From NCBI RefSeq assembly GCF_029893635.1, contig NZ_JARXYR010000002.1, forward strand, positions 2,641,001 through 2,705,000: 64,000 nt of DNA, written 5' to 3'. The position numbers were made by a program, and so were the translations under genes. Positions within the stretch are counted from its first letter, which is position 1, and the number at the start of each line of letters is the position of its first letter. Positions 1 to 64,000 of the stretch are shown piece by piece. Under the pieces are notes generated by a model. That model was not told where the DNA came from and did not search any database. It saw only the letters and a program-made list of their open reading frames with translations. The DNA is from Variovorax sp. TBS-050B (lineage in GTDB: Bacteria; Pseudomonadota; Gammaproteobacteria; Burkholderiales; Burkholderiaceae_C).

Positions 1-749
1 CCTCGCAGCATCTGCAGATCGAGGCGATGAAGCTCGCCTTCGCCGACGTGTACCGCTACGTCTCGGAGCCATCGTCGATGACGGTGACCCCCGCGCAAAT
101 GCTCGATGACGCCTACCTCGCCTCGCGTGCGAGACTCATCGACGTGAAGAAGGCACAGGATTTCAAGGCCGGCAATCCCGTGAAGGGCGGCACCATCTAC
201 CTCACGGCCGCCGACGAGCGCGGCATGATGGTGAGCTTCATCCAGAGCAACTACATGGGCTTCGGCTCGGGCTGCGTGGAGCCCGAATTCGGCATCAGCC
301 TGCAGAACCGCGGCCACGGCTTCAGCCTGAACGCCGAGAGCCCCAACGTGGTGGCGCCCGGCAAGCGGCCGTTCCACACGATCATTCCGGCCTTCCTCAC
401 CAAGGACGGCCAGCCGGTGATGAGCTTCGGCGTCATGGGCGGCAACATGCAGCCGCAGGGCCACATGCAGACGCTGGTGCGCATGCTCGACTACCGCCAG
501 AACCCGCAGGCCGCCTGCGACGCGCCGCGCTGGCGCTTCAACGCCGGGCTCGAGATCAACGTCGAGGCCGCGATGAACCCCGCCACCGTGCAGGGCCTGC
601 GCGAACTCGGCCACCAGCTCGAGGTGATCAACGACTCCTACCAGGACTTCGGCGCGGGCCAGTTCATCTGGCTGGCGGGCGATGCCTCGGTGGAAGGCTA
701 CGTGGCCGCGAGCGACGCGCGCCGCGACGGCCAGGCCGCAGGATACTGA
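1..749 (+). CDS. Gamma-glutamyltransferase family protein, 3' part only
   Basis: This is the C-terminal part of a gamma-glutamyltransferase-type Ntn hydrolase, which transfers or hydrolyses the gamma-glutamyl group of glutathione-like compounds, usually in the periplasm. The reading frame is already open at base 3, so the start lies outside the window. The segment GGTIYLTAADERG near base 186 aligns with the autoprocessing site of the family, which makes the Thr at about base 192 the probable nucleophile exposed on cleavage. It is followed by SFIQSNYMGFGSG, typical of the small subunit, and by FGVMGGNMQPQGH. The tail (AMNPATVQGLRELGH, then FGAGQFIW) is also characteristic. The visible part is close to a complete small subunit. 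The family is clear; the substrate is not. Confidence 0.9.
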   Translation, partial: SQHLQIEAMKLAFADVYRYVSEPSSMTVTPAQMLDDAYLASRARLIDVKKAQDFKAGNPVKGGTIYLTAADERGMMVSFIQSNYMGFGSGCVEPEFGISLQNRGHGFSLNAESPNVVAPGKRPFHTIIPAFLTKDGQPVMSFGVMGGNMQPQGHMQTLVRMLDYRQNPQAACDAPRWRFNAGLEINVEAAMNPATVQGLRELGHQLEVINDSYQDFGAGQFIWLAGDASVEGYVAASDARRDGQAAGY

Positions 750-776
750 GGCCGTCCCACCCACTTTCGCGACCCC

Positions 777-1689
777 TTGAGCACCGAAAAGAAGAACCTC
801 GTCCCCGGCCTCGTTCTCGCATCGCTCGGTGCGGTCGCGTTCAGCGGCAAGGCCATCATCGTCAAGCTGGCGTACCGCTACGGCGTCGACGCCATCACGC
901 TCATCATGCTGCGCATGCTGTTCGCGCTGCCGCTGTTCGCGCTGATGGCGTGGTGGGCGGGGCGGGGCAAGCCGGCGCTCACGCTGCGCGACTGGCTCGG
1001 CGTCGTGGTGGCTCGGCTTCTCGGGCTACTACCTCGCGAGCTTCCTGGACTTCGCGGGGCTGGCCTACATCTCGGCCAGCTTTGAGCGGCTGATCCTCTA
1101 CCTCAACCCGACGCTGGTGCTGCTGTTCGGCTGGCTGCTGTACCGCCGTCGCGCCACGCGGCCGCAGGTGCTCGGCATGGTCGTGAGCTATGCCGGCGTG
1201 CTGCTGGTGTTCGGCCACGAGCTCTGGACCGGCGGCGACGGCAAGGGCGGCGGGGCGGCGGCCTGGGGCGCCTTCCTGGTGTTCCTGAGCGCGGTGAGCT
1301 ATGCGGGCTACCTCGTCTACAGCGGCGAATTCGTCAAGCGCCTCGGTTCGCTGCGGCTGGTGGGGCTGGCCACCACCGTGGCCTGCGTGCTGTGCATCCT
1401 GCAGTTCGTGCTCACGCGGCCGATGAGCGCGGCGATGCAGCTCGCGCCGCAGGTGCTGTGGCTGTCGGTGCTCAACGCCATACTGTGCACCGCGGTGCCG
1501 GTGCTGATGGTCATGATGGCCATCGAGCGCATCGGGCCCGCGATGGCGGCGCAAACGGGCATGATCGGCCCGCTGTCGACGATCCTCATGGGTGTCGTCA
1601 TACTCGGCGAGCCGTTCACCGCGTGGATCGCGGCCGGCACGGTGCTCGTGATCGCGGGCATCTTCGTTTTCACACGCTCGGGGCGCTAG
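777..1689 (+). pseudogene. EamA-family (DMT) transporter, interrupted by a one-base frameshift
   Basis: This encodes an EamA/DMT-superfamily inner-membrane transporter, expected to have about ten transmembrane helices. Translation from the TTG at 777 gives a good N-terminus (STEKKNLVPGLVLASLGAVA, then hydrophobic helices) up to about base 1010 and then turns into non-membrane sequence. The correct continuation (LGFSGYYLASFLDFAGLAYIS) is in the next frame and runs in register to the stop at 1689. Removing one G at 1010-1011 restores a single frame of about 303 codons. The two halves together match normal family length, so the gene is broken only by this base. It may be a true frameshift mutation or a sequencing error; a similar lesion occurs near 5514. 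The substrate is unknown. Confidence 0.8.
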
Positions 1690-1726
1690 CGCGCGATCCC
1701 GGGCAGACCAGGACAGGAGCAAGGAC

Positions 1727-2518
1727 ATGGATTTGGGCATTGCAGGCAGGACCGCGCTGGTGTGCGGCGCGAGCAAGGGGCTGGGCTACGGTTGCGCCGA
1801 GGCGCTGGTGCGCGAGGGCGTGAACGTGGTCATCGTGGCGCGCGGCGCCGAGGCGCTGGAGGCGGCTGCCAAAAAGCTGGCCGAGGCGGCCGGCCCGGGC
1901 GGCCCCTTCGTCAAGCACGTGGCCGCCGACATCACGACCGAGGCCGGCCGCGCCGCCGTGTTCGCGCTCGGCCACGACTTCGACATCGTCGTCACCAACG
2001 CCGGCGGCCCGCCGCCCGGCGACTTCCGCAACTGGAACCGCGAGGCCTGGATCAAGGCCGTCGATGCCAACATGCTCACGCCGATCGAGCTCATCAAGGC
2101 CACGGTGGACGGCATGGCGAAGCGCGGCTTCGGCCGCATCGTGAACATCACCTCGAGTTCGGTGAAGTCGCCGATCGACATCCTGGGCCTGTCGAACGGC
2201 GCGCGCAGCGGCCTCACCGGCTTCGTGGCTGGCGTGGCGCGCACGGCGATCGCGGCGCAGGGCGTGACCATCAACAACCTGCTGCCGGGTTCCTTCGACA
2301 CCGACCGCCTCAAGGGCACGATGGCGGGCACGGCGCAGAAGACCGGGCAGGACTTCGACACCGTCTGGGAAGCGCGCAAGAAGAACATTCCCGCCAGGCG
2401 CTTCGGCACGCCGGCCGAGTTCGGCGCGATCTGCGCCTTCCTGTGCAGCATGCAGGCGGGCTACATGACCGGCCAGAACGTGCTGGCCGACGGCGGCGCC
2501 TACCCCGGCACCTACTGA
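1727..2518 (+). CDS. SDR-fold oxidoreductase lacking the canonical Tyr-x-x-x-Lys
   Basis: This is a 263-residue short-chain dehydrogenase/reductase-fold protein. It begins with a beta strand and cofactor loop (TALVCGASKGLGYG, about residues 9-22) and has the NAGG loop near residue 89. The C-terminal ADGGAYPGTY is also typical. Where classical SDRs carry the catalytic Tyr-x-x-x-Lys, this protein reads GLSNGARSG, with neither Tyr nor Lys. It therefore resembles the 3-oxoacyl-ACP-reductase-like SDR group known to deviate at the active site. The ATG at 1727 follows a purine-rich stretch (AGGAGCAAGGAC) that can serve as ribosome binding site. The gene sits in a same-strand run with its neighbours. 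Substrate and even redox activity are uncertain. Confidence 0.85.
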   Translation: MDLGIAGRTALVCGASKGLGYGCAEALVREGVNVVIVARGAEALEAAAKKLAEAAGPGGPFVKHVAADITTEAGRAAVFALGHDFDIVVTNAGGPPPGDFRNWNREAWIKAVDANMLTPIELIKATVDGMAKRGFGRIVNITSSSVKSPIDILGLSNGARSGLTGFVAGVARTAIAAQGVTINNLLPGSFDTDRLKGTMAGTAQKTGQDFDTVWEARKKNIPARRFGTPAEFGAICAFLCSMQAGYMTGQNVLADGGAYPGTY

Positions 2519-2548
2519 GAACGGGCTCGCGGCGACGGGAGGCGCAGC

Positions 2549-4345
2549 GTGAACGCCGGGGCGCCGTTCGAGAAGATCACGCTGGTCTCGGTCACCGGCC
2601 TGCCCGACGCCACCGGCGCCGCCATGGCGCTGCAGCTGAGCCTGGCGCAGATGCCCGGCGCGCGGGCGCTGCTGTGCAGCCCGCGCATGCCGCCCGATCT
2701 CGCGCCCGGCATCGCACACCGCGCGATCGCGCCGCTGAACTACCACGAGTACGGCTGGTTCATGATGTTCGCGCTCTGGCGCGTGGTGCAGACCGAGTTC
2801 GCGCTCGTGGTGCAGGAGGACGGCTGGGTCGTCGATGCCGGCAACTGGCAGGACGCGTTCTTCGACTACGACTACATCGGCGCGCCGATCCATCTCGCGC
2901 GCATCGACGGGCCGCAGGGCACCTACTGGCGCAACGGCTTCGAATGGGCCGAGGACATGGCCAGGCCCGGCCACGTGGTCACGCCGGTCCAGAACGGCGG
3001 CTTCAGCCTGCGCAGCCGGCGCTTCATGCGCGCGCTGGTCGACCATCCGCAGATCCGCGTGGAGATTCCGCCGCCCGACGTGGTGGACGGCGAGCCGCTG
3101 CGGATGCACTGGCACCACAAGGCGCTGCTCGAGGACGTACAGCTCAGCGGCGTGCTGCGGCCCGCGCTCGAGGCCGTGGGGATGCGCTTCGCGCCGCTGG
3201 AGCTGGCGCGCCGCTTCGCGATCGAGCATGCGGCGCCGCAACTGCACCAGGGCTACGACGCCATGCGGCTGTTCGGCCACCATGCCAAGGTGCGGCAGCT
3301 CGCGCGCCTGTCGCCGCTCACGCTGCGTTCGCTGGTGCCGCTGTCCATGCTCGACCAGTGGTGGGGCGAGCGCGACATCCTGCGCATGTTCGAGCAGCGG
3401 GGCTACCGCATCGAGTTCGCGCCCGAGCCCGAAGCGCCCGCGCCGGCCGCCGCGTCGCGCAGGGTCTACGACTGCTTCACCTACAACGGCGAGGCGGACG
3501 TGCTCGCGATCCGGCTGCACGAGCTCTCCGAGGTGGTCGACTGCTTCGTGATCGTCGAGGCCGACCGCACCTTCAGCGGCGAGGCCAAGCCGTTTCGCTT
3601 CGACGCGGCCGACCCGCGCATCGCGCCCTTCGTGCCGCGCATCCGCTATGTGCGCGTGCAGGACATGCCGGTGGTCGATGGCACGGCCGATGCCGAGGCG
3701 GTGGTGGGCGACTGGTGGTCCGATACGCCGCGCAGCGGCTTCTGGATCCGCGAGAAGTTCCAGCGCAACCAGATCATGCGCGGCCTGCACGATGCCGCCG
3801 CGCACGATCTCGTGCTGGTCTCCGACGTGGACGAGATTCCCCGCGCCGGCGCCGTGTGTGCCATGCGCGACGACCGCCGCCACGAGGTCTACGGGCTGCA
3901 GCTGGCCTTCTACTACTTCTACGCCAACTACCGCAACGTCGAAGGCCCCGAGGCCGCGTCGGTATGGACGGTGGCCGCCACGCGTGCGCGGCTCGACGCC
4001 CTCACGCCCGACCAGTTGCGCATGCGGGTGCGCAGCGGCGCGCAGCCGGCGCTGATCCTGGCCGACGCCGGCTGGCACCTGTCCTACCTCGCGATGGACG
4101 AGGCCGCCGTGCGCGTCAAGATCCGCGGCTTCGCGCACCAGGAGTACAACGCGCCCGAATTCCTCGCGGCGATCGACATTCCGGCGCTGCTGGCCTCGGG
4201 CAGGGATCTCTACGGCCGGCCGGGCTATGCATGGCGCGTGGTCGGACGCGACGAGGCGCCTGCGTGGCTGGCCGGCCAGCCGGGCCTGTCGCATCTGTTC
4301 GCACCGGCGCCGTCCGGGGCGGCGCGCTCTGGCGGGAGGTCTTGA
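2549..4345 (+). CDS. Two-domain glycosyltransferase: DUF5672 domain fused to a GT17-like domain
   Basis: This 598-residue protein appears to fuse two sugar-transfer domains. Residues about 10-270 look like DUF5672: VQEDGW, then DYDYIGAP and the Asn-Gly-Gly-Phe-Ser-Leu-Arg motif (QNGGFSLRSRRF). After a short Ala/Pro linker, residues about 300-590 resemble glycosyltransferase family 17: YDCFTYNGEADVLAIRL, FVIVEADRTFSG, and VLVSDVDEIPR, where the Asp-Val-Asp is a plausible metal/nucleotide-sugar site. There is no signal peptide or clear membrane helix, so a cytoplasmic role in surface glycan or protein glycosylation is likely. The start is GTG at 2549 with GGGAGGCGCAG just upstream. The gene ends 31 bases before a convergent transporter gene. 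Acceptor and donor cannot be deduced. Confidence 0.8.
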   Translation: MNAGAPFEKITLVSVTGLPDATGAAMALQLSLAQMPGARALLCSPRMPPDLAPGIAHRAIAPLNYHEYGWFMMFALWRVVQTEFALVVQEDGWVVDAGNWQDAFFDYDYIGAPIHLARIDGPQGTYWRNGFEWAEDMARPGHVVTPVQNGGFSLRSRRFMRALVDHPQIRVEIPPPDVVDGEPLRMHWHHKALLEDVQLSGVLRPALEAVGMRFAPLELARRFAIEHAAPQLHQGYDAMRLFGHHAKVRQLARLSPLTLRSLVPLSMLDQWWGERDILRMFEQRGYRIEFAPEPEAPAPAAASRRVYDCFTYNGEADVLAIRLHELSEVVDCFVIVEADRTFSGEAKPFRFDAADPRIAPFVPRIRYVRVQDMPVVDGTADAEAVVGDWWSDTPRSGFWIREKFQRNQIMRGLHDAAAHDLVLVSDVDEIPRAGAVCAMRDDRRHEVYGLQLAFYYFYANYRNVEGPEAASVWTVAATRARLDALTPDQLRMRVRSGAQPALILADAGWHLSYLAMDEAAVRVKIRGFAHQEYNAPEFLAAIDIPALLASGRDLYGRPGYAWRVVGRDEAPAWLAGQPGLSHLFAPAPSGAARSGGRS

Positions 4346-4376
4346 GCGCCTGGCGCGGCCCCCCCGGACCGGCTTC

Positions 4377-5279
4377 TCAGCGCCGCGACGACACCACGAT
4401 CCCGCCCACGATCAGCAGGAAGGCGACGCCGTGGTACCAGTGCGGCGGCTCGCGCAGGAAGGCGGCCGACAGCACGGCCGCGAACAGCGGCGTGAGGTTC
4501 ATGAAGATGCTGGCCGCCTGCGGGCCCGCGCGCTGGACGCCGGTGCCCCAGCAGCGGTAGGCCACCACCGCCGGGCCGACGCCGATGAACAGCATCGCCG
4601 CGGCCAGTGGCCAGCCGACGTCGACGTGCGCGGCCGCCACGGCCCATTCGCCCGCGGCCAGCGCGCCCGACCATCCGAGGCCGAACACCAGCTGCGCCAT
4701 CAGGAAGGCGGCCCAGTCCTGCCGGATGCCCGCGGGCTGGTGCGTGCGCACCAGGAACCAGCTGTAGAAGGCCCAGGAGATGGTGCCCGCGATCATGTAG
4801 AGGTCGCCCGGCACCAGCCGCAGCGCGAGCAGCTGCTGCCATTCGCCGCGGCTCAGCACCAGCAGCACGCCGAGCATCGAGAGCAGCGCCCCGCCGACCT
4901 CGCGGCCGCTCACGCGCGCGCCGAAGAACAGCGTGCCCGTCGCCAGCATCCACAGCGGCAGGCTCGATCCCACCAGCGTGACGTTGATCGGCGTCGAGGT
5001 CTGCAGCGCGAGGTACTGGAAGGCGTTGTAGCAGCCGATGCCGAGCAGCCCGAGCACGGCGTAGCGCCTCCAGTGCGGCCACAGCGCGCTGCCGCGGCGC
5101 AGGATCGGCCAGGCCAGCGGCAGCAGCAGCGCGAAGGCGATGACCCAGCGCACGAAGTTCAGCGTCAGCGGTGAGACCAGATCGCGCACGAGGCGGCCGA
5201 CCACGGCATTGCCGGCCCACAGCAGCGGCGGCACGGTGAGGAGGAAGACGGTGGACGGCGAGAGGCGCTGGGTCTGCAT
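4377..5279 (-). CDS. EamA-family (DMT) transporter
   Basis: This 300-residue integral membrane protein has the two-repeat EamA layout. The N-terminal half (VPPLLWAGNAVVGRLVRD, LTLNFVRWVIAF, YNAFQYLALQTSTPINVTL) and the C-terminal half (WAFYSWFLVRTHQP, MLFIGVGPAVVAYRCWGTGV, MNLTPLFAAVLSAAFL) each hold about five hydrophobic segments. The start chosen is the ATG at 5279 (MQTQRLSPS); longer upstream readings are not hydrophobic and overlap the promoter side of the divergent oxidoreductase gene. It is convergent with the glycosyltransferase gene. It is unrelated in detail to the frameshifted EamA gene at 777. The substrate (amino acid or other metabolite) cannot be told from sequence. Confidence 0.9.
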   Translation of the reverse strand: MQTQRLSPSTVFLLTVPPLLWAGNAVVGRLVRDLVSPLTLNFVRWVIAFALLLPLAWPILRRGSALWPHWRRYAVLGLLGIGCYNAFQYLALQTSTPINVTLVGSSLPLWMLATGTLFFGARVSGREVGGALLSMLGVLLVLSRGEWQQLLALRLVPGDLYMIAGTISWAFYSWFLVRTHQPAGIRQDWAAFLMAQLVFGLGWSGALAAGEWAVAAAHVDVGWPLAAAMLFIGVGPAVVAYRCWGTGVQRAGPQAASIFMNLTPLFAAVLSAAFLREPPHWYHGVAFLLIVGGIVVSSRR

Positions 5280-5395
5280 GGCGGCCGACTCTACCGGGCA
5301 TCGTCGGCCGCCGCCGCGGCAGGGCCAAACGTGGCAGGATGCGCGCTTCCGCGTCCATTTTTCCTTCCTGTCGTAAGCCTGGAGACCTAGCAGAG

Positions 5396-6383
5396 ATGAT
5401 GAGCAAAGCCGTCCGTATCGACCGCCATGGCGGCCCCGAGGAACTGAAGATCGTCGAGGTGGAAGTCGGCGAGCCCGGCCCGGGCGAGATCCGCATCCGC
5501 CACAAGGCCAGTGGGCCTGAACTTCATCGACACCTACCAGCGCAGCGGGCTCTATCCCTTCCAGATGCCGCTGCAGCTCGGCATGGAGGCCGCGGGCGTG
5601 GTCGAGGCGGTGGGTGAGGGCGTGGTGCATCTGAAGCCGGGCGACCGCGCCGCCTACGCGAGCCAGCCGCCGGGCGCCTACAGCGAGCTGCGGGTGATGC
5701 CCGCCAAGTGCGTCTGCCGGCTGCCCGACGACATCTCCTTCGAGACCGGCGCCGCGATGATGCTCAAGGGCCTGACCGCGCAGTACCTGCTCAAGAAGAC
5801 GCTGCCGGCCGAAGGCCTGCAGGCCGGCGACTTCATCCTCTTCCATGCGGCGGCCGGCGGCGTCGGGCTGATCGCCTGCCAGTGGGCCCGGGCGCTGGGC
5901 CTGCAGCTCATCGGCACCGCGGGCAGCGATGCGAAGTGCGAACTCGCGCTCGCCCACGGTGCGACGCATGCCATCAACTACAGCACCGGCAACTTCGTCG
6001 AGCGGGTGAAGGAGATCACCGGCGGCAAGGGCGTGAAGGTGGTGTACGACTCGGTGGGCAAGGACACCTGGGAAGGCTCCATCGACTGCCTGCGGCCCTT
6101 CGGCCTGCTCGCGGTGTTTGGCAACGGCTCGGGTCCGGTGCCGCCGATCAGCCTCGGCACGCTGGCGTCGAAGGGTTCGCTCTACGTGACGCGGCCGACG
6201 CTGTTCACGCACATCGCCACGCGCGAGAGCACGCAGGCCATGGCCGACGACCTGTTCGCGGTGGTGCGAAGCGGCGCGGTCAAGATCCCGATCGACCAGC
6301 GCTACGCGCTCGCCGACGTGCAGCAGGCGCACCGCGACCTGGAAGCGCGCAGGACGACCGGCTGCACCATCCTGACGGTCTGA
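5396..6383 (+). pseudogene. NADPH:quinone oxidoreductase (MDR family), interrupted by a one-base frameshift
   Basis: This is a zinc-independent medium-chain dehydrogenase/reductase of the quinone oxidoreductase type, which reduces quinones with NADPH. The GroES-like N-terminus (MMSKAVRIDRHGGPEELKIV) is in the frame starting at 5396. At the GGG of 5513-5515 an extra G shifts the frame, and the family motif GLNFIDTYQRSGLYP continues in the next frame to 6383. The nucleotide-binding motif HAAAGGVGLIACQWA and the end RRTTGCTILTV are normal. Deleting one G gives a single protein of about 328 residues, the usual length. The gene may be inactive or the base may be an error. It is divergent from the EamA gene at 5279. 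Confidence 0.85.
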
Positions 6384-6486
6384 GCCGCGCGCCGGGCGGC
6401 CGGACTTGTCCTACCCGGGGTGGGGTGTCATGCCTTCGTCTTCTGGCGCAAGCACTTTGTAGCCTGCCCGGAGCCAGGGAGCCGCC

Positions 6487-6882
6487 ATGGACACCGTCAG
6501 AGCCTTCATCGTCGAGGACAACCCCATCATCCGCGAGAACCTCGTGGGCACGCTGCGCGAGGTGGCCCGCGTCGACCCCGTGGGCGAGGCCTCGACCCAG
6601 GGCGACGGCACGCGCTGGCTCACGCGCAATCCTTCGCAGTGGGACCTCGCCATCGTCGACCTGTTCCTCAAGGACGGCACCGGCTTCAGCGTGCTCGAGG
6701 CCTGCCGCAACCGCGAGCCGGCGCAGAAGATGGTGGTGCTCAGCAACCACCTGACGCCCGAGATGCGCCGCAAGTGCGCGCAGCTCGGCGCCGACGCGGC
6801 CTTCGACAAGGCGACCGAGATCGACGACCTGATCGATTTCTGCCTCGGGCGGCGCGAGGCGCTGTTCGCGCGCGCCCACTGA
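6487..6882 (+). CDS. Response regulator consisting of a receiver domain only
   Basis: This 131-residue protein is a CheY-like receiver with no output domain. The acidic pair Glu10/Asp11, the phospho-acceptor Asp58 (LAIVDLFLKDGTG), Ser86 (VVLSN) and Lys108 (AAFDKAT) occupy the expected positions, so it should be phosphorylatable. GGAGCCGCC precedes the ATG at 6487. No sensor kinase lies beside it; the neighbours are the oxidoreductase gene and the convergent phosphate transporter. Single-domain receivers act by protein-protein contact, but the partner cannot be named here. Confidence 0.88.
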   Translation: MDTVRAFIVEDNPIIRENLVGTLREVARVDPVGEASTQGDGTRWLTRNPSQWDLAIVDLFLKDGTGFSVLEACRNREPAQKMVVLSNHLTPEMRRKCAQLGADAAFDKATEIDDLIDFCLGRREALFARAH

Positions 6883-6910
6883 GTGCCGCGCCGAAGGCGC
6901 TTCGGCACGC

Positions 6911-8575
6911 CTACGATCCCTCGATCTTTCCGAGGCGCGATTCGCGCAGCCGGCTCGGCGCGAGCGCGCCGGCCGATTCGAGGATCGGGTAGGCGATCGA
7001 GCAGATGTGCGAGTTGATGCGCTTCAGGTCGCTGATCAGGTCGATGTGCAGCGAACTGGTCTCGATGCTCAGCGTGGTGCGGTCGGAGAGCCGGTCGAGG
7101 TGCGTGGAGGCATAGGCGCGTTCGAGGTCGCGGAAGCGGGCCTTCTCCTCGAGCAGCTTCTGCGCGTCGCGCACGTTGCCGTTGAGGAACACGCTCATGC
7201 TCAGCCGCAGGTTCGCGACCAGCCGGCCGTGCAGCTCGACGATCTCCGCCATGCCGGCCTCGGAGAAGTTGCGCTGCGGCTTGATCTTCTTGTCCTCGAT
7301 GTCGATGATCACGCGCTCGATGATGTCGCCGATCTGCTCCATGTTGATCGTGAAGCTGATGATGTCGGTCCAGCGCCGGCTTTCCTCCTCGCCCAGCGCC
7401 TCGCGCGAGATCCGCGTCATGTAGTACTTGATGGCCGAGTAGAGCTCGTCCACCGTGTCGTCGAGCTGCCGCAGCTCCTGCGCGAGGCGCAGGTCGTTGT
7501 TGCGGATCACGTCGAGCGTGCCGATGAGCATGGTCTCCACCACGTCGGCCTGGTGCAGCGCCTCGCGCGCGGCATTCGAGATCGCGAGCGAGGGCGTCGG
7601 CAGGGCGGACGGGTCCAGGTGGTGCGGCCGCATCGACGCCGCCGGCTGCGTGGGCACCGGCAGCATCTTCGTGACCAGCTTCGCGACCCATTGCGTGAGG
7701 CCGATGAAGCCCACGCTGATGACCACGTTGAACGCCAGGTGGAACAGCACCACGCCGTGCGTGGCATTGGGTATCTGCGGCTGCACGTGGCGCAGCCAGA
7801 GGCCGATGAACGGCGCGACCACGGCAACGCCGAGCGCCTTGAAGACCAGGTTGCCCACCGTGACCTGCCGCACCGGCATGGCCGACTTGGCCGTGGTCAG
7901 CACGGCCAGCAGGCCGCTGCCCAGGTTGGCGCCGAGCACCAGCCCGAGCGCGACGTCGAGCGGCACCACGTTCGAGCTCGCCATGGCCGCCACCAGCAGC
8001 ACCACCGCCAGGCTCGAATAGGCCACGATCGCGAGCGCCGCGCCGATGGTGATCTCGAGCAGCACGTCGCTGTTGAGCGAGGCCAGCAGCGCACGCACGG
8101 CCGGCGCCGAGAACAGCGGCTCGGTCGCCGCCACCACGAGCTGCAGCGCCAGCAGCATCAGCCCCAGGCCGATCAGCACCCGGCCCACCCGCCCCGCCGG
8201 GCTGGAGGCGCGCGAGATGAACAGCACCACGCCGACGAAGATGAACATCGGCGACAGCCAGGACAGGTCGGCCGAGAACAGCACCGAGATCAGCGCCGTG
8301 CCGATGTCGGCCCCGCGCATCACCGCGAGCGCCGCCGGCAGCGTGATCAGACCCTGCCCCACGAAGGAGGAGGTCATCAGCGAAGTGGCGGTGCTCGACT
8401 GCACCAGCGCCGTCACGCCGATGCCCGACAGCGCGGCCGTGAACCGGTTGCGCATGCTCTGGACCAGGATCTTGCGCAGGTTGGCGCCGAACACGCGCAG
8501 CACGCCCGTGCGCACGAGTTGCGTGCCCCACACCAGCAGTGCGACTGCGGCAAGCAGGTTCAGGAGATGCTTCAT
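6911..8575 (-). CDS. Na/Pi cotransporter family protein with C-terminal PhoU-like domain
   Basis: This 554-residue protein combines a NptA/PNaS-type sodium-phosphate cotransporter with a PhoU-like cytoplasmic helical domain. The membrane part (about residues 1-310) contains the paired signature repeats, seen as VQSSTATSLMTSSFVG near residue 60 and GANLGSGLLAVL in the second half. The rest (about residues 340-540) is charged and helical, including SFTINMEQIGDIIERV, typical of PhoU repeats. It probably imports or exports phosphate across the inner membrane. The ATG at 8575 is the first start of the hydrophobic N-terminus. It is followed on the same strand, 64 bases upstream, by the phosphoesterase-containing operon, which suggests a phosphorus-related neighbourhood. 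Confidence 0.92.
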   Translation of the reverse strand: MKHLLNLLAAVALLVWGTQLVRTGVLRVFGANLRKILVQSMRNRFTAALSGIGVTALVQSSTATSLMTSSFVGQGLITLPAALAVMRGADIGTALISVLFSADLSWLSPMFIFVGVVLFISRASSPAGRVGRVLIGLGLMLLALQLVVAATEPLFSAPAVRALLASLNSDVLLEITIGAALAIVAYSSLAVVLLVAAMASSNVVPLDVALGLVLGANLGSGLLAVLTTAKSAMPVRQVTVGNLVFKALGVAVVAPFIGLWLRHVQPQIPNATHGVVLFHLAFNVVISVGFIGLTQWVAKLVTKMLPVPTQPAASMRPHHLDPSALPTPSLAISNAAREALHQADVVETMLIGTLDVIRNNDLRLAQELRQLDDTVDELYSAIKYYMTRISREALGEEESRRWTDIISFTINMEQIGDIIERVIIDIEDKKIKPQRNFSEAGMAEIVELHGRLVANLRLSMSVFLNGNVRDAQKLLEEKARFRDLERAYASTHLDRLSDRTTLSIETSSLHIDLISDLKRINSHICSIAYPILESAGALAPSRLRESRLGKIEGS

Positions 8576-8639
8576 GGACCCGGTTTTCTATCCTTTTCGT
8601 TTTTGTTCGTTAACGACGCCATTGTCCACGCGGATGGCC

Positions 8640-9509
8640 TCAATCGATCAGCGCACCGTTGTCGTGGAAGGGATATGGGCCTTCGAAGCGGCCCGAGGCC
8701 GCCAGGTGGGTCACGAGCCGCCCGTCCTGCGCCGACCAGGCATGCACCCGGAAGCCGGGCGGCTCCAGGGTCCAGGCGGAGGCCGCATCGGGCGCCAGGT
8801 CGAGGCAGACCTGGTGCGCGGGCGCCGGGCCGGTCGAGGCGATGGTGCCGCCGAAGCGCACGTCGATCGCGCGGTGCAGGTGGCCGCAGATCACGCGCTC
8901 GACGTTCGGATGCCGCGCGACCAGCGCCTCCAGCGCCTGCGCGCCTTCCAGCAGGCCGATGTCGTCCATGTGGCCGATCAGCGTCCGGAACGGCGGATGG
9001 TGCATCGCGATCACCACCGGCTCGCCGCGGCAGGCGTCGAGCTGCGCCTCGAGCCAGCCCAGGCGCTCGGCGCAGAGCGCGCCGTGGCTCGCGCCGGGCA
9101 CGCAGGTGTCGAGCGCGAGAAGGCGCAGCGCCCCCACGCGCACCGCGTACTGCACGAAGCCGGCCTTGCCCACGCCCTCGGCCATGTAGGCATGGGACGG
9201 GAAGCTGCGGCGCAGCTGGTCGCGGTCGTCGTGGTTGCCGGGCATCAGGTAGACCGGCATCGCGAGCGGCGCTAGCAGGCGCGCGAGGTGCTCGTACTCG
9301 GCCGCGCGGCCGAAGTCGCTCAGGTCGCCGGTGATGACGACCGCATCGGGCGGCTGCGGCAGCCGCAGCACCGACTGCACGGCGCGTTCGAGGTAGGGCG
9401 CCGTGTCGATGCGGCCGTAGGCGAGCCGGCCCGGCTCGCGGATGTGCAGGTCCGTGAGCTGGACCAGGAAGGTGGTGGGGCTGTCGTTGCCGGTCGTCGG
9501 GGTCGTCAT
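8640..9509 (-). CDS. Metallophosphoesterase (CpdA-like class III phosphodiesterase)
   Basis: This is a 289-residue calcineurin-like phosphoesterase. The metal-binding motifs appear in order: QLTDLHI (Asp/His), VITGDLSDFG (Asp), MPGNHDDR (Asn-His), MHHPPF (His) and CGHLHRA (two His). The set matches class III cyclic-nucleotide phosphodiesterases and glycerophosphodiesterases of the GpdQ type. The ATG at 9509 overlaps the stop of the ABC ATPase gene in an ATGA arrangement, so it is the last gene of that operon. This context favours hydrolysis of an imported phosphodiester over cAMP turnover, but that is inference. There is no signal peptide, so it acts in the cytoplasm. Confidence 0.9.
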   Translation of the reverse strand: MTTPTTGNDSPTTFLVQLTDLHIREPGRLAYGRIDTAPYLERAVQSVLRLPQPPDAVVITGDLSDFGRAAEYEHLARLLAPLAMPVYLMPGNHDDRDQLRRSFPSHAYMAEGVGKAGFVQYAVRVGALRLLALDTCVPGASHGALCAERLGWLEAQLDACRGEPVVIAMHHPPFRTLIGHMDDIGLLEGAQALEALVARHPNVERVICGHLHRAIDVRFGGTIASTGPAPAHQVCLDLAPDAASAWTLEPPGFRVHAWSAQDGRLVTHLAASGRFEGPYPFHDNGALID

Positions 9510-10567
9510 GCGGTGGTTTCCTGAGATGCCATCAGGCGTTCGGGCGGGATGCGGAAGCCGACGCGGTCGCCCGGGCCGAAGGGCGCGTCGCGCCCCACGT
9601 CGGCGACCAGCAGCGGCTGGTCCGGTGTCTGGAGCTGCAGCTGCACGCGGTCGCCGAGGAAGGTGCGGCGTTCGACCGTGGCGCTGCCCCAGCCGGGCTG
9701 CGGCGCTCCCACCTCGATGTCTTCGGGTCGCACCAGCAGCATCGCATGGCCCGCGGCGCCGGGCGGGCAGGGCAGCGTGCATCCTCCGAGTCGGACAACG
9801 CCCTCAGCCACCGCGTCGGCGCCGCGCTCGAGCCGGTTGACCCGGCCCAGGAACTCGGCCACGAAGGGATGGGCCGGCGCGCGGTAGAGGTCCTCGCCGC
9901 GGCCGATCTGCACGATGCGGCCCGCGCTCATCACCGCGAGCCGGTCGGCGATCGCCATCGCCTCCTGCTGGTCGTGCGTGACGTGGATGGCCGTGATGTG
10001 CAGCCGCCGCAGCAGCTCGGCCAGCTCGTCGCGCAGCGACTCCTTGAGCTTGGCGTCGAGCGCGGCGAGCGGCTCGTCGAGCAGCAGCACGCGCGGGCGC
10101 ACCGCCACCGCGCGCGCCAGCGCCACGCGCTGCCGCTGGCCGCCGGAGAGCTCGGCCGGGCGCTTGTTCTCCAGCCCGCCGAGCCGCGTCAGCTCGACCA
10201 GCTCGCCGACCGCGCGCTTCTCTTCGTCGGCCGGCACCCCGCGGATGCGCAGCCCATAGCCGATGTTGGCCGCGACCGTCATCTGCGGAAAGAGCGCATA
10301 GCTCTGGAACACCATGCCGACGCCGCGCTGCTCCACCGGCCGGTGCGTCACGTCCTGGTCGCCGAACACGATGCGGCTGCCCGCATCGGGCGATTCGAGG
10401 CCGGCGATCAGCCGCAGCAGCGTGGTCTTGCCGCAGCCCGAGGGGCCGAGCAGCGCCAGCACCTCACCGGCCTCCACGTGCAGGTCGGTGGGCAGCAGGC
10501 CGCGCGTGCCGTCCGCGTAGGTCTTCGCGCAGCGCGCGATGTCGACGGGGATGCGTTCAAGTTCCAT
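9506..10567 (-). CDS. ABC transporter ATP-binding protein (spermidine/iron/phosphonate type)
   Basis: This is the ATPase of the ABC importer encoded here, about 353 residues. It has a Walker A motif (GPSGCGKTT), signature (LSGGQRQR), Walker B with D-loop (LLLDEPLAALD) and switch His (VTHDQQEA). A C-terminal TOBE-like extension from about residue 240 (VRPEDIEVG, then GDRVQLQLQT) is typical of PotA/FbpC/PhnT-type ATPases. The start at 10567 (MELERIP) overlaps the end of the upstream permease gene by 11 bases, which suggests translational coupling; a longer start at 10591 is possible. It would energise uptake through the two permeases. Confidence 0.92.
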   Translation of the reverse strand: MELERIPVDIARCAKTYADGTRGLLPTDLHVEAGEVLALLGPSGCGKTTLLRLIAGLESPDAGSRIVFGDQDVTHRPVEQRGVGMVFQSYALFPQMTVAANIGYGLRIRGVPADEEKRAVGELVELTRLGGLENKRPAELSGGQRQRVALARAVAVRPRVLLLDEPLAALDAKLKESLRDELAELLRRLHITAIHVTHDQQEAMAIADRLAVMSAGRIVQIGRGEDLYRAPAHPFVAEFLGRVNRLERGADAVAEGVVRLGGCTLPCPPGAAGHAMLLVRPEDIEVGAPQPGWGSATVERRTFLGDRVQLQLQTPDQPLLVADVGRDAPFGPGDRVGFRIPPERLMASQETTA

Positions 10568-11357
10568 GGCGCTTCTGGATGAGGTTGGCAAGGTATTGGA
10601 GGCCCCACAGCACCGGCAGGATGACGGCGAAGAAGACCAGCGTATAGGCCGATCCGATCTCGATGCGCATCGAGGCGTAGCTGTCGGCCAGGCCCACGGG
10701 CAGCGTGCGCGTGAGCGGCGTGTGCAGCATCCAGGTGAGGTTGAATTCGCCCACCGAGAGCGTGAACACCATCAGGCTGCCCGCCACGATGGCCGGGAAC
10801 ACGGCAGGCACCAGGATGCCCATGAAGCGCTGCCGGAAGCCCGCGCCCAGGGTGCGCGCGGCTTCCTCGAGCGCGAGCAGCTCGTGGCGCTGGAAGGCCG
10901 AGGCCACGGTGCGCACCATGAAGGGCAGGGTGAAGACGATGTGGCCCACGAGGATGAAGCCGAAGCTCTGGCGGAACGCCGTGAGCTGGCCGTAGGCGAG
11001 GATCAGCGCCAGCGCCGTGGCCAGCCCCGGCACCGCCACCGGCAGGGTCAGCAGCTCCTCGAACACGCGCGCCGCGCGCGAGCGGCTGCGCGCCAGCGCA
11101 TAGGCGCAGGGCACGCCCAGCAGCACCGTGCCGGCCACGCAGGCCGCGGCCAGCGCGATCGACCAGCCGACGGTGCCGCCGTAGTTCTCCCACACCTCGC
11201 CGAGCCAGCGCAGCGTGAGGCCGCTCTTGAGCCCGGCGCTGTAGTTGTTGACGAGCCCCGCCATCACGGACAGCAGCATCGGCGCGATCATGAAGACGCT
11301 GGTGAGCACCGTGATCGCGAGCAGGAAAGGCGCCTTGGCCTGGGTGTTGTTTCGCAT
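10557..11357 (-). CDS. ABC transporter permease (second)
   Basis: This 266-residue inner-membrane permease of the binding-protein-dependent type has about six hydrophobic segments. The EAA-type loop that contacts the ATPase is visible as ALEEAARTLGAGFRQRF around residue 165. The ATG at 11357 (MRNNTQAKAPF) starts just before the first helix, preceded by GGAAAGGACCA. It forms a heteromeric channel with the permease encoded by the gene immediately upstream, 20 bases away, and overlaps the downstream ATPase gene. Confidence 0.92.
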   Translation of the reverse strand: MRNNTQAKAPFLLAITVLTSVFMIAPMLLSVMAGLVNNYSAGLKSGLTLRWLGEVWENYGGTVGWSIALAAACVAGTVLLGVPCAYALARSRSRAARVFEELLTLPVAVPGLATALALILAYGQLTAFRQSFGFILVGHIVFTLPFMVRTVASAFQRHELLALEEAARTLGAGFRQRFMGILVPAVFPAIVAGSLMVFTLSVGEFNLTWMLHTPLTRTLPVGLADSYASMRIEIGSAYTLVFFAVILPVLWGLQYLANLIQKRHGT

Positions 11358-11377
11358 GGGCGTGGTCCTTTCCCGGT

Positions 11378-12202
11378 TCAGCGCGCGACGGGGTTCGCGC
11401 CGAAGCGTCGCGCGACGAACAGCACCAGCCAGGTCACGACACCGAGCGCGATCGAGAGCGATGCGGCGAGTGCGAAGTTGGCGTAGTTGGTGAACTCGTT
11501 GTAGATGGTGATCGGGATCACCTCGAACTTGCTCGCCAGCGTGAAGGCCGTGCCGAAGGCCCCCATCGAGGTCGCGAACAGGATCGCGCCGCAGGCCAGC
11601 GTGGTGGGCGCGAGCTCGGGCAGCCACACGTCGCGCGCCACGCGCAGGCGCGAGGCGCCGAGCGAGCGCGCCGCTTCCTCGAGCTGCAGGTTCATCGCCT
11701 CCGCGGCCGCCGCATAGGTGGCGATGGCGCGCGGCAGCGAGAAGTACAGGTAGGCCAGGAACAGCCCGGCGAGGCCGTAGGCGAAGGTGATGCGCTGGCC
11801 GAACAGGCTGTCGCCGAGGTCGGCCACCACGCCCTGCCGCCCGCCGAGCAGGATCACGAAGAAGCCGATGATCACGCCGGGGAACGAGAGCGGCAGCGTC
11901 AGCAGCGACAGCAGCATGCGCCGGCCCGCGAAGGCATGGCGCGCGAGGTAGATGCCCACGGCCGCGCCGATCACCAGCGTCGCGAGCGTCACCGCCACCG
12001 ACAGCGCCACCGTGTTGAGCATGCTCTGCAGGTAGCGCGCATCGGTCAGCACCGCGAAGTAGGTGGCCAGGCCCTTGTCGGCCGGCAGCGCGAGCAGCCG
12101 CGCCACCGGCAGCAGCCAGAAGGCCGCGAAGAACGCCGCGGCCGGTGCCGCGCAGGCCAGCAGGCGCCAGCGCGGGTTCGAGGCGGAGGACGCGGAAGCC
12201 AT
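11378..12202 (-). CDS. ABC transporter permease (first)
   Basis: This 274-residue permease is the partner of the next one. Hydrophobic segments begin at LLACAAPAAAFFAAFWLLP and continue to VVTWLVLFVARRF. The conserved cytoplasmic loop reads LQLEEAARSLGASRLRV. The ATG at 12202 (MASASSASNPR) lies 8 bases after the stop of the receptor gene, so the two are translated from one message. Confidence 0.92.
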   Translation of the reverse strand: MASASSASNPRWRLLACAAPAAAFFAAFWLLPVARLLALPADKGLATYFAVLTDARYLQSMLNTVALSVAVTLATLVIGAAVGIYLARHAFAGRRMLLSLLTLPLSFPGVIIGFFVILLGGRQGVVADLGDSLFGQRITFAYGLAGLFLAYLYFSLPRAIATYAAAAEAMNLQLEEAARSLGASRLRVARDVWLPELAPTTLACGAILFATSMGAFGTAFTLASKFEVIPITIYNEFTNYANFALAASLSIALGVVTWLVLFVARRFGANPVAR

Positions 12203-12210
12203 GGCGCGGG

Positions 12211-13224
12211 TCAGCGCACTTCCTTCAGGTAGCGGTCGGAGAAAGCGCGCTGGGCTTCGGCCATGCGCGCGTAGTCGACGCTCTTGGCGCGCGCGTATTC
12301 GCTCGCGGGCAGGAACTGCGCCTCCACGTCCTTCGGCATCGCGCTGGCGCGCACCGGCCGCAGGTAGGCCTTGGCCCAGATCGCCTGGCCTTCGTCGGAC
12401 AGCACGAAGTCGAGCACCTTCTTGCCCTCGGCCGCATGCGGCGCCTTGGCGACCAGGCTCATCACGTAGGGCACGGCCAGCGTGCCTTCGCTCGGAATCA
12501 CGAAGGCGACGTTGGCCTTGTCCTTGTACTTGGCGCGGTAGGCATTGAAGTCGTAGTCCAGCAGGATCGCGATCTCGCCCGAGAGCACGCGCGCGTACGA
12601 GGTCTGCTTGGGCACGATCGGCTCGTTCTTCTGCAGCGCCTTGAAGTACTCGATGGCGGGGCCGAAGTTGTCGAGCGTGCCGCCGCGGGCCTCGTTGATG
12701 GCCACCGCGCCCACGTAGCCGACGAAGGCCGAGGCGGGATCGAGGTAGCCGATCAGGCCCTTGTACTCGGGCTTGAGCAGGTCGGCCCAGGACTTCGGCA
12801 CGGGCTTGCCCTTGAGCGCGTCGACGTTGACCATGAAGCCGAGCGTGCCCGAGTGGATGGTGAACCAGTGGCCGGCCGGGTCCTTGAGGCCGTCGGGGAT
12901 GTCCTTCCACGCGGCGGGTTTGTAGGGCTCGACCACGCCGTCCTTCTGCGCCTGCACCGCGAAGGTCACGCCGAGGTAGGTGACGTCGGCCACCGGGCTG
13001 GCCTTCTCGGCGACCAGCTGCGCGAGCGACTGGCCCGAGTTCTTGTTGTCGGCCGGCACGGTGACGCCGGTCCTGGCCTTGATGGCCTTGAGCTGGGTGC
13101 CCCAGTCGGCCCATTCGGTCGGGCAGTTGTAGCAGATGGCGGTCTGGGCCATCACGCTGCCGGCGGCGAGCGTGGCGGCGATCAGGCCCAGGCGGGCGAT
13201 GCGGGAGAAGGGGAAGCGCGACAT
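12211..13224 (-). CDS. Periplasmic substrate-binding protein of the ABC importer
   Basis: This 337-residue periplasmic receptor belongs to the extracellular solute-binding family that includes Fe(III), polyamine and 2-aminoethylphosphonate receptors. The first 26 residues form a Sec signal peptide (SRFPFSRIARLGLIAATLAA core, cleavage after VMAQ or nearby). The mature protein starts with an unusual CYNCPTEW. Later landmarks are DVTYLGVTFAVQAQ, GLIGYLDPASAFVGYV and LSDEGQAIWAKAYLRP. Ligand identity cannot be read from sequence; the adjacent phosphodiesterase and phosphate transporter make an organophosphorus ligand a reasonable guess. It is the second gene of the operon after the LacI-type regulator. 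Confidence 0.9.
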   Translation of the reverse strand: MSRFPFSRIARLGLIAATLAAGSVMAQTAICYNCPTEWADWGTQLKAIKARTGVTVPADNKNSGQSLAQLVAEKASPVADVTYLGVTFAVQAQKDGVVEPYKPAAWKDIPDGLKDPAGHWFTIHSGTLGFMVNVDALKGKPVPKSWADLLKPEYKGLIGYLDPASAFVGYVGAVAINEARGGTLDNFGPAIEYFKALQKNEPIVPKQTSYARVLSGEIAILLDYDFNAYRAKYKDKANVAFVIPSEGTLAVPYVMSLVAKAPHAAEGKKVLDFVLSDEGQAIWAKAYLRPVRASAMPKDVEAQFLPASEYARAKSVDYARMAEAQRAFSDRYLKEVR

Positions 13225-13268
13225 GCGAGAACTCCTTGGTTGGATGACAGCGGGAAGAAAGCGGGGGA

Positions 13269-14264
13269 TCAGGCCGCGGCGGCGCAGGACTCGCCGTCTC
13301 GGAAGTGGTGGGGCAGCAGCAGGCTCGCGCCGGCATCGAGCACGGCGCCGCGCGCCATGGCCTGGACCAGCAGCTCGACGCTGTGGCGGCCGATGTCGCT
13401 GTTGGGCTGCGCGATCGTGCTCAGGGCGGGCGTGAGGTCTTCGCCGAGCGCGATGCCGTCGAAGCCGACCACGCTGAGGTCGCGCGGCACGTGCAGGCCG
13501 CCGAGGTGCGCGGCGCGGATGCTGCGGATGGCCAGCAGGTCGTTCGAGCAGACGAGCGCGGTGGGCCGGTCGTGCGCCTTCAGCACCTGCGCGAGTGCCT
13601 CGATCGCGCTTTCAACGAAGGGCACCTCGATCAGCGGCAGCGCCTTGAGCCCGGCATCGGCCATGCCGCGCCGGTAGCCGCGGTAGCGCTGCTGGGCGCG
13701 GTCGGAAGCGGCCAGCGTGCCGCTCACCATCGCGATGCGGCGATGGCCGAGCAGCATGAGCCGCGCCACCGCGTCGGCCACCGCGGCCTCGCCGTCGACG
13801 GTGACGCAGGGATGGTCGGCATGCCTGTTGTAGGCCAGCACATAGGGCGTGCCGGCATCGCGCAGCCGCGCGAGCGCGGCCGAGGTCGAGGGGTTCGAGA
13901 CCACGAGGATCATCCCGTCGACGTTGCCGGCCTGCAGCAGCTGGACCGCGCGCTCCTCCTCGTCGAGCTGGTAGCCGGTGGTGACCGGGAGGATGGCGTA
14001 GCCGCCCGCCACGGCCGCACGCGCGATGCCCTGCAGGCATTCGGCGAAGGTCGGGTTCAGCAGCGTGGGCAGCACCACGCCGAGCGCGCGGCTGCGCTGG
14101 GTGCGCAGGGTGCGCGCGCTGGCGTTCGGCAGGTAGTCGAGCTCGCGCGCCACGCGCGTCACCAGCTCGCGCGTGGCGGGCGTGACCTTGTCCGGGAAGT
14201 TGAAGGCCCGCGACACGGTGGCCACGGATACCCCGGCTTTGGCTGCAACGGCTTGGATGCTCAT
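13269..14264 (-). CDS. LacI-family transcriptional regulator
   Basis: This 331-residue regulator opens with a LacI helix-turn-helix (SIQAVAAKAGVSVATVSRAF, residues 2-21) and hinge region (YLPNASARTLRTQRSRALGV). A periplasmic-binding-protein-like effector domain follows, with PTALVCSNDLLAIRSIRAA and LSVVGFDGIALGEDLTPALS. It is the first gene of the transporter operon, 44 bases ahead of the receptor gene. A perfect palindrome lies 15 bases upstream of its start, so it probably autoregulates and controls the whole operon. The effector is presumably the transported compound or a breakdown product. Confidence 0.93.
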   Translation of the reverse strand: MSIQAVAAKAGVSVATVSRAFNFPDKVTPATRELVTRVARELDYLPNASARTLRTQRSRALGVVLPTLLNPTFAECLQGIARAAVAGGYAILPVTTGYQLDEEERAVQLLQAGNVDGMILVVSNPSTSAALARLRDAGTPYVLAYNRHADHPCVTVDGEAAVADAVARLMLLGHRRIAMVSGTLAASDRAQQRYRGYRRGMADAGLKALPLIEVPFVESAIEALAQVLKAHDRPTALVCSNDLLAIRSIRAAHLGGLHVPRDLSVVGFDGIALGEDLTPALSTIAQPNSDIGRHSVELLVQAMARGAVLDAGASLLLPHHFRDGESCAAAA

Positions 14265-14278
14265 CGTGCGTCGGTGCT

Positions 14279-14294
14279 ATGTAATCGATTACAT
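14279..14294. promoter_or_regulatory. Perfect 16-bp palindrome, probable LacI-type operator
   Basis: ATGTAATCGATTACAT is its own reverse complement and is centred on CG, as is usual for LacI/GalR-family operators. It lies just upstream of the LacI-type gene that heads the transporter operon. No second copy was seen before the receptor gene, which fits one control point for all six genes. Binding is inferred. Confidence 0.75.
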
Positions 14295-14365
14295 TTCACC
14301 GTCGCAGTATGACCCCCCTGTGACAGGCCGAGAAAGAGGGGAGAAACCCTCTGGGTGGAAAGGCG

Positions 14366-14878
14366 CTACCTGGTGCGCCGCACGCGCCGGATCTCGTCGA
14401 GGATCAGGCAGATGGCGCCGAGCGTGATCGCGCTGTCGGCCGCGTTGAAGGCCGGGAAGTACCAGTTGTTCCAGTGGAAGCTCAGGAAGTCGACCACGTA
14501 GCCGTGCATCATCCGGTCGATCACGTTGCCGATCGCACCGCCCAGGATGCAGGCCATGGCGAACGAGAACAGCTTCTGCCCCGCGTGCGACCTGAGCATC
14601 CACACGATGAACACCGCGGCGGCGAGTCCGATCGCCGTGAAGAACCAGCGCTGCCACCCCGAGTGGTCGGCCAGGAACGAGAACGCCGCGCCGGTGTTGT
14701 GGGCGCGGACCACGTTGAAGAAGCTCGTGACGTAGGTGGCGTCACCGAGCTTGTAGTAGCCGAGGATCAGCGTCTTGGTGAACTGGTCGATGATCAGGAT
14801 GATCGCGGCCAGCGCGAGCCAGGGCCAGATGCTGGCGTTGCGCGAGCGCGATGCGGTCATGGTGCGTGCGGCCGCCAT
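14366..14878 (-). CDS. lspA: Lipoprotein signal peptidase (signal peptidase II)
   Basis: This 170-residue inner-membrane aspartyl peptidase cleaves the signal peptide of diacylglyceryl-modified prolipoproteins. Four hydrophobic segments are visible. The conserved blocks are [42 protein letters not shown] and [11 protein letters not shown]; the Asp of NVIDR and the Asp of NAADS are the catalytic pair. The ATG at 14878 overlaps the last base of the ileS stop codon (TGATG), so the pair is translationally coupled; an internal ATG (MTASRSRN) is also possible. The ileS-lspA order is a common arrangement. Confidence 0.97.
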
Positions 14879-17730
14879 CAGGCAAGGCTCCGCGGCTCGC
14901 CGGCGCCGAACAGGTTGCTCGTGCAACGGCCGCAGATGGTCGGATGCGCCGGGTCGTGGCCGACGTCGTCACGGTAGTGCCAGCAGCGCTCGCATTTCTG
15001 CGCGGTGCTCGGGACCACCACCGTCGACAGCGCATCGCCCGCTGCGAGTTCGATCGCGGAGGTGATGAAGACGAACTTCAGGTCCTCGCCGAGCGAACCC
15101 AGGAGCGCGAAGTCGTCGGCCGGTGCGCTGAGTTTCAGGTTCGCCTGCAGCGACGAGCCCACCTTGCCCTCGGCACGCACCGCCTCGATGTCCTTGTTGA
15201 CCCCGTCGCGGATCTCGCGGATGCGGGCCCACTTGGCGAGCAGCGCCTCGTCGGGCGCGTCGAAGCGGCTGTAGGTCTGCGCGAAGATCGATTCGCCCGG
15301 CTGGCCGGTGCCGACGAACTTCCACGCTTCCTCCGCCGTGAAGCTCAGGAACGGCGCCATCCAGCGCAGCATCGCCTGCGCGATGTGCCAGAGCGCGGTC
15401 TGGGCGCTGCGGCGCGCGCGCGAGCCCGGGGCCGTGGTGTAGAGGCGGTCCTTCAGGATGTCGAGGTAGAAGCCGCCCAGGTCTTCCGAGCAGTAGATCT
15501 GCAGCTTGGCCACCACCGGATGGAACTCGTACACCTTGTAGTGCGCGAGGATCTCGGCCTGGAACTGCGCCGCGCGCGCGAGCGCGTAGCGGTCGATCTC
15601 GAACAGCTCCGAAAGCGGCACCGCGTCCTTCGCGATGTCGAAGTCGCTGGTGTTCGCGAGCAGGAAGCGCAGCGTGTTGCGGATGCGGCGGTACGAGTCG
15701 ACCACGCGCGCGAGGATCTTGTCGTCGCCCGCGATGTCGCCCGAGTAGTCGCTCGCGGCCACCCAGAGGCGGATGATCTCGGCGCCGAGCTTGCTCGAGA
15801 TCTCCTGCGGGTCGATGCCGTTCTTGAGCGACTTGCTCATCTTGATGCCCTTGGCATCGACCGTGAAGCCGTGCGTCAGCAGGCCCTTGTACGGTGCGCG
15901 GTCTTCGAGCGCGCAGGCGAGCAGCAGCGACGAGTGGAACCAGCCGCGGTGCTGGTCGTGGCCCTCGAGGTAGAGGTCGGCCTCGGGGCCGGTCTCGTGG
16001 TGCACGCTGGGGTGCGTGCCGCGCAGCACGTGGTAGAAGGTCGAGCCCGAGTCGAACCACACCTCGAGGATGTCGGTGCTCTTGGTGTAGTGCGGCGCGT
16101 CCTCGGCGCCGAGGATCTCTTCGACCGTGACGCGGCTCCAGGCCTCGATGCCGCCCTGCTCGACGATGTCGGCGGCCTGGTCGAGGATCTCCATCGTGCG
16201 CGGATGCAGCTCGCCCGAGTCCTTGTGCAGGAAGAAGGGGATCGGCACGCCCCAGCTGCGCTGGCGCGAGATGCACCAGTCGGGCCGGTTGGCGATCATG
16301 TCGTGCAGGCGCGCCTTGCCGTTCTCGGGGTAGAAGCTGGTCTGCTCGATCGCTTCGAGTGCGGTCTGGCGCAGCGTCTTGGGCGCCTTGTCCTTGGTGA
16401 ACACGCCCTCGCCCTCGTCCATGCGGATGAACCACTGGGCGGCCGCGCGGTAGATCACCGGCGTCTTGTGGCGCCAGCAGTGCGGATAGCTGTGGGTGAT
16501 GGTCTCGGTGGTGAGCAGGCGGTTCGCATCGCGCAGCGCGGCGATGATGACCGGCACCGCCTTCCAGATGTTCTGCCCGCCGAAGAGCGGGAACTCGGGC
16601 GCATAGCTGCCGTTGCCCTGCACCGGGTTCAGGATGTCGTCGTAGCGGATGCCGTGGGCGATGCAGGAGTTGAAGTCCTCCAGGCCGTAGGCGGGCGAGG
16701 AATGCACCAGGCCCGTGCCGTCGGTGGCGGTGGCGTAGTCGGCCAGGTACACCGGCGCCACGCGGCGGTAGCCCGCGTCCACGTCGTAGAGCGGATGCTC
16801 GAATTCCAGCCCGCCGAGCTTCTCGCCCTTGACCGTGGCCAGCACCTTGCCGTCGAGCGCGTAGCGCGTCATGCACATCTCGACCAGCGAGTTGGCGAGG
16901 ATCAGCAGGCCGCGCTCGGTGTCGACCAGCGAATACTCCAGCTCGGGGTTGAGGTTGATCGCCTGGTTGGCGGGGATGGTCCAGGCGGTGGTGGTCCAGA
17001 TCACGGCGAAGACGTCGCCGAGCACGTCGGGCCGGCCGAAGGCGGCCAGCACCTTCTCGCGCTCGTGCGCCTTGAAGGCCACGTCGAGCGTCTGGCTCTT
17101 CTTGTCGGCGTACTCGATCTCGAACTCGGCCAGCGACGAGCCGCAGTCGAAGCACCAGTACACGGGCTTGAGGCCGCGGTAGACGAAGCCGCGCTCGATC
17201 ACGCGCTTGAACGCGCGCAGCTCGCCGGCCTCGTTGGCGAAGTCCATGGTCTTGTAGGGATGGTCCCATTCGCCCAGCACGCCCAGGCGCTGGAAGTCGG
17301 CCATCTGCTGCGCGATCTGCTCGGTGGCGTAGGCGCGGCTCTTGGCCTGCATCTCGTCACGGCTCAGGTTGCGGCCGAACTGCTTCTCGATGGCGTTCTC
17401 GATCGGCAGGCCGTGGCAGTCCCAGCCCGGCACGTAGAGCGCGTCGTAGCCTTCGAGCTGGCGCGCCTTGGTGATCATGTCCTTGAGGATCTTGTTCACC
17501 GCGTGACCCATGTGGATCTGGCCGTTGGCGTAGGGCGGGCCGTCGTGCAGGATGAACTTGGGCGCGCCGTGGCGGGCGTCGCGCAGGCGGTGGTAGCGGC
17601 CCTCGTCGTTCCATTCCTTGACCCAGCCCGGCTCGCGCTTGGGCAGGTCGCCGCGCATCGGGAAGGGGGTGTCGGGCAGGTTGAGGGTGGCGCGGTAGTC
17701 GGTGGGGGAGGGGGCGGCAGCGTCAGACAT
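14878..17730 (-). CDS. ileS: Isoleucyl-tRNA synthetase
   Basis: This 950-residue class I aminoacyl-tRNA synthetase charges tRNA-Ile. The HIGH-type motif is at [17 protein letters not shown] (about residues 55-71) and the KMSKS loop at [11 protein letters not shown]. The editing (CP1) domain lies between them. The C-terminal zinc site reads [12 protein letters not shown] and CGRCTSNLF. The start MSDAAAPSP at 17730 is chosen because the upstream in-frame extension runs through an intergenic palindrome. It is followed without gap by lspA. Confidence 0.98.
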
Positions 17731-17751
17731 GTTGGGGTGCGAAACAGGGGG

Positions 17752-17828
17752 CTTCGACAGGCTCAGCCCGAACTGCACGAAGCGGTCGGTGCGGAAGAAA
17801 AGCCGTTCGCCCTGAGCTTGTCCAAGGG
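17752..17828. repeat. Intergenic inverted repeat (REP-like)
   Basis: Two 22-23 bp arms, CTTCGACAGGCTCAGCCCGAAC at its core near 17753-17773 and its imperfect inverse near 17806-17827, face each other across about 32 bases between ribF and ileS. The arms differ at only a few bases. This looks like the palindromic intergenic repeat common in Comamonadaceae. It could also form a hairpin in a ribF-ileS transcript. Confidence 0.7.
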
Positions 17829-17850
17829 CGGCAGCACGGTGCGTGCAGGG

Positions 17851-18888
17851 CTAAATTCGATCGCGCGTGGTCTGGCGATGGGTTTCGGCGTGGGTCGATG
17901 CGAAGAATGCGCGTGCGTCGCGCCCATCCTTCGCGATGCCCGCAGTCAGGGCCTCGAGGCTGGTGTAGCGCAATTCGTCGTGCAGTTTGTGCAGCAGTTC
18001 CACGCGGACGATTTTACCGTAGGCCCCTTCGGCGCCCAGATGGGAGGGCCACTCGAGGCAGTGCGTCTCGAGCAGCACCCGGCCCCCGTTGACGTCGTTG
18101 GCGTCGAGCGAGGGGCGCACGCCGAGGTTGGCCACGCCCGGCAGCGGCCGGTCCGCGAGGCCGTGCACCAGCACCGCGAAGATGCCGCTGGCGGCCGGCT
18201 TCCAGTGCTTGAAGCGCATGTTGAGGGTGCGGAAGCCGTCGTCCTTGCCCGGCGCCGAGGCGCCGAGCGCGCGGCCGAGCTTGCGGCCGTGCACCACGTG
18301 GCCCGAGATCGCGTAGGGGCGCCCAAGCAGCGTGTGGGCGTCGGCCATGCGGCCTTCGGCCAGCGCCTCGCGCACGGCGGAGCTGGAAACGCGCAGTCCG
18401 TGCACTTCGTAGCTGTTCATGCGCGCCACGTCGAAGCCGTGCGCGTCGCCGGCGGCATCGAGCATCGCGTAGTCGCCCGCGCGCTTGGCGCCGAAGCGGA
18501 AGTCGTCGCCCACGAGCACGTAGCGCGCGCCCAGGCCGTCGATCAGCACGTTCTGGATGAAGGCCTCGGGCGCCTGCGAGGCCAGCCGCTGGTCGAAAGG
18601 CAGCACGATGGTCTGCGAAACGCCGCAGGCCGCGAGTTCGCTGAGCTTGTCGCGCAGGGTGCCGATGCGGGCCGGGGCCAGTTCGGGTTTTTTGGTGAGC
18701 GCGGCGAAATAGTCGCGCGGATGCGGCTCGAAGGTCAGGACGCAGCTCGGCAGGCCGCGCTGGCGCGCCTCGGTCTGCAGGAGCGCGAGCATGGCCTGGT
18801 GGCCACGGTGCACGCCGTCGAAATTGCCGATGGTGAGGGCGCAGGCCGGAGCCACGCCCGGGTGCCGGAAGCCGCGGAAAACCTGCAT
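17851..18888 (-). CDS. ribF: Bifunctional riboflavin kinase / FAD synthetase
   Basis: This 345-residue protein converts riboflavin to FMN and FMN to FAD. The N-terminal adenylyltransferase domain shows LTIGNFDGVHRGHQAML (about residues 18-34) and the C-terminal kinase domain shows GRPYAISGHVVHGRKLGR and VANLGVRPS. Length and order are normal for the family. It lies upstream of ileS-lspA on the same strand, a frequent arrangement. It is divergent from the HNH gene. Confidence 0.97.
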   Translation of the reverse strand: MQVFRGFRHPGVAPACALTIGNFDGVHRGHQAMLALLQTEARQRGLPSCVLTFEPHPRDYFAALTKKPELAPARIGTLRDKLSELAACGVSQTIVLPFDQRLASQAPEAFIQNVLIDGLGARYVLVGDDFRFGAKRAGDYAMLDAAGDAHGFDVARMNSYEVHGLRVSSSAVREALAEGRMADAHTLLGRPYAISGHVVHGRKLGRALGASAPGKDDGFRTLNMRFKHWKPAASGIFAVLVHGLADRPLPGVANLGVRPSLDANDVNGGRVLLETHCLEWPSHLGAEGAYGKIVRVELLHKLHDELRYTSLEALTAGIAKDGRDARAFFASTHAETHRQTTRDRI

Positions 18889-18947
18889 CGTCGATTATCT
18901 TTTTGATAGCGCCTTTTGCCCGTCGAATGGGCGGATCAGGCCGTTTT

Positions 18948-18971
18948 GTCACAAAGCCGGTATATTGTGAC
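18948..18971. promoter_or_regulatory. Dyad (GTCACAA-N10-TTGTGAC) in the ribF/HNH divergent region
   Basis: Perfect 7-bp inverted arms at 18948-18954 and 18965-18971 enclose 10 bases containing TATA, about 85 bases upstream of the HNH gene. The arrangement looks like an operator overlapping a promoter -10 region. No regulator can be assigned. Confidence 0.5.
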
Positions 18972-19054
18972 TCAGTGCGTTGGCTGCGGTGGTCGCCGAT
19001 GCGCTCCGTGTCCCTGGTCTTTCCGTGTTTCTTCCCTTTCAGAGGAGGCGTGTG

Positions 19055-19615
19055 GTGAAGGTCTTGAAGCTGTCGGCCCAAGGGCTGCCCCAGTCATGGA
19101 TATCGCTCGAGCAGGCGGTCATCCACTATGCGGCGGACGAAGTCCGCTGGGAGGTGGGCGCGCAGGTCGCTGTGTTCCGTGGCGGGCACAACGCCATCAC
19201 GGGCGAACAGTCGCAGATCGCGATCAACAGCATCATCGGCACCAAGGGCGTGCCGCGCATCAACCCCTTCCACCAGCGCCCGGGCCTCACCAACAGCAAG
19301 CTGTTCGCGCGCGACCGCAACATCTGCGCCTATTGCGGCGGCCATTTCCACGAGGACGAGCTCACCCGCGAGCACATCATCCCGTTCGCCCAGCGCGGGC
19401 TCGACAACTGGATGAACGTGGTCACGGCCTGCAAGCCCTGCAACCATCGCAAGAGCAGCCGCACGCCCGAGCAGGCGAACATGCCGCTGCTCTACGCGCC
19501 CTACGTGCCCAGCCTGTGGGAAGACTTCATCCTGCGCAATCGCCGCATCCTCGCGGACCAGATGGAGTTCCTGATGGCGCACCTGCCGCAGAGTTCGCGA
19601 CTGCACGACGGCTGA
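19055..19615 (+). CDS. HNH endonuclease
   Basis: This 186-residue protein has an HNH nuclease core in its C-terminal half: CAYC at residues 91-94, EHIIP with His107, and CKPCNHRKS at 126-134, giving four zinc-binding Cys around the catalytic His. The N-terminal half (LSAQGLPQSWISLEQAV) is a conserved extension seen in stand-alone proteobacterial HNH proteins. GTG at 19055 is chosen because AGAGGAGG ends 6 bases before it; in-frame GTG codons further upstream lack such spacing. It is not linked to a restriction methylase or phage terminase here, and its role is unknown. Confidence 0.88.
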   Translation: MKVLKLSAQGLPQSWISLEQAVIHYAADEVRWEVGAQVAVFRGGHNAITGEQSQIAINSIIGTKGVPRINPFHQRPGLTNSKLFARDRNICAYCGGHFHEDELTREHIIPFAQRGLDNWMNVVTACKPCNHRKSSRTPEQANMPLLYAPYVPSLWEDFILRNRRILADQMEFLMAHLPQSSRLHDG

Positions 19616-20413
19616 TCAGCGCTTCCAGTCGGGCGGGCGCTTCTCGATGAAGGCCTGAACGCCTTCGAGCGCGCTCTCGTCCATCATGTTGCAGGCCATG
19701 GTCCGGCTGGCGTCGGCCAGCGCGGCTTCGATGCCGGTCTCGAGCTGCCGGTAGAAGAGCGCCTTGCCGAGCGCCAGCGCCTGGCGCGGCTTGGCGACGA
19801 TGCTGGCCACCAGCGCCTCGACGGCGGCGTCGAGCGCCTCGGGCGCCGCCACGCGGTTGATCAGCCCCTTCTCGCGCGCTTCGTCGGCGCCGATGAATTC
19901 GCCGGTCACGAGCATCTCGAAGGCTTGCTTGCGGCCGAGGTTGCGCGACAGCGTGACGCTGGGCGTGGCGCAGAACAGCCCGACGTTGACGCCGCTGACG
20001 GCGAAGCGGGCGTCGCTCGAAGCCACGGCAAGATCGCACACCGCCACCAGCTGGCAGCCCGCCGCGGTCGCGATGCCGTGCACCCGCGCGACCACCGGCA
20101 CCGGCAGGCGCTGCAGCGACAGCATCATGGCGCCGCAGCGCTCGAAGAGCCGCTGGTAGTACCCGAGCGAGGGCTCGGCGCGCATTTCCTTCAGGTCGTG
20201 GCCGGCGCAGAAGGCCTTGCCGGCACCGGCGATGACCACCGCGCGCACGGTGTCGTCGGCCGCGATGGCGCCGATGGCCTGCTCGAGCGCGCCGAGCATG
20301 CCTTCGGACAGCGCGTTGAACGAGGCCGGGCGGTTCAGCGTGAGCGTGACCACGCCGCGCGCGTCGCGCGAGTGCAGAACCCAGGGCGGCGCAGCAGCGG
20401 TGTCGTCGGTCAT
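19616..20413 (-). CDS. Enoyl-CoA hydratase/isomerase family protein
   Basis: This 265-residue crotonase-fold protein probably hydrates or isomerises an enoyl-CoA. The CoA-binding segment GAGKAFCAGHDLKEM (about residues 65-79) forms the first oxyanion-hole element and RVHGIATAAGCQLVAVCD (about 111-128) the second. The C-terminal helix ends in FIEKRPPDW, typical of the family. It lies 12 bases downstream of the lipase-like gene and follows two acyl-CoA dehydrogenase genes on the same strand. This suggests a fatty-acyl or related acyl-CoA degradation group. The exact substrate is unknown. Confidence 0.92.
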   Translation of the reverse strand: MTDDTAAAPPWVLHSRDARGVVTLTLNRPASFNALSEGMLGALEQAIGAIAADDTVRAVVIAGAGKAFCAGHDLKEMRAEPSLGYYQRLFERCGAMMLSLQRLPVPVVARVHGIATAAGCQLVAVCDLAVASSDARFAVSGVNVGLFCATPSVTLSRNLGRKQAFEMLVTGEFIGADEAREKGLINRVAAPEALDAAVEALVASIVAKPRQALALGKALFYRQLETGIEAALADASRTMACNMMDESALEGVQAFIEKRPPDWKR

Positions 20414-20425
20414 GCGAAAGCCTCC

Positions 20426-21781
20426 TCAGTAGGTCAGTTCGAGCACCGTCACATGCTCCTGCGCGGCGGGCCATGTCAGGCCGGTGATGCGTTCGCCGTT
20501 GAACTCGCCGGTCACCGCGCGCTGGGGCTCGGCGGCGGGCAGCCGCAGCCGGGAGCTCGACACGCCCGAACCCCGCGGCGGAACGCCGGCCGGCGGACTC
20601 TGGCCGTCGAAGCGCATGGTGTCGCGCTGCGCGTCGAAGTACCCGCGCGGCCGCGTGAAGACCACCACCGCCTTGGCGCTGGCGTCGGCCGGCGTGAGGC
20701 GCTCGGGGCGCAGGTTCACGATGGCGCTGCTGCGCGGGAACGGGCTGCGGTAGATGTGGGTGGTGCCGTAGCCGGCCGCGCTGAGCACGAACTCGTAGGC
20801 CGTGTCGCCGCGCGCCGCGAACGGGCCCCAGCGGCCGTCGGCGCCGATGTTCTTGCCATGCACGGCTTCGCCGCGCCGCGCCCCGGTCGCGGGATCGACG
20901 GCGTAGACCGTCACCTTGCCGCCGTTCAGCGCGAGGTTCTCCGCGCCGATCGCGCGGCCGTCGAGCACGACCTGGGCCTCGGGGGCGATGGCCGTGCTGC
21001 GCGGCGCCGCGCCGGTCAGGAACTGCCAGGTGGCCGCGAACGCAGCGGGCGAGAACGAGGTCTCGCGGTGGTCGACACCCGGCAGCACGAGGTTGGTCGC
21101 GCCCTTGAGCGCCGGTCCGTCGTAGCCGATGTTCGTCGGCTGGCCCGGCGAGCCGATCCAGAGGCCGTCGGGCTGGGCGTACTTGTCGTTGTTGTCGGAA
21201 CGCAGCGTGAGCCACTTCACGCCCGGCGTCACCTCTTCGCCGTTCGGTCCCTTGGGCGCATTGAGCTGCTGCATGAAGCCGGAAAGGCCCGAGAACTCGT
21301 TGTTCTCGCGCAGGCCCTTGACGGCCCAGATGCCGTGCGCCGGATTGCCGCCGAGCACCACATGGCTGACCACCGCCGCGCCGCCGCCGTTCTGCACGTA
21401 GTTGCGGATGGTGTTGCCGCCGCGCGAGTTGCCGATCAGCACCACCTTGTCGGCGCCCGTGGCCTTCAGCACCCGCTCGACCTGGGCCTTGAGGAAGACG
21501 GCCGAGTCGGTGGTCGAACTGCGGCCCGGCTGCGCGACCGCATCGTCGTCGCGCGCGAGCGGGTACGGCTGGTCGAGCGCGAACAGCCGCTCGCGCGGCC
21601 AGCCGTTCGATTCGAAGCGCCAGATCGTCGTCTGCCACAGCGCGGCCGAGTCGCCGTTGCCATGCATGAAGACGATCGGCGGGCGTTCGGCGAAGGAGGG
21701 CGATGGCGAAGTGGCGCAGGCGGTCAGCATGGCGGTGGCAGCGAGCCCGGTGGCAAGAAGAAGGGAGCGGCGGGTGTGCAT
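20426..21781 (-). CDS. Alpha/beta-hydrolase lipoprotein, lipase-like
   Basis: This 451-residue protein begins with a twin-arginine-like lipoprotein signal (TRRSLLLATG, lipobox LTAC with Cys22), so it is likely exported and lipid-anchored. The hydrolase fold shows the oxyanion region FMHGNGDSAALW, the nucleophile elbow GNSRGGNT (Ser in GNSRGG) and a probable catalytic His in LVLPGVDHRETSFS. The C-terminal 150 residues form an extra beta-rich region. Together with the neighbouring acyl-CoA genes it could release fatty acids from an extracellular ester. Lipase or polyester hydrolase are both possible. Confidence 0.82.
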   Translation of the reverse strand: MHTRRSLLLATGLAATAMLTACATSPSPSFAERPPIVFMHGNGDSAALWQTTIWRFESNGWPRERLFALDQPYPLARDDDAVAQPGRSSTTDSAVFLKAQVERVLKATGADKVVLIGNSRGGNTIRNYVQNGGGAAVVSHVVLGGNPAHGIWAVKGLRENNEFSGLSGFMQQLNAPKGPNGEEVTPGVKWLTLRSDNNDKYAQPDGLWIGSPGQPTNIGYDGPALKGATNLVLPGVDHRETSFSPAAFAATWQFLTGAAPRSTAIAPEAQVVLDGRAIGAENLALNGGKVTVYAVDPATGARRGEAVHGKNIGADGRWGPFAARGDTAYEFVLSAAGYGTTHIYRSPFPRSSAIVNLRPERLTPADASAKAVVVFTRPRGYFDAQRDTMRFDGQSPPAGVPPRGSGVSSSRLRLPAAEPQRAVTGEFNGERITGLTWPAAQEHVTVLELTY

Positions 21782-21862
21782 GTGTCTTTCCTGGCGAAGT
21801 GCAAGTCAAAACGCCCGCCGGCACGAGGCGGGCGGGCGTTGGATGCTATGGGAAAAGCACCG

Positions 21863-22978
21863 TCAGGCAAACACGCCGGCGGTGTCCTGCATGCGCGCGG
21901 AGACCTCGCCCAGGTGGTGCAGGGTGTCGCCGAAGGTCATTTCCAGCTGCGTGAGCTTGCGGAAGTAGTGGCTGCCGATGTATTCGTCGGTGACGCCGAT
22001 GCCGCCGTGCAGCTGCACCGAGTTGGCGCCGACGAAGCGCATCGACACGCCGAGCTGGTACTTGGCGCGCGCCATGGCCTGGCGGCGTTCGTCGGCCGGC
22101 GCGTCGAGCTTGAGCGTGGCGTAGTAGCTCATCGAGCGCGCGAGCTCGAGCTGCATCTTCATGTCGGCGACGCGGTGGCGCAGCGCCTGGAAGCTGGCGA
22201 TCGCGACGCCGAACTGCTTGCGCTGGTTCATGTAGTCGACCGTGAGCGCCACCGTCTTGTCCATCACGCCGACGGCTTCGGCGCAGGTGGCCGCAATGCC
22301 GACGTCGACCGCGTATTCGAGCGCGGCCAGCCCGTCGGCGGTGATCAGCGCGGCATCGGCCTTGTCGAACACCACCTCGGCGGCGCGGCTGCCGTCCTGC
22401 GTGCCGTAGCCGCGCGCCTCGACGCCGCTCGCACTGCGCTCGACCAGGAACAGGGCGATCCGACCGTCGGCCTGTGCGGGCACGATGTAGGCGTCGGCTT
22501 CGTCGCCGACCGGCACCACGCTCTTGGCGCCGGTCAGCGACCAGCCGCTGCCGCTCTTCACGGCCTTCGCCTCGCAGACGTCGAGCCGCCAGCGCGCCTT
22601 GCGCTCCTGGTGGGCGAGCACCACGATGGCCTGGCCGCCGGCGATGCGGGGCAGCCAGTTGTCCTTGAGCTCCTCGCCGGCGTGGGCGCCGAGCACCGCA
22701 CCCGCGATCAGCGTCTGCGCGAAAGGCTCGAGCACGATGCCCCGGCCCAGTTCCTCCATCACCACCATGCCGGCCACGGGGCCCATGCCGAGGCCGCCTT
22801 CGTCCTCGGGGATGTAGAGGCCGCCGAGGCCCAGCTCGGCCAGTTCGTCCCAGGCCTCGCGCGAGAAGCCGCCCTTGGCCTCGATGCCGCGGCGGCGCTC
22901 GAAGTCGTAGCCCTTGTCGACCCACTTGCGGACGGCGTCGCGCAGCTGTTCCTGGTCGTCGGAAAAATCAAAATCCAT
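21863..22978 (-). CDS. Acyl-CoA dehydrogenase (smaller subunit type)
   Basis: This 371-residue flavoprotein of the acyl-CoA dehydrogenase superfamily starts with DFDFSDDQEQLRDAVRKWV and ends with KLTQLEMTFGDTLHHLGEVS. Its middle contains the flavin/substrate strand with GSGWSLTGAKSVVPVGDEAD. It pairs with the dehydrogenase gene 94 bases upstream; tandem ACADs of this sort often form heteromers acting on bulky or branched acyl-CoA such as pimeloyl- or sterol-type side chains. The start at 22978 is the only ATG matching the family N-terminus. Confidence 0.92.
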   Translation of the reverse strand: MDFDFSDDQEQLRDAVRKWVDKGYDFERRRGIEAKGGFSREAWDELAELGLGGLYIPEDEGGLGMGPVAGMVVMEELGRGIVLEPFAQTLIAGAVLGAHAGEELKDNWLPRIAGGQAIVVLAHQERKARWRLDVCEAKAVKSGSGWSLTGAKSVVPVGDEADAYIVPAQADGRIALFLVERSASGVEARGYGTQDGSRAAEVVFDKADAALITADGLAALEYAVDVGIAATCAEAVGVMDKTVALTVDYMNQRKQFGVAIASFQALRHRVADMKMQLELARSMSYYATLKLDAPADERRQAMARAKYQLGVSMRFVGANSVQLHGGIGVTDEYIGSHYFRKLTQLEMTFGDTLHHLGEVSARMQDTAGVFA

Positions 22979-23005
22979 TTTGAATCCTTGCGTTAGCCTT
23001 GCTGG

Positions 23006-23026
23006 AGCCCCCTCTTGGAGGGGGCT
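23006..23026. repeat. Perfect 9-bp-stem hairpin between the two acyl-CoA dehydrogenase genes
   Basis: AGCCCCCTC and GAGGGGGCT pair perfectly around a TTG loop. No T-run follows on either strand, so a simple terminator is unlikely. It may instead be one of the G/C-block intergenic repeats also seen near 44536. Confidence 0.6.
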
Positions 23027-23072
23027 TGGGGGAGCCAAACATTCAGCGCGCAGCGCAGTCCGTTCTAGGGCT

Positions 23073-24254
23073 TCAGCCGAGAACGGTCTGCGCGACGATG
23101 TTGCGTTGAACTTCGTTCGAGCCGCCGTAGATCGTGGTCTTGCGCATGTTGAAGAAGGTCGATGCGAGCGGCGCGAGGGCGGGGTTGCCGCCGGGGAAGT
23201 CGCCCTGCCAGCCGGCCGCCATCGCTTCGCGGATCAGCGGCAGCGAATAGGCGCCGCCCGCGAGCATCATGAGTTCGCTGTAGCGCTGCTGGATCTCGCT
23301 GCCGCGGATCTTGAGCAGGCCCGCGACGTCGAGCGAGTTCTTGCCCGAGGTGGCGGCCGAGAGCACGCGCAGCACCATCATCTCGAGCGCGACGACGTCG
23401 ACCTCGAGCTTGGCGATCTCGTCGCGGAAGCGCATGTCGTCGTAGACGCCCTCGCTCTTGGCGATGCGCTTCAGGCGCTCGAGCTCGCGCTTGGCGCGGT
23501 TCACGTCGGCGATGTTGGTGCGCTCGTGCGAGAGCAGGTGCTTGGCGTAGGTCCAGCCCTTGTTCTCCTCGCCGATCAGGTTCTCGGCCGGCACCTCGAC
23601 GTTATCGAAGAACACCTCGTTGACCTCGTGGCTGCCGTCGAGCAGCTTGATCGGCCGCACCGTCACGCCGGGCGACTTCATGTCGAGCAGCAGGAAGCTG
23701 ATGCCGGTCTGCGGCTTGCCCTCGTTGCTGGTGCGCACGAGGTTGAACATCCAGTCGCCGTACTGGCCGAGCGTGGTCCAGGTCTTCTGGCCGTTGACGA
23801 TGTACTTGTCGCCCTTGCGCTCGGCCTTCGTCTTGACCGACGCGAGGTCGGAGCCCGAACCGGGTTCGCTGTAGCCCTGGCTCCACCAGACTTCGCCGCT
23901 CGCGATGCCGGGCAGGAAGCGCTTCTGCTGCTCGGCGTTGCCGAAGGCCATGATGACGGGCGCCACCATCACCGGGCCGAAGGGCACGATGCGCGGCGCG
24001 CCGGCCAGCGCAGTCTCTTCCTCGAACAGGTGGCGCTGGATGGCGGTCCAGCCCGGCCCGCCGAATTCCTTGGGCCAGCCGTAGCCGAGCCAGCCCTTCT
24101 TGCCGAGGATCTTGGCCCAGCCCTGCAGGTCTTCGCGCGTCAGTTCGAGCGCGTTGTGCACCTTGTGCGAAATCTCCTTGGGAAGGTTGTCCTTGACCCA
24201 TGCGCGAATCTCTTCGCGGAACTTCTGTTCCTCGGGCGTGAAGCTCAAATCCAT
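23073..24254 (-). CDS. Acyl-CoA dehydrogenase (larger subunit type)
   Basis: This 393-residue acyl-CoA dehydrogenase starts with DLSFTPEEQKFREEIRAWV and has the flavin-binding segment WWSQGYSEPGSGSDLASVKT (about residues 125-144). It ends with FFNMRKTTIYGGSNEVQRN, where GGSNE is the conserved flavin/dimer motif. It is first in the minus-strand acyl group and is followed by the smaller dehydrogenase, the lipase-like gene and the hydratase gene. Its leader contains an 11-bp-arm hairpin (24281-24303). The acyl substrate is not known. Confidence 0.94.
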   Translation of the reverse strand: MDLSFTPEEQKFREEIRAWVKDNLPKEISHKVHNALELTREDLQGWAKILGKKGWLGYGWPKEFGGPGWTAIQRHLFEEETALAGAPRIVPFGPVMVAPVIMAFGNAEQQKRFLPGIASGEVWWSQGYSEPGSGSDLASVKTKAERKGDKYIVNGQKTWTTLGQYGDWMFNLVRTSNEGKPQTGISFLLLDMKSPGVTVRPIKLLDGSHEVNEVFFDNVEVPAENLIGEENKGWTYAKHLLSHERTNIADVNRAKRELERLKRIAKSEGVYDDMRFRDEIAKLEVDVVALEMMVLRVLSAATSGKNSLDVAGLLKIRGSEIQQRYSELMMLAGGAYSLPLIREAMAAGWQGDFPGGNPALAPLASTFFNMRKTTIYGGSNEVQRNIVAQTVLG

Positions 24255-24280
24255 GCGTGCCTCGCTGTGTTGAACGGTGC

Positions 24281-24303
24281 GCCGCCATCGCGGCGATGGC
24301 GGC
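24281..24303. repeat. Long hairpin in the leader of the larger acyl-CoA dehydrogenase gene
   Basis: GCCGCCATCGC and GCGATGGCGGC are perfect inverted arms separated by one base, centred about 38 bases before the start codon of the gene on the minus strand. A second small dyad (24308-24322) with a T-run on the plus strand follows. A regulatory or transcript-stability role is possible. Confidence 0.55.
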
Positions 24304-24396
24304 ATGTCTCCGGAACCCGGAGTTTTAGCACGGTCGTGCTGTGAACTGGTGTCCGCGCGGCGACAAGGGGCAGAGCACAGATAATCCCGCCCTCCC

Positions 24397-24993
24397 ATGA
24401 AGAACATCGTGATCCTGATCTCCGGCGGCGGCTCCAACATGGCGGCCATCGTGCGCGCCGCGGAGCGCGACCGCTGGGCCGAGCGCTTCGGTGCGCGCGT
24501 GGCGGCGGTCGTCAGCAACAAGGCCGAGGCGGGCGGGCTGGCGCTCGCGAAAGCGCGCGGCATCGCCACGGCCGTGGTGCCGCACCAGGCGTTCCCGAGC
24601 CGCGAAGCCTTCGACGCGGCGCTCGCCACGGAGATCGATGCGCACGCACCGGCGCTGGTGGTGCTCGCGGGCTTCATGCGCATCCTGACGCCGGGCTTCG
24701 TCGACCGCTACGCGGGCCGGCTGGTCAACATCCATCCCTCGCTGCTGCCGGCGTTTCCGGGGCTCCACACGCACCAGCGTGCGATCGATGCGGGCTGCAA
24801 GGTGGCCGGCGTCACGGTGCACCAGGTGACGAGCGAACTCGACCACGGTCCGATCCTGGCGCAGTCGGTGGTGCCGGTGCTGCCGGGCGACACCGCCGCC
24901 GCGCTCGCGGAGCGCGTGCTCGCCCAGGAGCACCAGTTGTATCCACGCGCCATCGCCGGCTGGCTCGCCGATACATTGGGTCACAGTCGTTAA
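24397..24993 (+). CDS. purN: Phosphoribosylglycinamide formyltransferase
   Basis: This 198-residue enzyme transfers a formyl group from 10-formyltetrahydrofolate to GAR in purine synthesis. Motifs are VILISGGGSNMAAIV at the N-terminus, the active-site Asn/His segment LVNIHPSLLPAFPGLHTH and AGCKVAGVTVHQV, with the Asp of ELDHGPILAQ. Length is normal. It is divergent from the acyl-CoA dehydrogenase gene and ends 35 bases before the small lipoprotein gene. Confidence 0.97.
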   Translation: MKNIVILISGGGSNMAAIVRAAERDRWAERFGARVAAVVSNKAEAGGLALAKARGIATAVVPHQAFPSREAFDAALATEIDAHAPALVVLAGFMRILTPGFVDRYAGRLVNIHPSLLPAFPGLHTHQRAIDAGCKVAGVTVHQVTSELDHGPILAQSVVPVLPGDTAAALAERVLAQEHQLYPRAIAGWLADTLGHSR

Positions 24994-25028
24994 ATTTGTT
25001 TATATTCGCGGGTTTTCGGGAGCCCCAG

Positions 25029-25343
25029 TTGAAAACCCAATCGCTACTGCTCGCCGCCTCCGGCGTCATCCTGCTGTCGGCCTGCGCCGCCCCGGCGCCT
25101 GCGCCGGCCCCCGCACCCGCTGCGCCGCCCGAGCCGGTGTTCCAGTGCAACGCCGACGGCGCCCGCTTCGCGGTGGGGCAGCAACTGTCGCCGCAGCTCG
25201 AAGCCGCAGCCCGCGTCCGCGCCGGCGCCGGCACGGTGCGCGCGCTGAAGCCGGGCGAGGCAGTGACGATGGAACTCAACGGCGGCCGCCTCAACCTCGA
25301 CGTGGATGCGCGCGGCCGGGTGACGGACGTCCGCTGCGGCTGA
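25029..25343 (+). CDS. I78-type peptidase-inhibitor-like lipoprotein
   Basis: This 104-residue protein starts with a lipoprotein signal (KTQSLLLAASGVILLSAC, Cys19 in the lipobox) and a short Ala/Pro linker. Residues about 40-104 resemble the inhibitor I78 domain: FQCNADGARFAVGQ, then AGAGTVRALKPGEAVTME and the ending GRVTDVRCG. The start is TTG at 25029 with GGGAG six bases before; the longer ATG start at 24996 would bury the signal peptide. It is probably anchored in the envelope and may inhibit serine peptidases. Confidence 0.75.
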   Translation: MKTQSLLLAASGVILLSACAAPAPAPAPAPAAPPEPVFQCNADGARFAVGQQLSPQLEAAARVRAGAGTVRALKPGEAVTMELNGGRLNLDVDARGRVTDVRCG

Positions 25344-25352
25344 GGCGCCCCT

Positions 25353-25586
25353 TCAGACCGGTGTGAAGCGCTGCCGGCGGACGCCGTCGACTTCCACCGT
25401 CTCGCCGAACATCGCGGCCGGGCGAACCCACAGGCCCCGGGCGCCGTAGAGCGCGCGGTAGAGCGTCATCGGTTCCAGCGTCTCGCTGTGCCGCACGGTG
25501 CCCAGCACCTCGTATTCGCCGCCCTTGTAGTGGCGGTAGCGGCCGGGAGGCGTCTCGATCAGCGGGGGCAGGTCGTCGTCTTTCAC
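25353..25586 (-). CDS. DUF1653-family protein
   Basis: This 77-residue protein carries the short DUF1653 fold: PPGRYRHYKGGEYEVLGTVRHSE followed by LYRALYGARGLWVRP and a C-terminal RFTPV. The full length is one domain. Function of the family is unknown. It is divergent from the M48 peptidase gene with 44 bases between starts. Confidence 0.88.
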   Translation of the reverse strand: MKDDDLPPLIETPPGRYRHYKGGEYEVLGTVRHSETLEPMTLYRALYGARGLWVRPAAMFGETVEVDGVRRQRFTPV

Positions 25587-25630
25587 GTCTTGCTTCTTTC
25601 TTCGGATGGATGGGATTGGAGGGCAGTGGG

Positions 25631-27481
25631 ATGGATCGCGCCGATTTCGTTCACCTCGTGCGCCTGAGCGAGCATGCCAGCGCCGACGACAGCGTGCGCT
25701 ACCGGCGCGGCGTCGCCGCGTTCGCGGCGCTGGGCTATGCCTGGGTGCTGGCCTGCCTGGCCCTGTCGGTCGGCATCATCGCCTGGGTGGCGCTCGCGGC
25801 GCAGCGCGGACGCTTCAGTTTCACGCGCGGCTGGCTGCTGTTGTTCGCGCTCGGCCTGCTCTGGGCGACGCTGCGCGCGCTCTGGGTCCGCTTCGACGAG
25901 CCCGAGGGGCAGGCGCTCTCGCGCGCCGACGCCCCGATGCTGTTCGAGGCGCTCGACCGCATCCGCGCGAAGATCAAGGGGCCGCCGGTCCATCGCGTCT
26001 ACCTCGACGATGCGTTCAACGCCAGCATCCGGCAGGTGCCGCGCTTCGGCCTGTTCGGCGGGGCCGTCAATTCGCTCACCGTCGGGCTGCCGCTCCTGAT
26101 GATGCTCGACCGCCAGCGGTTGCTGTCGGTGCTGGCGCACGAATACGGGCACCTGCGCGGCCAGCACGGCAAGCTCAGCGCCTGGATCTACCGCACGCGG
26201 CTGTCGTGGCTGAAGCTGGACGAGAGCCTGCAGCAGGACGAGGGCGTGATGGCGCTGGTGTCGCAAGCCTTCTTTCGGTGGTACTTTCCGCGCTTCGCCG
26301 CCCGCACCTTCGCGCTCGCGCGGCAGGACGAATACGAGGCCGACCGCATCGCCGCACGCCTGCTGGGCGCGCCCGTGGCCGCGGCGGCGCTGACCGAGAT
26401 CGCCATCAAGGACAGCTGGTACGCCGAGGAATTCTGGGCTGCGCACTGGGCGCGCGCCGAGCGCGAGCCGGAGCCGCCGGGCCCGTTCCAGGCGCTGATG
26501 GCGCAGGCCGGCAAGCCGCTGGACGACGCATTCGCACGCCATGCGCTGCGCGAGGCGATGCGGCAGGTCAGCGACCTGGACGACACCCATCCGGTGCTGC
26601 GCGACCGGCTGGAAGCACTGGGCCAGAAGGCCGCGGTGCCGGCATGGTCCGCCCAGCCGGCGCTCGGCATGCTGGCCGACGGCGCCAAGTGGATCGCCCA
26701 TTTCGACAGGCAGTGGCGCCGTGCCCATGCCACGGACTGGAAGCAGCACCATGCGCACCGCTCGCGCATCCGCGCCCGGGTCGAGCTGCTGGCGGTCAAG
26801 CGGGAGCGCACGCCCGACGAGTGGGTCGAGTGGGCCGACGCCGAACGCCGGCTCGATCCGTCCGCGCCGGTGCGCGCGCGCTACGAGTCCGCGCTGCAGA
26901 TCGCGCCCGAGCATCCGGGCGCACTGCGCGGCCTGGCCCAGGTGCTGCCCGCGCGCGAGCGCGCCGAACGGCTGGCCGTGCTCGACCGGCTGCACCAGGC
27001 GGGCGCGGCGAACCGCTGGTGGGCCGCGAAGACCGCGGTCGCGGCGCTGGAGGACCCGGACGCCGGAACGCACGACGAAGCCTCGCTCAAGCTATGGCGG
27101 GGCCGTCTCAAGGAGGCCGAGGACGCCGAAGCGCGCGCCTGGGAAGAGCTGACGGAGACGCCTTTCTTCAGCCAGATCGCGCGGCATGACCTGGGCGACC
27201 ACGAACTCGGCGAACTGCGCGCCGACCTGGCGCGCTGCCTCCCGGTGTCGCGGGCCTGGGTGGTGCGCAAGAACCTGCGCGAATTCCCTTGGCGACGCGC
27301 CTACGTGGTGTTCGTCGAGCTGCCGAAACTGGAGGACGCCGAGCGCTGGCAGCTCTGCCGCGAACTCGAGCAGACCCTGAGCCTGCCGGGCATGGGGCTG
27401 GTGCTCTGGGCCGGCCACTCGCCGACCCTGGCCGACATCGAGCGCCAGGCCTTCGGACCGACCTGGACGCGCGGCGGCTGA
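25631..27481 (+). CDS. M48-family metallopeptidase, membrane-bound
   Basis: This 616-residue protein has two hydrophobic segments near the N-terminus (about residues 30-85) and the zinc-binding motif in VLAHEYGHLRGQH (HEYGH, about residue 165). A third ligand is probably the Glu of DEYEADRIAARLLG, near residue 237, which is the usual M48 layout. The remaining 350 residues are soluble and helical, partly repeat-like, and do not match a family I can name. The ATG at 25631 follows GGGCAGTGGG; an in-frame start at 25610 is also possible. It probably acts in membrane protein quality control or cell-envelope proteolysis. Confidence 0.85.
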   Translation: MDRADFVHLVRLSEHASADDSVRYRRGVAAFAALGYAWVLACLALSVGIIAWVALAAQRGRFSFTRGWLLLFALGLLWATLRALWVRFDEPEGQALSRADAPMLFEALDRIRAKIKGPPVHRVYLDDAFNASIRQVPRFGLFGGAVNSLTVGLPLLMMLDRQRLLSVLAHEYGHLRGQHGKLSAWIYRTRLSWLKLDESLQQDEGVMALVSQAFFRWYFPRFAARTFALARQDEYEADRIAARLLGAPVAAAALTEIAIKDSWYAEEFWAAHWARAEREPEPPGPFQALMAQAGKPLDDAFARHALREAMRQVSDLDDTHPVLRDRLEALGQKAAVPAWSAQPALGMLADGAKWIAHFDRQWRRAHATDWKQHHAHRSRIRARVELLAVKRERTPDEWVEWADAERRLDPSAPVRARYESALQIAPEHPGALRGLAQVLPARERAERLAVLDRLHQAGAANRWWAAKTAVAALEDPDAGTHDEASLKLWRGRLKEAEDAEARAWEELTETPFFSQIARHDLGDHELGELRADLARCLPVSRAWVVRKNLREFPWRRAYVVFVELPKLEDAERWQLCRELEQTLSLPGMGLVLWAGHSPTLADIERQAFGPTWTRGG

Positions 27482-27493
27482 GACAATCGGGGC

Positions 27494-28765
27494 ATGCACC
27501 CCAAAGCCCTGTTGGAGGCCGCCGCCGATCTGGTGGGCCTTGTCCTGAAATTCGATCACCCCGCCGACCAGGTCGTGTCGCGCTTTTTCCGCGATCACCG
27601 CGAACTCGGGCCGCGCGAGCGGGCCACGCTCGCCGAGACGGTCTACACCGTGCTGCGCAAGAAGCTCCTGTTCGACCACCTCTCGCCCTCGGGCAGCGGC
27701 CCGAAGGAGCGCCGCATGGCCATCCTGGGCTTCCACGGCCCGCGCGACTTCCTCAAGAGCGCCCTCAACGACACCGAGAAGCGCTGGCTGGACAACTGCG
27801 ACGCCGTCAAGCCCGAGGACCTGCTCGAGCGGCACCGTCACAACCTCCCCGAATGGCTGGTCGCGCCGCTCAAGGCGCAGGTGGGCGAGGGCTTCTGGGC
27901 GCTGGCTGAGAGCCTGCAGCAGCCCGCGCCGCTCGATCTGCGCGTCAATGCCCTGACCGACAAGCGCGCGGAGGTCAAGGCCGAACTCGCCAAGGCCGGC
28001 GTGCCTTCGCAGGCCACGCCGTTCTCGCCCTGGGGACTGCGCATCGAGGGCAAGCCCGCCCTGACCAAGCTGGACGCCTTCGCGCGCGGCGCGATCGAGG
28101 TGCAGGACGAGGGCTCCCAGCTGCTGGCGCTGCTGCTCGACGCCAAGCGGGGCGAGATGGTGGTCGATTTCTGCGCCGGTGCCGGCGGCAAGACGCTCGC
28201 GATCGGCGCCACGATGCGCAGCACCGGCCGGCTGTATGCCTTCGACACCTCCGCCCACCGGCTCGATGCGCTCAAGCCCAGGCTGGCGCGCAGCAAGCTG
28301 TCGAACGTCCATCCGGCGGCCATCGCCCACGAGCGCGACGAACGCGTCAAGCGCCTCGCCGGCAAGATCGACCGGGTGCTGGTGGACGCGCCCTGCTCGG
28401 GGCTTGGCACGCTGCGCCGCAATCCCGACCTCAAATGGCGCCAGTCGGCCAAGTCGGTCGAGGAGCTCACGGCCAAGCAGACGGCGATCCTGCAGAGCGC
28501 ATCCCGTCTTGTGAAACCCGGCGGCCGGCTGGTCTATGCCACCTGCAGCGTGCTGCCCGAGGAAAACGAGGCCATCGCCGAGGCCTTCGGCGCGGCCAAC
28601 CCGGAGTTCGTGCCGCAGGACGCCGCGCCGCTGCTGCAGGCGCTCAAGGTGGAGGGTTTCGAGGCGCTTTGCGCCGGCGGGCCGGACGGACACCGCTATC
28701 TGCGGCTGTGGCCCCACCGCCACGCGACCGACGGCTTTTTTGCCGCCGTATGGAACCGTAAATAG
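27494..28765 (+). CDS. RsmB/NOP-family RNA cytosine-C5 methyltransferase
   Basis: This 423-residue SAM-dependent methyltransferase has the SAM site DFCAGAGGKTLAIG, motif IV DAPCSGLGTLRRNPD and motif VI ATCSVLPEENE, which gives the two catalytic Cys of the 5-methylcytosine RNA methyltransferases. The N-terminal 130 residues (DHPADQVVSRFF onwards) look like the RNA-binding/NusB-like part. It probably modifies 16S rRNA but could be another NOP-type enzyme. It starts 12 bases after the M48 gene, so they may be cotranscribed. Confidence 0.92.
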   Translation: MHPKALLEAAADLVGLVLKFDHPADQVVSRFFRDHRELGPRERATLAETVYTVLRKKLLFDHLSPSGSGPKERRMAILGFHGPRDFLKSALNDTEKRWLDNCDAVKPEDLLERHRHNLPEWLVAPLKAQVGEGFWALAESLQQPAPLDLRVNALTDKRAEVKAELAKAGVPSQATPFSPWGLRIEGKPALTKLDAFARGAIEVQDEGSQLLALLLDAKRGEMVVDFCAGAGGKTLAIGATMRSTGRLYAFDTSAHRLDALKPRLARSKLSNVHPAAIAHERDERVKRLAGKIDRVLVDAPCSGLGTLRRNPDLKWRQSAKSVEELTAKQTAILQSASRLVKPGGRLVYATCSVLPEENEAIAEAFGAANPEFVPQDAAPLLQALKVEGFEALCAGGPDGHRYLRLWPHRHATDGFFAAVWNRK

Positions 28766-28908
28766 GTATTGCACTCCAAATCAGGGTAAATCTGCGCTTT
28801 TGCCAAAGGACAAAGGGCCTCGTTTCGGCCCTGCTGCCTTAAAATTGCGCACTTACTCACTGAATGAAAAAAGCTGCACCTTCGTGCGGCCATGGAGCAC
28901 CAAACTCA

Positions 28909-30123
28909 ATGTTGATTCCTGACTCTGCGGTTTTGAGCGCGGCCATCGACTGGCTCGGACACGGCTTGTGGGACCTCACATGGTGGCAGATCGTGTTGTA
29001 CACGCTCGTCACCACGCACATCACGATCGCCGCGGTCACGCTCTTCCTGCACCGCACGCAGACCCACCGGGCCATGGACCTCGGTCCCGTGCCGTCGCAT
29101 TTCTTCCGGTTCTGGCTCTGGATCGGCACCGGCATGGTGACCAAGCAGTGGGTGGCCATCCACCGCAAGCACCACGCCAAGTGCGAGACCGAGGAAGATC
29201 CCCACAGCCCGCAGGTCAAGGGCATCGAGGAAGTCCTCTGGCGCGGCGCCGAGCTGTACCGCGCCGAGTCGAAGAACAAGGACACGATCGAGCGCTATGG
29301 CCACGGCACGCCCGACGACTGGATCGAGCGCAACCTGTACTCGCGCTACAGCTGGCAGGGCGTCGGGCTGATGCTCGTGCTCAACCTCGCGCTGTTCGGC
29401 GTGGTTGGCCTCTCGGTCTGGGCCGTGCAGATGCTGTGGATCCCGATCACTGCGGCCGGCATCATCAACGGCATCGGCCACTACTGGGGCTACCGCAACT
29501 TCGAGGCGCCCGATGCGAGCCGCAACGTGTTCCCGTGGGGCGTGATCATCGGTGGCGAAGAGCTGCACAACAACCATCACACCTATCCGACGGCAGCCAA
29601 GTTCTCGGTCAAGAAGTATGAATTCGACATCGGCTGGGTCTACATCCAGATGATGCAGAAGATCGGCTGGGCCAAGGTCAAGAAGCTGCCGCCGAAGATG
29701 CAGATCGGCGACATCCGCCCGGTGGCCGACGAGAAGACGCTCGAGGCAGTCATCGCCAACCGCTACGAAGTGATGGCCGGCTATGCGCGCGAAATGCGCC
29801 GCGTCACCCGTGCCGAGCTCGTTGCGCTCAAGACCCGCGGTGGCGACATTTCGGTGCTCAAGGCCGCGAAGAACTGGCTGCATCGAGACGACGACAAGGT
29901 GCCTGCTTCGGCCCGCACCCACCTCGTGCAGGCGCGCGCTGCCCATCCGGTCATCGACAAGATGGTCACGATGCGCGAAGAACTGCGCCAGCTCTGGCTC
30001 AACACCTCGCAGTCGCGCGAGCAGCTGGCGGCCGATCTGGCGGCCTGGTGCCACCGCGCGGAGGCCAGCGGCATTGCCGGCCTTCGCGAGTTCTCGACCC
30101 GTCTGCGCGCAGCGCGGGCCTGA
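28909..30123 (+). CDS. Acyl-CoA/acyl-lipid desaturase
   Basis: This 404-residue integral membrane diiron desaturase introduces a double bond into fatty acyl chains. The three His boxes are present: HRTQTHR (HX4H), HRKHHAK (HXXHH) and HNNHH (HXXHH). Hydrophobic segments flank them. The C-terminal third (from about residue 280) is charged and helical, longer than the minimal family. Start MLIPDSAVL at 28909 is preferred; an in-frame ATG at 28864 would add 15 hydrophilic residues. Two terminators follow. Confidence 0.93.
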   Translation: MLIPDSAVLSAAIDWLGHGLWDLTWWQIVLYTLVTTHITIAAVTLFLHRTQTHRAMDLGPVPSHFFRFWLWIGTGMVTKQWVAIHRKHHAKCETEEDPHSPQVKGIEEVLWRGAELYRAESKNKDTIERYGHGTPDDWIERNLYSRYSWQGVGLMLVLNLALFGVVGLSVWAVQMLWIPITAAGIINGIGHYWGYRNFEAPDASRNVFPWGVIIGGEELHNNHHTYPTAAKFSVKKYEFDIGWVYIQMMQKIGWAKVKKLPPKMQIGDIRPVADEKTLEAVIANRYEVMAGYAREMRRVTRAELVALKTRGGDISVLKAAKNWLHRDDDKVPASARTHLVQARAAHPVIDKMVTMREELRQLWLNTSQSREQLAADLAAWCHRAEASGIAGLREFSTRLRAARA

Positions 30124-30183
30124 AGGGCGAAGCGTTACTCTCCTGCCGTGGCGCCGCGTTGTCGGCGCCGCTCCATCGAAAAG

Positions 30184-30209
30184 AAAGCCGGCTTCATGCC
30201 GGCTTTTTT
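30184..30209 (+). terminator. Rho-independent terminator after the desaturase gene
   Basis: AAAGCCGGC and GCCGGCTTT pair around TTCAT and are followed by a T-run, 60 bases after the stop codon. Confidence 0.85.
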
Positions 30210-30275
30210 GCGCCCGTCTTCGCCGTCCCGACGCCGGGCCATCGACGGAAGGCCGCCGAGAAGGGAAGGGCAATA

Positions 30276-30311
30276 AAAAAACCCCGCAGGGGCATCCCAG
30301 CGGGGTTTTTT
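30276..30311. terminator. Bidirectional terminator between the desaturase gene and rpmG
   Basis: AAAAAACCCCGC and GCGGGGTTTTTT are perfect inverted arms with A/T tails on both sides. It can end rpmG transcription from the right and readthrough from the left. Confidence 0.88.
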
Positions 30312-30332
30312 CGGAAAACCAGGAGCGCCGAA

Positions 30333-30506
30333 TTACTTCAGCTTGATTTCCTTGTATTCGACGTGCTTGCGCGCCTTCGGGTCGAACTTCATGATCGACA
30401 TCTTTTCAGGCATCGTCTTCTTGTTCTTGCTGGTCGTGTAGAAGTGGCCGGTACCCGCGGTGGATTCCAGCTTGATCTTTTCGCGTCCGCCTTTGCTCGT
30501 TGCCAT
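30333..30506 (-). CDS. rpmG: 50S ribosomal protein L33
   Basis: This 57-residue basic protein of the large ribosomal subunit contains [11 protein letters not shown] and [19 protein letters not shown], the conserved core of bacterial L33. It is the Cys-free form, so it has no zinc ribbon. It is downstream of rpmB by 11 bases, the conserved rpmB-rpmG order. The ATG at 30506 is preceded by AAGGAGC. Confidence 0.97.
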
Positions 30507-30517
30507 GATTCAGCTCC

Positions 30518-30751
30518 TTAGGCTTGGCCGCGCGCACGCAGGTCTGCGAGCACGGCGTCGATGCCGTTCTTGTCGATCAGGCGCAGTGCGGCGCTCGAAA
30601 CACGCAGGCGAACCCAACGGTTTTCACTTTCGACCCAGAAACGACGGTATTGCAGGTTCGGCAGGAACCGGCGCTTGGTTTTGTTGTTGGCGTGGGAAAC
30701 GTTGTTTCCGACCATCGGGCCCTTGCCCGTGATATCGCATACGCGTGCCAT
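30518..30751 (-). CDS. rpmB: 50S ribosomal protein L28
   Basis: This 77-residue protein has the usual L28 landmarks: [33 protein letters not shown] at the N-terminus (shown here only for orientation as two blocks, [17 protein letters not shown] and [11 protein letters not shown]) and [13 protein letters not shown] at the C-terminus. It is the Cys-poor form. It leads the rpmBG pair and has a long leader with a candidate promoter. Confidence 0.97.
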
Positions 30752-30907
30752 GAGGACACTCTTTCTTGAACAGCTGGCACCGGCGCAATCAGGGCGATTG
30801 CAGGTGTTTTGCAGCTTGACCTCGCCAGAAACGGGTGGCGGTACCCCGGCTTGCCGCACTTCGCAACGAGGCCCCGTGAAAGGGCCTCAGTTTCGGCAAA
30901 GCCTTGG

Positions 30908-30938
30908 ATTATAGCCCTTTTGGGCGCGGCGCAGGCAA
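30908..30938 (-). promoter_or_regulatory. Candidate promoter for rpmB-rpmG
   Basis: On the minus strand TATAAT lies at 30913-30908 with TTGCCT about 19 bases upstream. The resulting leader of roughly 150 bases holds a 7-bp hairpin (30868-30888) before rpmB. Confidence 0.45.
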
Positions 30939-30955
30939 ACGCGCCCGCGCGGGGC

Positions 30956-31951
<996 letters not shown>

Positions 31952-32102
31952 TCAGCGTGTACATTTTCAGGGTGGTACTGTTAGTTAGGGAGTATCACCG
32001 CCTGGTTCAACACCCGGTGGGAGGCGTTTTCAATGGGCGTGATTGTAGTAATCCATCAGTCTCACAAAAGATGGGCTGCCGCGCCGTATCAGGGATCGAT
32101 CG

Positions 32103-32777
32103 ATGTCAATGCTGTCCAATCTTGAGTTGCTCAGACGTGTTCCGCTGTTCGCGTCGCTGACACCTTCGCAGTCCGCGAGCATCGCGGACACGATCGTCAA
32201 GAAGCGTTTCAAGCGTGCGGAAATCATCGTCGAGCAGGGCAAGAAGTCCGATGCTCTCTACATCATCCTCACGGGCCGCGCGCGCGTGACCAGTGCCGAC
32301 AGCCGGGGCCGCGAAGTGATCCTGGCCACGCTGCACACCGGCGACCACATCGGCGAGATGAGCCTGATCGACGACGAGCCGCATTCGGCCACCGTCCGCG
32401 CCGAGATCCAGTGCGACGTGCTCATGCTCGGCCGCGAGGCCTTCTCGCGCTGCCTGCCCGAGAACTCCTCGATGGCCTACAACATCATGCGCGGCCTGGT
32501 GCAGCGCCTGCGCCATGCCGACCGCAAGATCGAGTCGCTGGCGCTGATGGACGTCTACGGCCGCGTGGCGCGCTCGCTGCTCGAGTTCGCCACCGCCGAC
32601 GGTGCGGGCAACCTCAAGGTGCGCGACAAGATCTCGCGCCAGGACCTCGCGAAAATGGTGGGCGCCTCGCGCGAGATGGTGAGCCGCGTGATGAAGGACC
32701 TCGAAGAGCGCGGCTTCGTCCAGACCCAGGACGACGGCTCCATGCTCGTGAAGGAGCGGCTCCTGTCGCTCGCGTGA
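32103..32777 (+). CDS. Crp/Fnr-family transcriptional regulator
   Basis: This 224-residue regulator has an N-terminal cyclic-nucleotide-binding-like domain ([38 protein letters not shown]) and a C-terminal winged helix ([20 protein letters not shown]). The binding-site signature [15 protein letters not shown] lacks the Arg-Ser pair of cAMP-binding Crp, and there is no Fnr-type Cys cluster, so the ligand is uncertain. It precedes ftsK and may be transcribed toward it. Confidence 0.93.
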
Positions 32778-32868
32778 AGCCCGGGAGCGGGTGGCCGCGG
32801 CCGGGCCCTTTTGTTGTAGTGTTCAGGCCTCGGGCCGCCGCTTTCCGGGCTCGGGTGCCGCGTTTTTC

Positions 32869-35268
32869 ATGACCTATTCGCTCAATACGCTTCAATCCTC
32901 TTCCGCCGACGAAGGGCAGCCCGTGCGCATGCGCGCCATGCGCTTCGCCCACGAGATCACGCTGATCGCCGGTTTCGCGGCCCTGCTGTTCTGGCTGCTG
33001 GCGATGCTGAGCTTCACGCCTTCCGATGCGGCGTGGTCGACCTCCGGCACGGGCGGCGAGATCAAGAACTGGGGCGGCCGCATCGGCGCCTGGCTCGCCG
33101 ACGGCAGCTATTTCCTCGCCGGCTACTCGGTCTGGTGGTGCCTCGCGGCGGGCCTGCGCGCATGGCTTTCGTCCCTCGCCAACTGGCTGCGCGGCGGCGA
33201 AGCCGCGCAGGGCGAGCAACCCGTGCGCGGTCGTTTCAACCGCAGCCGGATCGCCTTCTGGTTCGGGCTGCTGCTGCTGCTGTCCGCGAGCGCGGTGCTC
33301 GAGTGGTCGCGCCTGTACCGCCTCGAATCCCATCTGCCGGGCTCGGGCGGGGGCGTACTGGGCTATCTCGTGGGGCCCGCGAGCGTGCGCTGGATGGGCT
33401 TCACCGGCTCGGCGCTGGTGGCCATCGCCGCGGGCGTGATCGGTTCGGCGCTGGTGTTCCGTTTCTCGTGGACCCAGATCGCCGAGCGCATCGGCGCGCG
33501 GGCCTACTCGCTGTTCGAATCGCGCCGCGAGAAGCGCGAACTCGCGGCCGACATCGCCATGGGCAAGCAGGCGGCCCGCGAGCGCGCGGAGGCCGAGGAT
33601 CCTCCGTTCTCGCGCACGCCCGACAGCGAGCCGGCCGCGCTGGCGGACGACGAGGAACTGCACATCGAGCCCCGGCCCAAGCGCCGGGCTCCCTCGCCGC
33701 CGGTCCAGATCGAACCCGCGCTGGCCGAAGTGCCGAAGAGCGACCGCGTCGCCAAGGAGCGCCAGAAGCCGCTCTTCAAGGAACTGCCCGACAGCAAGCT
33801 GCCGCAGGTCGACCTGCTCGACCCCGCGCAGGCGCGCCAGGAAACCGTCTCGGCCGACACGCTCGAGATGACCTCGCGCATGATCGAGAAGAAGCTCAAG
33901 GACTTCGGTGTCGAGGTGCGCGTGGTGCTCGCTTCGCCGGGGCCGGTCATCACGCGCTACGAGATCGAGCCCGCCACCGGCGTCAAGGGCTCGCAGATCG
34001 TCAACCTCGCCAAGGACCTGGCACGTTCGCTCTCGCTGGTGTCGATCCGCGTGGTCGAGACCATCCCCGGCAAGAACTACATGGCGCTCGAACTGCCGAA
34101 CGCCAAGCGGCAGTCGATCAAGCTCAGCGAGATCCTCGGCTCGCAGGTCTACAACGAAGGCAAGTCGATGCTCACGATGGGCCTCGGCAAGGACATCATC
34201 GGCAACCCCGTGGTGGCCGACCTCGCGAAGATGCCGCACGTGCTCGTGGCCGGCACCACCGGTTCGGGCAAGTCGGTGGGCATCAACGCGATGATCCTTT
34301 CGCTGCTCTACAAGGCCGAGGCGCGCGACGTGCGCCTGCTCATGATCGACCCGAAGATGCTCGAGATGTCGGTCTACGAAGGCATTCCGCACCTGCTCGC
34401 GCCCGTGGTCACCGACATGCGCCAGGCCGCGCACGGCCTCAACTGGTGCGTGGCCGAGATGGAGCGCCGCTACAAGCTCATGAGCAAGCTCGGCGTGCGC
34501 AACCTGGCGGGCTACAACACCAAGATCGACGAGGCCAAGGCGCGCGAGGAATTCATCTACAACCCCTTCAGCCTCACGCCCGACGATCCCGAGCCGCTCA
34601 AGCGCGAGCCGCACATCGTGGTGGTGATCGACGAACTGGCCGACCTGATGATGGTGGTCGGCAAGAAGATCGAAGAGCTGATCGCGCGCCTCGCGCAGAA
34701 GGCGCGCGCGGCCGGCATCCACCTGATCCTCGCCACGCAGCGCCCGAGCGTCGACGTGATCACGGGCCTCATCAAGGCCAACATCCCGACCCGCATCGCG
34801 TTCCAGGTGTCGAGCAAGATCGACAGTCGCACCATCCTCGACCAGATGGGCGCCGAGGCGCTGCTCGGCATGGGCGACATGCTCTACATGCCGAGCGGCA
34901 CCGGCCTGCCGATCCGCGTGCACGGCGCCTTCGTGAGCGACGACGAGGTGCACCGCGTGGTGGCCTACCTCAAGAGCCAGGGCGAGCCCGACTACATCGA
35001 GGGCGTGCTCGAGGGCGGCACGGTCGATGGCGAAGGCGACATGCTCGGCGGCGATGGCGGCGACGGCGAGAAGGATCCGATGTACGACCAGGCGGTCGAA
35101 GTGGTGCTCAAGAACCGCAAGGCCAGCATCTCGCTGGTGCAGCGCCACCTGAAGATCGGCTACAACCGCGCCGCGCGGCTGGTGGAAGACATGGAAAAGG
35201 CCGGCCTCGTGAGCGCCATGAGCGGCAGCGGCCAGCGCGAGATCCTCGTGCCGGCACGCGCCGAATAG
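32869..35268 (+). CDS. ftsK: DNA translocase FtsK
   Basis: This 799-residue protein couples chromosome segregation to cell division at the septum. Several hydrophobic segments lie in the first 220 residues. A charged linker follows, then the motor domain with Walker A ([15 protein letters not shown]), Walker B ([14 protein letters not shown]) and the FtsK-type [12 protein letters not shown]. The C-terminal gamma winged helix begins at [15 protein letters not shown] and reads [16 protein letters not shown]. The start at 32869 (MTYSLNTL) is preferred to in-frame codons upstream. It is the first gene of ftsK-lolA-rarA. Confidence 0.97.
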
Positions 35269-35435
35269 TCGCCAAAGACCTGCCCGCCGCCCCGTTACGC
35301 GCTGACAAGCCGGTTGCAAAGACTGCGATAGCGTTGCAAAACTTCATCGCGCCCCTGCATGCCGCAACGTGCGGCGCGGTATGGTCGATGGCAACGCAAC
35401 GCAACGCAACTCGCTCGCATGCTGAGGAACTCCCC

Positions 35436-36068
35436 ATGAAAATCCGTCACTGGCTGCTGGTCGGCCTTCTCTGTTCCGCCAATGCCTGGGCCGGCGGGCT
35501 CGAAAGCCTCGAGGCCTTCGTGAAGACCGTGAAATCGGGCCGCGCCGAGTTCACCCAGACCGTCACGGCGCCGCCGCGCGACGGCCAGCCGGGGCGCTCC
35601 AAGACCTCGAGCGGCACCTTCGAATTCCAGCGCCCGGGCAAGTTCAAGTTCGACTACCAGAAGCCTTTCGCGCAGATGATCGTGGCCGACGGCAAGACGC
35701 TCTGGCTCTACGACGCCGACCTGAACCAGGTCACGCAGCGCGCGCAGTCGCAGGCACTGGGCTCGACGCCCGCCGCGCTGATCGCGGCCGCACCCGACCT
35801 GCGCGCATTGCAGGCCGACTTCGCGCTCGAGGCCGCGCCGGAGCGCGACGGCCTGCAGTGGGTCAAGGCCACGCCGAAGAACAAGGACGGCCAGCTGCAG
35901 CACGTGCAGGTCGGCTTCCAGGGCGATGCGCTCGCCGCGCTCGAGATCCTCGACAGCTTCGGCCAGCGCTCGGTGCTCAAGTTCAGCAAGGTCGAAGTGA
36001 ACCCCGCGCTCGGCGCGAACGTGTTCGAGTTCAAGGCGCCGGCGGGCGCCGACGTCATCAAGCAATAG
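35436..36068 (+). CDS. lolA: Outer-membrane lipoprotein carrier LolA
   Basis: This 210-residue periplasmic chaperone carries lipoproteins from LolCDE to LolB. The first 19 residues form a Sec signal (KIRHWLLVGLLCSANAWA). The mature protein shows FVKTVKSGRAEFTQTV, GTFEFQRPGKFKFDYQKPF and the C-terminal SALGANVFEFK-type strand (here ALGANVFEFKAPAG). It sits between ftsK and rarA, a conserved order. Confidence 0.95.
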   Translation: MKIRHWLLVGLLCSANAWAGGLESLEAFVKTVKSGRAEFTQTVTAPPRDGQPGRSKTSSGTFEFQRPGKFKFDYQKPFAQMIVADGKTLWLYDADLNQVTQRAQSQALGSTPAALIAAAPDLRALQADFALEAAPERDGLQWVKATPKNKDGQLQHVQVGFQGDALAALEILDSFGQRSVLKFSKVEVNPALGANVFEFKAPAGADVIKQ

Positions 36069-36093
36069 CAGACCCACGGAAGCGCAAGGCAGT

Positions 36094-37386
36094 TTGGCCA
36101 CCAGTTCGCATCAACCCCTCGCCGAGCGCCTGCGTCCGAAGACGCTGGGCGAAGTGATCGGCCAGCAGCACCTGCTCGGTGCGGGCATGCCGCTGCGCAT
36201 CGCCTTCGAATCGGGCCAGCCGCATTCGTGCATCCTCTGGGGGCCGCCCGGCACCGGCAAGACCACGATCGCGCGGCTCATGGCCGACGCCTTCGATGCG
36301 CAGTTCCTCAGCATCAGCGCCGTGCTCGGCGGCGTGAAGGACATCCGCGAGGCGGTCGAACGCGCCACCGCCGCGCGCGACGGGCTGGAACAGCGGCGCA
36401 CCATCGTCTTCGTCGACGAGGTGCACCGCTTCAACAAGAGCCAGCAGGACGCCTTCCTGCCGCATGTGGAATCGGGCCTCTTCACCTTCATCGGGGCGAC
36501 CACCGAGAACCCTTCGTTCGAGGTCAACTCGGCCCTGCTTTCGCGCGCCGCGGTCTACGTGCTGCAGCCGCTCACCGAAGCCGATCTCAAGCAGATCGTC
36601 GGCAAGGCGCAGGCCATCGACGCCGTGCCCGCGATCGAGGAGGCCGCGATCGACCGCCTCATCGCCTACGCCGACGGCGACGCACGGCGGCTGCTCAACA
36701 CGCTCGAGACGCTGGCCGTGGCGGCGCGCGCCGAGAAGCTCGGCCAGATCACCGACGAATGGCTGCTGCGCGTGCTCGGCGAGCGGATGCGGCGCTACGA
36801 CAAGGGCGGCGAGCAGTTCTACGACACCATCAGCGCGCTGCACAAGTCGGTGCGCGGCAGCGATCCCGATGCCTCGCTCTACTGGTTCGTGCGCATGCTC
36901 GACGGCGGTGCCGATCCGCGCTACATGGCGCGCCGGCTGATCCGCATGGCGAGCGAAGACATCGGCCTGGCGGATCCACGGGCGCTGCGGCTCGCGCTCG
37001 ACGCGGCCGAGGTCTACGAGCGGCTGGGTACGCCCGAAGGCGAGCTCGCGCTGGCGGAATGCGTGGTCTATCTCGCGATGGCACCGAAGTCGAACGCCGT
37101 CTACACCGCCTACAACGAGGTCCGCGCGCTGGTGCGCAAGGACAGCACGCGGCCCGTGCCGATGCACCTGCGCAATGCGCCCACCAAGCTCATGAAGGAC
37201 CTCGACTACGGCAAGGGCTACCGCTATGCGCACGACGAGGAGGGTGGCTTTGCCGCCGGCGAGCGCTACCTGCCCGATGGCCTCGAGGGCCAGGTCTTCT
37301 ACGAGCCCGTCGAGCGCGGGCTCGAGATCCGCATCGCAGAGAAGCTCCGCGAGCTGCGCCGGCGCAATGCCGAGCGCGGCCAGTGA
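36094..37386 (+). CDS. rarA: Replication-associated recombination protein A (AAA+ ATPase)
   Basis: This 430-residue AAA+ protein, related to clamp-loader ATPases, acts at stalled replication forks. Walker A is ILWGPPGTGKTTIARL, Walker B is TIVFVDEVHRFNKSQQDAF, and sensor 1 is FIGATTENPSFEVN. The C-terminal tetramerisation part contains KSVRGSDPDASLYW and YGKGYRYAHDEEGGF. Start is TTG at 36094, 25 bases after lolA, with AAGGCAG just upstream. Confidence 0.96.
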   Translation: MATSSHQPLAERLRPKTLGEVIGQQHLLGAGMPLRIAFESGQPHSCILWGPPGTGKTTIARLMADAFDAQFLSISAVLGGVKDIREAVERATAARDGLEQRRTIVFVDEVHRFNKSQQDAFLPHVESGLFTFIGATTENPSFEVNSALLSRAAVYVLQPLTEADLKQIVGKAQAIDAVPAIEEAAIDRLIAYADGDARRLLNTLETLAVAARAEKLGQITDEWLLRVLGERMRRYDKGGEQFYDTISALHKSVRGSDPDASLYWFVRMLDGGADPRYMARRLIRMASEDIGLADPRALRLALDAAEVYERLGTPEGELALAECVVYLAMAPKSNAVYTAYNEVRALVRKDSTRPVPMHLRNAPTKLMKDLDYGKGYRYAHDEEGGFAAGERYLPDGLEGQVFYEPVERGLEIRIAEKLRELRRRNAERGQ

Positions 37387-37515
37387 TACGCGTTTTCACG
37401 ATCCGCATACGGTGCGCATGACCTCACGCGCATACGGCATGAGGTGAGCGGGTAAACCCCCGGGCACCCCGCACCAAAACGGCGCTGGTGGGTGCTTACA
37501 ATCCCGGCCACAAAT

Positions 37516-37545
37516 CAGCCGGCGCCACATGCTGGCTGGTTTTTT
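37516..37545 (+). terminator. Terminator-like hairpin between rarA and livH
   Basis: CAGCCGGC and GCTGGCTG pair (one G-U in RNA) around GCCACAT and are followed by GTTTTTT. It may end rarA or act as an attenuator before livH. The rest of this intergenic region (37387-37626) holds a smaller dyad, ACCTCA/TGAGGT at 37421-37445, and repeated GCATACGG blocks. Confidence 0.7.
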
Positions 37546-37626
37546 GCTTATTCAGGCCAGGGCGCCCAACCGGTGCCACGGTGGGTGAACAGCACCCCGC
37601 AACGGGGCAACAAATAGGAACGCGTT

Positions 37627-38556
37627 ATGGAAATATTGCTGCAGCAGATCATCAACGGTCTGGTACTCGGCAGCATGTATGCCTTGATAGCCTTGGGCTA
37701 TACCATGGTGTACGGCATCATCAATCTGATCAACTTTGCGCACGGTGAAGTGCTGATGGTGGGCGCGCTCACCAGCTGGACCATCATCGGCCTCATGCAG
37801 GAATCGATGCCCGGCGCGCCCGGCTGGCTGGTTCTCGTCATCGCGCTGGTCATTGCCTGCGTGGTGGCCGCCACGTTGAATTTCGTGATCGAGAAGGTCG
37901 CCTACCGGCCGCTTCGCAACAGCCCCAAGCTCGCGCCGCTGATCACCGCCATCGGCATGTCGATCCTGCTGCAGACGCTGGCGATGATCATCTGGAAGCC
38001 CACCAACAAGGCCTATCCCAACCTCCTGCCCACCGATCCGATCCATGTCGGCGGCGCCGTGATCTCGCCCACGCAGGTCATGATCCTCAGCGTCACCGCC
38101 TTCTCGCTCGTGGTGCTGATGTGGCTGGTCAACTACACCAAGCTCGGCCGCGCGATGCGCGCCACCGCTGAGAACCCGCGCGTCGCGGCGCTCATGGGCA
38201 TCCGGCCCGACATGGTGATCTCCGCCACCTTCATCATCGGCGCCGTGCTCGCGGCCATCGCGGGCGTGATGTACGCCTCCAACTACGGCATCGCGCAGCA
38301 TGCGATGGGCTTCCTGCCCGGCCTCAAGGCCTTCACGGCGGCGGTGTTCGGCGGCATCGGCAACCTCGCGGGCGCGGTGGTCGGCGGCATCCTGCTTGGG
38401 CTGATCGAAGCGATCGGGTCGGGCTACATCGGTTCGCTGACCGGCGGCGTGCTCGGCAGCAACTACAGCGACATCTTCGCGTTCATCGTGCTGATCGTCA
38501 TGCTCACGCTGCGGCCCTCGGGCCTGCTCGGCGAGCGCGTGGCGGACCGTGCCTGA
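37627..38556 (+). CDS. livH: Branched-chain amino acid ABC transporter permease LivH
   Basis: This 309-residue inner-membrane permease has the conserved N-terminus LQQIINGLVLGSMYALIALG and INFAHGEVLMVGA, and the segment RAMRATAENPRVAALMGI that faces the ATPases. Hydrophobic segments number about eight. It is first of livH-livM-livG-livF. No receptor gene is adjacent in this window, so the binding protein must be encoded elsewhere. Confidence 0.95.
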   Translation: MEILLQQIINGLVLGSMYALIALGYTMVYGIINLINFAHGEVLMVGALTSWTIIGLMQESMPGAPGWLVLVIALVIACVVAATLNFVIEKVAYRPLRNSPKLAPLITAIGMSILLQTLAMIIWKPTNKAYPNLLPTDPIHVGGAVISPTQVMILSVTAFSLVVLMWLVNYTKLGRAMRATAENPRVAALMGIRPDMVISATFIIGAVLAAIAGVMYASNYGIAQHAMGFLPGLKAFTAAVFGGIGNLAGAVVGGILLGLIEAIGSGYIGSLTGGVLGSNYSDIFAFIVLIVMLTLRPSGLLGERVADRA

Positions 38557-38569
38557 GGAGCATCGCACC

Positions 38570-39778
38570 ATGAAGAACAGCAAGAACCTCGCGCTCTACA
38601 TCCTCGGCGTCGTCGCCGTGCTCGCGCTGCCCATCTTCCTGCAGAGCCAGGGCAACGCCTGGGTCCGCATCGCCGACATCGCCTTGCTCTACGTGATGCT
38701 CGCGCTCGGCCTGAACATCGTGGTCGGCTACGCCGGCCTGCTCGACCTCGGCTACGTGGCCTTCTTCGCGGTCGGGGCGTACCTGTTCGCGCTGATGGGC
38801 TCGTCGCACCTGTCGGACACCTTCCCGTGGTTCAAGGCCATGTTCCCGAACGGGCTGCACACCTCGCTGCTGATCGTGATACCGCTGGCGCTGGTGCTCG
38901 CGGGCGTGCTCGGCGTGCTGCTCGGCGCGCCCACGCTGAAGCTGCGCGGCGACTACCTCGCGATCGTGACGCTCGGCTTCGGCGAGATCATCCGCGTGTT
39001 CCTGAACAACCTCGACCAGCCGATCAACATCACCAACGGTCCGAAGGGCATCACGGCCATCGACTCCATCAAGTTCTGGGGCCTCGACCTCGGCAAGTCG
39101 TGGAAGTTCGACGGCTTCACGATCTCCTCGGTCACGCTGTACTACTACCTGTTCCTCGCGCTGGTGGTCGCCACGATCATCATCTCGCATCGCCTGCAGG
39201 TGTCGCGCATCGGCCGCGCCTGGATGGCGATCCGCGAGGACGAGATCGCCGCCAAGGCGATGGGCATCAACACGCGCAACATGAAGCTGCTGGCCTTCGG
39301 CATGGGCGCGAGCTTCGGCGGCGTCTCGGGCGCGATGTTCGCGGCCTTCCAGGGCTTCGTCTCGCCCGAGTCGTTCAGCCTCATGGAGTCCGTGATGATC
39401 GTCGCCATGGTCGTGCTCGGCGGCATCGGCCACCTGCCGGGCGTGATCCTCGGCGCGGTGCTGCTCGCCGCGCTGCCCGAGGTGCTGCGCTACGTCGCCG
39501 GCCCGCTGCAGGCCATGACCGACGGCCGCCTCGACGCCTCGATCCTGCGCCAGCTCTTCATCGCGCTCGCGATGATCGTCATCATGCTCGTGCGCCCGCG
39601 CGGCCTCTGGCCGTCGCCCGAGCATGGCAAGACGCTGACGAAGAAGGGCGGCGTGCCGGTCGATCCGGCGCACGCCACCGTCGCACCGGGCTCGCTGCAG
39701 ACGCATGCGCCCGGCGTGGACACGCCGGCCGACCAGCTGCCCGGCGATGCCTCGCGTCCCATGTCGATCAATCCGTGA
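38570..39778 (+). CDS. livM: Branched-chain amino acid ABC transporter permease LivM
   Basis: This 402-residue permease pairs with LivH. Landmarks are LGLNIVVGYAGLLDLGYVAFFAVGAY and IAAKAMGINTRNMKLLAFG, plus IGHLPGVILGAVLLAALPE. The C-terminal extension (after RPRGLWPSPEHGK) is longer and low-complexity. The ATG at 38570 follows GAGGAGC. Confidence 0.95.
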   Translation: MKNSKNLALYILGVVAVLALPIFLQSQGNAWVRIADIALLYVMLALGLNIVVGYAGLLDLGYVAFFAVGAYLFALMGSSHLSDTFPWFKAMFPNGLHTSLLIVIPLALVLAGVLGVLLGAPTLKLRGDYLAIVTLGFGEIIRVFLNNLDQPINITNGPKGITAIDSIKFWGLDLGKSWKFDGFTISSVTLYYYLFLALVVATIIISHRLQVSRIGRAWMAIREDEIAAKAMGINTRNMKLLAFGMGASFGGVSGAMFAAFQGFVSPESFSLMESVMIVAMVVLGGIGHLPGVILGAVLLAALPEVLRYVAGPLQAMTDGRLDASILRQLFIALAMIVIMLVRPRGLWPSPEHGKTLTKKGGVPVDPAHATVAPGSLQTHAPGVDTPADQLPGDASRPMSINP

Positions 39779-39794
39779 GCGAGAGAGCAAAGAC

Positions 39795-40571
39795 ATGACG
39801 ACCACAGACAACATCCTCGAAGTCCGCGGCATCTCCAAGCGCTTCGGCGGCCTGCAGGCGCTCTCGGACGTGGGCATCACGATCAAGCGCGGCCAGGTCT
39901 ACGGCCTGATCGGCCCCAACGGCGCCGGCAAGACCACCTTCTTCAACGTGATCACCGGGCTCTACACGCCCGACAGCGGCAGCTTCGAGCTTGCCGGCAA
40001 GCCCTACCAGCCCACCGCGGTGCACGAGGTCGCCAAGGCCGGCATCGCGCGCACCTTCCAGAACATCCGCCTGTTCGCCGAAATGACGGCGCTCGAGAAC
40101 GTGATGGTGGGCCGCCACATCCGCACGCAATCGGGCGTGTTCGGCGCGATGCTGCGCACCCGCTCGTTCAAGGACGAGGAAAAGGCCATTGCCGACCGCG
40201 CGCAGCAACTGCTCGACTACGTCGGCATCGGCAAGTTCGCCGACTACAAGGCGCGCACGCTGTCGTACGGCGACCAGCGCCGGCTCGAGATCGCACGCGC
40301 GCTCGCCACCGACCCGCAGCTGATCGCGCTCGACGAGCCCGCCGCCGGCATGAACTCGACCGAGAAGGTCCAGCTGCGCGAACTGATCGACCGCATCCGC
40401 AAGGACGACCGGACCATCCTGATCATCGAACACGACGTCAAGCTCATCATGGGCCTGTGCGACCGCGTCACGGTGCTCGACTACGGCAAGCAGATCGCCG
40501 AAGGCACGCCGTACGAAGTGCAGAAGAACGAAAAGGTCATCGAGGCCTACCTCGGGACGGGAGGCCACTGA
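39795..40571 (+). CDS. livG: Branched-chain amino acid ABC transporter ATP-binding protein LivG
   Basis: This 258-residue ATPase has Walker A (GPNGAGKTTFFNV), signature (LSYGDQRRLEIARAL), Walker B (LIALDEPAAGMN) and the switch His (LIIEHDVKLI). The C-terminal tail VIEAYLGTGGH is the LivG hallmark. It starts 16 bases after livM and ends 1 base before livF. Confidence 0.95.
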   Translation: MTTTDNILEVRGISKRFGGLQALSDVGITIKRGQVYGLIGPNGAGKTTFFNVITGLYTPDSGSFELAGKPYQPTAVHEVAKAGIARTFQNIRLFAEMTALENVMVGRHIRTQSGVFGAMLRTRSFKDEEKAIADRAQQLLDYVGIGKFADYKARTLSYGDQRRLEIARALATDPQLIALDEPAAGMNSTEKVQLRELIDRIRKDDRTILIIEHDVKLIMGLCDRVTVLDYGKQIAEGTPYEVQKNEKVIEAYLGTGGH

Positions 40572-40572
40572 A

Positions 40573-41355
<783 letters not shown>

Positions 41356-41382
41356 AGGCCGGCCCGGCGGCCGCGGCCGTCC

Positions 41383-42354
41383 TCAATCCACCCGCGCGCC
41401 GGTGGCCTTCACGACCGCTTCGTACTTGGCGAGTTCGCTCTTCATGAACGCGCCGAACTGCTCGGGCGAGTTCGCGACCGGCTCGGCCAGCAGCGTCGCG
41501 AAGCGGGTCTTGGTCTCAGGCGTGTTGAGCGCGGCGACGAAGGCCTGGTTGAGCTTCGCGACCACGTCGTGCGGCGTGCCCGCCGGTGCGACCAGCCCCC
41601 ACCAGGTGTCGATCGAGAAGCCCTTGAGCGTGTCGGACACCGGCGGCACGTCGGGCATCGCGCTGCTGCGCTGCAGGCTCGTGACCGCGATCGCCTTGAG
41701 CTTGCCCGAGCGGATGTTCGGCGCGGCAGTGGCGAGGTTGTCGAAGTTGAAGTCGACCTGGCCCGAGAGCAGCGCGAGCTGTGCCGGGTTGCCGCCGTTG
41801 TACGGAATGTGCAGCGCGAAGATGCCGGCCTGCTTCTTGAACAGCTCGCCCGCGAGGTGCCCGGCGCTGCCGTTGCCGCCGCTGCCGTAGTTGAGCTTCG
41901 CGGGGTTGGCCTTGGCGTAGCGGATCAGGTCGGCCACGGTGTTGATGTTCAGGCGCTTCGCCGTCTCGGCGTTCATCACCAGCACGTTCGGCACGCGCAC
42001 CATCTGCGTGATCGGCGCGAAGTCGCTCGCGGCGTTGAACGGCATCTTGCTGTAGAGCCATGGATTCACCGCGTGCGTGGCGGTCGCCGCGATGCCGATG
42101 GTGAGGCCGTCGGGCGCGGCCTTGGCGACCGCGTCGGCGCCGATGTTGCCGCCCGCGCCGGGCTTGTTGTCGATGATGACCGTGCCCAGGCTGTCCTTCA
42201 CGCGCTCCGCGAGCACGCGGGCGGTGATGTCGATCGGCCCGCCCGCGGCGTAGGGCACCACGAGGCGGACCGGGCGTTGCTGGGCCGAAGCATGGCCGGC
42301 GGCGATCAGCGCAGCGCCCGCGCACAGGGTGAGGAGGAAGTGTCTCGTCTTCAT
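41383..42354 (-). CDS. Bug-family (tripartite tricarboxylate transporter) substrate-binding protein
   Basis: This 323-residue periplasmic receptor has a Sec signal in its first 24 residues (KTRHFLLTLCAGAALIAAG, cleavage near ASAQQ). The mature protein shows VRLVVPYAAGGPIDITARVLAE and the ligand-loop Asp in AAGGPID, DNKPGAGGNIGADAVAKAAPDG and LAGELFKKQAGI, which are standard for the Bug family. Bug proteins bind carboxylates and related small acids; the ligand is unknown. It is convergent with livF and separate from any TctAB genes in the window. Confidence 0.92.
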   Translation of the reverse strand: MKTRHFLLTLCAGAALIAAGHASAQQRPVRLVVPYAAGGPIDITARVLAERVKDSLGTVIIDNKPGAGGNIGADAVAKAAPDGLTIGIAATATHAVNPWLYSKMPFNAASDFAPITQMVRVPNVLVMNAETAKRLNINTVADLIRYAKANPAKLNYGSGGNGSAGHLAGELFKKQAGIFALHIPYNGGNPAQLALLSGQVDFNFDNLATAAPNIRSGKLKAIAVTSLQRSSAMPDVPPVSDTLKGFSIDTWWGLVAPAGTPHDVVAKLNQAFVAALNTPETKTRFATLLAEPVANSPEQFGAFMKSELAKYEAVVKATGARVD

Positions 42355-42397
42355 TTTTCTCGTTTCAGGAACCCCGGAAGGAAAGCAGCCGGGTCGG

Positions 42398-43462
42398 TCA
42401 GGGCAGGGCCTTGTCGGCCTCGGTGGTGAAGGCGTCGGCGAAGAACTCTTCTTCAGGCAGTCCGGCGAGCGCCACGTAGTCGTGCTTGGCCGATTCGACG
42501 ACGATCGGCGCGCCGCAGGCATACACCTGGTGGCCCGACAGGTCGGCGAAGTCCTCGAGCACCGCGCGATGGACGAAGCCGGTGCGGCCGGTCCAGTTGT
42601 CTTCGGGCGTGGCGTTGGAGACCACGGGCACGTAGCGCAGGTTGGGCATCTCGGCCAGTTGCGCGCGCATCCAGTCGTCCATGTAGAGGTCCTCGGGCCG
42701 GCGGCCGCCCCAGTAGAGCGTGGCGGGCCGCCCGATGCCCTTGAACTTCATGTGCTCGAGCAGTGCCTTGATCGGCGCGAAGCCCGTGCCCGAGGCCAGC
42801 AGGATGATCGGCTTGTCGGCGTCCTCGCGCAGGAAGAAGCTGCCGTAGGGGCCTTCGATCCGCAGGATCTCCTTTTCCTTCATCGTGTTGAACACATGGT
42901 CGGTGAACTTGCCGCCGGGCAGGTGCCGCAGGTGCAGTTCGATGCCCGTGCCGGGCTCGGCCAGCGTGTGCGGCGCATTCGCCATCGAGTAGCTGCGGCG
43001 CGCGCCGTCGCGCAGGATGAACTCCACGTACTGGCCCGCATGGAACTGCAGCGGCTCGCCGGCCGGCAGCTGCAGGCGCAGCTTCATCACGTCGTGCGAC
43101 AGCCGCGTGAGCGCGAGCACCCGCACCGGCATCTTGCGGATCGGCAGCGCGCCGGCCTCGGTGACCTGGCGCGATTCGAGAACCACGTCGCTCTTCGCAT
43201 GCGCGCAGCAGGTCAGCACGTAGCCCGCGAGCTGCTCTTCGGCGCTCAGGGCCTTGCTCTGGTGCGGGCCGAGCTCGATCTCGCCCGAGAGCTTCTTGCA
43301 CTTGCACGAGCCGCAGGCGCCGTCCTTGCAGCCGTAGGGCAGGCCGATGCCCTGCCGGATGCCGGCCGCGAGGATGGTTTCGTCGCCATGCACCACGAAA
43401 TGACGCCCGCTGGGCTCGACGGTGATGGAAAAGCCCGCTTCGTGCGGCGCTGCAACAGTCAT
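42398..43462 (-). CDS. Ferredoxin-type NAD(P)H oxidoreductase (CDP-6-deoxy-delta-3,4-glucoseen reductase-like)
   Basis: This 354-residue protein joins a plant-type [2Fe-2S] ferredoxin domain to a ferredoxin-reductase module. Cluster ligands are in YGCKDGACGSCKCKK and LTCCAHA. The FAD motif is RRSYSMANAP and the nucleotide motif is LLASGTGFAPIKALLEH. It passes electrons from NAD(P)H via FAD to a partner, which need not be the sugar dehydrase the name suggests. Its only neighbours are the Bug receptor gene (42 bases downstream) and the divergent epimerase gene. Confidence 0.9.
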   Translation of the reverse strand: MTVAAPHEAGFSITVEPSGRHFVVHGDETILAAGIRQGIGLPYGCKDGACGSCKCKKLSGEIELGPHQSKALSAEEQLAGYVLTCCAHAKSDVVLESRQVTEAGALPIRKMPVRVLALTRLSHDVMKLRLQLPAGEPLQFHAGQYVEFILRDGARRSYSMANAPHTLAEPGTGIELHLRHLPGGKFTDHVFNTMKEKEILRIEGPYGSFFLREDADKPIILLASGTGFAPIKALLEHMKFKGIGRPATLYWGGRRPEDLYMDDWMRAQLAEMPNLRYVPVVSNATPEDNWTGRTGFVHRAVLEDFADLSGHQVYACGAPIVVESAKHDYVALAGLPEEEFFADAFTTEADKALP

Positions 43463-43516
43463 CGGTATTCTTCGGCTTCTTTCAGCCTGGTCTGAAAAGG
43501 GAAAGGAACCCGGATT

Positions 43517-44461
43517 TTGCCTTCAATCAATAGTCCTTCCGGCGCGCTGCCCGCCCGCTTCCGGCGCGAGCGCCTGCTGATCGTCGGATGCGGCGACGTT
43601 GGCCAGCGCGTGGCGCACCGCCTGGCGGGGCGCATGCAGCTGGCGGCGCTCACTTCATCGTCCGAGCGCGTGCCGGCCTTGCGAGCCGCGGGCATCCGCC
43701 CGCTCGTGGGCAACCTCGACGATCCCGCGAGCCTGCGCCGGCTGGCCGGCATCGCCACCCGCGTGCTGCATCTCGCCCCGCCCGCGCGCGACGGCGGCGC
43801 CGCCTGGTGGCGCGACCAGCGCACCACCGCGCTGGTCCGCGCGCTGCGGCTGCGCGCCGCGCCGCTGGCGCTGGTCTACGGCTCCACCAGCGGCGTCTAC
43901 GGCGACTGCGGCGGCGCCCGCGTGAGCGAAACCCGCGCCGTACGGCCCGACACCCCCCGCGCGCACCGCCGCGTCGACGCCGAGCGCGCCGTGCGCTGGC
44001 TCGGCCGCAGCGCCGGCGTGCGCGCGAGCATCCTGCGCATCCCCGGCATCTATGCACCCGATCGCCCGAACGGCACGCCGCGCCAGCGCCTCGAACGCGG
44101 CACCCCCGTGCTGCGGCGCGAGGACGACGTGTTCACGAGCCACATCCATGCCGACGACCTTGCAAGCGCCTGCATCGCCGCCCTGTTCCGCGGAAGGCCC
44201 CAGCGCGTGGTGCACACCGCCGACGACACCGAGCTGCGTATGGGCGACTACATCGACCTGGCCGCCGATCTCTACGGCATGCCCCGCCCGCCGCGCGTGG
44301 CACGCAGCGAGGCCGAGCGGCAGCTGCCGCTGCAACTGCTGAGCTTCATGGGCGAATCGCGCCGGCTCGACAACACGCGGCTCAAGCGGGAGTTGCGCGT
44401 GCGGCTGGCGCACCCGACGGTGCACACCGGCCTGCGCGAAGCGCCGGCAGCATCGGCCTAG
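43517..44461 (+). CDS. NAD(P)-dependent epimerase-like protein
   Basis: This 314-residue Rossmann-fold protein of the atypical extended SDR type starts with RLLIVGCGDVGQRVAHRL (NAD(P) motif GxGxxG). It has VLHLAPPARDG and ALVYGSTSGVYGDCGG, and a C-terminal ADDTELRMGDYIDLAADLYG. It resembles YeeZ-like epimerase/dehydratase proteins; the active-site Tyr is probably in VYGSTSGVYG's neighbourhood but could not be fixed. Start is TTG at 43517 with AAAGGAACC upstream. It is the last gene before the island. Confidence 0.85.
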   Translation: MPSINSPSGALPARFRRERLLIVGCGDVGQRVAHRLAGRMQLAALTSSSERVPALRAAGIRPLVGNLDDPASLRRLAGIATRVLHLAPPARDGGAAWWRDQRTTALVRALRLRAAPLALVYGSTSGVYGDCGGARVSETRAVRPDTPRAHRRVDAERAVRWLGRSAGVRASILRIPGIYAPDRPNGTPRQRLERGTPVLRREDDVFTSHIHADDLASACIAALFRGRPQRVVHTADDTELRMGDYIDLAADLYGMPRPPRVARSEAERQLPLQLLSFMGESRRLDNTRLKRELRVRLAHPTVHTGLREAPAASA

Positions 44462-44535
44462 AAGCAGAGGGAACGCAGAAGAGGGGGCGATGCCAGGGAC
44501 ACCGTGGAACCGGCTCCGCCGGTCCACCGGTGTCG

Positions 44536-44590
44536 CCCCCGGAAGGGGGTTGGCGCAGCGACACGCAGTGCGCGAAGCCCGGGGGAGAGC
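44536..44590. repeat. G/C-block intergenic repeat element
   Basis: CCCCC-GGAA-GGGGG (44536-44549) is followed by GCGCAGCGACACGCAGTGCG and then CCCGGGGG. This looks like the repeated intergenic element widespread in Comamonadaceae. It abuts the left end of the island. Confidence 0.55.
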
Positions 44591-44597
44591 CAGCCTG

Positions 44598-44645
44598 TGG
44601 TGCCCGGGGCCGGAATCGAACCGGCACACCTTTCGGTGGGGGATT
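44598..44645 (-). repeat. Left attachment-site copy: 3' fragment of tRNA-Leu
   Basis: These 48 bases are identical to 50003-50050, which form the CCA end, T arm, variable arm and part of the anticodon stem of the tRNA-Leu gene. Identity starts exactly at the CCA and stops at 44645 (T), with different bases on both sides. It is what a tRNA-targeting integrase leaves at the far end of an insertion. Confidence 0.9.
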
Positions 44646-44722
44646 AGCCCTCGCCGCGCGCCCAGTTCCAGATGCCACCCACCAAGTTGCAAGATTTGAG
44701 GAGGCACAAACTCGGATTGTTG

Positions 44723-44755
44723 ATCACACCCGTGATATTGCCGTCAACACGAGGG
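44723..44755. repeat. 33-bp island repeat, copy 1
   Basis: This matches 45527-45559 at 29 of 33 positions. It contains the dyad ATCAC-N4-GTGAT (44723-44736). It lies upstream of the exported protein gene at 44876. On the minus strand both copies can encode P-R-V-x-G-N-I-T-G-V-I. Confidence 0.6.
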
Positions 44756-44875
44756 AAGATTGCCCATGCCGCTGCGAGGGCGCCGCGCACTTGGCCGGTG
44801 AGCACGCCCTCGCGGGTTTGTTACTTTTTTGTTACCCTCGGAGTGAGCGCCGTTCGCGCTTGGAGGAGGGGTGTG

Positions 44876-45379
44876 ATGAAGTCAGTACTTGTGGCGGCGA
44901 CGCTTTTCGCTAGTGTCGCCCATGCCCAGACAGCGATCGGGCCTTGGTACGTCTCGGACATGAACGATGGCGCCGGCAGCTTTGTCGGCACGATCAATGA
45001 CAGCGGCGGTATGTTTGGGAAGTATTGCTATGTCAACTCGCAATCGTGCGTGTGGATGATGACGGCGGACGTGGGCTGTGAAGCTGGCTCCGAGTACCCG
45101 GTGCTCTTGAACTCTGACAGTGGCGCGGCCCTGGTCACCGTATCGTGCAAGCCCATTGACGGAAAGAATCGCTACTTTTTCAATAGCTACACAGACGTGG
45201 ATGATGCTGTGGCGCGCAGTTCGCGTATTGGATTCGCCTTTCCAATGGAGAGCGGTCAATTCCGCGTCACACGGTTTGATATTCGACAATCGACAGCCGC
45301 TATGAAAGCGCTAGAAACCAGGATGCGTAAACGCCCAGAGCGGCCCGGGCGGCCGGCGACCCGGGATACAACCCTCTAG
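44876..45379 (+). CDS. Exported protein of unknown function
   Basis: This 167-residue protein has a Sec signal peptide (KSVLVAATLFASVAHAQ, cleavage near residue 18). The mature part is rich in Gly/Ser/Asp and has four Cys (KYCYVNSQSCVW, ADVGCEAG, VSCKPID), which could form disulfides in the periplasm. The C-terminus is basic. The ATG at 44876 is supported by GGAGGAGGGG just before. I do not recognise the family. It is the first gene inside the left island end and its base composition is less G/C-rich than the flanking chromosome. Confidence 0.72.
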   Translation: MKSVLVAATLFASVAHAQTAIGPWYVSDMNDGAGSFVGTINDSGGMFGKYCYVNSQSCVWMMTADVGCEAGSEYPVLLNSDSGAALVTVSCKPIDGKNRYFFNSYTDVDDAVARSSRIGFAFPMESGQFRVTRFDIRQSTAAMKALETRMRKRPERPGRPATRDTTL

Positions 45380-45526
45380 GTGTCTTCTTTCTTCTCGGCC
45401 TGATTGGACGAGCCGTTCCCGAGCACTTCATCCCAGAAGCCTGAAAGACTGGAAAGCACCGAAGCCGCTTCTTGGAGCGCTGTGCGTCGCTCAGGCGATG
45501 AGTCGTCGATTGTTATGTTCGAATCA

Positions 45527-45559
45527 ATCACACCGGTGATGTTGCCACCAACACGAGGG
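45527..45559. repeat. 33-bp island repeat, copy 2
   Basis: This is the partner of 44723-44755. Its dyad is ATCAC-ACCG-GTGAT (one base different in the spacer). It lies 54 bases upstream of the small lipoprotein gene at 45613. The 150 bases before it (45380-45526) hold no convincing gene on the plus strand; on the minus strand an open frame without start codon ends in a TAG at about 45379. Confidence 0.6.
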
Positions 45560-45612
45560 CGGGGCGACCAAAGCGCGCTACGATCCCGAACACAACACCG
45601 GAGGGATTGGAG

Positions 45613-45996
45613 ATGCTTAGGTTGATGATCAGCGCAGCCTTGTGTGCTGCGCTAGCAGGGTGCGGAACCGCGCCCACAACAGCAACAAATGCTGAGTCAT
45701 TCAAAAGGGTTCAGGACGGGCGCTATCGAGCGTCTGAACAGCCTTTGTTCGTAGACTGCGTGTTCGATGGCTTCCTGGGCGCCCAGAGCATGGCGATGGC
45801 CACGCATGTGCGCCAGACCAAACGAGCGAACGGGTATCGCATCGACGTAATTGCCCAAGCCTTTCAGTACATCGTGGCTGACATCAGAGATGACGGGACC
45901 TATGAGCTTCGCCGCTCGAAGTACTCAGAAGCCCTGCCGTTCGACAAAGAGATCAACGCGTCGGAGGCTTGCCTGAAGCAGTTCGCTGCACAGTAG
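45613..45996 (+). CDS. Small lipoprotein of unknown function
   Basis: This 127-residue protein has a lipoprotein signal peptide: MLRLMISAALCAALAGC with Cys17 in the lipobox LAGC. The mature part includes a second Cys near VDCVFDGFLG and a third near SEACLKQF. It is therefore probably membrane-anchored in the envelope. GAGGG lies 7 bases before the ATG; a TTG at 45607 is a less likely start. No family is recognised. Confidence 0.68.
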   Translation: MLRLMISAALCAALAGCGTAPTTATNAESFKRVQDGRYRASEQPLFVDCVFDGFLGAQSMAMATHVRQTKRANGYRIDVIAQAFQYIVADIRDDGTYELRRSKYSEALPFDKEINASEACLKQFAAQ

Positions 45997-46420
45997 CTCG
46001 GTAAGCGTCCGGCCATCCCACCTTGAATTGGTCATCGACAGCCGGCAAGAACGGCTGATGTCGTTGCAAGGTTGAGCGCACATAAGCGCCATCACGTTGC
46101 TCAGATGAACCAGTCCCCATACGCTCGTAGCCCTGACATATTTTTGCTTGGTCGCTGCGAGAGAGATGCGGACCAAGAAGTGCCCCATCAGGTGACCGAC
46201 ATGCAGCAACTTCGTTCCTCTATGGCTCAGGTCGTCGACATCTGTTGCATAGGCACCGGTGTACTGCCAACCTTTGTCTCGGCGCCGCCCTCTCCCGGTA
46301 CTACCGACTGACAGACCCATTGATGTGGCTGCAAGTAGCGCTTGGTTGATCACTTGTTGACACATCACGAGCGAAAATCCCGTGTTCAAGCTTTCCGGTG
46401 TTTCGCGCTAGAACGCGCGA
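45997..46420. other. Island stretch without a convincing gene
   Basis: This stretch has weak open frames on both strands. The longest is on the minus strand (to about 46389), which overlaps the end of the lipoprotein gene, has no ribosome binding site I can see and shows no recognisable domain. It is best treated as decayed DNA. Confidence 0.5.
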
Positions 46421-47026
46421 ATGCCTCCGTCTCGCTCTCGACGCTACCCGTTGTTCCTTCGTTTACTCAGGCCCATCGATCCCCTCTACCCGGGCGCAGT
46501 GACGCCGGTCGCCTGGGAGGACGACTGCGCGCTCGAGGAGGCGAGTGGCGTGGTTTACATCGACACTCGCCAGTGCGCCCAGATGCGAGCCTGGGCGCGG
46601 CAGTTGCGCAAGCTGCACGCTTCTGACGAGACGTACAAGACGGAGAAGGGGCTGAGTCCCTTGAGCGCCGCGCCTCTTCGTGAGGCAAGCCTACGCGCGC
46701 TCGGAACAAGCCGCGATCTGTACTCCGAGGGCGGGCAAGAGGTGCGATCGGGCCGGCTAGCTGTGCGAGGCTACATCACCACTGATCTGCTCGCCGTCGT
46801 GACGGATCGGGTTAACGGCGATGCGGTCGGCTCCTATCCTTCTCGCTGGGGTGGATCGTCGATGCCGCGACGCGCCGCGGATACGGATGCCAGACTGCTT
46901 GCCGATCGCGCGCAGCGCACCGAAGAACAGCGCCGCTCCGCCGCAATAGCCCAGGAGGCCACTGATGCTCAAACCCGAATCGCTTCCCTCGAAGATGATC
47001 TGCGCCAGCGCTGCTGGCGCTGCTAA
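46421..47026 (+). CDS. Hypothetical open frame leading into a phage Rz-like remnant
   Basis: This 201-codon frame starts with an Arg-rich segment (PPSRSRRYPLFLRLLRP) and contains GVVYIDTRQCAQMRAWARQL, which I do not recognise. Its last 50 residues (TDARLLADRAQRTEEQRRSA and onward) look like the coiled-coil part of an Rz-type spanin. The frame therefore probably joins unrelated pieces. It is weakly supported as a real gene. Confidence 0.3.
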   Translation: MPPSRSRRYPLFLRLLRPIDPLYPGAVTPVAWEDDCALEEASGVVYIDTRQCAQMRAWARQLRKLHASDETYKTEKGLSPLSAAPLREASLRALGTSRDLYSEGGQEVRSGRLAVRGYITTDLLAVVTDRVNGDAVGSYPSRWGGSSMPRRAADTDARLLADRAQRTEEQRRSAAIAQEATDAQTRIASLEDDLRQRCWRC

Positions 47027-47276
47027 CAGCCTGCGCGCAGCGGCCGCCGGTGCCGCCGGTCGAGCCCGCGCGCGTGCCTGCGCTCCCGCCCCAAGCTCGG
47101 GCCAGCCTAGTGGCGACCCCGTTGGGCTGCTCGTTGACGTGCTCGGCAGGGCTGACAAACGAGCGGGAGAGTTGGCGGAATACGCTGACCGGCTCCGCAT
47201 TGCCAGCGTCGCCTGCGAGCGCTCCTACGACGGGCTGACCAAGTCTGATGGAGGCTCCTGGCCAAACCTACGGTAA
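46862..47276 (+). pseudogene. Rz-like phage spanin gene, broken by a frameshift
   Basis: An Rz-type coiled-coil (LLADRAQRTEEQRRSAAIAQ) is read in one frame up to about 46976. The typical C-terminal part of betaproteobacterial phage Rz proteins (VLGRADKRAGELAEYADRLR, then VACERSYDGL) is in another frame and ends at 47276. Between them lie misaligned bases (about 46976-47010). It would have been the inner-membrane spanin of a prophage lysis cassette. The end overlaps the convergent glycosyltransferase gene. Confidence 0.5.
46999..47238 (+). pseudogene. Rz1-like lipoprotein frame nested in the Rz remnant
   Basis: In the third frame the sequence reads LLALLTACAQRPPVPPVEP, a lipobox (LTAC) followed by the Pro-rich stretch typical of Rz1 outer-membrane spanins, then TCSAGLTNERESWRNTL to a stop at 47238. 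A TGA at 46996 and the lack of a good start codon show it is damaged. Nesting inside Rz in a different frame is how Rz1 is normally encoded. Confidence 0.5.
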
Positions 47277-48535
47277 CTGTCCATCTCCAACTTCCCCAAG
47301 TTGGACTCGATGGAGTTGGTGACCGACCAGAACAAGGCGTCCTTTGCCGGAGTGCCACCCGTCAGGTGCAACATGCTTGTTGGGATGGCTACCCGCCTGA
47401 GTTGCGGCATGGAGAAAAAGGCTTTCGCCAGCGCCGCCTGATCCAGATGCCAAAGCATGCGCGCGGGAATCGCGCGTGTGATGTGCTCTTGTAGTCTTCC
47501 GGCGAACGCTCGGCCTCCTTCAGTCGGAGCGACTACCAACAGAGTGGCGCTGATCGTCGATAGCGCATTAAATTCAGAACCCGGAAAGCGGAGGACAGCA
47601 ACATCGCCTTGCCTGGCTAAAGCCAGGAGCGGTGCGGGGTCGCGCATGACCAACTGATCCATATCGACCACTACAACAGGTCCCGCAGCCCGATCTAAAA
47701 GCTCCGGGAGGAGAAGATAGCGGGCGCACGAGTAGTAGGTTTTCCGTTCGATAATCTGCAAGCATTCCAGATCGACATGCTCTGTTGAGATCGTCACACC
47801 CGGCTTGCGGCGAAGCTCTTCCGCTAAGGCTGAGGCGGCTTCGTCTGGATTGATGACGTGAAGATGCAGCGCTCCGCGTCGCTCCGTGGATCGAGCAACG
47901 GAGCCCACGACTTCACGCGCGTACCTGCAGAAGTACACGCTGTCCGCTGCAGCGAAGAAAGTAGGTCCGTGCTCCGGGCCAACGATCTCGGGGAGGGCGG
48001 AGATCTTCCGAACTGGTGCAACTCCACCCGCGCAATCACTGAGGAGGACGCGTGTGTAAGTTGGTTGGCCCATGCCTGTCGCAACCGGCACGTCACGCTT
48101 AAAGAGTGCATCCGCCTCTTCAACTTTCCCCTGAGCCAACAGAACGCTGCCGAGGGCATACGCAACCCATGGGTTGTTCGATTGACAGAAATCGGCAAGG
48201 CGCAGCCACTCCTCGGCCCAGTGCAACTGGCCCTTTGCGCATTCCACGACCCCCTTACAGATTAGAACCTCAATCGAGACCTTCCCGTCGGGGGTGGACA
48301 ACGCCATCGTGATTGGAATGTCCCCCTTCACGGCCAGACCCTGGTCGCAGTACATCTCTGCGAGGTGCAGCCAGCGCTGCGAGGTGGGGTGTAGGAATGC
48401 CGCGAGATGTAGAGCGTTGGCGGCGCTACTCAGGCGACCTCGCGCGATGTGCTCTTTCGATTTGACTGTTAACCGGTCTGCCGCGCGAACACGCCAATGC
48501 GGTTTGTTGCCTCGTTCATTTGCTTGTCCGAGCAT
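47225..48535 (-). CDS. TPR-containing GT-A-type glycosyltransferase
   Basis: This 436-residue protein has an N-terminal helical half (about residues 25-160) with TPR-like helices (HIARGRLSSAANALHLAAFL, VAYALGSVLLAQGKVEEADALF). The C-terminal half (about 190-430) resembles a GT8-like GT-A glycosyltransferase: PVVVVDMDQLVMRDPAPLL contains an Asp-Met-Asp metal-binding motif, followed by LRFPGSEFN and LWHLDQAALAKAF. No signal peptide or membrane segment is obvious. It is the largest intact gene in the island and overlaps the tail of the Rz remnant. Acceptor unknown. Confidence 0.7.
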   Translation of the reverse strand: MLGQANERGNKPHWRVRAADRLTVKSKEHIARGRLSSAANALHLAAFLHPTSQRWLHLAEMYCDQGLAVKGDIPITMALSTPDGKVSIEVLICKGVVECAKGQLHWAEEWLRLADFCQSNNPWVAYALGSVLLAQGKVEEADALFKRDVPVATGMGQPTYTRVLLSDCAGGVAPVRKISALPEIVGPEHGPTFFAAADSVYFCRYAREVVGSVARSTERRGALHLHVINPDEAASALAEELRRKPGVTISTEHVDLECLQIIERKTYYSCARYLLLPELLDRAAGPVVVVDMDQLVMRDPAPLLALARQGDVAVLRFPGSEFNALSTISATLLVVAPTEGGRAFAGRLQEHITRAIPARMLWHLDQAALAKAFFSMPQLRRVAIPTSMLHLTGGTPAKDALFWSVTNSIESNLGKLEMDSYRRFGQEPPSDLVSPS

Positions 48536-48875
48536 GCTGTCCCCTAATTGTTACTGACGGCAACTATCGGCAAACATTCGAGTTCCGTCAACCGCATGCT
48601 TCAAGCGCTGATCTCGCGGCTACTCATCGGCCTCCGCGCCGCTGCTTCCGCCACTCCCAAGGCGGCACCGGCTCGGCGTCGCGCCAAAGCCCGACGCGAG
48701 TCAAGTGCTGCGGCGATCCTGACGGCGTGTCGATCGAGGGCGATACGAGGCCTCTTTCCGTCCGAGACAGCATCGATTGCGAGACCGCGGCCCGCCGCGC
48801 GAGGGCGGCGTCGAGGTCGTTGGCGTCAAGTCTCACATCACCGCTCGAACACGCGTGGCCCAGGATCGCCGGCCG
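48536..48875. other. Island stretch without a convincing gene; possible XRE-type fragment
   Basis: This 340-base gap has no intact gene. On the minus strand at 48836-48624 a 70-codon frame contains LARRAAVSQSMLSRTERGL, which looks like the recognition helix of an XRE-type DNA-binding domain, but the rest of the domain is missing and the start would be GTG. It may be a regulator remnant. Confidence 0.4.
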
Positions 48876-49466
48876 TCACAGATTCGCGTTCTTCTTCGAC
48901 GACAGCGACTGGAGGCATGCGTCGATGTTTCGTAGCTCGTAGGTCAGGCCGATCGTGAAATTTCCGGAGTTCACGGCGACAGCTTGTACTTTGATCGACC
49001 CCACGTCTCCTCCTTCCGAGGCGGGGATCTCCCAGAACGCTGCCAACGTCCTCTCCTTTCGTGCCAAGCCCATCGTCCAGTCGCGGGGCTCGCTCCAGAT
49101 ACTCCCCACTCGCAGAAAGTCGAACTTCTTCGGCGCTCCGTACTTGCTGGTCAAGGCCTCTTGCCAGCGCTTGAAGTCTGCTTGGACCTCATCACCGTAG
49201 ACGCTCGTCTTCTTGTTCGGCGTCCAGGCGTTGATTTTGCATAGGCCTTCACCGGGCGCGATGACGAGCCAATAGGAGTCGAGGTCTTGGTGCCCTTGGG
49301 GCAGCGACCCGGCAATATAGAGGCCCGGCTGCGTGCCTTGCTTAAGAGGCGCCAGTTTGCCGATCGCTTCGGCGGTATCGCCTTGGTTGAGCCCGAATGG
49401 GCCAGCCGCAGCAGCCATCGCAGACGACGCCGTGGCAACGGCCACGAGAATTTGAATTGCCCTCAT
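48876..49466 (-). CDS. Exported protein of unknown function
   Basis: This 196-residue protein has a Sec signal peptide (RAIQILVAVATASSAMAAAA). The mature part begins with GPFGLNQGDTAEAIGKL and continues with GEGLCKINAWTPNKK and QADFKRWQEALTSKYGAPKKF; the end (AVNSGNFTIGLTYELRNID) looks like a beta strand. Proteins with a periplasmic KWQ-helix and a following strand of this type are common but unnamed. Preceded by GAGAGAGGG before ATG at 49466. Confidence 0.7.
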   Translation of the reverse strand: MRAIQILVAVATASSAMAAAAGPFGLNQGDTAEAIGKLAPLKQGTQPGLYIAGSLPQGHQDLDSYWLVIAPGEGLCKINAWTPNKKTSVYGDEVQADFKRWQEALTSKYGAPKKFDFLRVGSIWSEPRDWTMGLARKERTLAAFWEIPASEGGDVGSIKVQAVAVNSGNFTIGLTYELRNIDACLQSLSSKKNANL

Positions 49467-49610
49467 CCCTCTCTCCTCAAAGCCGTCATGGCCGAAATTC
49501 GTTTGTTTTCTCGGACTTGGCGATTCGCCTCCGAGTCCGCAGTGGTCATGCTGGTCGGCCGTTCCGATCAGCGTGCCGGCATGTTATTTTGATTCGTTTC
49601 GCGCCCGAGC

Positions 49611-49832
49611 CTACATCACCGCTCGGACATGCGTGTAGTCGGTCCCGGACTTGCCGACGCAGAGCTTGTTCCAGTCCGCCGGTTTTGAGCTGCTCACGGT
49701 GTCACTGACGCCGTAGTGCTCGGTCCGGTCGTTGAAGGAGTTGCGAGCCCGGTACTTGTAGCAGATCACCTTGTCCGGCAGGGGCGACACCGGGGGCTCT
49801 TCGCTGTTTGGTAAGTGCTCAGTCGCAGTCAC
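49611..49832 (-). CDS. Small protein of unknown function
   Basis: This 73-residue frame starts with GTG at 49832 and lacks a clear signal peptide in the frame shown. It contains two Cys (VICYKYRARNS, NKLCVGKSG). It could be the tail of a longer decayed exported protein. Support is limited to the open frame, its codon pattern and its orientation. Confidence 0.4.
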   Translation of the reverse strand: MTATEHLPNSEEPPVSPLPDKVICYKYRARNSFNDRTEHYGVSDTVSSSKPADWNKLCVGKSGTDYTHVRAVM

Positions 49833-50002
49833 GGTGCTGCGAAAACGATCCGCGTCGTGCCAGTACTCAGATACCGCCTAAGTCAGGAAGGCAATTGAAT
49901 GGCTGCTCTGGGCTGCGGCGAAATGCGGAACGGCCTGCGGAAACGATGCGGAACGTCTGCGGCGATGTTGGCATCACTATCGCTGAATACGACGACAGCG
50001 CA

Positions 50003-50050
50003 TGGTGCCCGGGGCCGGAATCGAACCGGCACACCTTTCGGTGGGGGATT
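50003..50050 (-). repeat. Right attachment-site copy inside tRNA-Leu
   Basis: This is the intact-gene partner of the 44598-44645 fragment. The island lies on its 3' side, as expected when an integrase rebuilds the tRNA on insertion. Confidence 0.88.
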
Positions 50051-50087
50051 TTGAGTCCCCTGCGTCTACCAATTTCACCACCCGGGC
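50003..50087 (-). tRNA. tRNA-Leu (anticodon CAA), with encoded CCA
   Basis: On the minus strand the 85-base gene starts GCCCGGG at 50087 and ends CCCGGGCACCA at 50003. The acceptor stem is 7 perfect pairs. The anticodon loop CTCAAAA between GGGGA and TCCCC gives CAA (reads UUG). A long variable arm (class II) precedes the T arm GCCGGTTCGATTCCGGC. Its 3' 48 bases are repeated at 44598. Confidence 0.97.
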
Positions 50088-50128
50088 ACGTCCGGAAGGA
50101 AGCCCAAAATTATGGCACAGTGGCTGGC

Positions 50129-51031
50129 ATGAATTATCCGACGATCGAAGACGCCATCGGCAAGACGCCGCTGGTGGCACTGCAGCGCATCGAGGCCGCC
50201 GAGAACGCGAAGCGCGGCAACGTGATCCTCGCGAAGCTCGAAGGCAACAACCCCGCAGGTTCGGTCAAGGACCGTCCGGCGCTCTCGATGATCAAGCGGG
50301 CCGAGGAGCGCGGAGAGATCAAGCCGGGCGACACGCTGATCGAGGCCACCTCGGGCAACACCGGCATCGCGCTGGCGATGGCTGCGGCGATCAAGGGCTA
50401 CCGCATGGTGCTGATCATGCCGGAGGACCTTTCGGTCGAACGCGCGCAGACGATGAAGGCCTTCGGCGCCGAGCTGGTGCTCACGCCCAAGAGCGGCGGC
50501 ATGGAATACGCGCGCGACCTGGCCGAGCAGATGGTCGCGCAGGGCAAGGGCCGGGTGCTCGACCAGTTCGCCAACCCCGACAACCCGCGCATCCACTACG
50601 AGACCACCGGGCCCGAGATCTGGGCCGACACCAAGGGCAAGATCACGCACTTCGTGAGCGCGATGGGCACCACCGGCACCATCACCGGCGTTTCGCGCTT
50701 CCTCAAGGAAAAGAATCCGGCGGTGCGCATCATCGGCGCGCAGCCGGCCGAGGGCTCGCGCATTCCGGGCATCCGCAAGTGGCCGGCCGAGTACCTGCCG
50801 AAGATCTACGACCCGCGTCGCGTCGACGAGGAAATCAGCGTGAGCCAGAACGACGCGGAGGAAATGTGCCGCCGCCTCGCGCGCGAGGAAGGCATCTTCG
50901 GCGGCATCTCCGCGGCCGGCGCGCTCTGGGTGGCGCTCGAGGTGGCGAAGCAGGTCGAGAACGCCACCATCGTCTTCGTGGTGTGCGACCGCGGCGACCG
51001 CTATCTCTCTACCGGCGTGTTCCCCGCCTGA
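50129..51031 (+). CDS. cysM: Cysteine synthase B
   Basis: This 300-residue PLP enzyme makes cysteine from O-acetylserine and sulfide or thiosulfate. The PLP Lys is Lys47 in NPAGSVKDRP, the phosphate loop is TSGNTGIAL, and the C-terminal motif is FGGISAAGALWVAL, typical of CysM. The start at 50129 (MNYPTIEDAIGKTPLV) is the family N-terminus; an open frame running through the tRNA upstream is spurious. It is followed after 14 bases by the NUDIX gene. Confidence 0.96.
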   Translation: MNYPTIEDAIGKTPLVALQRIEAAENAKRGNVILAKLEGNNPAGSVKDRPALSMIKRAEERGEIKPGDTLIEATSGNTGIALAMAAAIKGYRMVLIMPEDLSVERAQTMKAFGAELVLTPKSGGMEYARDLAEQMVAQGKGRVLDQFANPDNPRIHYETTGPEIWADTKGKITHFVSAMGTTGTITGVSRFLKEKNPAVRIIGAQPAEGSRIPGIRKWPAEYLPKIYDPRRVDEEISVSQNDAEEMCRRLAREEGIFGGISAAGALWVALEVAKQVENATIVFVVCDRGDRYLSTGVFPA

Positions 51032-51045
51032 GACCGGCGCCGACG

Positions 51046-51624
51046 ATGCCTCATCCCAAGTTCTGCCAGGCGTGCGCCACGCCGCTCGAATGGATCGCGC
51101 TGATGGAAGACGGCGGCCCGAAGGAGCGGCTGCGCTGCCCTTCATGCGGCCACACGCACTGGAACAACCCGACGCCGGTGCTCGCGGCCATCGTCGAGTA
51201 CCGCGGCCAGGTGCTGCTGGCGCGCAATGCGGCGTGGCCGACCAAGATGTACGCGCTGATCACCGGCTTCATGGAGGCCGGCGAAACGCCCGAGGAGGGC
51301 ATCTCGCGCGAGGTCAAGGAAGAGACCTGCCTCGACGTGAGCGCGCTGAAGCTCGTGGGCGTGTACGACTTCCAGCGCATGAACCAGGTCATCATCGCCT
51401 ACCACGCGGTGGCCGACGGCGAGGTGAAGCTCTCGCCGGAGCTCGTGGACTACCGCCTTTACGACCTGCCGGCGCTCAAGTGCTGGCCCGCGGGCACCGG
51501 CTATGCGCTGGCCGACTGGCTGCGCACGCGCGGCCATGAGCCGGTGTTCTTCACCGAGGCCGAGAACGAAGAGCGGCGGCGCGGGCTGGTGCTGCCGTCC
51601 GAGGAACCCAAGCATGCAGATTGA
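51046..51624 (+). CDS. NUDIX hydrolase with N-terminal zinc ribbon
   Basis: This 192-residue protein has a zinc ribbon (CQAC, CPSC) in the first 45 residues, as in NADH pyrophosphatase NudC-type proteins. The NUDIX box reads GFMEAGETPEEGISREVKEE then TCL, with Cys in place of the usual Gly before the last hydrophobic residue. It probably hydrolyses a nucleoside-diphosphate-linked compound. Its end overlaps the start of the tusA-like gene by 11 bases. Confidence 0.88.
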   Translation: MPHPKFCQACATPLEWIALMEDGGPKERLRCPSCGHTHWNNPTPVLAAIVEYRGQVLLARNAAWPTKMYALITGFMEAGETPEEGISREVKEETCLDVSALKLVGVYDFQRMNQVIIAYHAVADGEVKLSPELVDYRLYDLPALKCWPAGTGYALADWLRTRGHEPVFFTEAENEERRRGLVLPSEEPKHAD

Positions 51625-51841
51625 TCGCGAACTCGACACGCGGGGCCTGAACTGCCCGCTGCCCATCCTCAAGGCGAAGAAGTCGCTCAACGACATGGCG
51701 AGCGGGCAGCTGCTGCGCGTGGTGTCGACCGACCCGGGCTCGCTGCGCGACTTCCAGGCCTTCGCACGGCAGACCGGCAACGAGCTCGTCGATCAGCGGA
51801 CCGAAGGCACGGACTTCATCCACGTGTTGAAGCGGCGCTGA
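51614..51841 (+). CDS. TusA-family sulfur carrier protein
   Basis: This 75-residue protein has the TusA signature DTRGLNCPLPILKAKK with the sulfur-carrying Cys14. It is one domain long. TusA-type proteins relay persulfide sulfur to tRNA thiolation or other acceptors. The overlap with the NUDIX gene and the cysM gene just upstream suggest one sulfur-related transcript, though the NUDIX part is puzzling. A terminator follows. Confidence 0.9.
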   Translation: MQIDRELDTRGLNCPLPILKAKKSLNDMASGQLLRVVSTDPGSLRDFQAFARQTGNELVDQRTEGTDFIHVLKRR

Positions 51842-51854
51842 GCGGCGGAAAAAG

Positions 51855-51878
51855 AAAAGGCCCTCGCGGGCCTTTTTT
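51855..51878 (+). terminator. Rho-independent terminator after the tusA-like gene
   Basis: AGGCCC and GGGCCT pair around TCGC and are followed by a run of T. An upstream A-run could make it work from the galU side as well. Confidence 0.82.
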
Positions 51879-51899
51879 CATCGGCGCGCAGGGCGCCGT

Positions 51900-52790
51900 T
51901 CAGAGCTCGAGGCTGCGCAGGTATTCGCGGAACTGCGCGCCCACCTCGGGGTGCGCGAGCGCGAGCTCCACGCTCGCCTGCAGAAAGCCTTCCTTGCTGC
52001 CGCAGTCGTAGCGCGTGCCCTTGTAGGCGTATGCGTAGACCGATTCCTTCTTCATCAGCGCGGCAATGCCGTCGGTGAGCTGGATCTCGCCGCCCGCGCC
52101 CTTGGGCTGGTTGCGGATCTCCTCGAACACGCCGGGCGTGAGGATGTAGCGGCCCGCCACGCCGAGACGCGAGGGCGCGACCTCGGGCTGGGGCTTCTCG
52201 ATCATGCGGTCGACCTTCACGAGGTCGTCGCCGATCGACTCGCCCGCCACGATGCCGTAGCGCTTGACGTGTTCGAGCGGCACTTCCTGCACCGCGAGCA
52301 CCGAGGCGCCGAGCTTGCCGAAGGCGGCGGTCATCTGCGCGAGCACCGGTTCGCCACCCGCGGGGCCGACCATCAGGTCGTCCGCCAGCAGCACGGCGAA
52401 GGGCTCGTTGCCCACCAGGTGTTCGGCGCACAGCACCGCATGGCCCAGACCCAGCATGCGCGGCTGGCGCACGTAGGAGCAGGTCATGTCGTCGGGCATC
52501 ACCGAGCGTGCGATTTCCAGCAGCGCGGTCTTGCCGCTGGCTTCGAGCTGGCTCTCGAGTTCGTAAGCCGTGTCGTAGTGATCTTCGATCGCACGTTTGT
52601 TTCGGCCGGTTACGAAAATCATGTCGCGGATGCCCGCTGCATAGGCTTCCTCGACCGCGTACTGGATCAGGGGCTTGTCGACGACCGGCAGCATTTCCTT
52701 CGGCTGCGCCTTGGTCGCGGGCAGAAAGCGGGTGCCGAAGCCCGCTACGGGAAATACGGCCTTGCGGATGCGTGTCGAGGGTGTGGGCAT
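51900..52790 (-). CDS. galU: UTP-glucose-1-phosphate uridylyltransferase
   Basis: This 296-residue enzyme makes UDP-glucose for surface polysaccharide and trehalose synthesis. The N-terminal signature reads [26 protein letters not shown] and the catalytic region includes [13 protein letters not shown] and [11 protein letters not shown]. The ATG at 52790 (MPTPSTRIR) is used; an upstream TTG is possible. It ends 21 bases from the terminator after tusA. Confidence 0.96.
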
Positions 52791-52896
52791 GGACAAATCG
52801 AGCGCCTGTTCGTTCGGTTGAAGAAGAAGGTTCTAGGACGTCGGCGGCGCAGTAGCCGCCCACTCCATGCTAACCCTTAGTCCGGCGCCCGATGTG

Positions 52897-55794
52897 TCAG
52901 CCGAGGCGCACAAGTTGGTCGTGCAAACGTGCCAAGGTGGCACTGAAGTCAGTCAATCGTTTGCGTTCCTGCTCGATCACCGCGGGCGGGGCCTTGGCCA
53001 CGAAAGCTTCGTTGCCGAGCTTGCCGTTCACCTTCTGGATCTCGCCCTCGATGCGCGCGATCTCCTTGCCGATGCGCAGCTTCTCGGCCGCCTTGTCGAT
53101 CTCCATGTGCAGGCACAGGCGCGCGCCGCCGACCACCGCCACCGGCGCGGCCTCGGCCGCCGCGGTCCACGAAGGCTCGTCGTCGAAGACCTTCACTTCC
53201 TTGAGCTTGGCGAGCGCCTGCAGCACCGGTGCCGCCTCGCGCAGGAAGGCCGCGCCCTCGGCGTCGTCGGCCACCGCATAGAGCGGCAGCCGCGTCGCGG
53301 GCGACACGTTCATTTCGCCGCGCAGCGTGCGGCAGGCATCCACCAGCGCCTTGAGCCTTGCCACGTGCGCCTCGGCCGCCTCGTCGATCTTGCCGGGCTG
53401 GCTCTGCGGATAGGCCGCCACCATGATCGACGCGCCTTCGCGGCCGGCCACCGGCGCCACCTTCTGCCAGAGTTCCTCGGTGATGAACGGGATCACCGGG
53501 TGCGCGAGGCGCAGCAGCGCCTCCAGCGTGCGGATCAGCGTGCGGCGGGTGGCGCGCTTCTGCGCGTCGTCGCCGGTCTGGATCTGCACCTTGGCGATCT
53601 CCAGGTACCAGTCGCAGAACTCGTCCCAGGCGAACTGGTAGATCGCGTTGGCCACGTTGTCGAGCCGGTACTCCTCGAAGCCCTTCGCCACCTCGGCCTC
53701 GACGCGCTGCAGCTGCGAGACGATCCAGAAGTCGGCGCGGCTGAACTTCAGGTAGCCGTGCGCCGGTCCGCCCACCGCGCATTCCTCCTTCGTGTGCTCG
53801 CGCAGGCCGCAGTCCTGGCCCTCGCAGTTCATCAGCACGAAGCGCGTGGCGTTCCAGAGCTTGTTGCAGAAGTTGCGATAGCCCTCGCAGCGCTTGCTGT
53901 CGAAGTTGATGCTGCGGCCGAGCGAGGCCAGCGAGGCGAAGGTGAAGCGCAGCGCATCGGCGCCGAAGGCCGGAATGCCCTCGGGAAATTCCTTCTGCGT
54001 GTTCTTGCGCACCGCGGGCGCGGTCTCGGGCCGGCGCAGGCCCTGCGTGCGCTTGTCGAGCAGCTCGGGCAGCGCGATGCCGTCGATCAGGTCCACCGGG
54101 TCGAGCACGTTGCCTTCGGACTTGCTCATCTTCTTGCCCTGCGCGTCGCGCACCAGGCCGTGGATGTACACGTCGCGGAACGGCACCTTGCCCGTGAAGT
54201 GCTTGGTCATCATGATCATCCGGGCGACCCAGAAGAAGATGATGTCGTAGCCGGTGACCAGCACGCTCGAGGGCAGGTAGAGGTCGAGCTCGGGCGTCTT
54301 CTCGGGCCAGCCGAGCGAGGAGAAGGGCACCAGCGCCGACGAGTACCAGGTGTCGAGCACGTCCTCGTCGCGGCGCAGCCGCTTGCCCGGCGCCTTGGCC
54401 TGCGCCTCGGCCTCGTCGTGCGCCACGTACACCTTGCCCTCGTCGTCGTACCAGGCCGGGATCTGATGACCCCACCAGAGCTGGCGCGAGATGGTCCAGT
54501 CCTGGATGTTCTCCATCCAGTGGTTGTAGGTGTTGACCCAGTTCTCGGGCACGAAGCGCACCTCGCCCGACTTCACCACGTCGATCGCCTTCTGCGCGAT
54601 CGACTGACCGTCGGCGCCCGGGCGCGTCATCGCCACGTACCACTGGTCGGTGAGCATCGGCTCGACCACCGCGCCCGAGCGCGCGCAGCGCGGCACCATC
54701 AGCCGGTGCTTCTTGATCTCGACCATCAGCCCGAGCGTCTCGAGGTCGGCCACCACGGCCTTGCGCGCCACGAAGCGGTCCATGCCGCGGTACTTCTCGG
54801 GGGCGTTGTCGTTGATGGTGGCGTCGAGCGTGAGGATGCCGATCACGTCGAGCTTGTGACGCTGGCCGACCGCGTAGTCGTTGTAGTCGTGCGCGGGCGT
54901 GACCTTGACCACGCCGGTGCCGAACTCCTTGTCGACGTACTCGTCGGCAATGATCGGGATCAGCCGGCCCACGAGCGGCAGCCGCACCTGCTTGCCGATG
55001 AGGTGGCTGTAGCGCGCGTCCTCCGGATGCACCATCACGGCGGTGTCGCCGAGCATGGTCTCGGGCCGGGTCGTGGCCACGGTCAGCGTGCCGCTGCCGT
55101 CTTCGAGGGGATAGGCGATGTGCCAGAGGAAGCCGTCCTCCTCCTCGCTCTCGACCTCGAGGTCGCTGACCGAGGTCTTGAGCACCGGGTCCCAGTTGCC
55201 CAGGCGCTTGCCGCGGTAGATCAGCCCCTCTTCGTAGAGCGCCACGAAGGTCTGCGTCACGACCTTCGAGAGGTCGTCGTCCATCGTGAAGTACTCGCGG
55301 CTCCAGTCGACCGTGTCGCCCATGCGGCGCATCTGGCTGGTGATGGTGTTGCCGCTCTTCTCCTTCCACTCCCAGACCTTGGCGACGAAGTTCTTGCGCG
55401 CCTCGGCGGGCGTCGGGCCCATGTCGTGGCGGCTGATCTTCTGCTCCTGCAGCTGGCGCTCCACCACGATCTGCGTGGCGATGCCCGCATGGTCGGTGCC
55501 GGGCACCCAGAGCGTGTTGTCGCCCTTCATGCGGTGGTAGCGCGTGAGGCTGTCCATGATGGTCTGGTTGAACGCATGCCCCATGTGCAGCGTGCCCGTC
55601 ACGTTGGGCGGCGGCAGCTGGATCGCGAACGAGTCGGCGCCGTCCTTCGGCTGCTGCGTGCCGCGGAAGCCGGCCCTGGCATAGCCGCGCTTTTCCCATT
55701 CCGGCCCCCAGTGCGCCTCGATGGCGGCGGGTTCGAAGGATTTGGACAGGCTGTCGAGGCCGGGCTGGGCGGTGGGGATGGTGGGTTCGCTCAT
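52897..55794 (-). CDS. valS: Valyl-tRNA synthetase
   Basis: This 965-residue class I synthetase charges tRNA-Val. HIGH-type motif: [18 protein letters not shown] (about residues 58-75). KMSKS-type loop: [14 protein letters not shown]. The editing domain lies between, and the C-terminal coiled coil is the last 70 residues ([20 protein letters not shown]). Start [10 protein letters not shown] at 55794. It is divergent from yaaA and has a short hairpin in its leader. Confidence 0.98.
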
Positions 55795-55807
55795 GGCAAA
55801 TGCAAAA

Positions 55808-55825
55808 CGGCACCCTCGGGTGCCG
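55808..55825. promoter_or_regulatory. 18-bp near-palindromic hairpin in the valS leader
   Basis: CGGCACCC and GGGTGCCG are perfect inverted arms with a 2-base TC spacer, ending 13 bases before the valS start codon on the minus strand. It would form at or near the ribosome binding site. Role not known. Confidence 0.45.
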
Positions 55826-55898
55826 CTGGTGACAGGGTGGGATTGGCGGGGATTTTACCGGCGCCCTCCGCGTCACGGCGGCCACTGATAATTCCGCC

Positions 55899-56681
55899 AT
55901 GCTGTTCCTGCTTTCCCCCGCGAAGTCGCTCGACTACGAGACCCCCGTTCCCGCCGAAGTCCCCGCCACCATCCCCCATTTCGAGGCACCGCGCGGTCCC
56001 TCGACCGAGCTGATCCGCCTGCTGCGCGAGAAGTCGCCGCAGCAGATCGCGACGCTCATGCATCTGTCGGACAATCTTTCCGCGCTCAACGTCGCGCGCT
56101 ACAAGGCCTGGTCCGGCAGGAGCACGCCCGAGAACGCGCGCCAGGCCGCCTTCGCCTTCGACGGCGACGTCTACGGCGGCCTCGACGCACGCTCGTTCAC
56201 GCCCGCCCAGCTCGACTGGGCGCAGGCGCATGTCTGCATCCTCAGCGGCCTCTACGGCGTGCTGCGCCCGCTCGACCTGCTGCAGCCCTACCGGCTCGAG
56301 ATGGGCACCGCCCTGGCCAACCGGCACGGCAAAGACCTCTACGCCTTCTGGGGCTCGCGCATCGCGGACCATCTGAACGAACGGCTCGCGGCCGACCGCA
56401 CGCCGGTGGTGGTCAACCTCGCCTCGCAGGAGTACTTCCGCGCGGTGGACCGCAAGGCGCTCAAGGCCCGCGTGGTCGAATGCGTGTTCGAGGAATGGAA
56501 GACCGACCGCTACAAGATCGTGAGCTTCCATGCCAAGCGGGCGCGCGGCCTGCTCGCGCGCTGGGCCGTGCTGCACAAGGCCGCCACGCCGCGGGCGCTG
56601 GAAAAATTCGACCTCGAGGGTTATGGTTTCGACGCCGAGGCGTCGGCGCCCGAACGACTCGTTTTCAGGAGAAAGACTTGA
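55899..56681 (+). CDS. yaaA: Peroxide stress protein YaaA (DUF328)
   Basis: This 260-residue protein is a YaaA/DUF328 family member, known in Escherichia coli to lower intracellular iron during peroxide stress. N-terminus LFLLSPAKSLDYETPV and the block FDGDVYGGLDARSF with ILSGLYGVLRPLDLLQPYRLEMG are characteristic. The C-terminal block FHAKRARGLLARW is conserved. Length is normal. It ends 1 base before the oxygenase gene. Confidence 0.95.
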   Translation: MLFLLSPAKSLDYETPVPAEVPATIPHFEAPRGPSTELIRLLREKSPQQIATLMHLSDNLSALNVARYKAWSGRSTPENARQAAFAFDGDVYGGLDARSFTPAQLDWAQAHVCILSGLYGVLRPLDLLQPYRLEMGTALANRHGKDLYAFWGSRIADHLNERLAADRTPVVVNLASQEYFRAVDRKALKARVVECVFEEWKTDRYKIVSFHAKRARGLLARWAVLHKAATPRALEKFDLEGYGFDAEASAPERLVFRRKT

Positions 56682-56682
56682 T

Positions 56683-57525
56683 ATGTCCCAAGCGATCAGT
56701 CCCGAACTGAGGGAGTGGCTGGTGTCGCAGCTCGCGGCCGGGCACTCGGTGCCCGCGCTGCGCGCGTCCATGCGCGCGGCGGGCTGGCAGGACGCGGCCA
56801 CCGACCTCGCGCTCGCGCAGCTCGAAGCCGGCTTTCCCCACGTCGAAACCGCCCGCGCGCCGAAGCGCACCGAAATGCCCGGCCCCGACCTCGAAGGCGC
56901 GCCGCTCTACATCGATGCCGGCGACCGCCGGGTGCAGGTGCTGCAGACGCTGCGCCATCCGCGCGTGGTGGTGTTCGGCAACCTCGTCTCGCCCGAGGAA
57001 TGCGAGGCCCTGATCGCCGCCGCGCGCGTGCGCCTCGCGCGCTCGCTCACGGTCGAGACCCGCACCGGCGGCGAGGTGCTCAACGTCGACCGCACGAGCG
57101 AGGGCATGTTCTTCGAGCGCGGCGAGAACGAATGCGTCGCGCGCCTCGAAGCGCGCATCGCGAAGCTGCTGCGCTGGCCGCTCGAATTCGGCGAGGGCCT
57201 TCAGATCCTGCGCTATGCGCCCGGTGCCCAGTACCGGCCGCACTACGACTATTTCGATCCCGACGAGCCCGGCACCCCCACCATCCTCAAGCGCGGCGGC
57301 CAGCGCGTCGGCACGCTGGTGATGTACCTGCAGGAGCCCGAGCAGGGCGGCGCCACCACCTTCCCCGACGTCGGCCTCGAGGTCGCACCCGTGCGCGGCA
57401 CCGGGGTGTTCTTCAGCTACGACGAACCCGATCCCGCCACCCGCACGCTGCACGGCGGCGCGCCGGTGCTCGCGGGCGAGAAGTGGGTCGCGACCAAGTG
57501 GCTGCGCGAGCGCGAATTCAAGTAG
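56683..57525 (+). CDS. 2-oxoglutarate/Fe(II)-dependent oxygenase (prolyl-4-hydroxylase type)
   Basis: This 280-residue protein has a prolyl-4-hydroxylase-like C-terminal domain. Iron ligands are the His and Asp of YRPHYDYFD and a distal His in RTLHGGAPV, followed by the 2-oxoglutarate-binding Lys of GEKWVATKW. The first 90 residues form a helical region without assigned function. The ATG at 56683 lies just after the yaaA stop, so the two genes are coupled. Substrate unknown. Confidence 0.9.
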
Positions 57526-57539
57526 GAACCCGGAAAGGC

Positions 57540-58442
57540 ATGAAGCGCCAGGCCAACGGACTGCAGATCGAGGTCGACGACACCGGCGGCGAGGGCCGTC
57601 CCGTCGCGCTGCTCATCATGGGCCTGGGCATGCAGCTGGTCGGATGGCCCGACGAGTTCGTGCAGGGGCTGGTGCGCGCGGGCTTCCGCGTGGTGCGCCA
57701 CGACAACCGCGACGCCGGGCTCAGCGAGGGCTTCGACCATGCCGACACCGGCAACATCGTCTGGGAAAGCATCCGCCAGAAGCTCGGCCTGCCGGTGCGC
57801 TCGCCCTACACGCTGGCCGACATGGCGCGCGATTCGCTCGGCGTGCTCGATGCGCTCGGCATCGAACGCGCGCACGTCATCGGCGCCTCGATGGGCGGCA
57901 TGATCGCCCAGCACGTCGCGGCCGAGGCGCCCCGGCGCGTGAAGAGCCTCGTGAGCATCATGAGCTCGAGCGGCGCGCGCGGCCTGCCCGGGCCAAAGGC
58001 CGAGGTGGCCGCGATGCTGCTGCGCCGTCCGCTCGGCGGCAGCGAGGCCGAACTCGTGGCCCACAGCATCCGGCTGCTGCGGCTGATCCAGAGCCCCGCG
58101 TATCCCGAAAGCGACGAGCGGCTCGCCCGCCGCCTCACCTTCAGCATGCGCCGCGCCTACCGGCCGGCCGGCATCTTCCGGCAGATGCTCGCGATCGGCG
58201 CCGATGCCGAACGCCCCGGGCTGCTGCCGCGCATCGCGGCGCCGACCCTGGTGCTGCACGGCGAAGCCGACGCGCTGGTGCCGATCGCCTGCGGCGTCGA
58301 CACTGCCAGGCGCATTCCGGGCGCGAAGTTCGTCGCCATTCCCGGCATGGGCCACGACCTGCCGCCCGAGGTGTGCGCCATCCTCGTCGATCACATCGCG
58401 CCGTTCCTGCATGCGGCCGAAGAACACCACGGAACATCATGA
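57540..58442 (+). CDS. Alpha/beta-fold hydrolase
   Basis: This 300-residue alpha/beta hydrolase has the oxyanion region [17 protein letters not shown] and [11 protein letters not shown], the nucleophile elbow [12 protein letters not shown] (Ser in GASMG), a probable acid Asp in [12 protein letters not shown] and the His of [10 protein letters not shown]. It resembles esterases/lipases of the HSL-neighbouring type. It ends in an ATGA overlap with queF. Confidence 0.92.
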
Positions 58443-59314
58443 GCCTGGACAACATCCCCTCGAACCCCAACACGCCCGAGCAGTCGCAGCTGGGCCGCGC
58501 CTCGGCCTATGCCGACCGCTACGACCCGACGCTGCTCTTCCCGATCCCGCGCGCCACGCAGCGCGAGGCCATGGGCATCCAGGCCGGTGCCTTGCCCTTC
58601 TTCGGCGCCGACCTCTGGACCGCCTTCGAGGTCAGCTGGCTCAACCTGCGCGGCAAGCCGCAGCTCGCCATCGCGCACTTCACCATTCCCTGCGAGACGC
58701 CCAACATCATCGAGAGCAAGTCGTTCAAGCTGTACCTCAACAGCTTCAACAGCACGCCGTTCGCGAGCCTGGAGGCCGTGCGCGAGCGCCTGCGCGCGGA
58801 CCTCTCCGAAGCCGTGTGGCGCGGCAGCGACCAGGCCGCGGGCATCGGCGTGAAGCTGCTCGCGCCCGACATGTTCGACCGCGAGCCGGTGCACGAACTC
58901 GACGGTCTCGACCTCGATCGCCTCGACATCGAGTGCACCCACTACCAGCCCGCGCCCGAGCTGCTGTCGAGCGATGCCAGCCAGCCGCCGGTCAACGAGA
59001 CGCTCACGAGCCGCCTGCTCAAGAGCAACTGCCTCGTCACCGGCCAGCCCGACTGGGGCAGCGTGCAGATCCGCTACAGCGGCCCGGCCATCGATCAGGC
59101 GGGCCTGCTCGCCTACATCGTGAGCTTTCGCAACCACAACGAGTTCCACGAGCCCTGCGCCGAGCGCATGTTCATCGACATCTGGAACCGCTGCAAGCCG
59201 AACAAGCTCGCGGTCTACGCGCGCTACACGCGGCGCGGCGGGCTCGACATCAACCCGTTCCGCACGAGCTGGCCGCAGGCGCTGCCGCCGAACGTGCGCA
59301 CCGCGCGGCAGTAG
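58439..59314 (+). CDS. queF: NADPH-dependent 7-cyano-7-deazaguanine reductase (long form)
   Basis: This 291-residue T-fold enzyme reduces preQ0 to preQ1 in queuosine biosynthesis. The long two-domain form is shown by length. The NADPH-binding/E-S-K-S block [14 protein letters not shown] is in the first half and the active-site Cys is in [20 protein letters not shown]. It overlaps the hydrolase gene by 4 bases. Confidence 0.96.
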
Positions 59315-59461
59315 CGTCGGCAGCGGCGGCCGGCGCGCGCCCGCCGAAGCCCCTCTTCGGAAACACCGAACCCGCGCGCGCCTTCGCTGTGGCATCCTGA
59401 ACTTCGCCGTCGCGGACCCGCGGCGGCGGGCTCCCGAAGCAGCAGAGAAGGACACAGGCAC

Positions 59462-60367
59462 ATGCTCGAAGGAAAAGTGGTCGTCGTCACCGGCGCGGGC
59501 GGCGGCATCGGGCGCGACATCGCGCTCGCCATGGCGCGCCACGGCGCCCGGATGGTGGTCAACGACATCGGCGCCGCGCTCGACGGCGCGGGCGGCAGCG
59601 CAGGGCCGGCGCAGCAGGTGGTCGAGGAGATCCGCGCCGCCGGCGGCGAGGCCGTGCCCAGCATCGACAGCGTGGCCGAGGCCGCGAGCGCCGCGCGCAT
59701 CGTCGACTGCGCGCTGCAGCACTTCGGCCGCATCGACGCGGTGGTCAACAACGCCGGCATCCTGCGCGACCGCTTCTTCCACAAGATGTCGGTCGACGAA
59801 TGGGACGCGGTGATCAAGGTGCACCTGTACGGCGCGTACTTCGTGAGCCGCGCGGCCGCCACCCACTTCAAGGCGCAGGAATCGGGCGCCCTGGTGCACA
59901 TGACTTCCACCTCCGGCCTCATCGGCAACTTCGGGCAGGCCAACTATGCGGCCGCCAAGCTCGGCATCGCGGCGCTGTCGAAGTCGATCGCGCTCGACAT
60001 GCAGAAGTTCAACGTGCGCTCCAACTGCATCGCGCCCTTCGCATGGAGCCGCATGATCGGCGCCATTCCCACCGACACCGACGCGCAGCGCGCGCGCGTC
60101 GACAAGATCAGGCAGATGACGCCCGCCAAGGTCGCGCCGCTCGCGGTGTACCTCGCGAGCGATGCCGCGGCGGCGGTGAACGGCCAGATCTTCTCGGTGC
60201 GCAACAACGAGATCTCGCTCATCAGCCAGCCGCGGCCGGTGCGCTCGATCCACCGTTCCGAGGGCTGGACGCCCGAGAGCATCGCCGAGCACGCCATGCC
60301 GGCGATGCGCGCGAGCTTCCATCCGCTCGAACGCTCGGCCGACGTGTTCAGCTGGGACCCGGTCTGA
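59462..60367 (+). CDS. SDR-family 3-hydroxyacyl-CoA dehydrogenase-like protein
   Basis: This 301-residue SDR has the cofactor motif VVVTGAGGGIGRDIALA, NNAGILRDRFFHKM, and an intact catalytic set with Ser in MTSTSGLIGN and Tyr-x-x-x-Lys in NYAAAKLG. The C-terminal 60 residues (after SVRNNEISLIS) resemble the acyl-CoA-type SDRs related to MFE-2. GAGAAGGACAC lies before the ATG. It is next to the LysR gene but has no operon partner. Confidence 0.92.
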   Translation: MLEGKVVVVTGAGGGIGRDIALAMARHGARMVVNDIGAALDGAGGSAGPAQQVVEEIRAAGGEAVPSIDSVAEAASAARIVDCALQHFGRIDAVVNNAGILRDRFFHKMSVDEWDAVIKVHLYGAYFVSRAAATHFKAQESGALVHMTSTSGLIGNFGQANYAAAKLGIAALSKSIALDMQKFNVRSNCIAPFAWSRMIGAIPTDTDAQRARVDKIRQMTPAKVAPLAVYLASDAAAAVNGQIFSVRNNEISLISQPRPVRSIHRSEGWTPESIAEHAMPAMRASFHPLERSADVFSWDPV

Positions 60368-60467
60368 ATCCTGGCCGCCCGGGGACAAACCCTGGGGCCG
60401 GCGCGCAGGGCGCCGTTCGCCGGACAATGCGGCTTCCGTCGGTTTCTTCTTCTGGTGCGCGCGTCCG

Positions 60468-61358
60468 GTGAATCTGCATTTCGACTTGTTCGACCTCAAG
60501 CTCTTCGTCTACGTGGCCGATGCGCGCAGCCTCACGCGCGGCGCCGAGAAGGCCTGCATCTCGCTCGCGGCCGCCTCCACCCGCATCAAGCAGATGGAGG
60601 AGGCGGTGGGCGGCAAGCTGCTGCACCGCAGCGCGCAGGGCGTGAGCCTCACGGCGGCCGGGCAGGCGGTGCTCTACCACGCCAAGCGCGTGATGCAGCA
60701 GATGGAGCACCTGCGCTGCGACATGCAGGACTTCGGCAAGGGCATCAAGGGCCATGTGCGCGTGTTCGCCAACACCACCTCGATCACCGAATACCTGCCG
60801 CAGAAGCTCGCGGGCTTCCTCACGCAGCATCCCGCGGTGCAGGTCGATCTGCGCGAGTACCTCAGCGAGGAGATCGTGCGCGCGGTGGCCGACGGCGAGG
60901 CCGACATCGGCATCCTCGCGGGCGACGTGCACACGGGCGATTTCGATGCGCGCGCCTTCGGCCGGAACCAGCTCGTGCTGGTGGTGCCCGTCGCGCATCC
61001 GCTGGCGGGCGCGGCCTCGGTCGCCTTCGCCGACACGCTCGACGAGCAGCACGTCGGCCTGCACCACGGCAGCGCCATCCACCGCTTCCTGCAGCGCCGC
61101 GCCGAACTCGCGGGCCGCGGCTTCAACCCGCGCATCCAGGTCAGCAGCTTCGAGGCCATCTGCCTGATGATCGAGGCCGGCGTCGGCATCGGTGTGCTGC
61201 CTTCGTCCTCGGCCCAGCGGCTCTCGCTCGCGATGCGCATCGCGACCGTGCCCCTCAGCGACGCCTGGGCCGAACGCGAGCTCAAGCTGATCGCGCGCGG
61301 ACGCGACCAGCTGCCGGCCTCCGCGCGCGAGCTGTTCGACCACCTCGTCACGCCCTGA
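60468..61358 (+). CDS. LysR-family transcriptional regulator (first of two)
   Basis: This 296-residue regulator has an N-terminal winged helix (LFDLKLFVYVADARSLTRGA, KACISLAAASTRIKQMEEAV) and a LysR substrate-binding domain from about residue 90. Start is GTG at 60468. It is followed after 4 bases by a second LysR gene in the same direction; the two differ in sequence but both have the recognition helix LAAAS, which suggests an old duplication. Confidence 0.92.
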   Translation: MNLHFDLFDLKLFVYVADARSLTRGAEKACISLAAASTRIKQMEEAVGGKLLHRSAQGVSLTAAGQAVLYHAKRVMQQMEHLRCDMQDFGKGIKGHVRVFANTTSITEYLPQKLAGFLTQHPAVQVDLREYLSEEIVRAVADGEADIGILAGDVHTGDFDARAFGRNQLVLVVPVAHPLAGAASVAFADTLDEQHVGLHHGSAIHRFLQRRAELAGRGFNPRIQVSSFEAICLMIEAGVGIGVLPSSSAQRLSLAMRIATVPLSDAWAERELKLIARGRDQLPASARELFDHLVTP

Positions 61359-61362
61359 GCCG

Positions 61363-62250
61363 ATGTCCGCCGATCCGAAGTCGCTCCGCCTCTTCGTGGC
61401 CGTGGCCGACCACGGCAGCATCAGCGAGGGCGCCAAGCGCTGCCACATCGCGCTCGCGGCCGCGAGCAAGCGCATCTCCGACCTCGAAGCGCGCGCGCGG
61501 CTGCCGCTGCTGGTGCGGCATGCGCGCGGCGTCACGCTGACCTCGGCCGGCCACGGCCTGCTGCTGCATGCGCGCGCGGTGCTCTCGGCCATGGACCGGC
61601 TCGGCGCCGAGCTCGACGACTTCCAGCACGGCGTGGCGGGCGTGGTCAGCATCACCGCCAATGCCTCGACCATCGCGCAGTTCCTGCCGGCGCAGATCGG
61701 ATCGTTCCTGCGCCTGCATCCGGTGCTCAAGATCGACCTGCAGGAGCGCGCGAGCACCGAGGTGGTGAAGGCGGTGCAGGCCGGCCTGGCCGACATCGGC
61801 GTGATCGAGGGCCGGACGCCGGCCGAGGGCCTCGAATGCCTGCCGTACCGCAGCGACGAGCTGGCGGTGGTGGTCGCGCGCGACCATCCGCTCGCGCGGC
61901 GCAAGCGCATCGGCGTGGAGGAGGTGCTGCGCCACGACCATATCGTGGTGCGCGAAGGCACCGCGCTGCACCGGGTGCTGGTGGCCGCCGCGCTCGAGGC
62001 GCAGCTGCCGCTCAAGGTGCGCATGCAGGTCGGCAGCTTCGACATGGTCTGCCGCATGGTCGAGCAGGGCGTGGGCATCGGGCTGCTGCCCTATGCGGCG
62101 ATCGTGCCGCAGCTGCAGTGGCTGAAGCTGCGCTGCCTGAAGCTCGATGCGCCCTGGGCGGCGCGCCAGCATCTGCTGTGCGTGCGCAAGCAGCAGGCGC
62201 TCACGGTGGCGGCGCGTTCGGTGCTCGACCACCTGCGCCGGCCGGACTGA
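61363..62250 (+). CDS. LysR-family transcriptional regulator (second of two)
   Basis: This 295-residue LysR-type regulator starts SADPKSLRLFVAVADHGSIS with recognition helix IALAAASKRISDLEARARL. The effector domain includes PAQIGSFLRLHPVLKIDLQE. It lies just upstream of the enolase-superfamily gene, so it probably regulates that catabolic cluster together with or instead of the first LysR. Confidence 0.92.
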   Translation: MSADPKSLRLFVAVADHGSISEGAKRCHIALAAASKRISDLEARARLPLLVRHARGVTLTSAGHGLLLHARAVLSAMDRLGAELDDFQHGVAGVVSITANASTIAQFLPAQIGSFLRLHPVLKIDLQERASTEVVKAVQAGLADIGVIEGRTPAEGLECLPYRSDELAVVVARDHPLARRKRIGVEEVLRHDHIVVREGTALHRVLVAAALEAQLPLKVRMQVGSFDMVCRMVEQGVGIGLLPYAAIVPQLQWLKLRCLKLDAPWAARQHLLCVRKQQALTVAARSVLDHLRRPD

Positions 62251-62363
62251 CCCGCCGGCCGGGCGAGGCTTCGCGCCCGGCGAAGCCTCAGGCTCGCCAA
62301 AAACGAATTGTTCTCCCGCCGCGCCCGCGCAAAGATGCGGCTGCACCCCCGAAGGAGACACTC

Positions 62364-63518
62364 TTGAAGATCGTTCGCGTCAGCGCCACGCCGCTGAACA
62401 TTCCCGTCACCATCGACGTGGTCGGGCTGAACAAGCAGACCTCGCTCTCGATGTGCCTGGTCGAGATCGAGACCGACACCGGCCTCGTGGGCCATGGCAT
62501 GACCGCCATCACCGAGGAGGAGATCGTCGCCGCCGCCGTGCGCGAGGTGGCAGGCCCCGCGCTCGTCGGCGAAGACCCGATGGCCACCGAGCGCCTCTGG
62601 GAGAAGCTCTACTGGCTGCTCTCGCCGCGCGGCCAGACCGGCTATGCGAGCCATACCATCGCCGCGCTCGACATCGCCCTGTGGGACCTGAAGGGCAAGG
62701 CGCTCGGCCAGCCGCTCTGGCGGCTCTTCGGCGGCGCGCGCGCCAAGGTGCCGGTGTATGCCACGTTCGGCTTCGGCTTCTTCGAGCGCGACCAGCTCGC
62801 CGCGGCCGCGAAGCTCTGGGTGTCGCAGGGCTTCCAGCGCCTGAAGATGACCGTGGGCAACCATGCGCTCGCGCGCCGCGACGAGCCGCGCCCGCTCGAC
62901 GAGGTGATCGCCGAGGACATGCGCCGCGTCGCGGCCGTGCGCGAGGCCGTGGGTCCCGACGTGAAGCTCTATGTCGATGCCAACTGCGGCCTCGACCTGT
63001 TCCATGCGAGCGAACTCGCGCAGCGCATCGAGCCCTACGGCATCAGCTTCTTCGAGGAGCCGCTGACGCAGAACGACGTGCGGCAGATGGCGCAGCTGCG
63101 CACGCGCACCCGCATTCCGCTCGCCTGCGGCCAGAACGAGGGCCTGGCCTTCCGCTTCCGCGACCTGCTGGTGCAGCAGGCGGCCGACGTGCTGCAGCCC
63201 AACGTGACGATCTCGGGCGGCTATTCGCAGTGCCTCAAGATCGCAGGCATGGCGGCGGCCTTCAACGTGCAGATCGACAACGGCGGCGCCTGGCCCTTCC
63301 ACAACATGCACCTGCATGCGGGCGTGTCGAACGGCGGGCTGGTCGAGTACCACTACGTCGCGGTGCAGATGCTCAAGCAGGTCTTCGACGGCCTGCCGGT
63401 GCCGGACCAGGGCTGGCTCACGCTGCCCGAGGCGTCGGGCCTGGGCTTCTCGCCCAATGCCGATCGCGTGCGCGAGCTCGCGAAGCTGCCGACCTCGCAA
63501 GGCAAGGGCAAGGCCTGA
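62364..63518 (+). CDS. Mandelate racemase/muconate-lactonizing enzyme family protein
   Basis: This 384-residue enolase-superfamily enzyme has the capping domain (LNIPVTIDVVG onwards) and a barrel with the conserved acid residues: metal ligands in LYVDANCGLD, SFFEEPLTQND and ACGQNEGLAF. A Lys in RLKMTVG and the His-containing NNGG-type segment are candidates for acid/base residues, so racemisation or dehydration of a carboxylate is likely. Start is TTG at 62364 after GAAGGAGACA. The following Bug receptor gene makes uptake plus processing of a carboxylic acid plausible. Confidence 0.9.
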   Translation: MKIVRVSATPLNIPVTIDVVGLNKQTSLSMCLVEIETDTGLVGHGMTAITEEEIVAAAVREVAGPALVGEDPMATERLWEKLYWLLSPRGQTGYASHTIAALDIALWDLKGKALGQPLWRLFGGARAKVPVYATFGFGFFERDQLAAAAKLWVSQGFQRLKMTVGNHALARRDEPRPLDEVIAEDMRRVAAVREAVGPDVKLYVDANCGLDLFHASELAQRIEPYGISFFEEPLTQNDVRQMAQLRTRTRIPLACGQNEGLAFRFRDLLVQQAADVLQPNVTISGGYSQCLKIAGMAAAFNVQIDNGGAWPFHNMHLHAGVSNGGLVEYHYVAVQMLKQVFDGLPVPDQGWLTLPEASGLGFSPNADRVRELAKLPTSQGKGKA

Positions 63519-63585
63519 CCCGACCCTTCTTCTTTCCCCGAACAGGCCGCGCAGACGGCCACCGACCGAGACCCTTGGAGACACG

Positions 63586-64000
63586 ATGAAAGCCAAAGAC
63601 GATATTCCTCAGCCCGCACGCCGGCATGCGCTGCGCGCGGCCGTGGCCCTGGCCCTGGCCCTTGCGGGCGCGCTCGCCGCGCCCGCGGCCTGGGCCCAGA
63701 AGTACCCCGACAAGCCGATCCGCCTCGTCGTCGGCTACTCGGCCGGCGGCGGGGTCGATGCGGTCGCGCGGCTGCTCGGTACGCGGCTGTCGGCGGTGCT
63801 CGGCCAGCAGGTCATGGTCGACAACCGCACCGGCGCCACCGGCCTGATCGCGGCCGAGTACGTCGCCAAGTCGGCGCCCGACGGCTACACGCTGATGATG
63901 GGCGACAGCGCGCTGCTGGCCGCCAAGCTGCTGCAGCCGAAGATGACGATCGATCCGCTCACCAGCTTCAGGCCGGTGGCCGGGGCCTTCATCTCGCCGC
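63586..64000 (+). CDS. Bug-family substrate-binding protein, 5' part only
   Basis: The gene runs off the window. The visible 138 residues begin with a Sec signal (ALRAAVALALALAGALAAPA, cleavage near AWAQK). The mature start reads YPDKPIRLVVGYSAGGGVDAVA, the Bug family ligand-loop, followed by DNRTGATGLIAAEYVAKSAPDG. GGAGACACG precedes the ATG. It is the second Bug receptor in the window and lies directly after the enolase-superfamily gene, so it probably belongs to the same transcript. Confidence 0.93.
   Translation, partial: MKAKDDIPQPARRHALRAAVALALALAGALAAPAAWAQKYPDKPIRLVVGYSAGGGVDAVARLLGTRLSAVLGQQVMVDNRTGATGLIAAEYVAKSAPDGYTLMMGDSALLAAKLLQPKMTIDPLTSFRPVAGAFISP

Follow-up and report, generated by a model that had tools for sequence, protein, structure and literature searches.

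A 5.4-kb element at the tRNA-Leu(CAA) gene of Variovorax sp. TBS-050B, very probably the decayed remnant of a prophage with an AP1-type integrase

Introduction

The genome of Variovorax sp. TBS-050B contains a 5.4-kb stretch of DNA that is flanked on the cysM side by a tRNA-Leu(CAA) gene, and on the epimerase side by a second copy of the 3' half of this gene. How did this DNA come to lie between the two copies, and can it still move? An earlier note, made from the sequence letters alone, had taken it for an integrase-mediated insertion on the 3' side of the tRNA, with no integrase present, and had supposed it to be fossilised or mobilised in trans. Grounded (cryptic) prophages are defective, having lost genes while leftover genes remain. 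In the following, the window is the whole stretch of 64,000 nucleotides that was analysed, positions are those of the window, and the element is the DNA between the two tRNA copies.

Results

The two copies that enclose the element are as follows.

50003..50087, minus strand: intact tRNA-Leu(CAA) with restored 3' half, the tRNA-side att copy (attL-like); found by ARAGORN
44598..44645, minus strand: att copy far from the tRNA (attR-like), with 48 bp from the 3' half of tRNA-Leu, cut by a deletion at 44645; exact repeat

The exact repeat of the 3' 48 bases of tRNA-Leu(CAA) that the earlier note had described was recovered by a repeat search of the window, in which 44598-44645 and 50003-50050 were identical over 48 bp (full repeat pair 44591-44645 / 49996-50050), and by ARAGORN, which found the gene at 50003-50087 on the minus strand as the sole tRNA of the window. 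A direct repeat of the tRNA 3' end is thus present on both sides, and the intervening DNA lies on the 3' side of the tRNA. The tRNA used as a query against the whole 5.54-Mb genome gave five matches, namely the two window copies and three shorter ones (27-45 bp, 87-93%) in tRNA-Leu(TAA) and tRNA-Leu(TAG) genes, and no further copy of the 48 bases elsewhere in the genome. Moreover, the composition of the element was unlike that of its flanks, as had also been claimed. Its GC content was 0.601 as compared with 0.687 in the rest of the window, which is lower than in all 240 other sampled 5,357-bp stretches of the window (minimum 0.647), and the third-position GC was 0.65-0.85 in five element ORFs versus 0.88-0.95 in six neighbouring genes.

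If the element was inserted, relatives may be expected to have the site without it, and the earlier note had predicted such an empty site, with one tRNA copy and the epimerase side joined to cysM. With the cysM gene as a query we obtained 80 named loci (the best 80 of 572, some of them short). An epimerase gene and a tRNA-Leu match accompanied cysM in 46 of the 80, and in 17 of these 46 the epimerase-cysM distance was below 400 bp. In several Variovorax relatives just 141-272 bp with one tRNA copy separated the two genes; the gap was 265 bp in Variovorax sp. OK212 (L068), 269 bp in sp. 679 (L070), 150 bp in Root318D1 (L072), and 141 bp in J22G73 (L075). The window flanks joined in silico aligned to all four over the full length of the tRNA, and in the case of L068 and L070 also across most of the intergenic DNA to the left of it. 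Clearly, the predicted empty site exists. The gaps in the remaining 29 loci were 0.6-8.8 kb long and did not contain a second full tRNA copy. At E <= 1e-3, none of the 80 named cysM loci matched the interior of the element.

The occupied form of the site was found in 4 of 101 genomes of the genus (G005, G020, G028 and G049), in which elements of 43-64 kb lie between two copies at tRNA-Leu(CAA). A tyrosine integrase of the type of Acidovorax phage AP1 was encoded by five of the 101 genomes (E <= 1e-40), namely by the four with intact elements and by G034, the element of which is broken. All five integrases sit inside an element at tRNA-Leu(CAA), and in all five genomes the epimerase gene adjoins the integrase-side att copy, far from cysM. 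The same protein search found no AP1-type integrase in the genome of the window itself (G000), nor did any of the 80 named cysM loci match one at E <= 1e-10. A search with PF00589 was dropped as a test for the integrase and replaced by the protein search, as the G028 and AP1 integrases match a PHROG integrase family and not PF00589; its blank for the G005, G020, G028, G034 and G049 elements therefore carries no meaning. Pieces of the element elsewhere in the genomes are under-counted, since the search for them scored two candidates per genome.

Phage AP1 (OM049504), which is a free phage record, has the 48-bp core at 94% identity, 0.1 kb from its own integrase. This integrase is 48-51% identical to the four intact Variovorax ones, but other than in the core AP1 has no DNA similarity to the window element. 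No phage or plasmid record covered 80% of the element, and 5 and 4 records had short shared pieces. Searches of the literature for phage AP1 by name, and for Variovorax with tRNA-Leu and genomic island, found nothing. An intact relative is, however, in print. As given in Table 2 of PMC9658991, prophage PMC12_pp_4 of Variovorax sp. PMC12 is 61,184 bp long and lies at tRNA-Leu(CAA), and its att sequence is printed there as 59 bp ending in ...TTTTGAGTCCC; both the tRNA and the att sequence are common to the window element. Judging by the agreeing coordinates in PMC9658991, PMC12_pp_4 is probably the G049 prophage, which resembles the window element in orientation and in a triplet of putative arm sites at 12/11 spacing (see below), and the integrase gene of which contains the integrase scrap described next. 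In contrast to PMC12_pp_4, which is intact at 61 kb, the window element has 5.4 kb and is devoid of recognised structural genes, of an integrase and of the integrase-side arm.

What is left of an integrase abuts the distal att copy.

44645..44674, minus strand: scrap of an AP1-type tyrosine integrase, about 10 codons, reading IWNWARGEG; 30/30 bp to G020

The scrap was identical to the G020 integrase gene in 30/30 bp (L172:2809-2838), to that of G049 in 28/28 and to that of G028 in 26/28, and corresponds to the middle of the G020 gene. In G020, G049 and G028, the scrap position lies 701-703 bases beyond the end of the 48-bp block, which indicates that about 0.70 kb was deleted in the window and that the limit of the 48 bp is a deletion end. 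In support of that, the att block aligned over 57 bp in G005, G020, G028, G034, G049 and AP1, with three substitutions in G020 and AP1. Since the scrap abuts the att copy at 44645, the 48-bp copy ends at the deletion junction. Thus, of the earlier proposal that 44598-44645 bounds the element, the repeat stands, whereas the limit at 44645 is a later deletion junction and not the recombination boundary. Similarly, it was right that a working integrase gene is absent, but not that the integrase is wholly absent, as beside the epimerase-side att copy the 30-bp scrap at 44645-44674 remains. Because the integrase is reduced to this scrap, we file the element as a remnant and not as a working element.

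On the tRNA side, a candidate attachment arm is preserved.

49925..49953, plus strand: surviving attachment arm (putative), three GCGGAA direct repeats with 12 and 11 bp spacing; spacing shared with relatives

The three sites begin at 49925, 49937 and 49948, and the distance from the last one to the tRNA is 55 bp. G005, G020, G028 and G049 have the same 12/11 spacing, but the broken G034 does not. The exact spaced triplet was found in 6 of the 101 genomes (G000, G005, G020, G024, G028 and G049), each time beside tRNA-Leu(CAA), and one mismatch allowed four further matches, one at tRNA-Leu(CAA) in G033 and three elsewhere. With up to one mismatch, however, a reversed control pattern matched 29 of the 101 genomes versus 10 for the triplet, and TGCGGAA occurred 13 times in the window versus about 7 expected, so that single sites and one-mismatch matches carry little weight; the evidential weight lies in the exact spaced triplet at tRNA-Leu(CAA). 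In all five relatives with an AP1-type integrase, an inverted pair of GCGGAA sites 45 bp apart is located between the core and the integrase. This pair is absent from the window, which therefore has arm-type sites on the tRNA side of the core and not on the integrase side. Their position and conservation suggest that the GCGGAA sites are arm sites bound by the integrase. Against this reading, GCGGAA is missing from the part of AP1 around the core that was examined, and G034 lacks the triplet.

Between the scrap and the arm, the element contains the following features.

44723..44755, minus strand: 33-bp phage motif, copy a; repeat and comparison with other loci
44876..45379, plus strand: ORF A, 167 aa, predicted exported (signal-peptide-like start, by eye); no family at E < 0.05
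45527..45559, minus strand: 33-bp phage motif, copy b, 88% identical to copy a
45613..45996, plus strand: ORF B, 127 aa, lipoprotein-like (by eye)
46421..46865, plus strand: GNAT-like gene, truncated, first ~143 codons of 258 aa
46866..46868, no strand: junction of an early-side gene with a lysis-side gene, major deletion point
46868..47240, plus strand: Rz/i-spanin (DUF2514) remnant, 5' end missing, frame broken; phrog_312, PF10721
47225..48535, minus strand: intact 436-aa ORF, TPR and nucleotide-diphospho-sugar-transferase-like (cargo); TPR models below cut-off
48624..48836, minus strand: helix-turn-helix fragment, below Pfam cut-off
48876..49466, minus strand: ORF E, 196 aa, predicted exported (by eye); 51-57% aa identity to L153 and L165
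49611..49832, minus strand: ORF F, 73 aa; 71% aa identity to L157

Starting at the epimerase side, the order is thus att, integrase scrap, the two motifs with ORFs A and B, the GNAT-like gene and Rz, and to the right of Rz the 436-aa gene, the helix-turn-helix piece, ORFs E and F, and the arm. Apart from weak matches, the Rz-like spanin/DUF2514 was the sole phage family among the element ORFs, and no capsid, tail, terminase or replication gene was found (nine element ORFs against Pfam, ten against PHROGs). In the protein-family libraries, ORFs A, B, E and F had weak matches below the cut-off or none.

The GNAT-like piece has 57-72% amino acid identity to L146, L147, L151, L153 and L154, with pieces in L155 and L156; the gene is whole in L146 and L147, and its intact form matches PF00583 weakly, below the cut-off. 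DNA matches to four early-side loci stop at 46864-46867, those to three others stop earlier, and matches to three Rz loci start at 46868-46898. The Rz gene is a single open frame in L149, L150, L152 and L169, as opposed to two frames in the window. As L169 is the cysM-side end of the G028 prophage, and as Rz there has the same orientation and lies on the same side relative to the tRNA as in the window, the junction at 46866 would join the integrase side of a prophage to its lysis side, with the phage body lost. In the G005 and G049 prophages, 20 aa of the helix-turn-helix fragment also recur at the end that faces cysM. The 436-aa protein has 18 relatives besides itself, which are 33-56% identical, one of them (P0009) carrying PF03407, and the relatives of ORF B (32-56% identical) are encoded at other places of the genus genomes.

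In 8 of 12 other loci with the 33-bp motif, an ORF starts 26-138 bp after the motif start; an open frame spans the motif in L212 and L213, and L176 and L215 have no nearby start among nine listed ORFs. As the motif precedes differing ORF starts in those 8 of 12 loci, its interpretation as the coding end of a tail protein was dropped.

Discussion

We consider it very probable that the 5.4-kb element is a decayed prophage of the AP1-type integrase lineage, inserted at the 3' half of tRNA-Leu(CAA). The integrase-mediated insertion 3' of the tRNA that had been proposed agrees with the empty sites and with the intact prophages that have their integrase at the epimerase-side att copy, and it is further supported by the AP1 core beside its integrase and by the conserved arm-type sites. 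A temperate phage with an AP1-type tyrosine integrase would have inserted site-specifically into the 3' half of the gene. Its attP would have carried about 57 bp of the tRNA, so that an intact gene remained on the cysM side while its 3' half was duplicated on the epimerase side. Subsequently, a deletion of about 0.70 kb would have run from the att copy to the middle of the integrase gene and removed 9 bp of the core along with the arm sites on the integrase side. The phage middle would have been lost at about 46866, with fusion of an integrase-side accessory region to the lysis-side region. Of the phage, the tRNA-side arm, a disrupted Rz and some accessory genes would have survived. What the sequences show directly is the repeat, the empty site, the scrap of the integrase, the arm sites with their spacing, and genes that are truncated or broken in frame; the order of events would be that given here, and the parent was probably close to the G005, G020, G028 and G049 prophages.

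As no structural phage gene was found in the element, the evidence for its parentage comes from the att site, the arm, Rz and the integrase scrap. Against it speaks that outside these parts little of the interior matches, at the DNA level, the fetched ends of the four intact prophages (the middles of which were searched just via two scored candidates per genome), and that the accessory genes resemble genes at other places in the genomes of relatives. Such resemblances would be in keeping with a parent that was itself recombinant, or with several insertions. The element might then be a composite of at least two successive insertions at tRNA-Leu(CAA) of which just pieces are left, and this we regard as possible though rather unlikely. 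Two insertions come into consideration because the 33-bp motif is present twice, in copies 0.8 kb apart, each beside a different accessory gene, and their 88% likeness hints at two contributing phages. Moreover, the G005 locus has an extra tRNA-like copy beside its integrase (ARAGORN, L160:8802-8884), and the DNA outside this copy is like the tRNA-side arm of the window, which is a sign of tandem insertion. Nevertheless, just two tRNA copies and one integrase scrap were found in the window, a single recombinant prophage fits equally, and a history with one prophage is the simplest.

Could the element instead be a satellite or an integrase-less island which another phage's integrase moves in trans? 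The lack of a working integrase, together with the retention of both att copies and of the tRNA-side triplet, would speak for it, yet we judge it very unlikely, and the earlier suggestion of mobilisation in trans found no support. The integrase-side inverted pair is gone and 48 of about 57 bp of the core remain, unlike the complete att sites expected of a phage satellite; the scrap points to a former integrase of the element's own; and no AP1-type integrase was found in the genome. The breakage of the GNAT-like and Rz genes at one junction indicates decay and not satellite design, and even a superinfecting phage of the same type would have to cope without the integrase-side arm. The other half of the earlier alternative, a fossilised element, fits the loss of the integrase, one arm and part of the core that is evident from comparison with relatives, and most likely the element no longer moves. 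Insertion by another family that uses the same tRNA gene (G041 and G057, with a PF00589 integrase of 450 aa) is hardly credible. Such elements do leave a 48-50 bp 3' half at their far end, but they split the tRNA at its anticodon loop and supply a new gene in its place, whereas the window tRNA is intact and the scrap belongs to an AP1-type integrase, which PF00589 misses. Least probable of all, to a vanishing degree, is a local duplication of a tRNA fragment with no mobile element. Fragments of tRNA-Leu are present elsewhere in these genomes, but a mere duplication is contradicted by the empty sites, by the foreign DNA of low GC that separates the copies, by the integrase scrap, by the arm sites and by the phage gene.

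As a decayed prophage, the element differs in principle in nothing from grounded (cryptic) prophages, which are the subject of PMC6379469. Cryptic prophages at tRNA genes are a known kind, and an intact relative has been published; what is new is this particular element, together with the footprint formed by its integrase scrap and arm triplet. The nearest case in size is the G034 element (4.9 kb), which has two tRNA copies 4,863 bp apart and a degraded AP1-type integrase. In contrast to the window, it keeps the integrase-side arm pair and more of the integrase, while it carries other cargo and is without the tRNA-side triplet. Together, the intact G005, G020, G028 and G049 elements, the broken G034 element and the gutted window element represent a decay series at one att site, to which two candidate sites may be added, in G024 (exact) and G033 (one mismatch), where the triplet stands beside tRNA-Leu(CAA) without an AP1-type integrase. 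This suggests that the founder phage can be recognised from arm-type sites and 30 bp of its integrase gene after near-total loss. It also shows that the length of a repeat, when taken from a single genome, may mark the end of a deletion rather than the recombination core.

A doubtful extension is that the host keeps the accessory genes (for the 436-aa protein and the exported A, B and E), and that the site is a landing pad delivering surface-modifying cargo. Such retention would explain why the accessory genes are open and the phage genes broken. If so, the remnant would not be neutral debris, and phages would be stripped down at this site to surface-modifying cargo.

A side observation concerns elements other than that of the window. 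In G041, G057 and a Polaromonas locus (L137), the cut in the host tRNA-Leu(CAA) falls within the anticodon loop, and nearby lies a second tRNA-Leu(CAA) gene that is interrupted by an intron. The intron is 237 nt long in L181 (the G041 copy), which when spliced in silico reads tRNA-Leu(caa); the native gene of L195 was read by eye as tRNA-Leu(UAA). The intron had no match in Rfam at the curated threshold, and its group I intron match reaches 18.7 of 50 bits (E 0.031), far short of the cut-off. From the aligned introns of 15 relatives, however, a fold with 60 pairs was obtained, in 18 of which both partners have changed in one sequence or more. Related intron DNA was found in 48 of 399 genomes of the family at E <= 1e-10, in 8 of 30 fetched intron loci the replacement gene is preceded, about 220 bp upstream, by the cut half of the host gene, and intron copies are 96-100% identical across seven genera (nine loci). 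The literature searched, which consisted in part of titles and the first lines of abstracts, contained no report of an intron-bearing tRNA element. As a guess, the intron may split the att site in the new tRNA gene and thereby bar re-insertion. The intron-bearing replacement tRNA is a by-product of this work that is of more interest than the prophage remnant.

Elements that replace tRNA-Leu(CAA)

Besides the family of the decayed prophage, a second element family with another integrase type uses tRNA-Leu(CAA), and this one replaces the gene; related introns were found in other tRNA genes (G, genus genomes; L, fetched loci):

L167:2700-3275 (G041), tRNA-replacing element with intron-bearing tRNA-Leu(CAA)
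L168:3000-3570 (G057), the same
L137:9350-9970 (Polaromonas), the same
L181-L191, the same
L192-L200, L202, L203, L205-L210, related introns in tRNA-Leu(UAA)-like genes (gene type read by eye)

Copies of the tRNA-replacing element that are 96-100% identical were found in seven genera. These elements cut the host gene in the anticodon loop and bring a replacement whose anticodon loop carries a group-I-like intron; the att core lies in this loop. Read by eye, the hosts of the related introns are ordinary tRNA-Leu(UAA) genes, spread across the family, with flanking exons GGGACTT / AAAATCCC. The tRNA-Leu(UAA) introns are a likely source of the intron in the replacement gene. No published account of such elements turned up in the literature searched.

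The phage motif and tRNA-Leu fragments

Window 44723-44755 and 45527-45559, minus strand, two copies of a conserved 30-33-bp motif, TCGTGTTGAYGGCAATATCACGGGTGTGAT
L146, L147, L151, L153, L175, L176, prophage-like regions with tRNA-Leu(CAA) fragments
L133, L136, L142, short repeats (28-31 bp) of the end of tRNA-Leu, lying 3' of the tRNA and copying its 3' terminus

The motif, possibly a promoter or operator, occurs with up to 3 mismatches in 8 of the 101 genus genomes, this one included, and exactly in 5 IMG/VR stretches; an ORF starts a short way after it in 8/12 loci. Prophage-like regions sited away from tRNA-Leu(CAA) hold 22-54-bp fragments of that gene (T-arm and more), in the same orientation and 0.3-1.6 kb from the motif, and such a fragment lies near the motif in six of the seven motif-bearing genus loci. 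These fragments may be old att scars, terminator hairpins or something else.

The short 3'-end copies, one or two per locus and ~100-200 bp apart, belong to Polaromonas and a Burkholderiales MAG.

Arm triplets and a cargo protein

G024:C2:1489847-1489875, exact arm triplet (three GCGGAA repeats) adjoining tRNA-Leu(CAA)
G033:C2:619883-619911, arm triplet with one mismatch, likewise adjoining
Window 47225-48535, 436-aa TPR plus sugar-transferase-like protein

Both triplet-bearing genomes are without the AP1-type integrase, and these sites are perhaps element remnants decayed further still. The 436-aa protein belongs to a family of which few members were found, 19 with itself counted, among 7,998 scored candidates.
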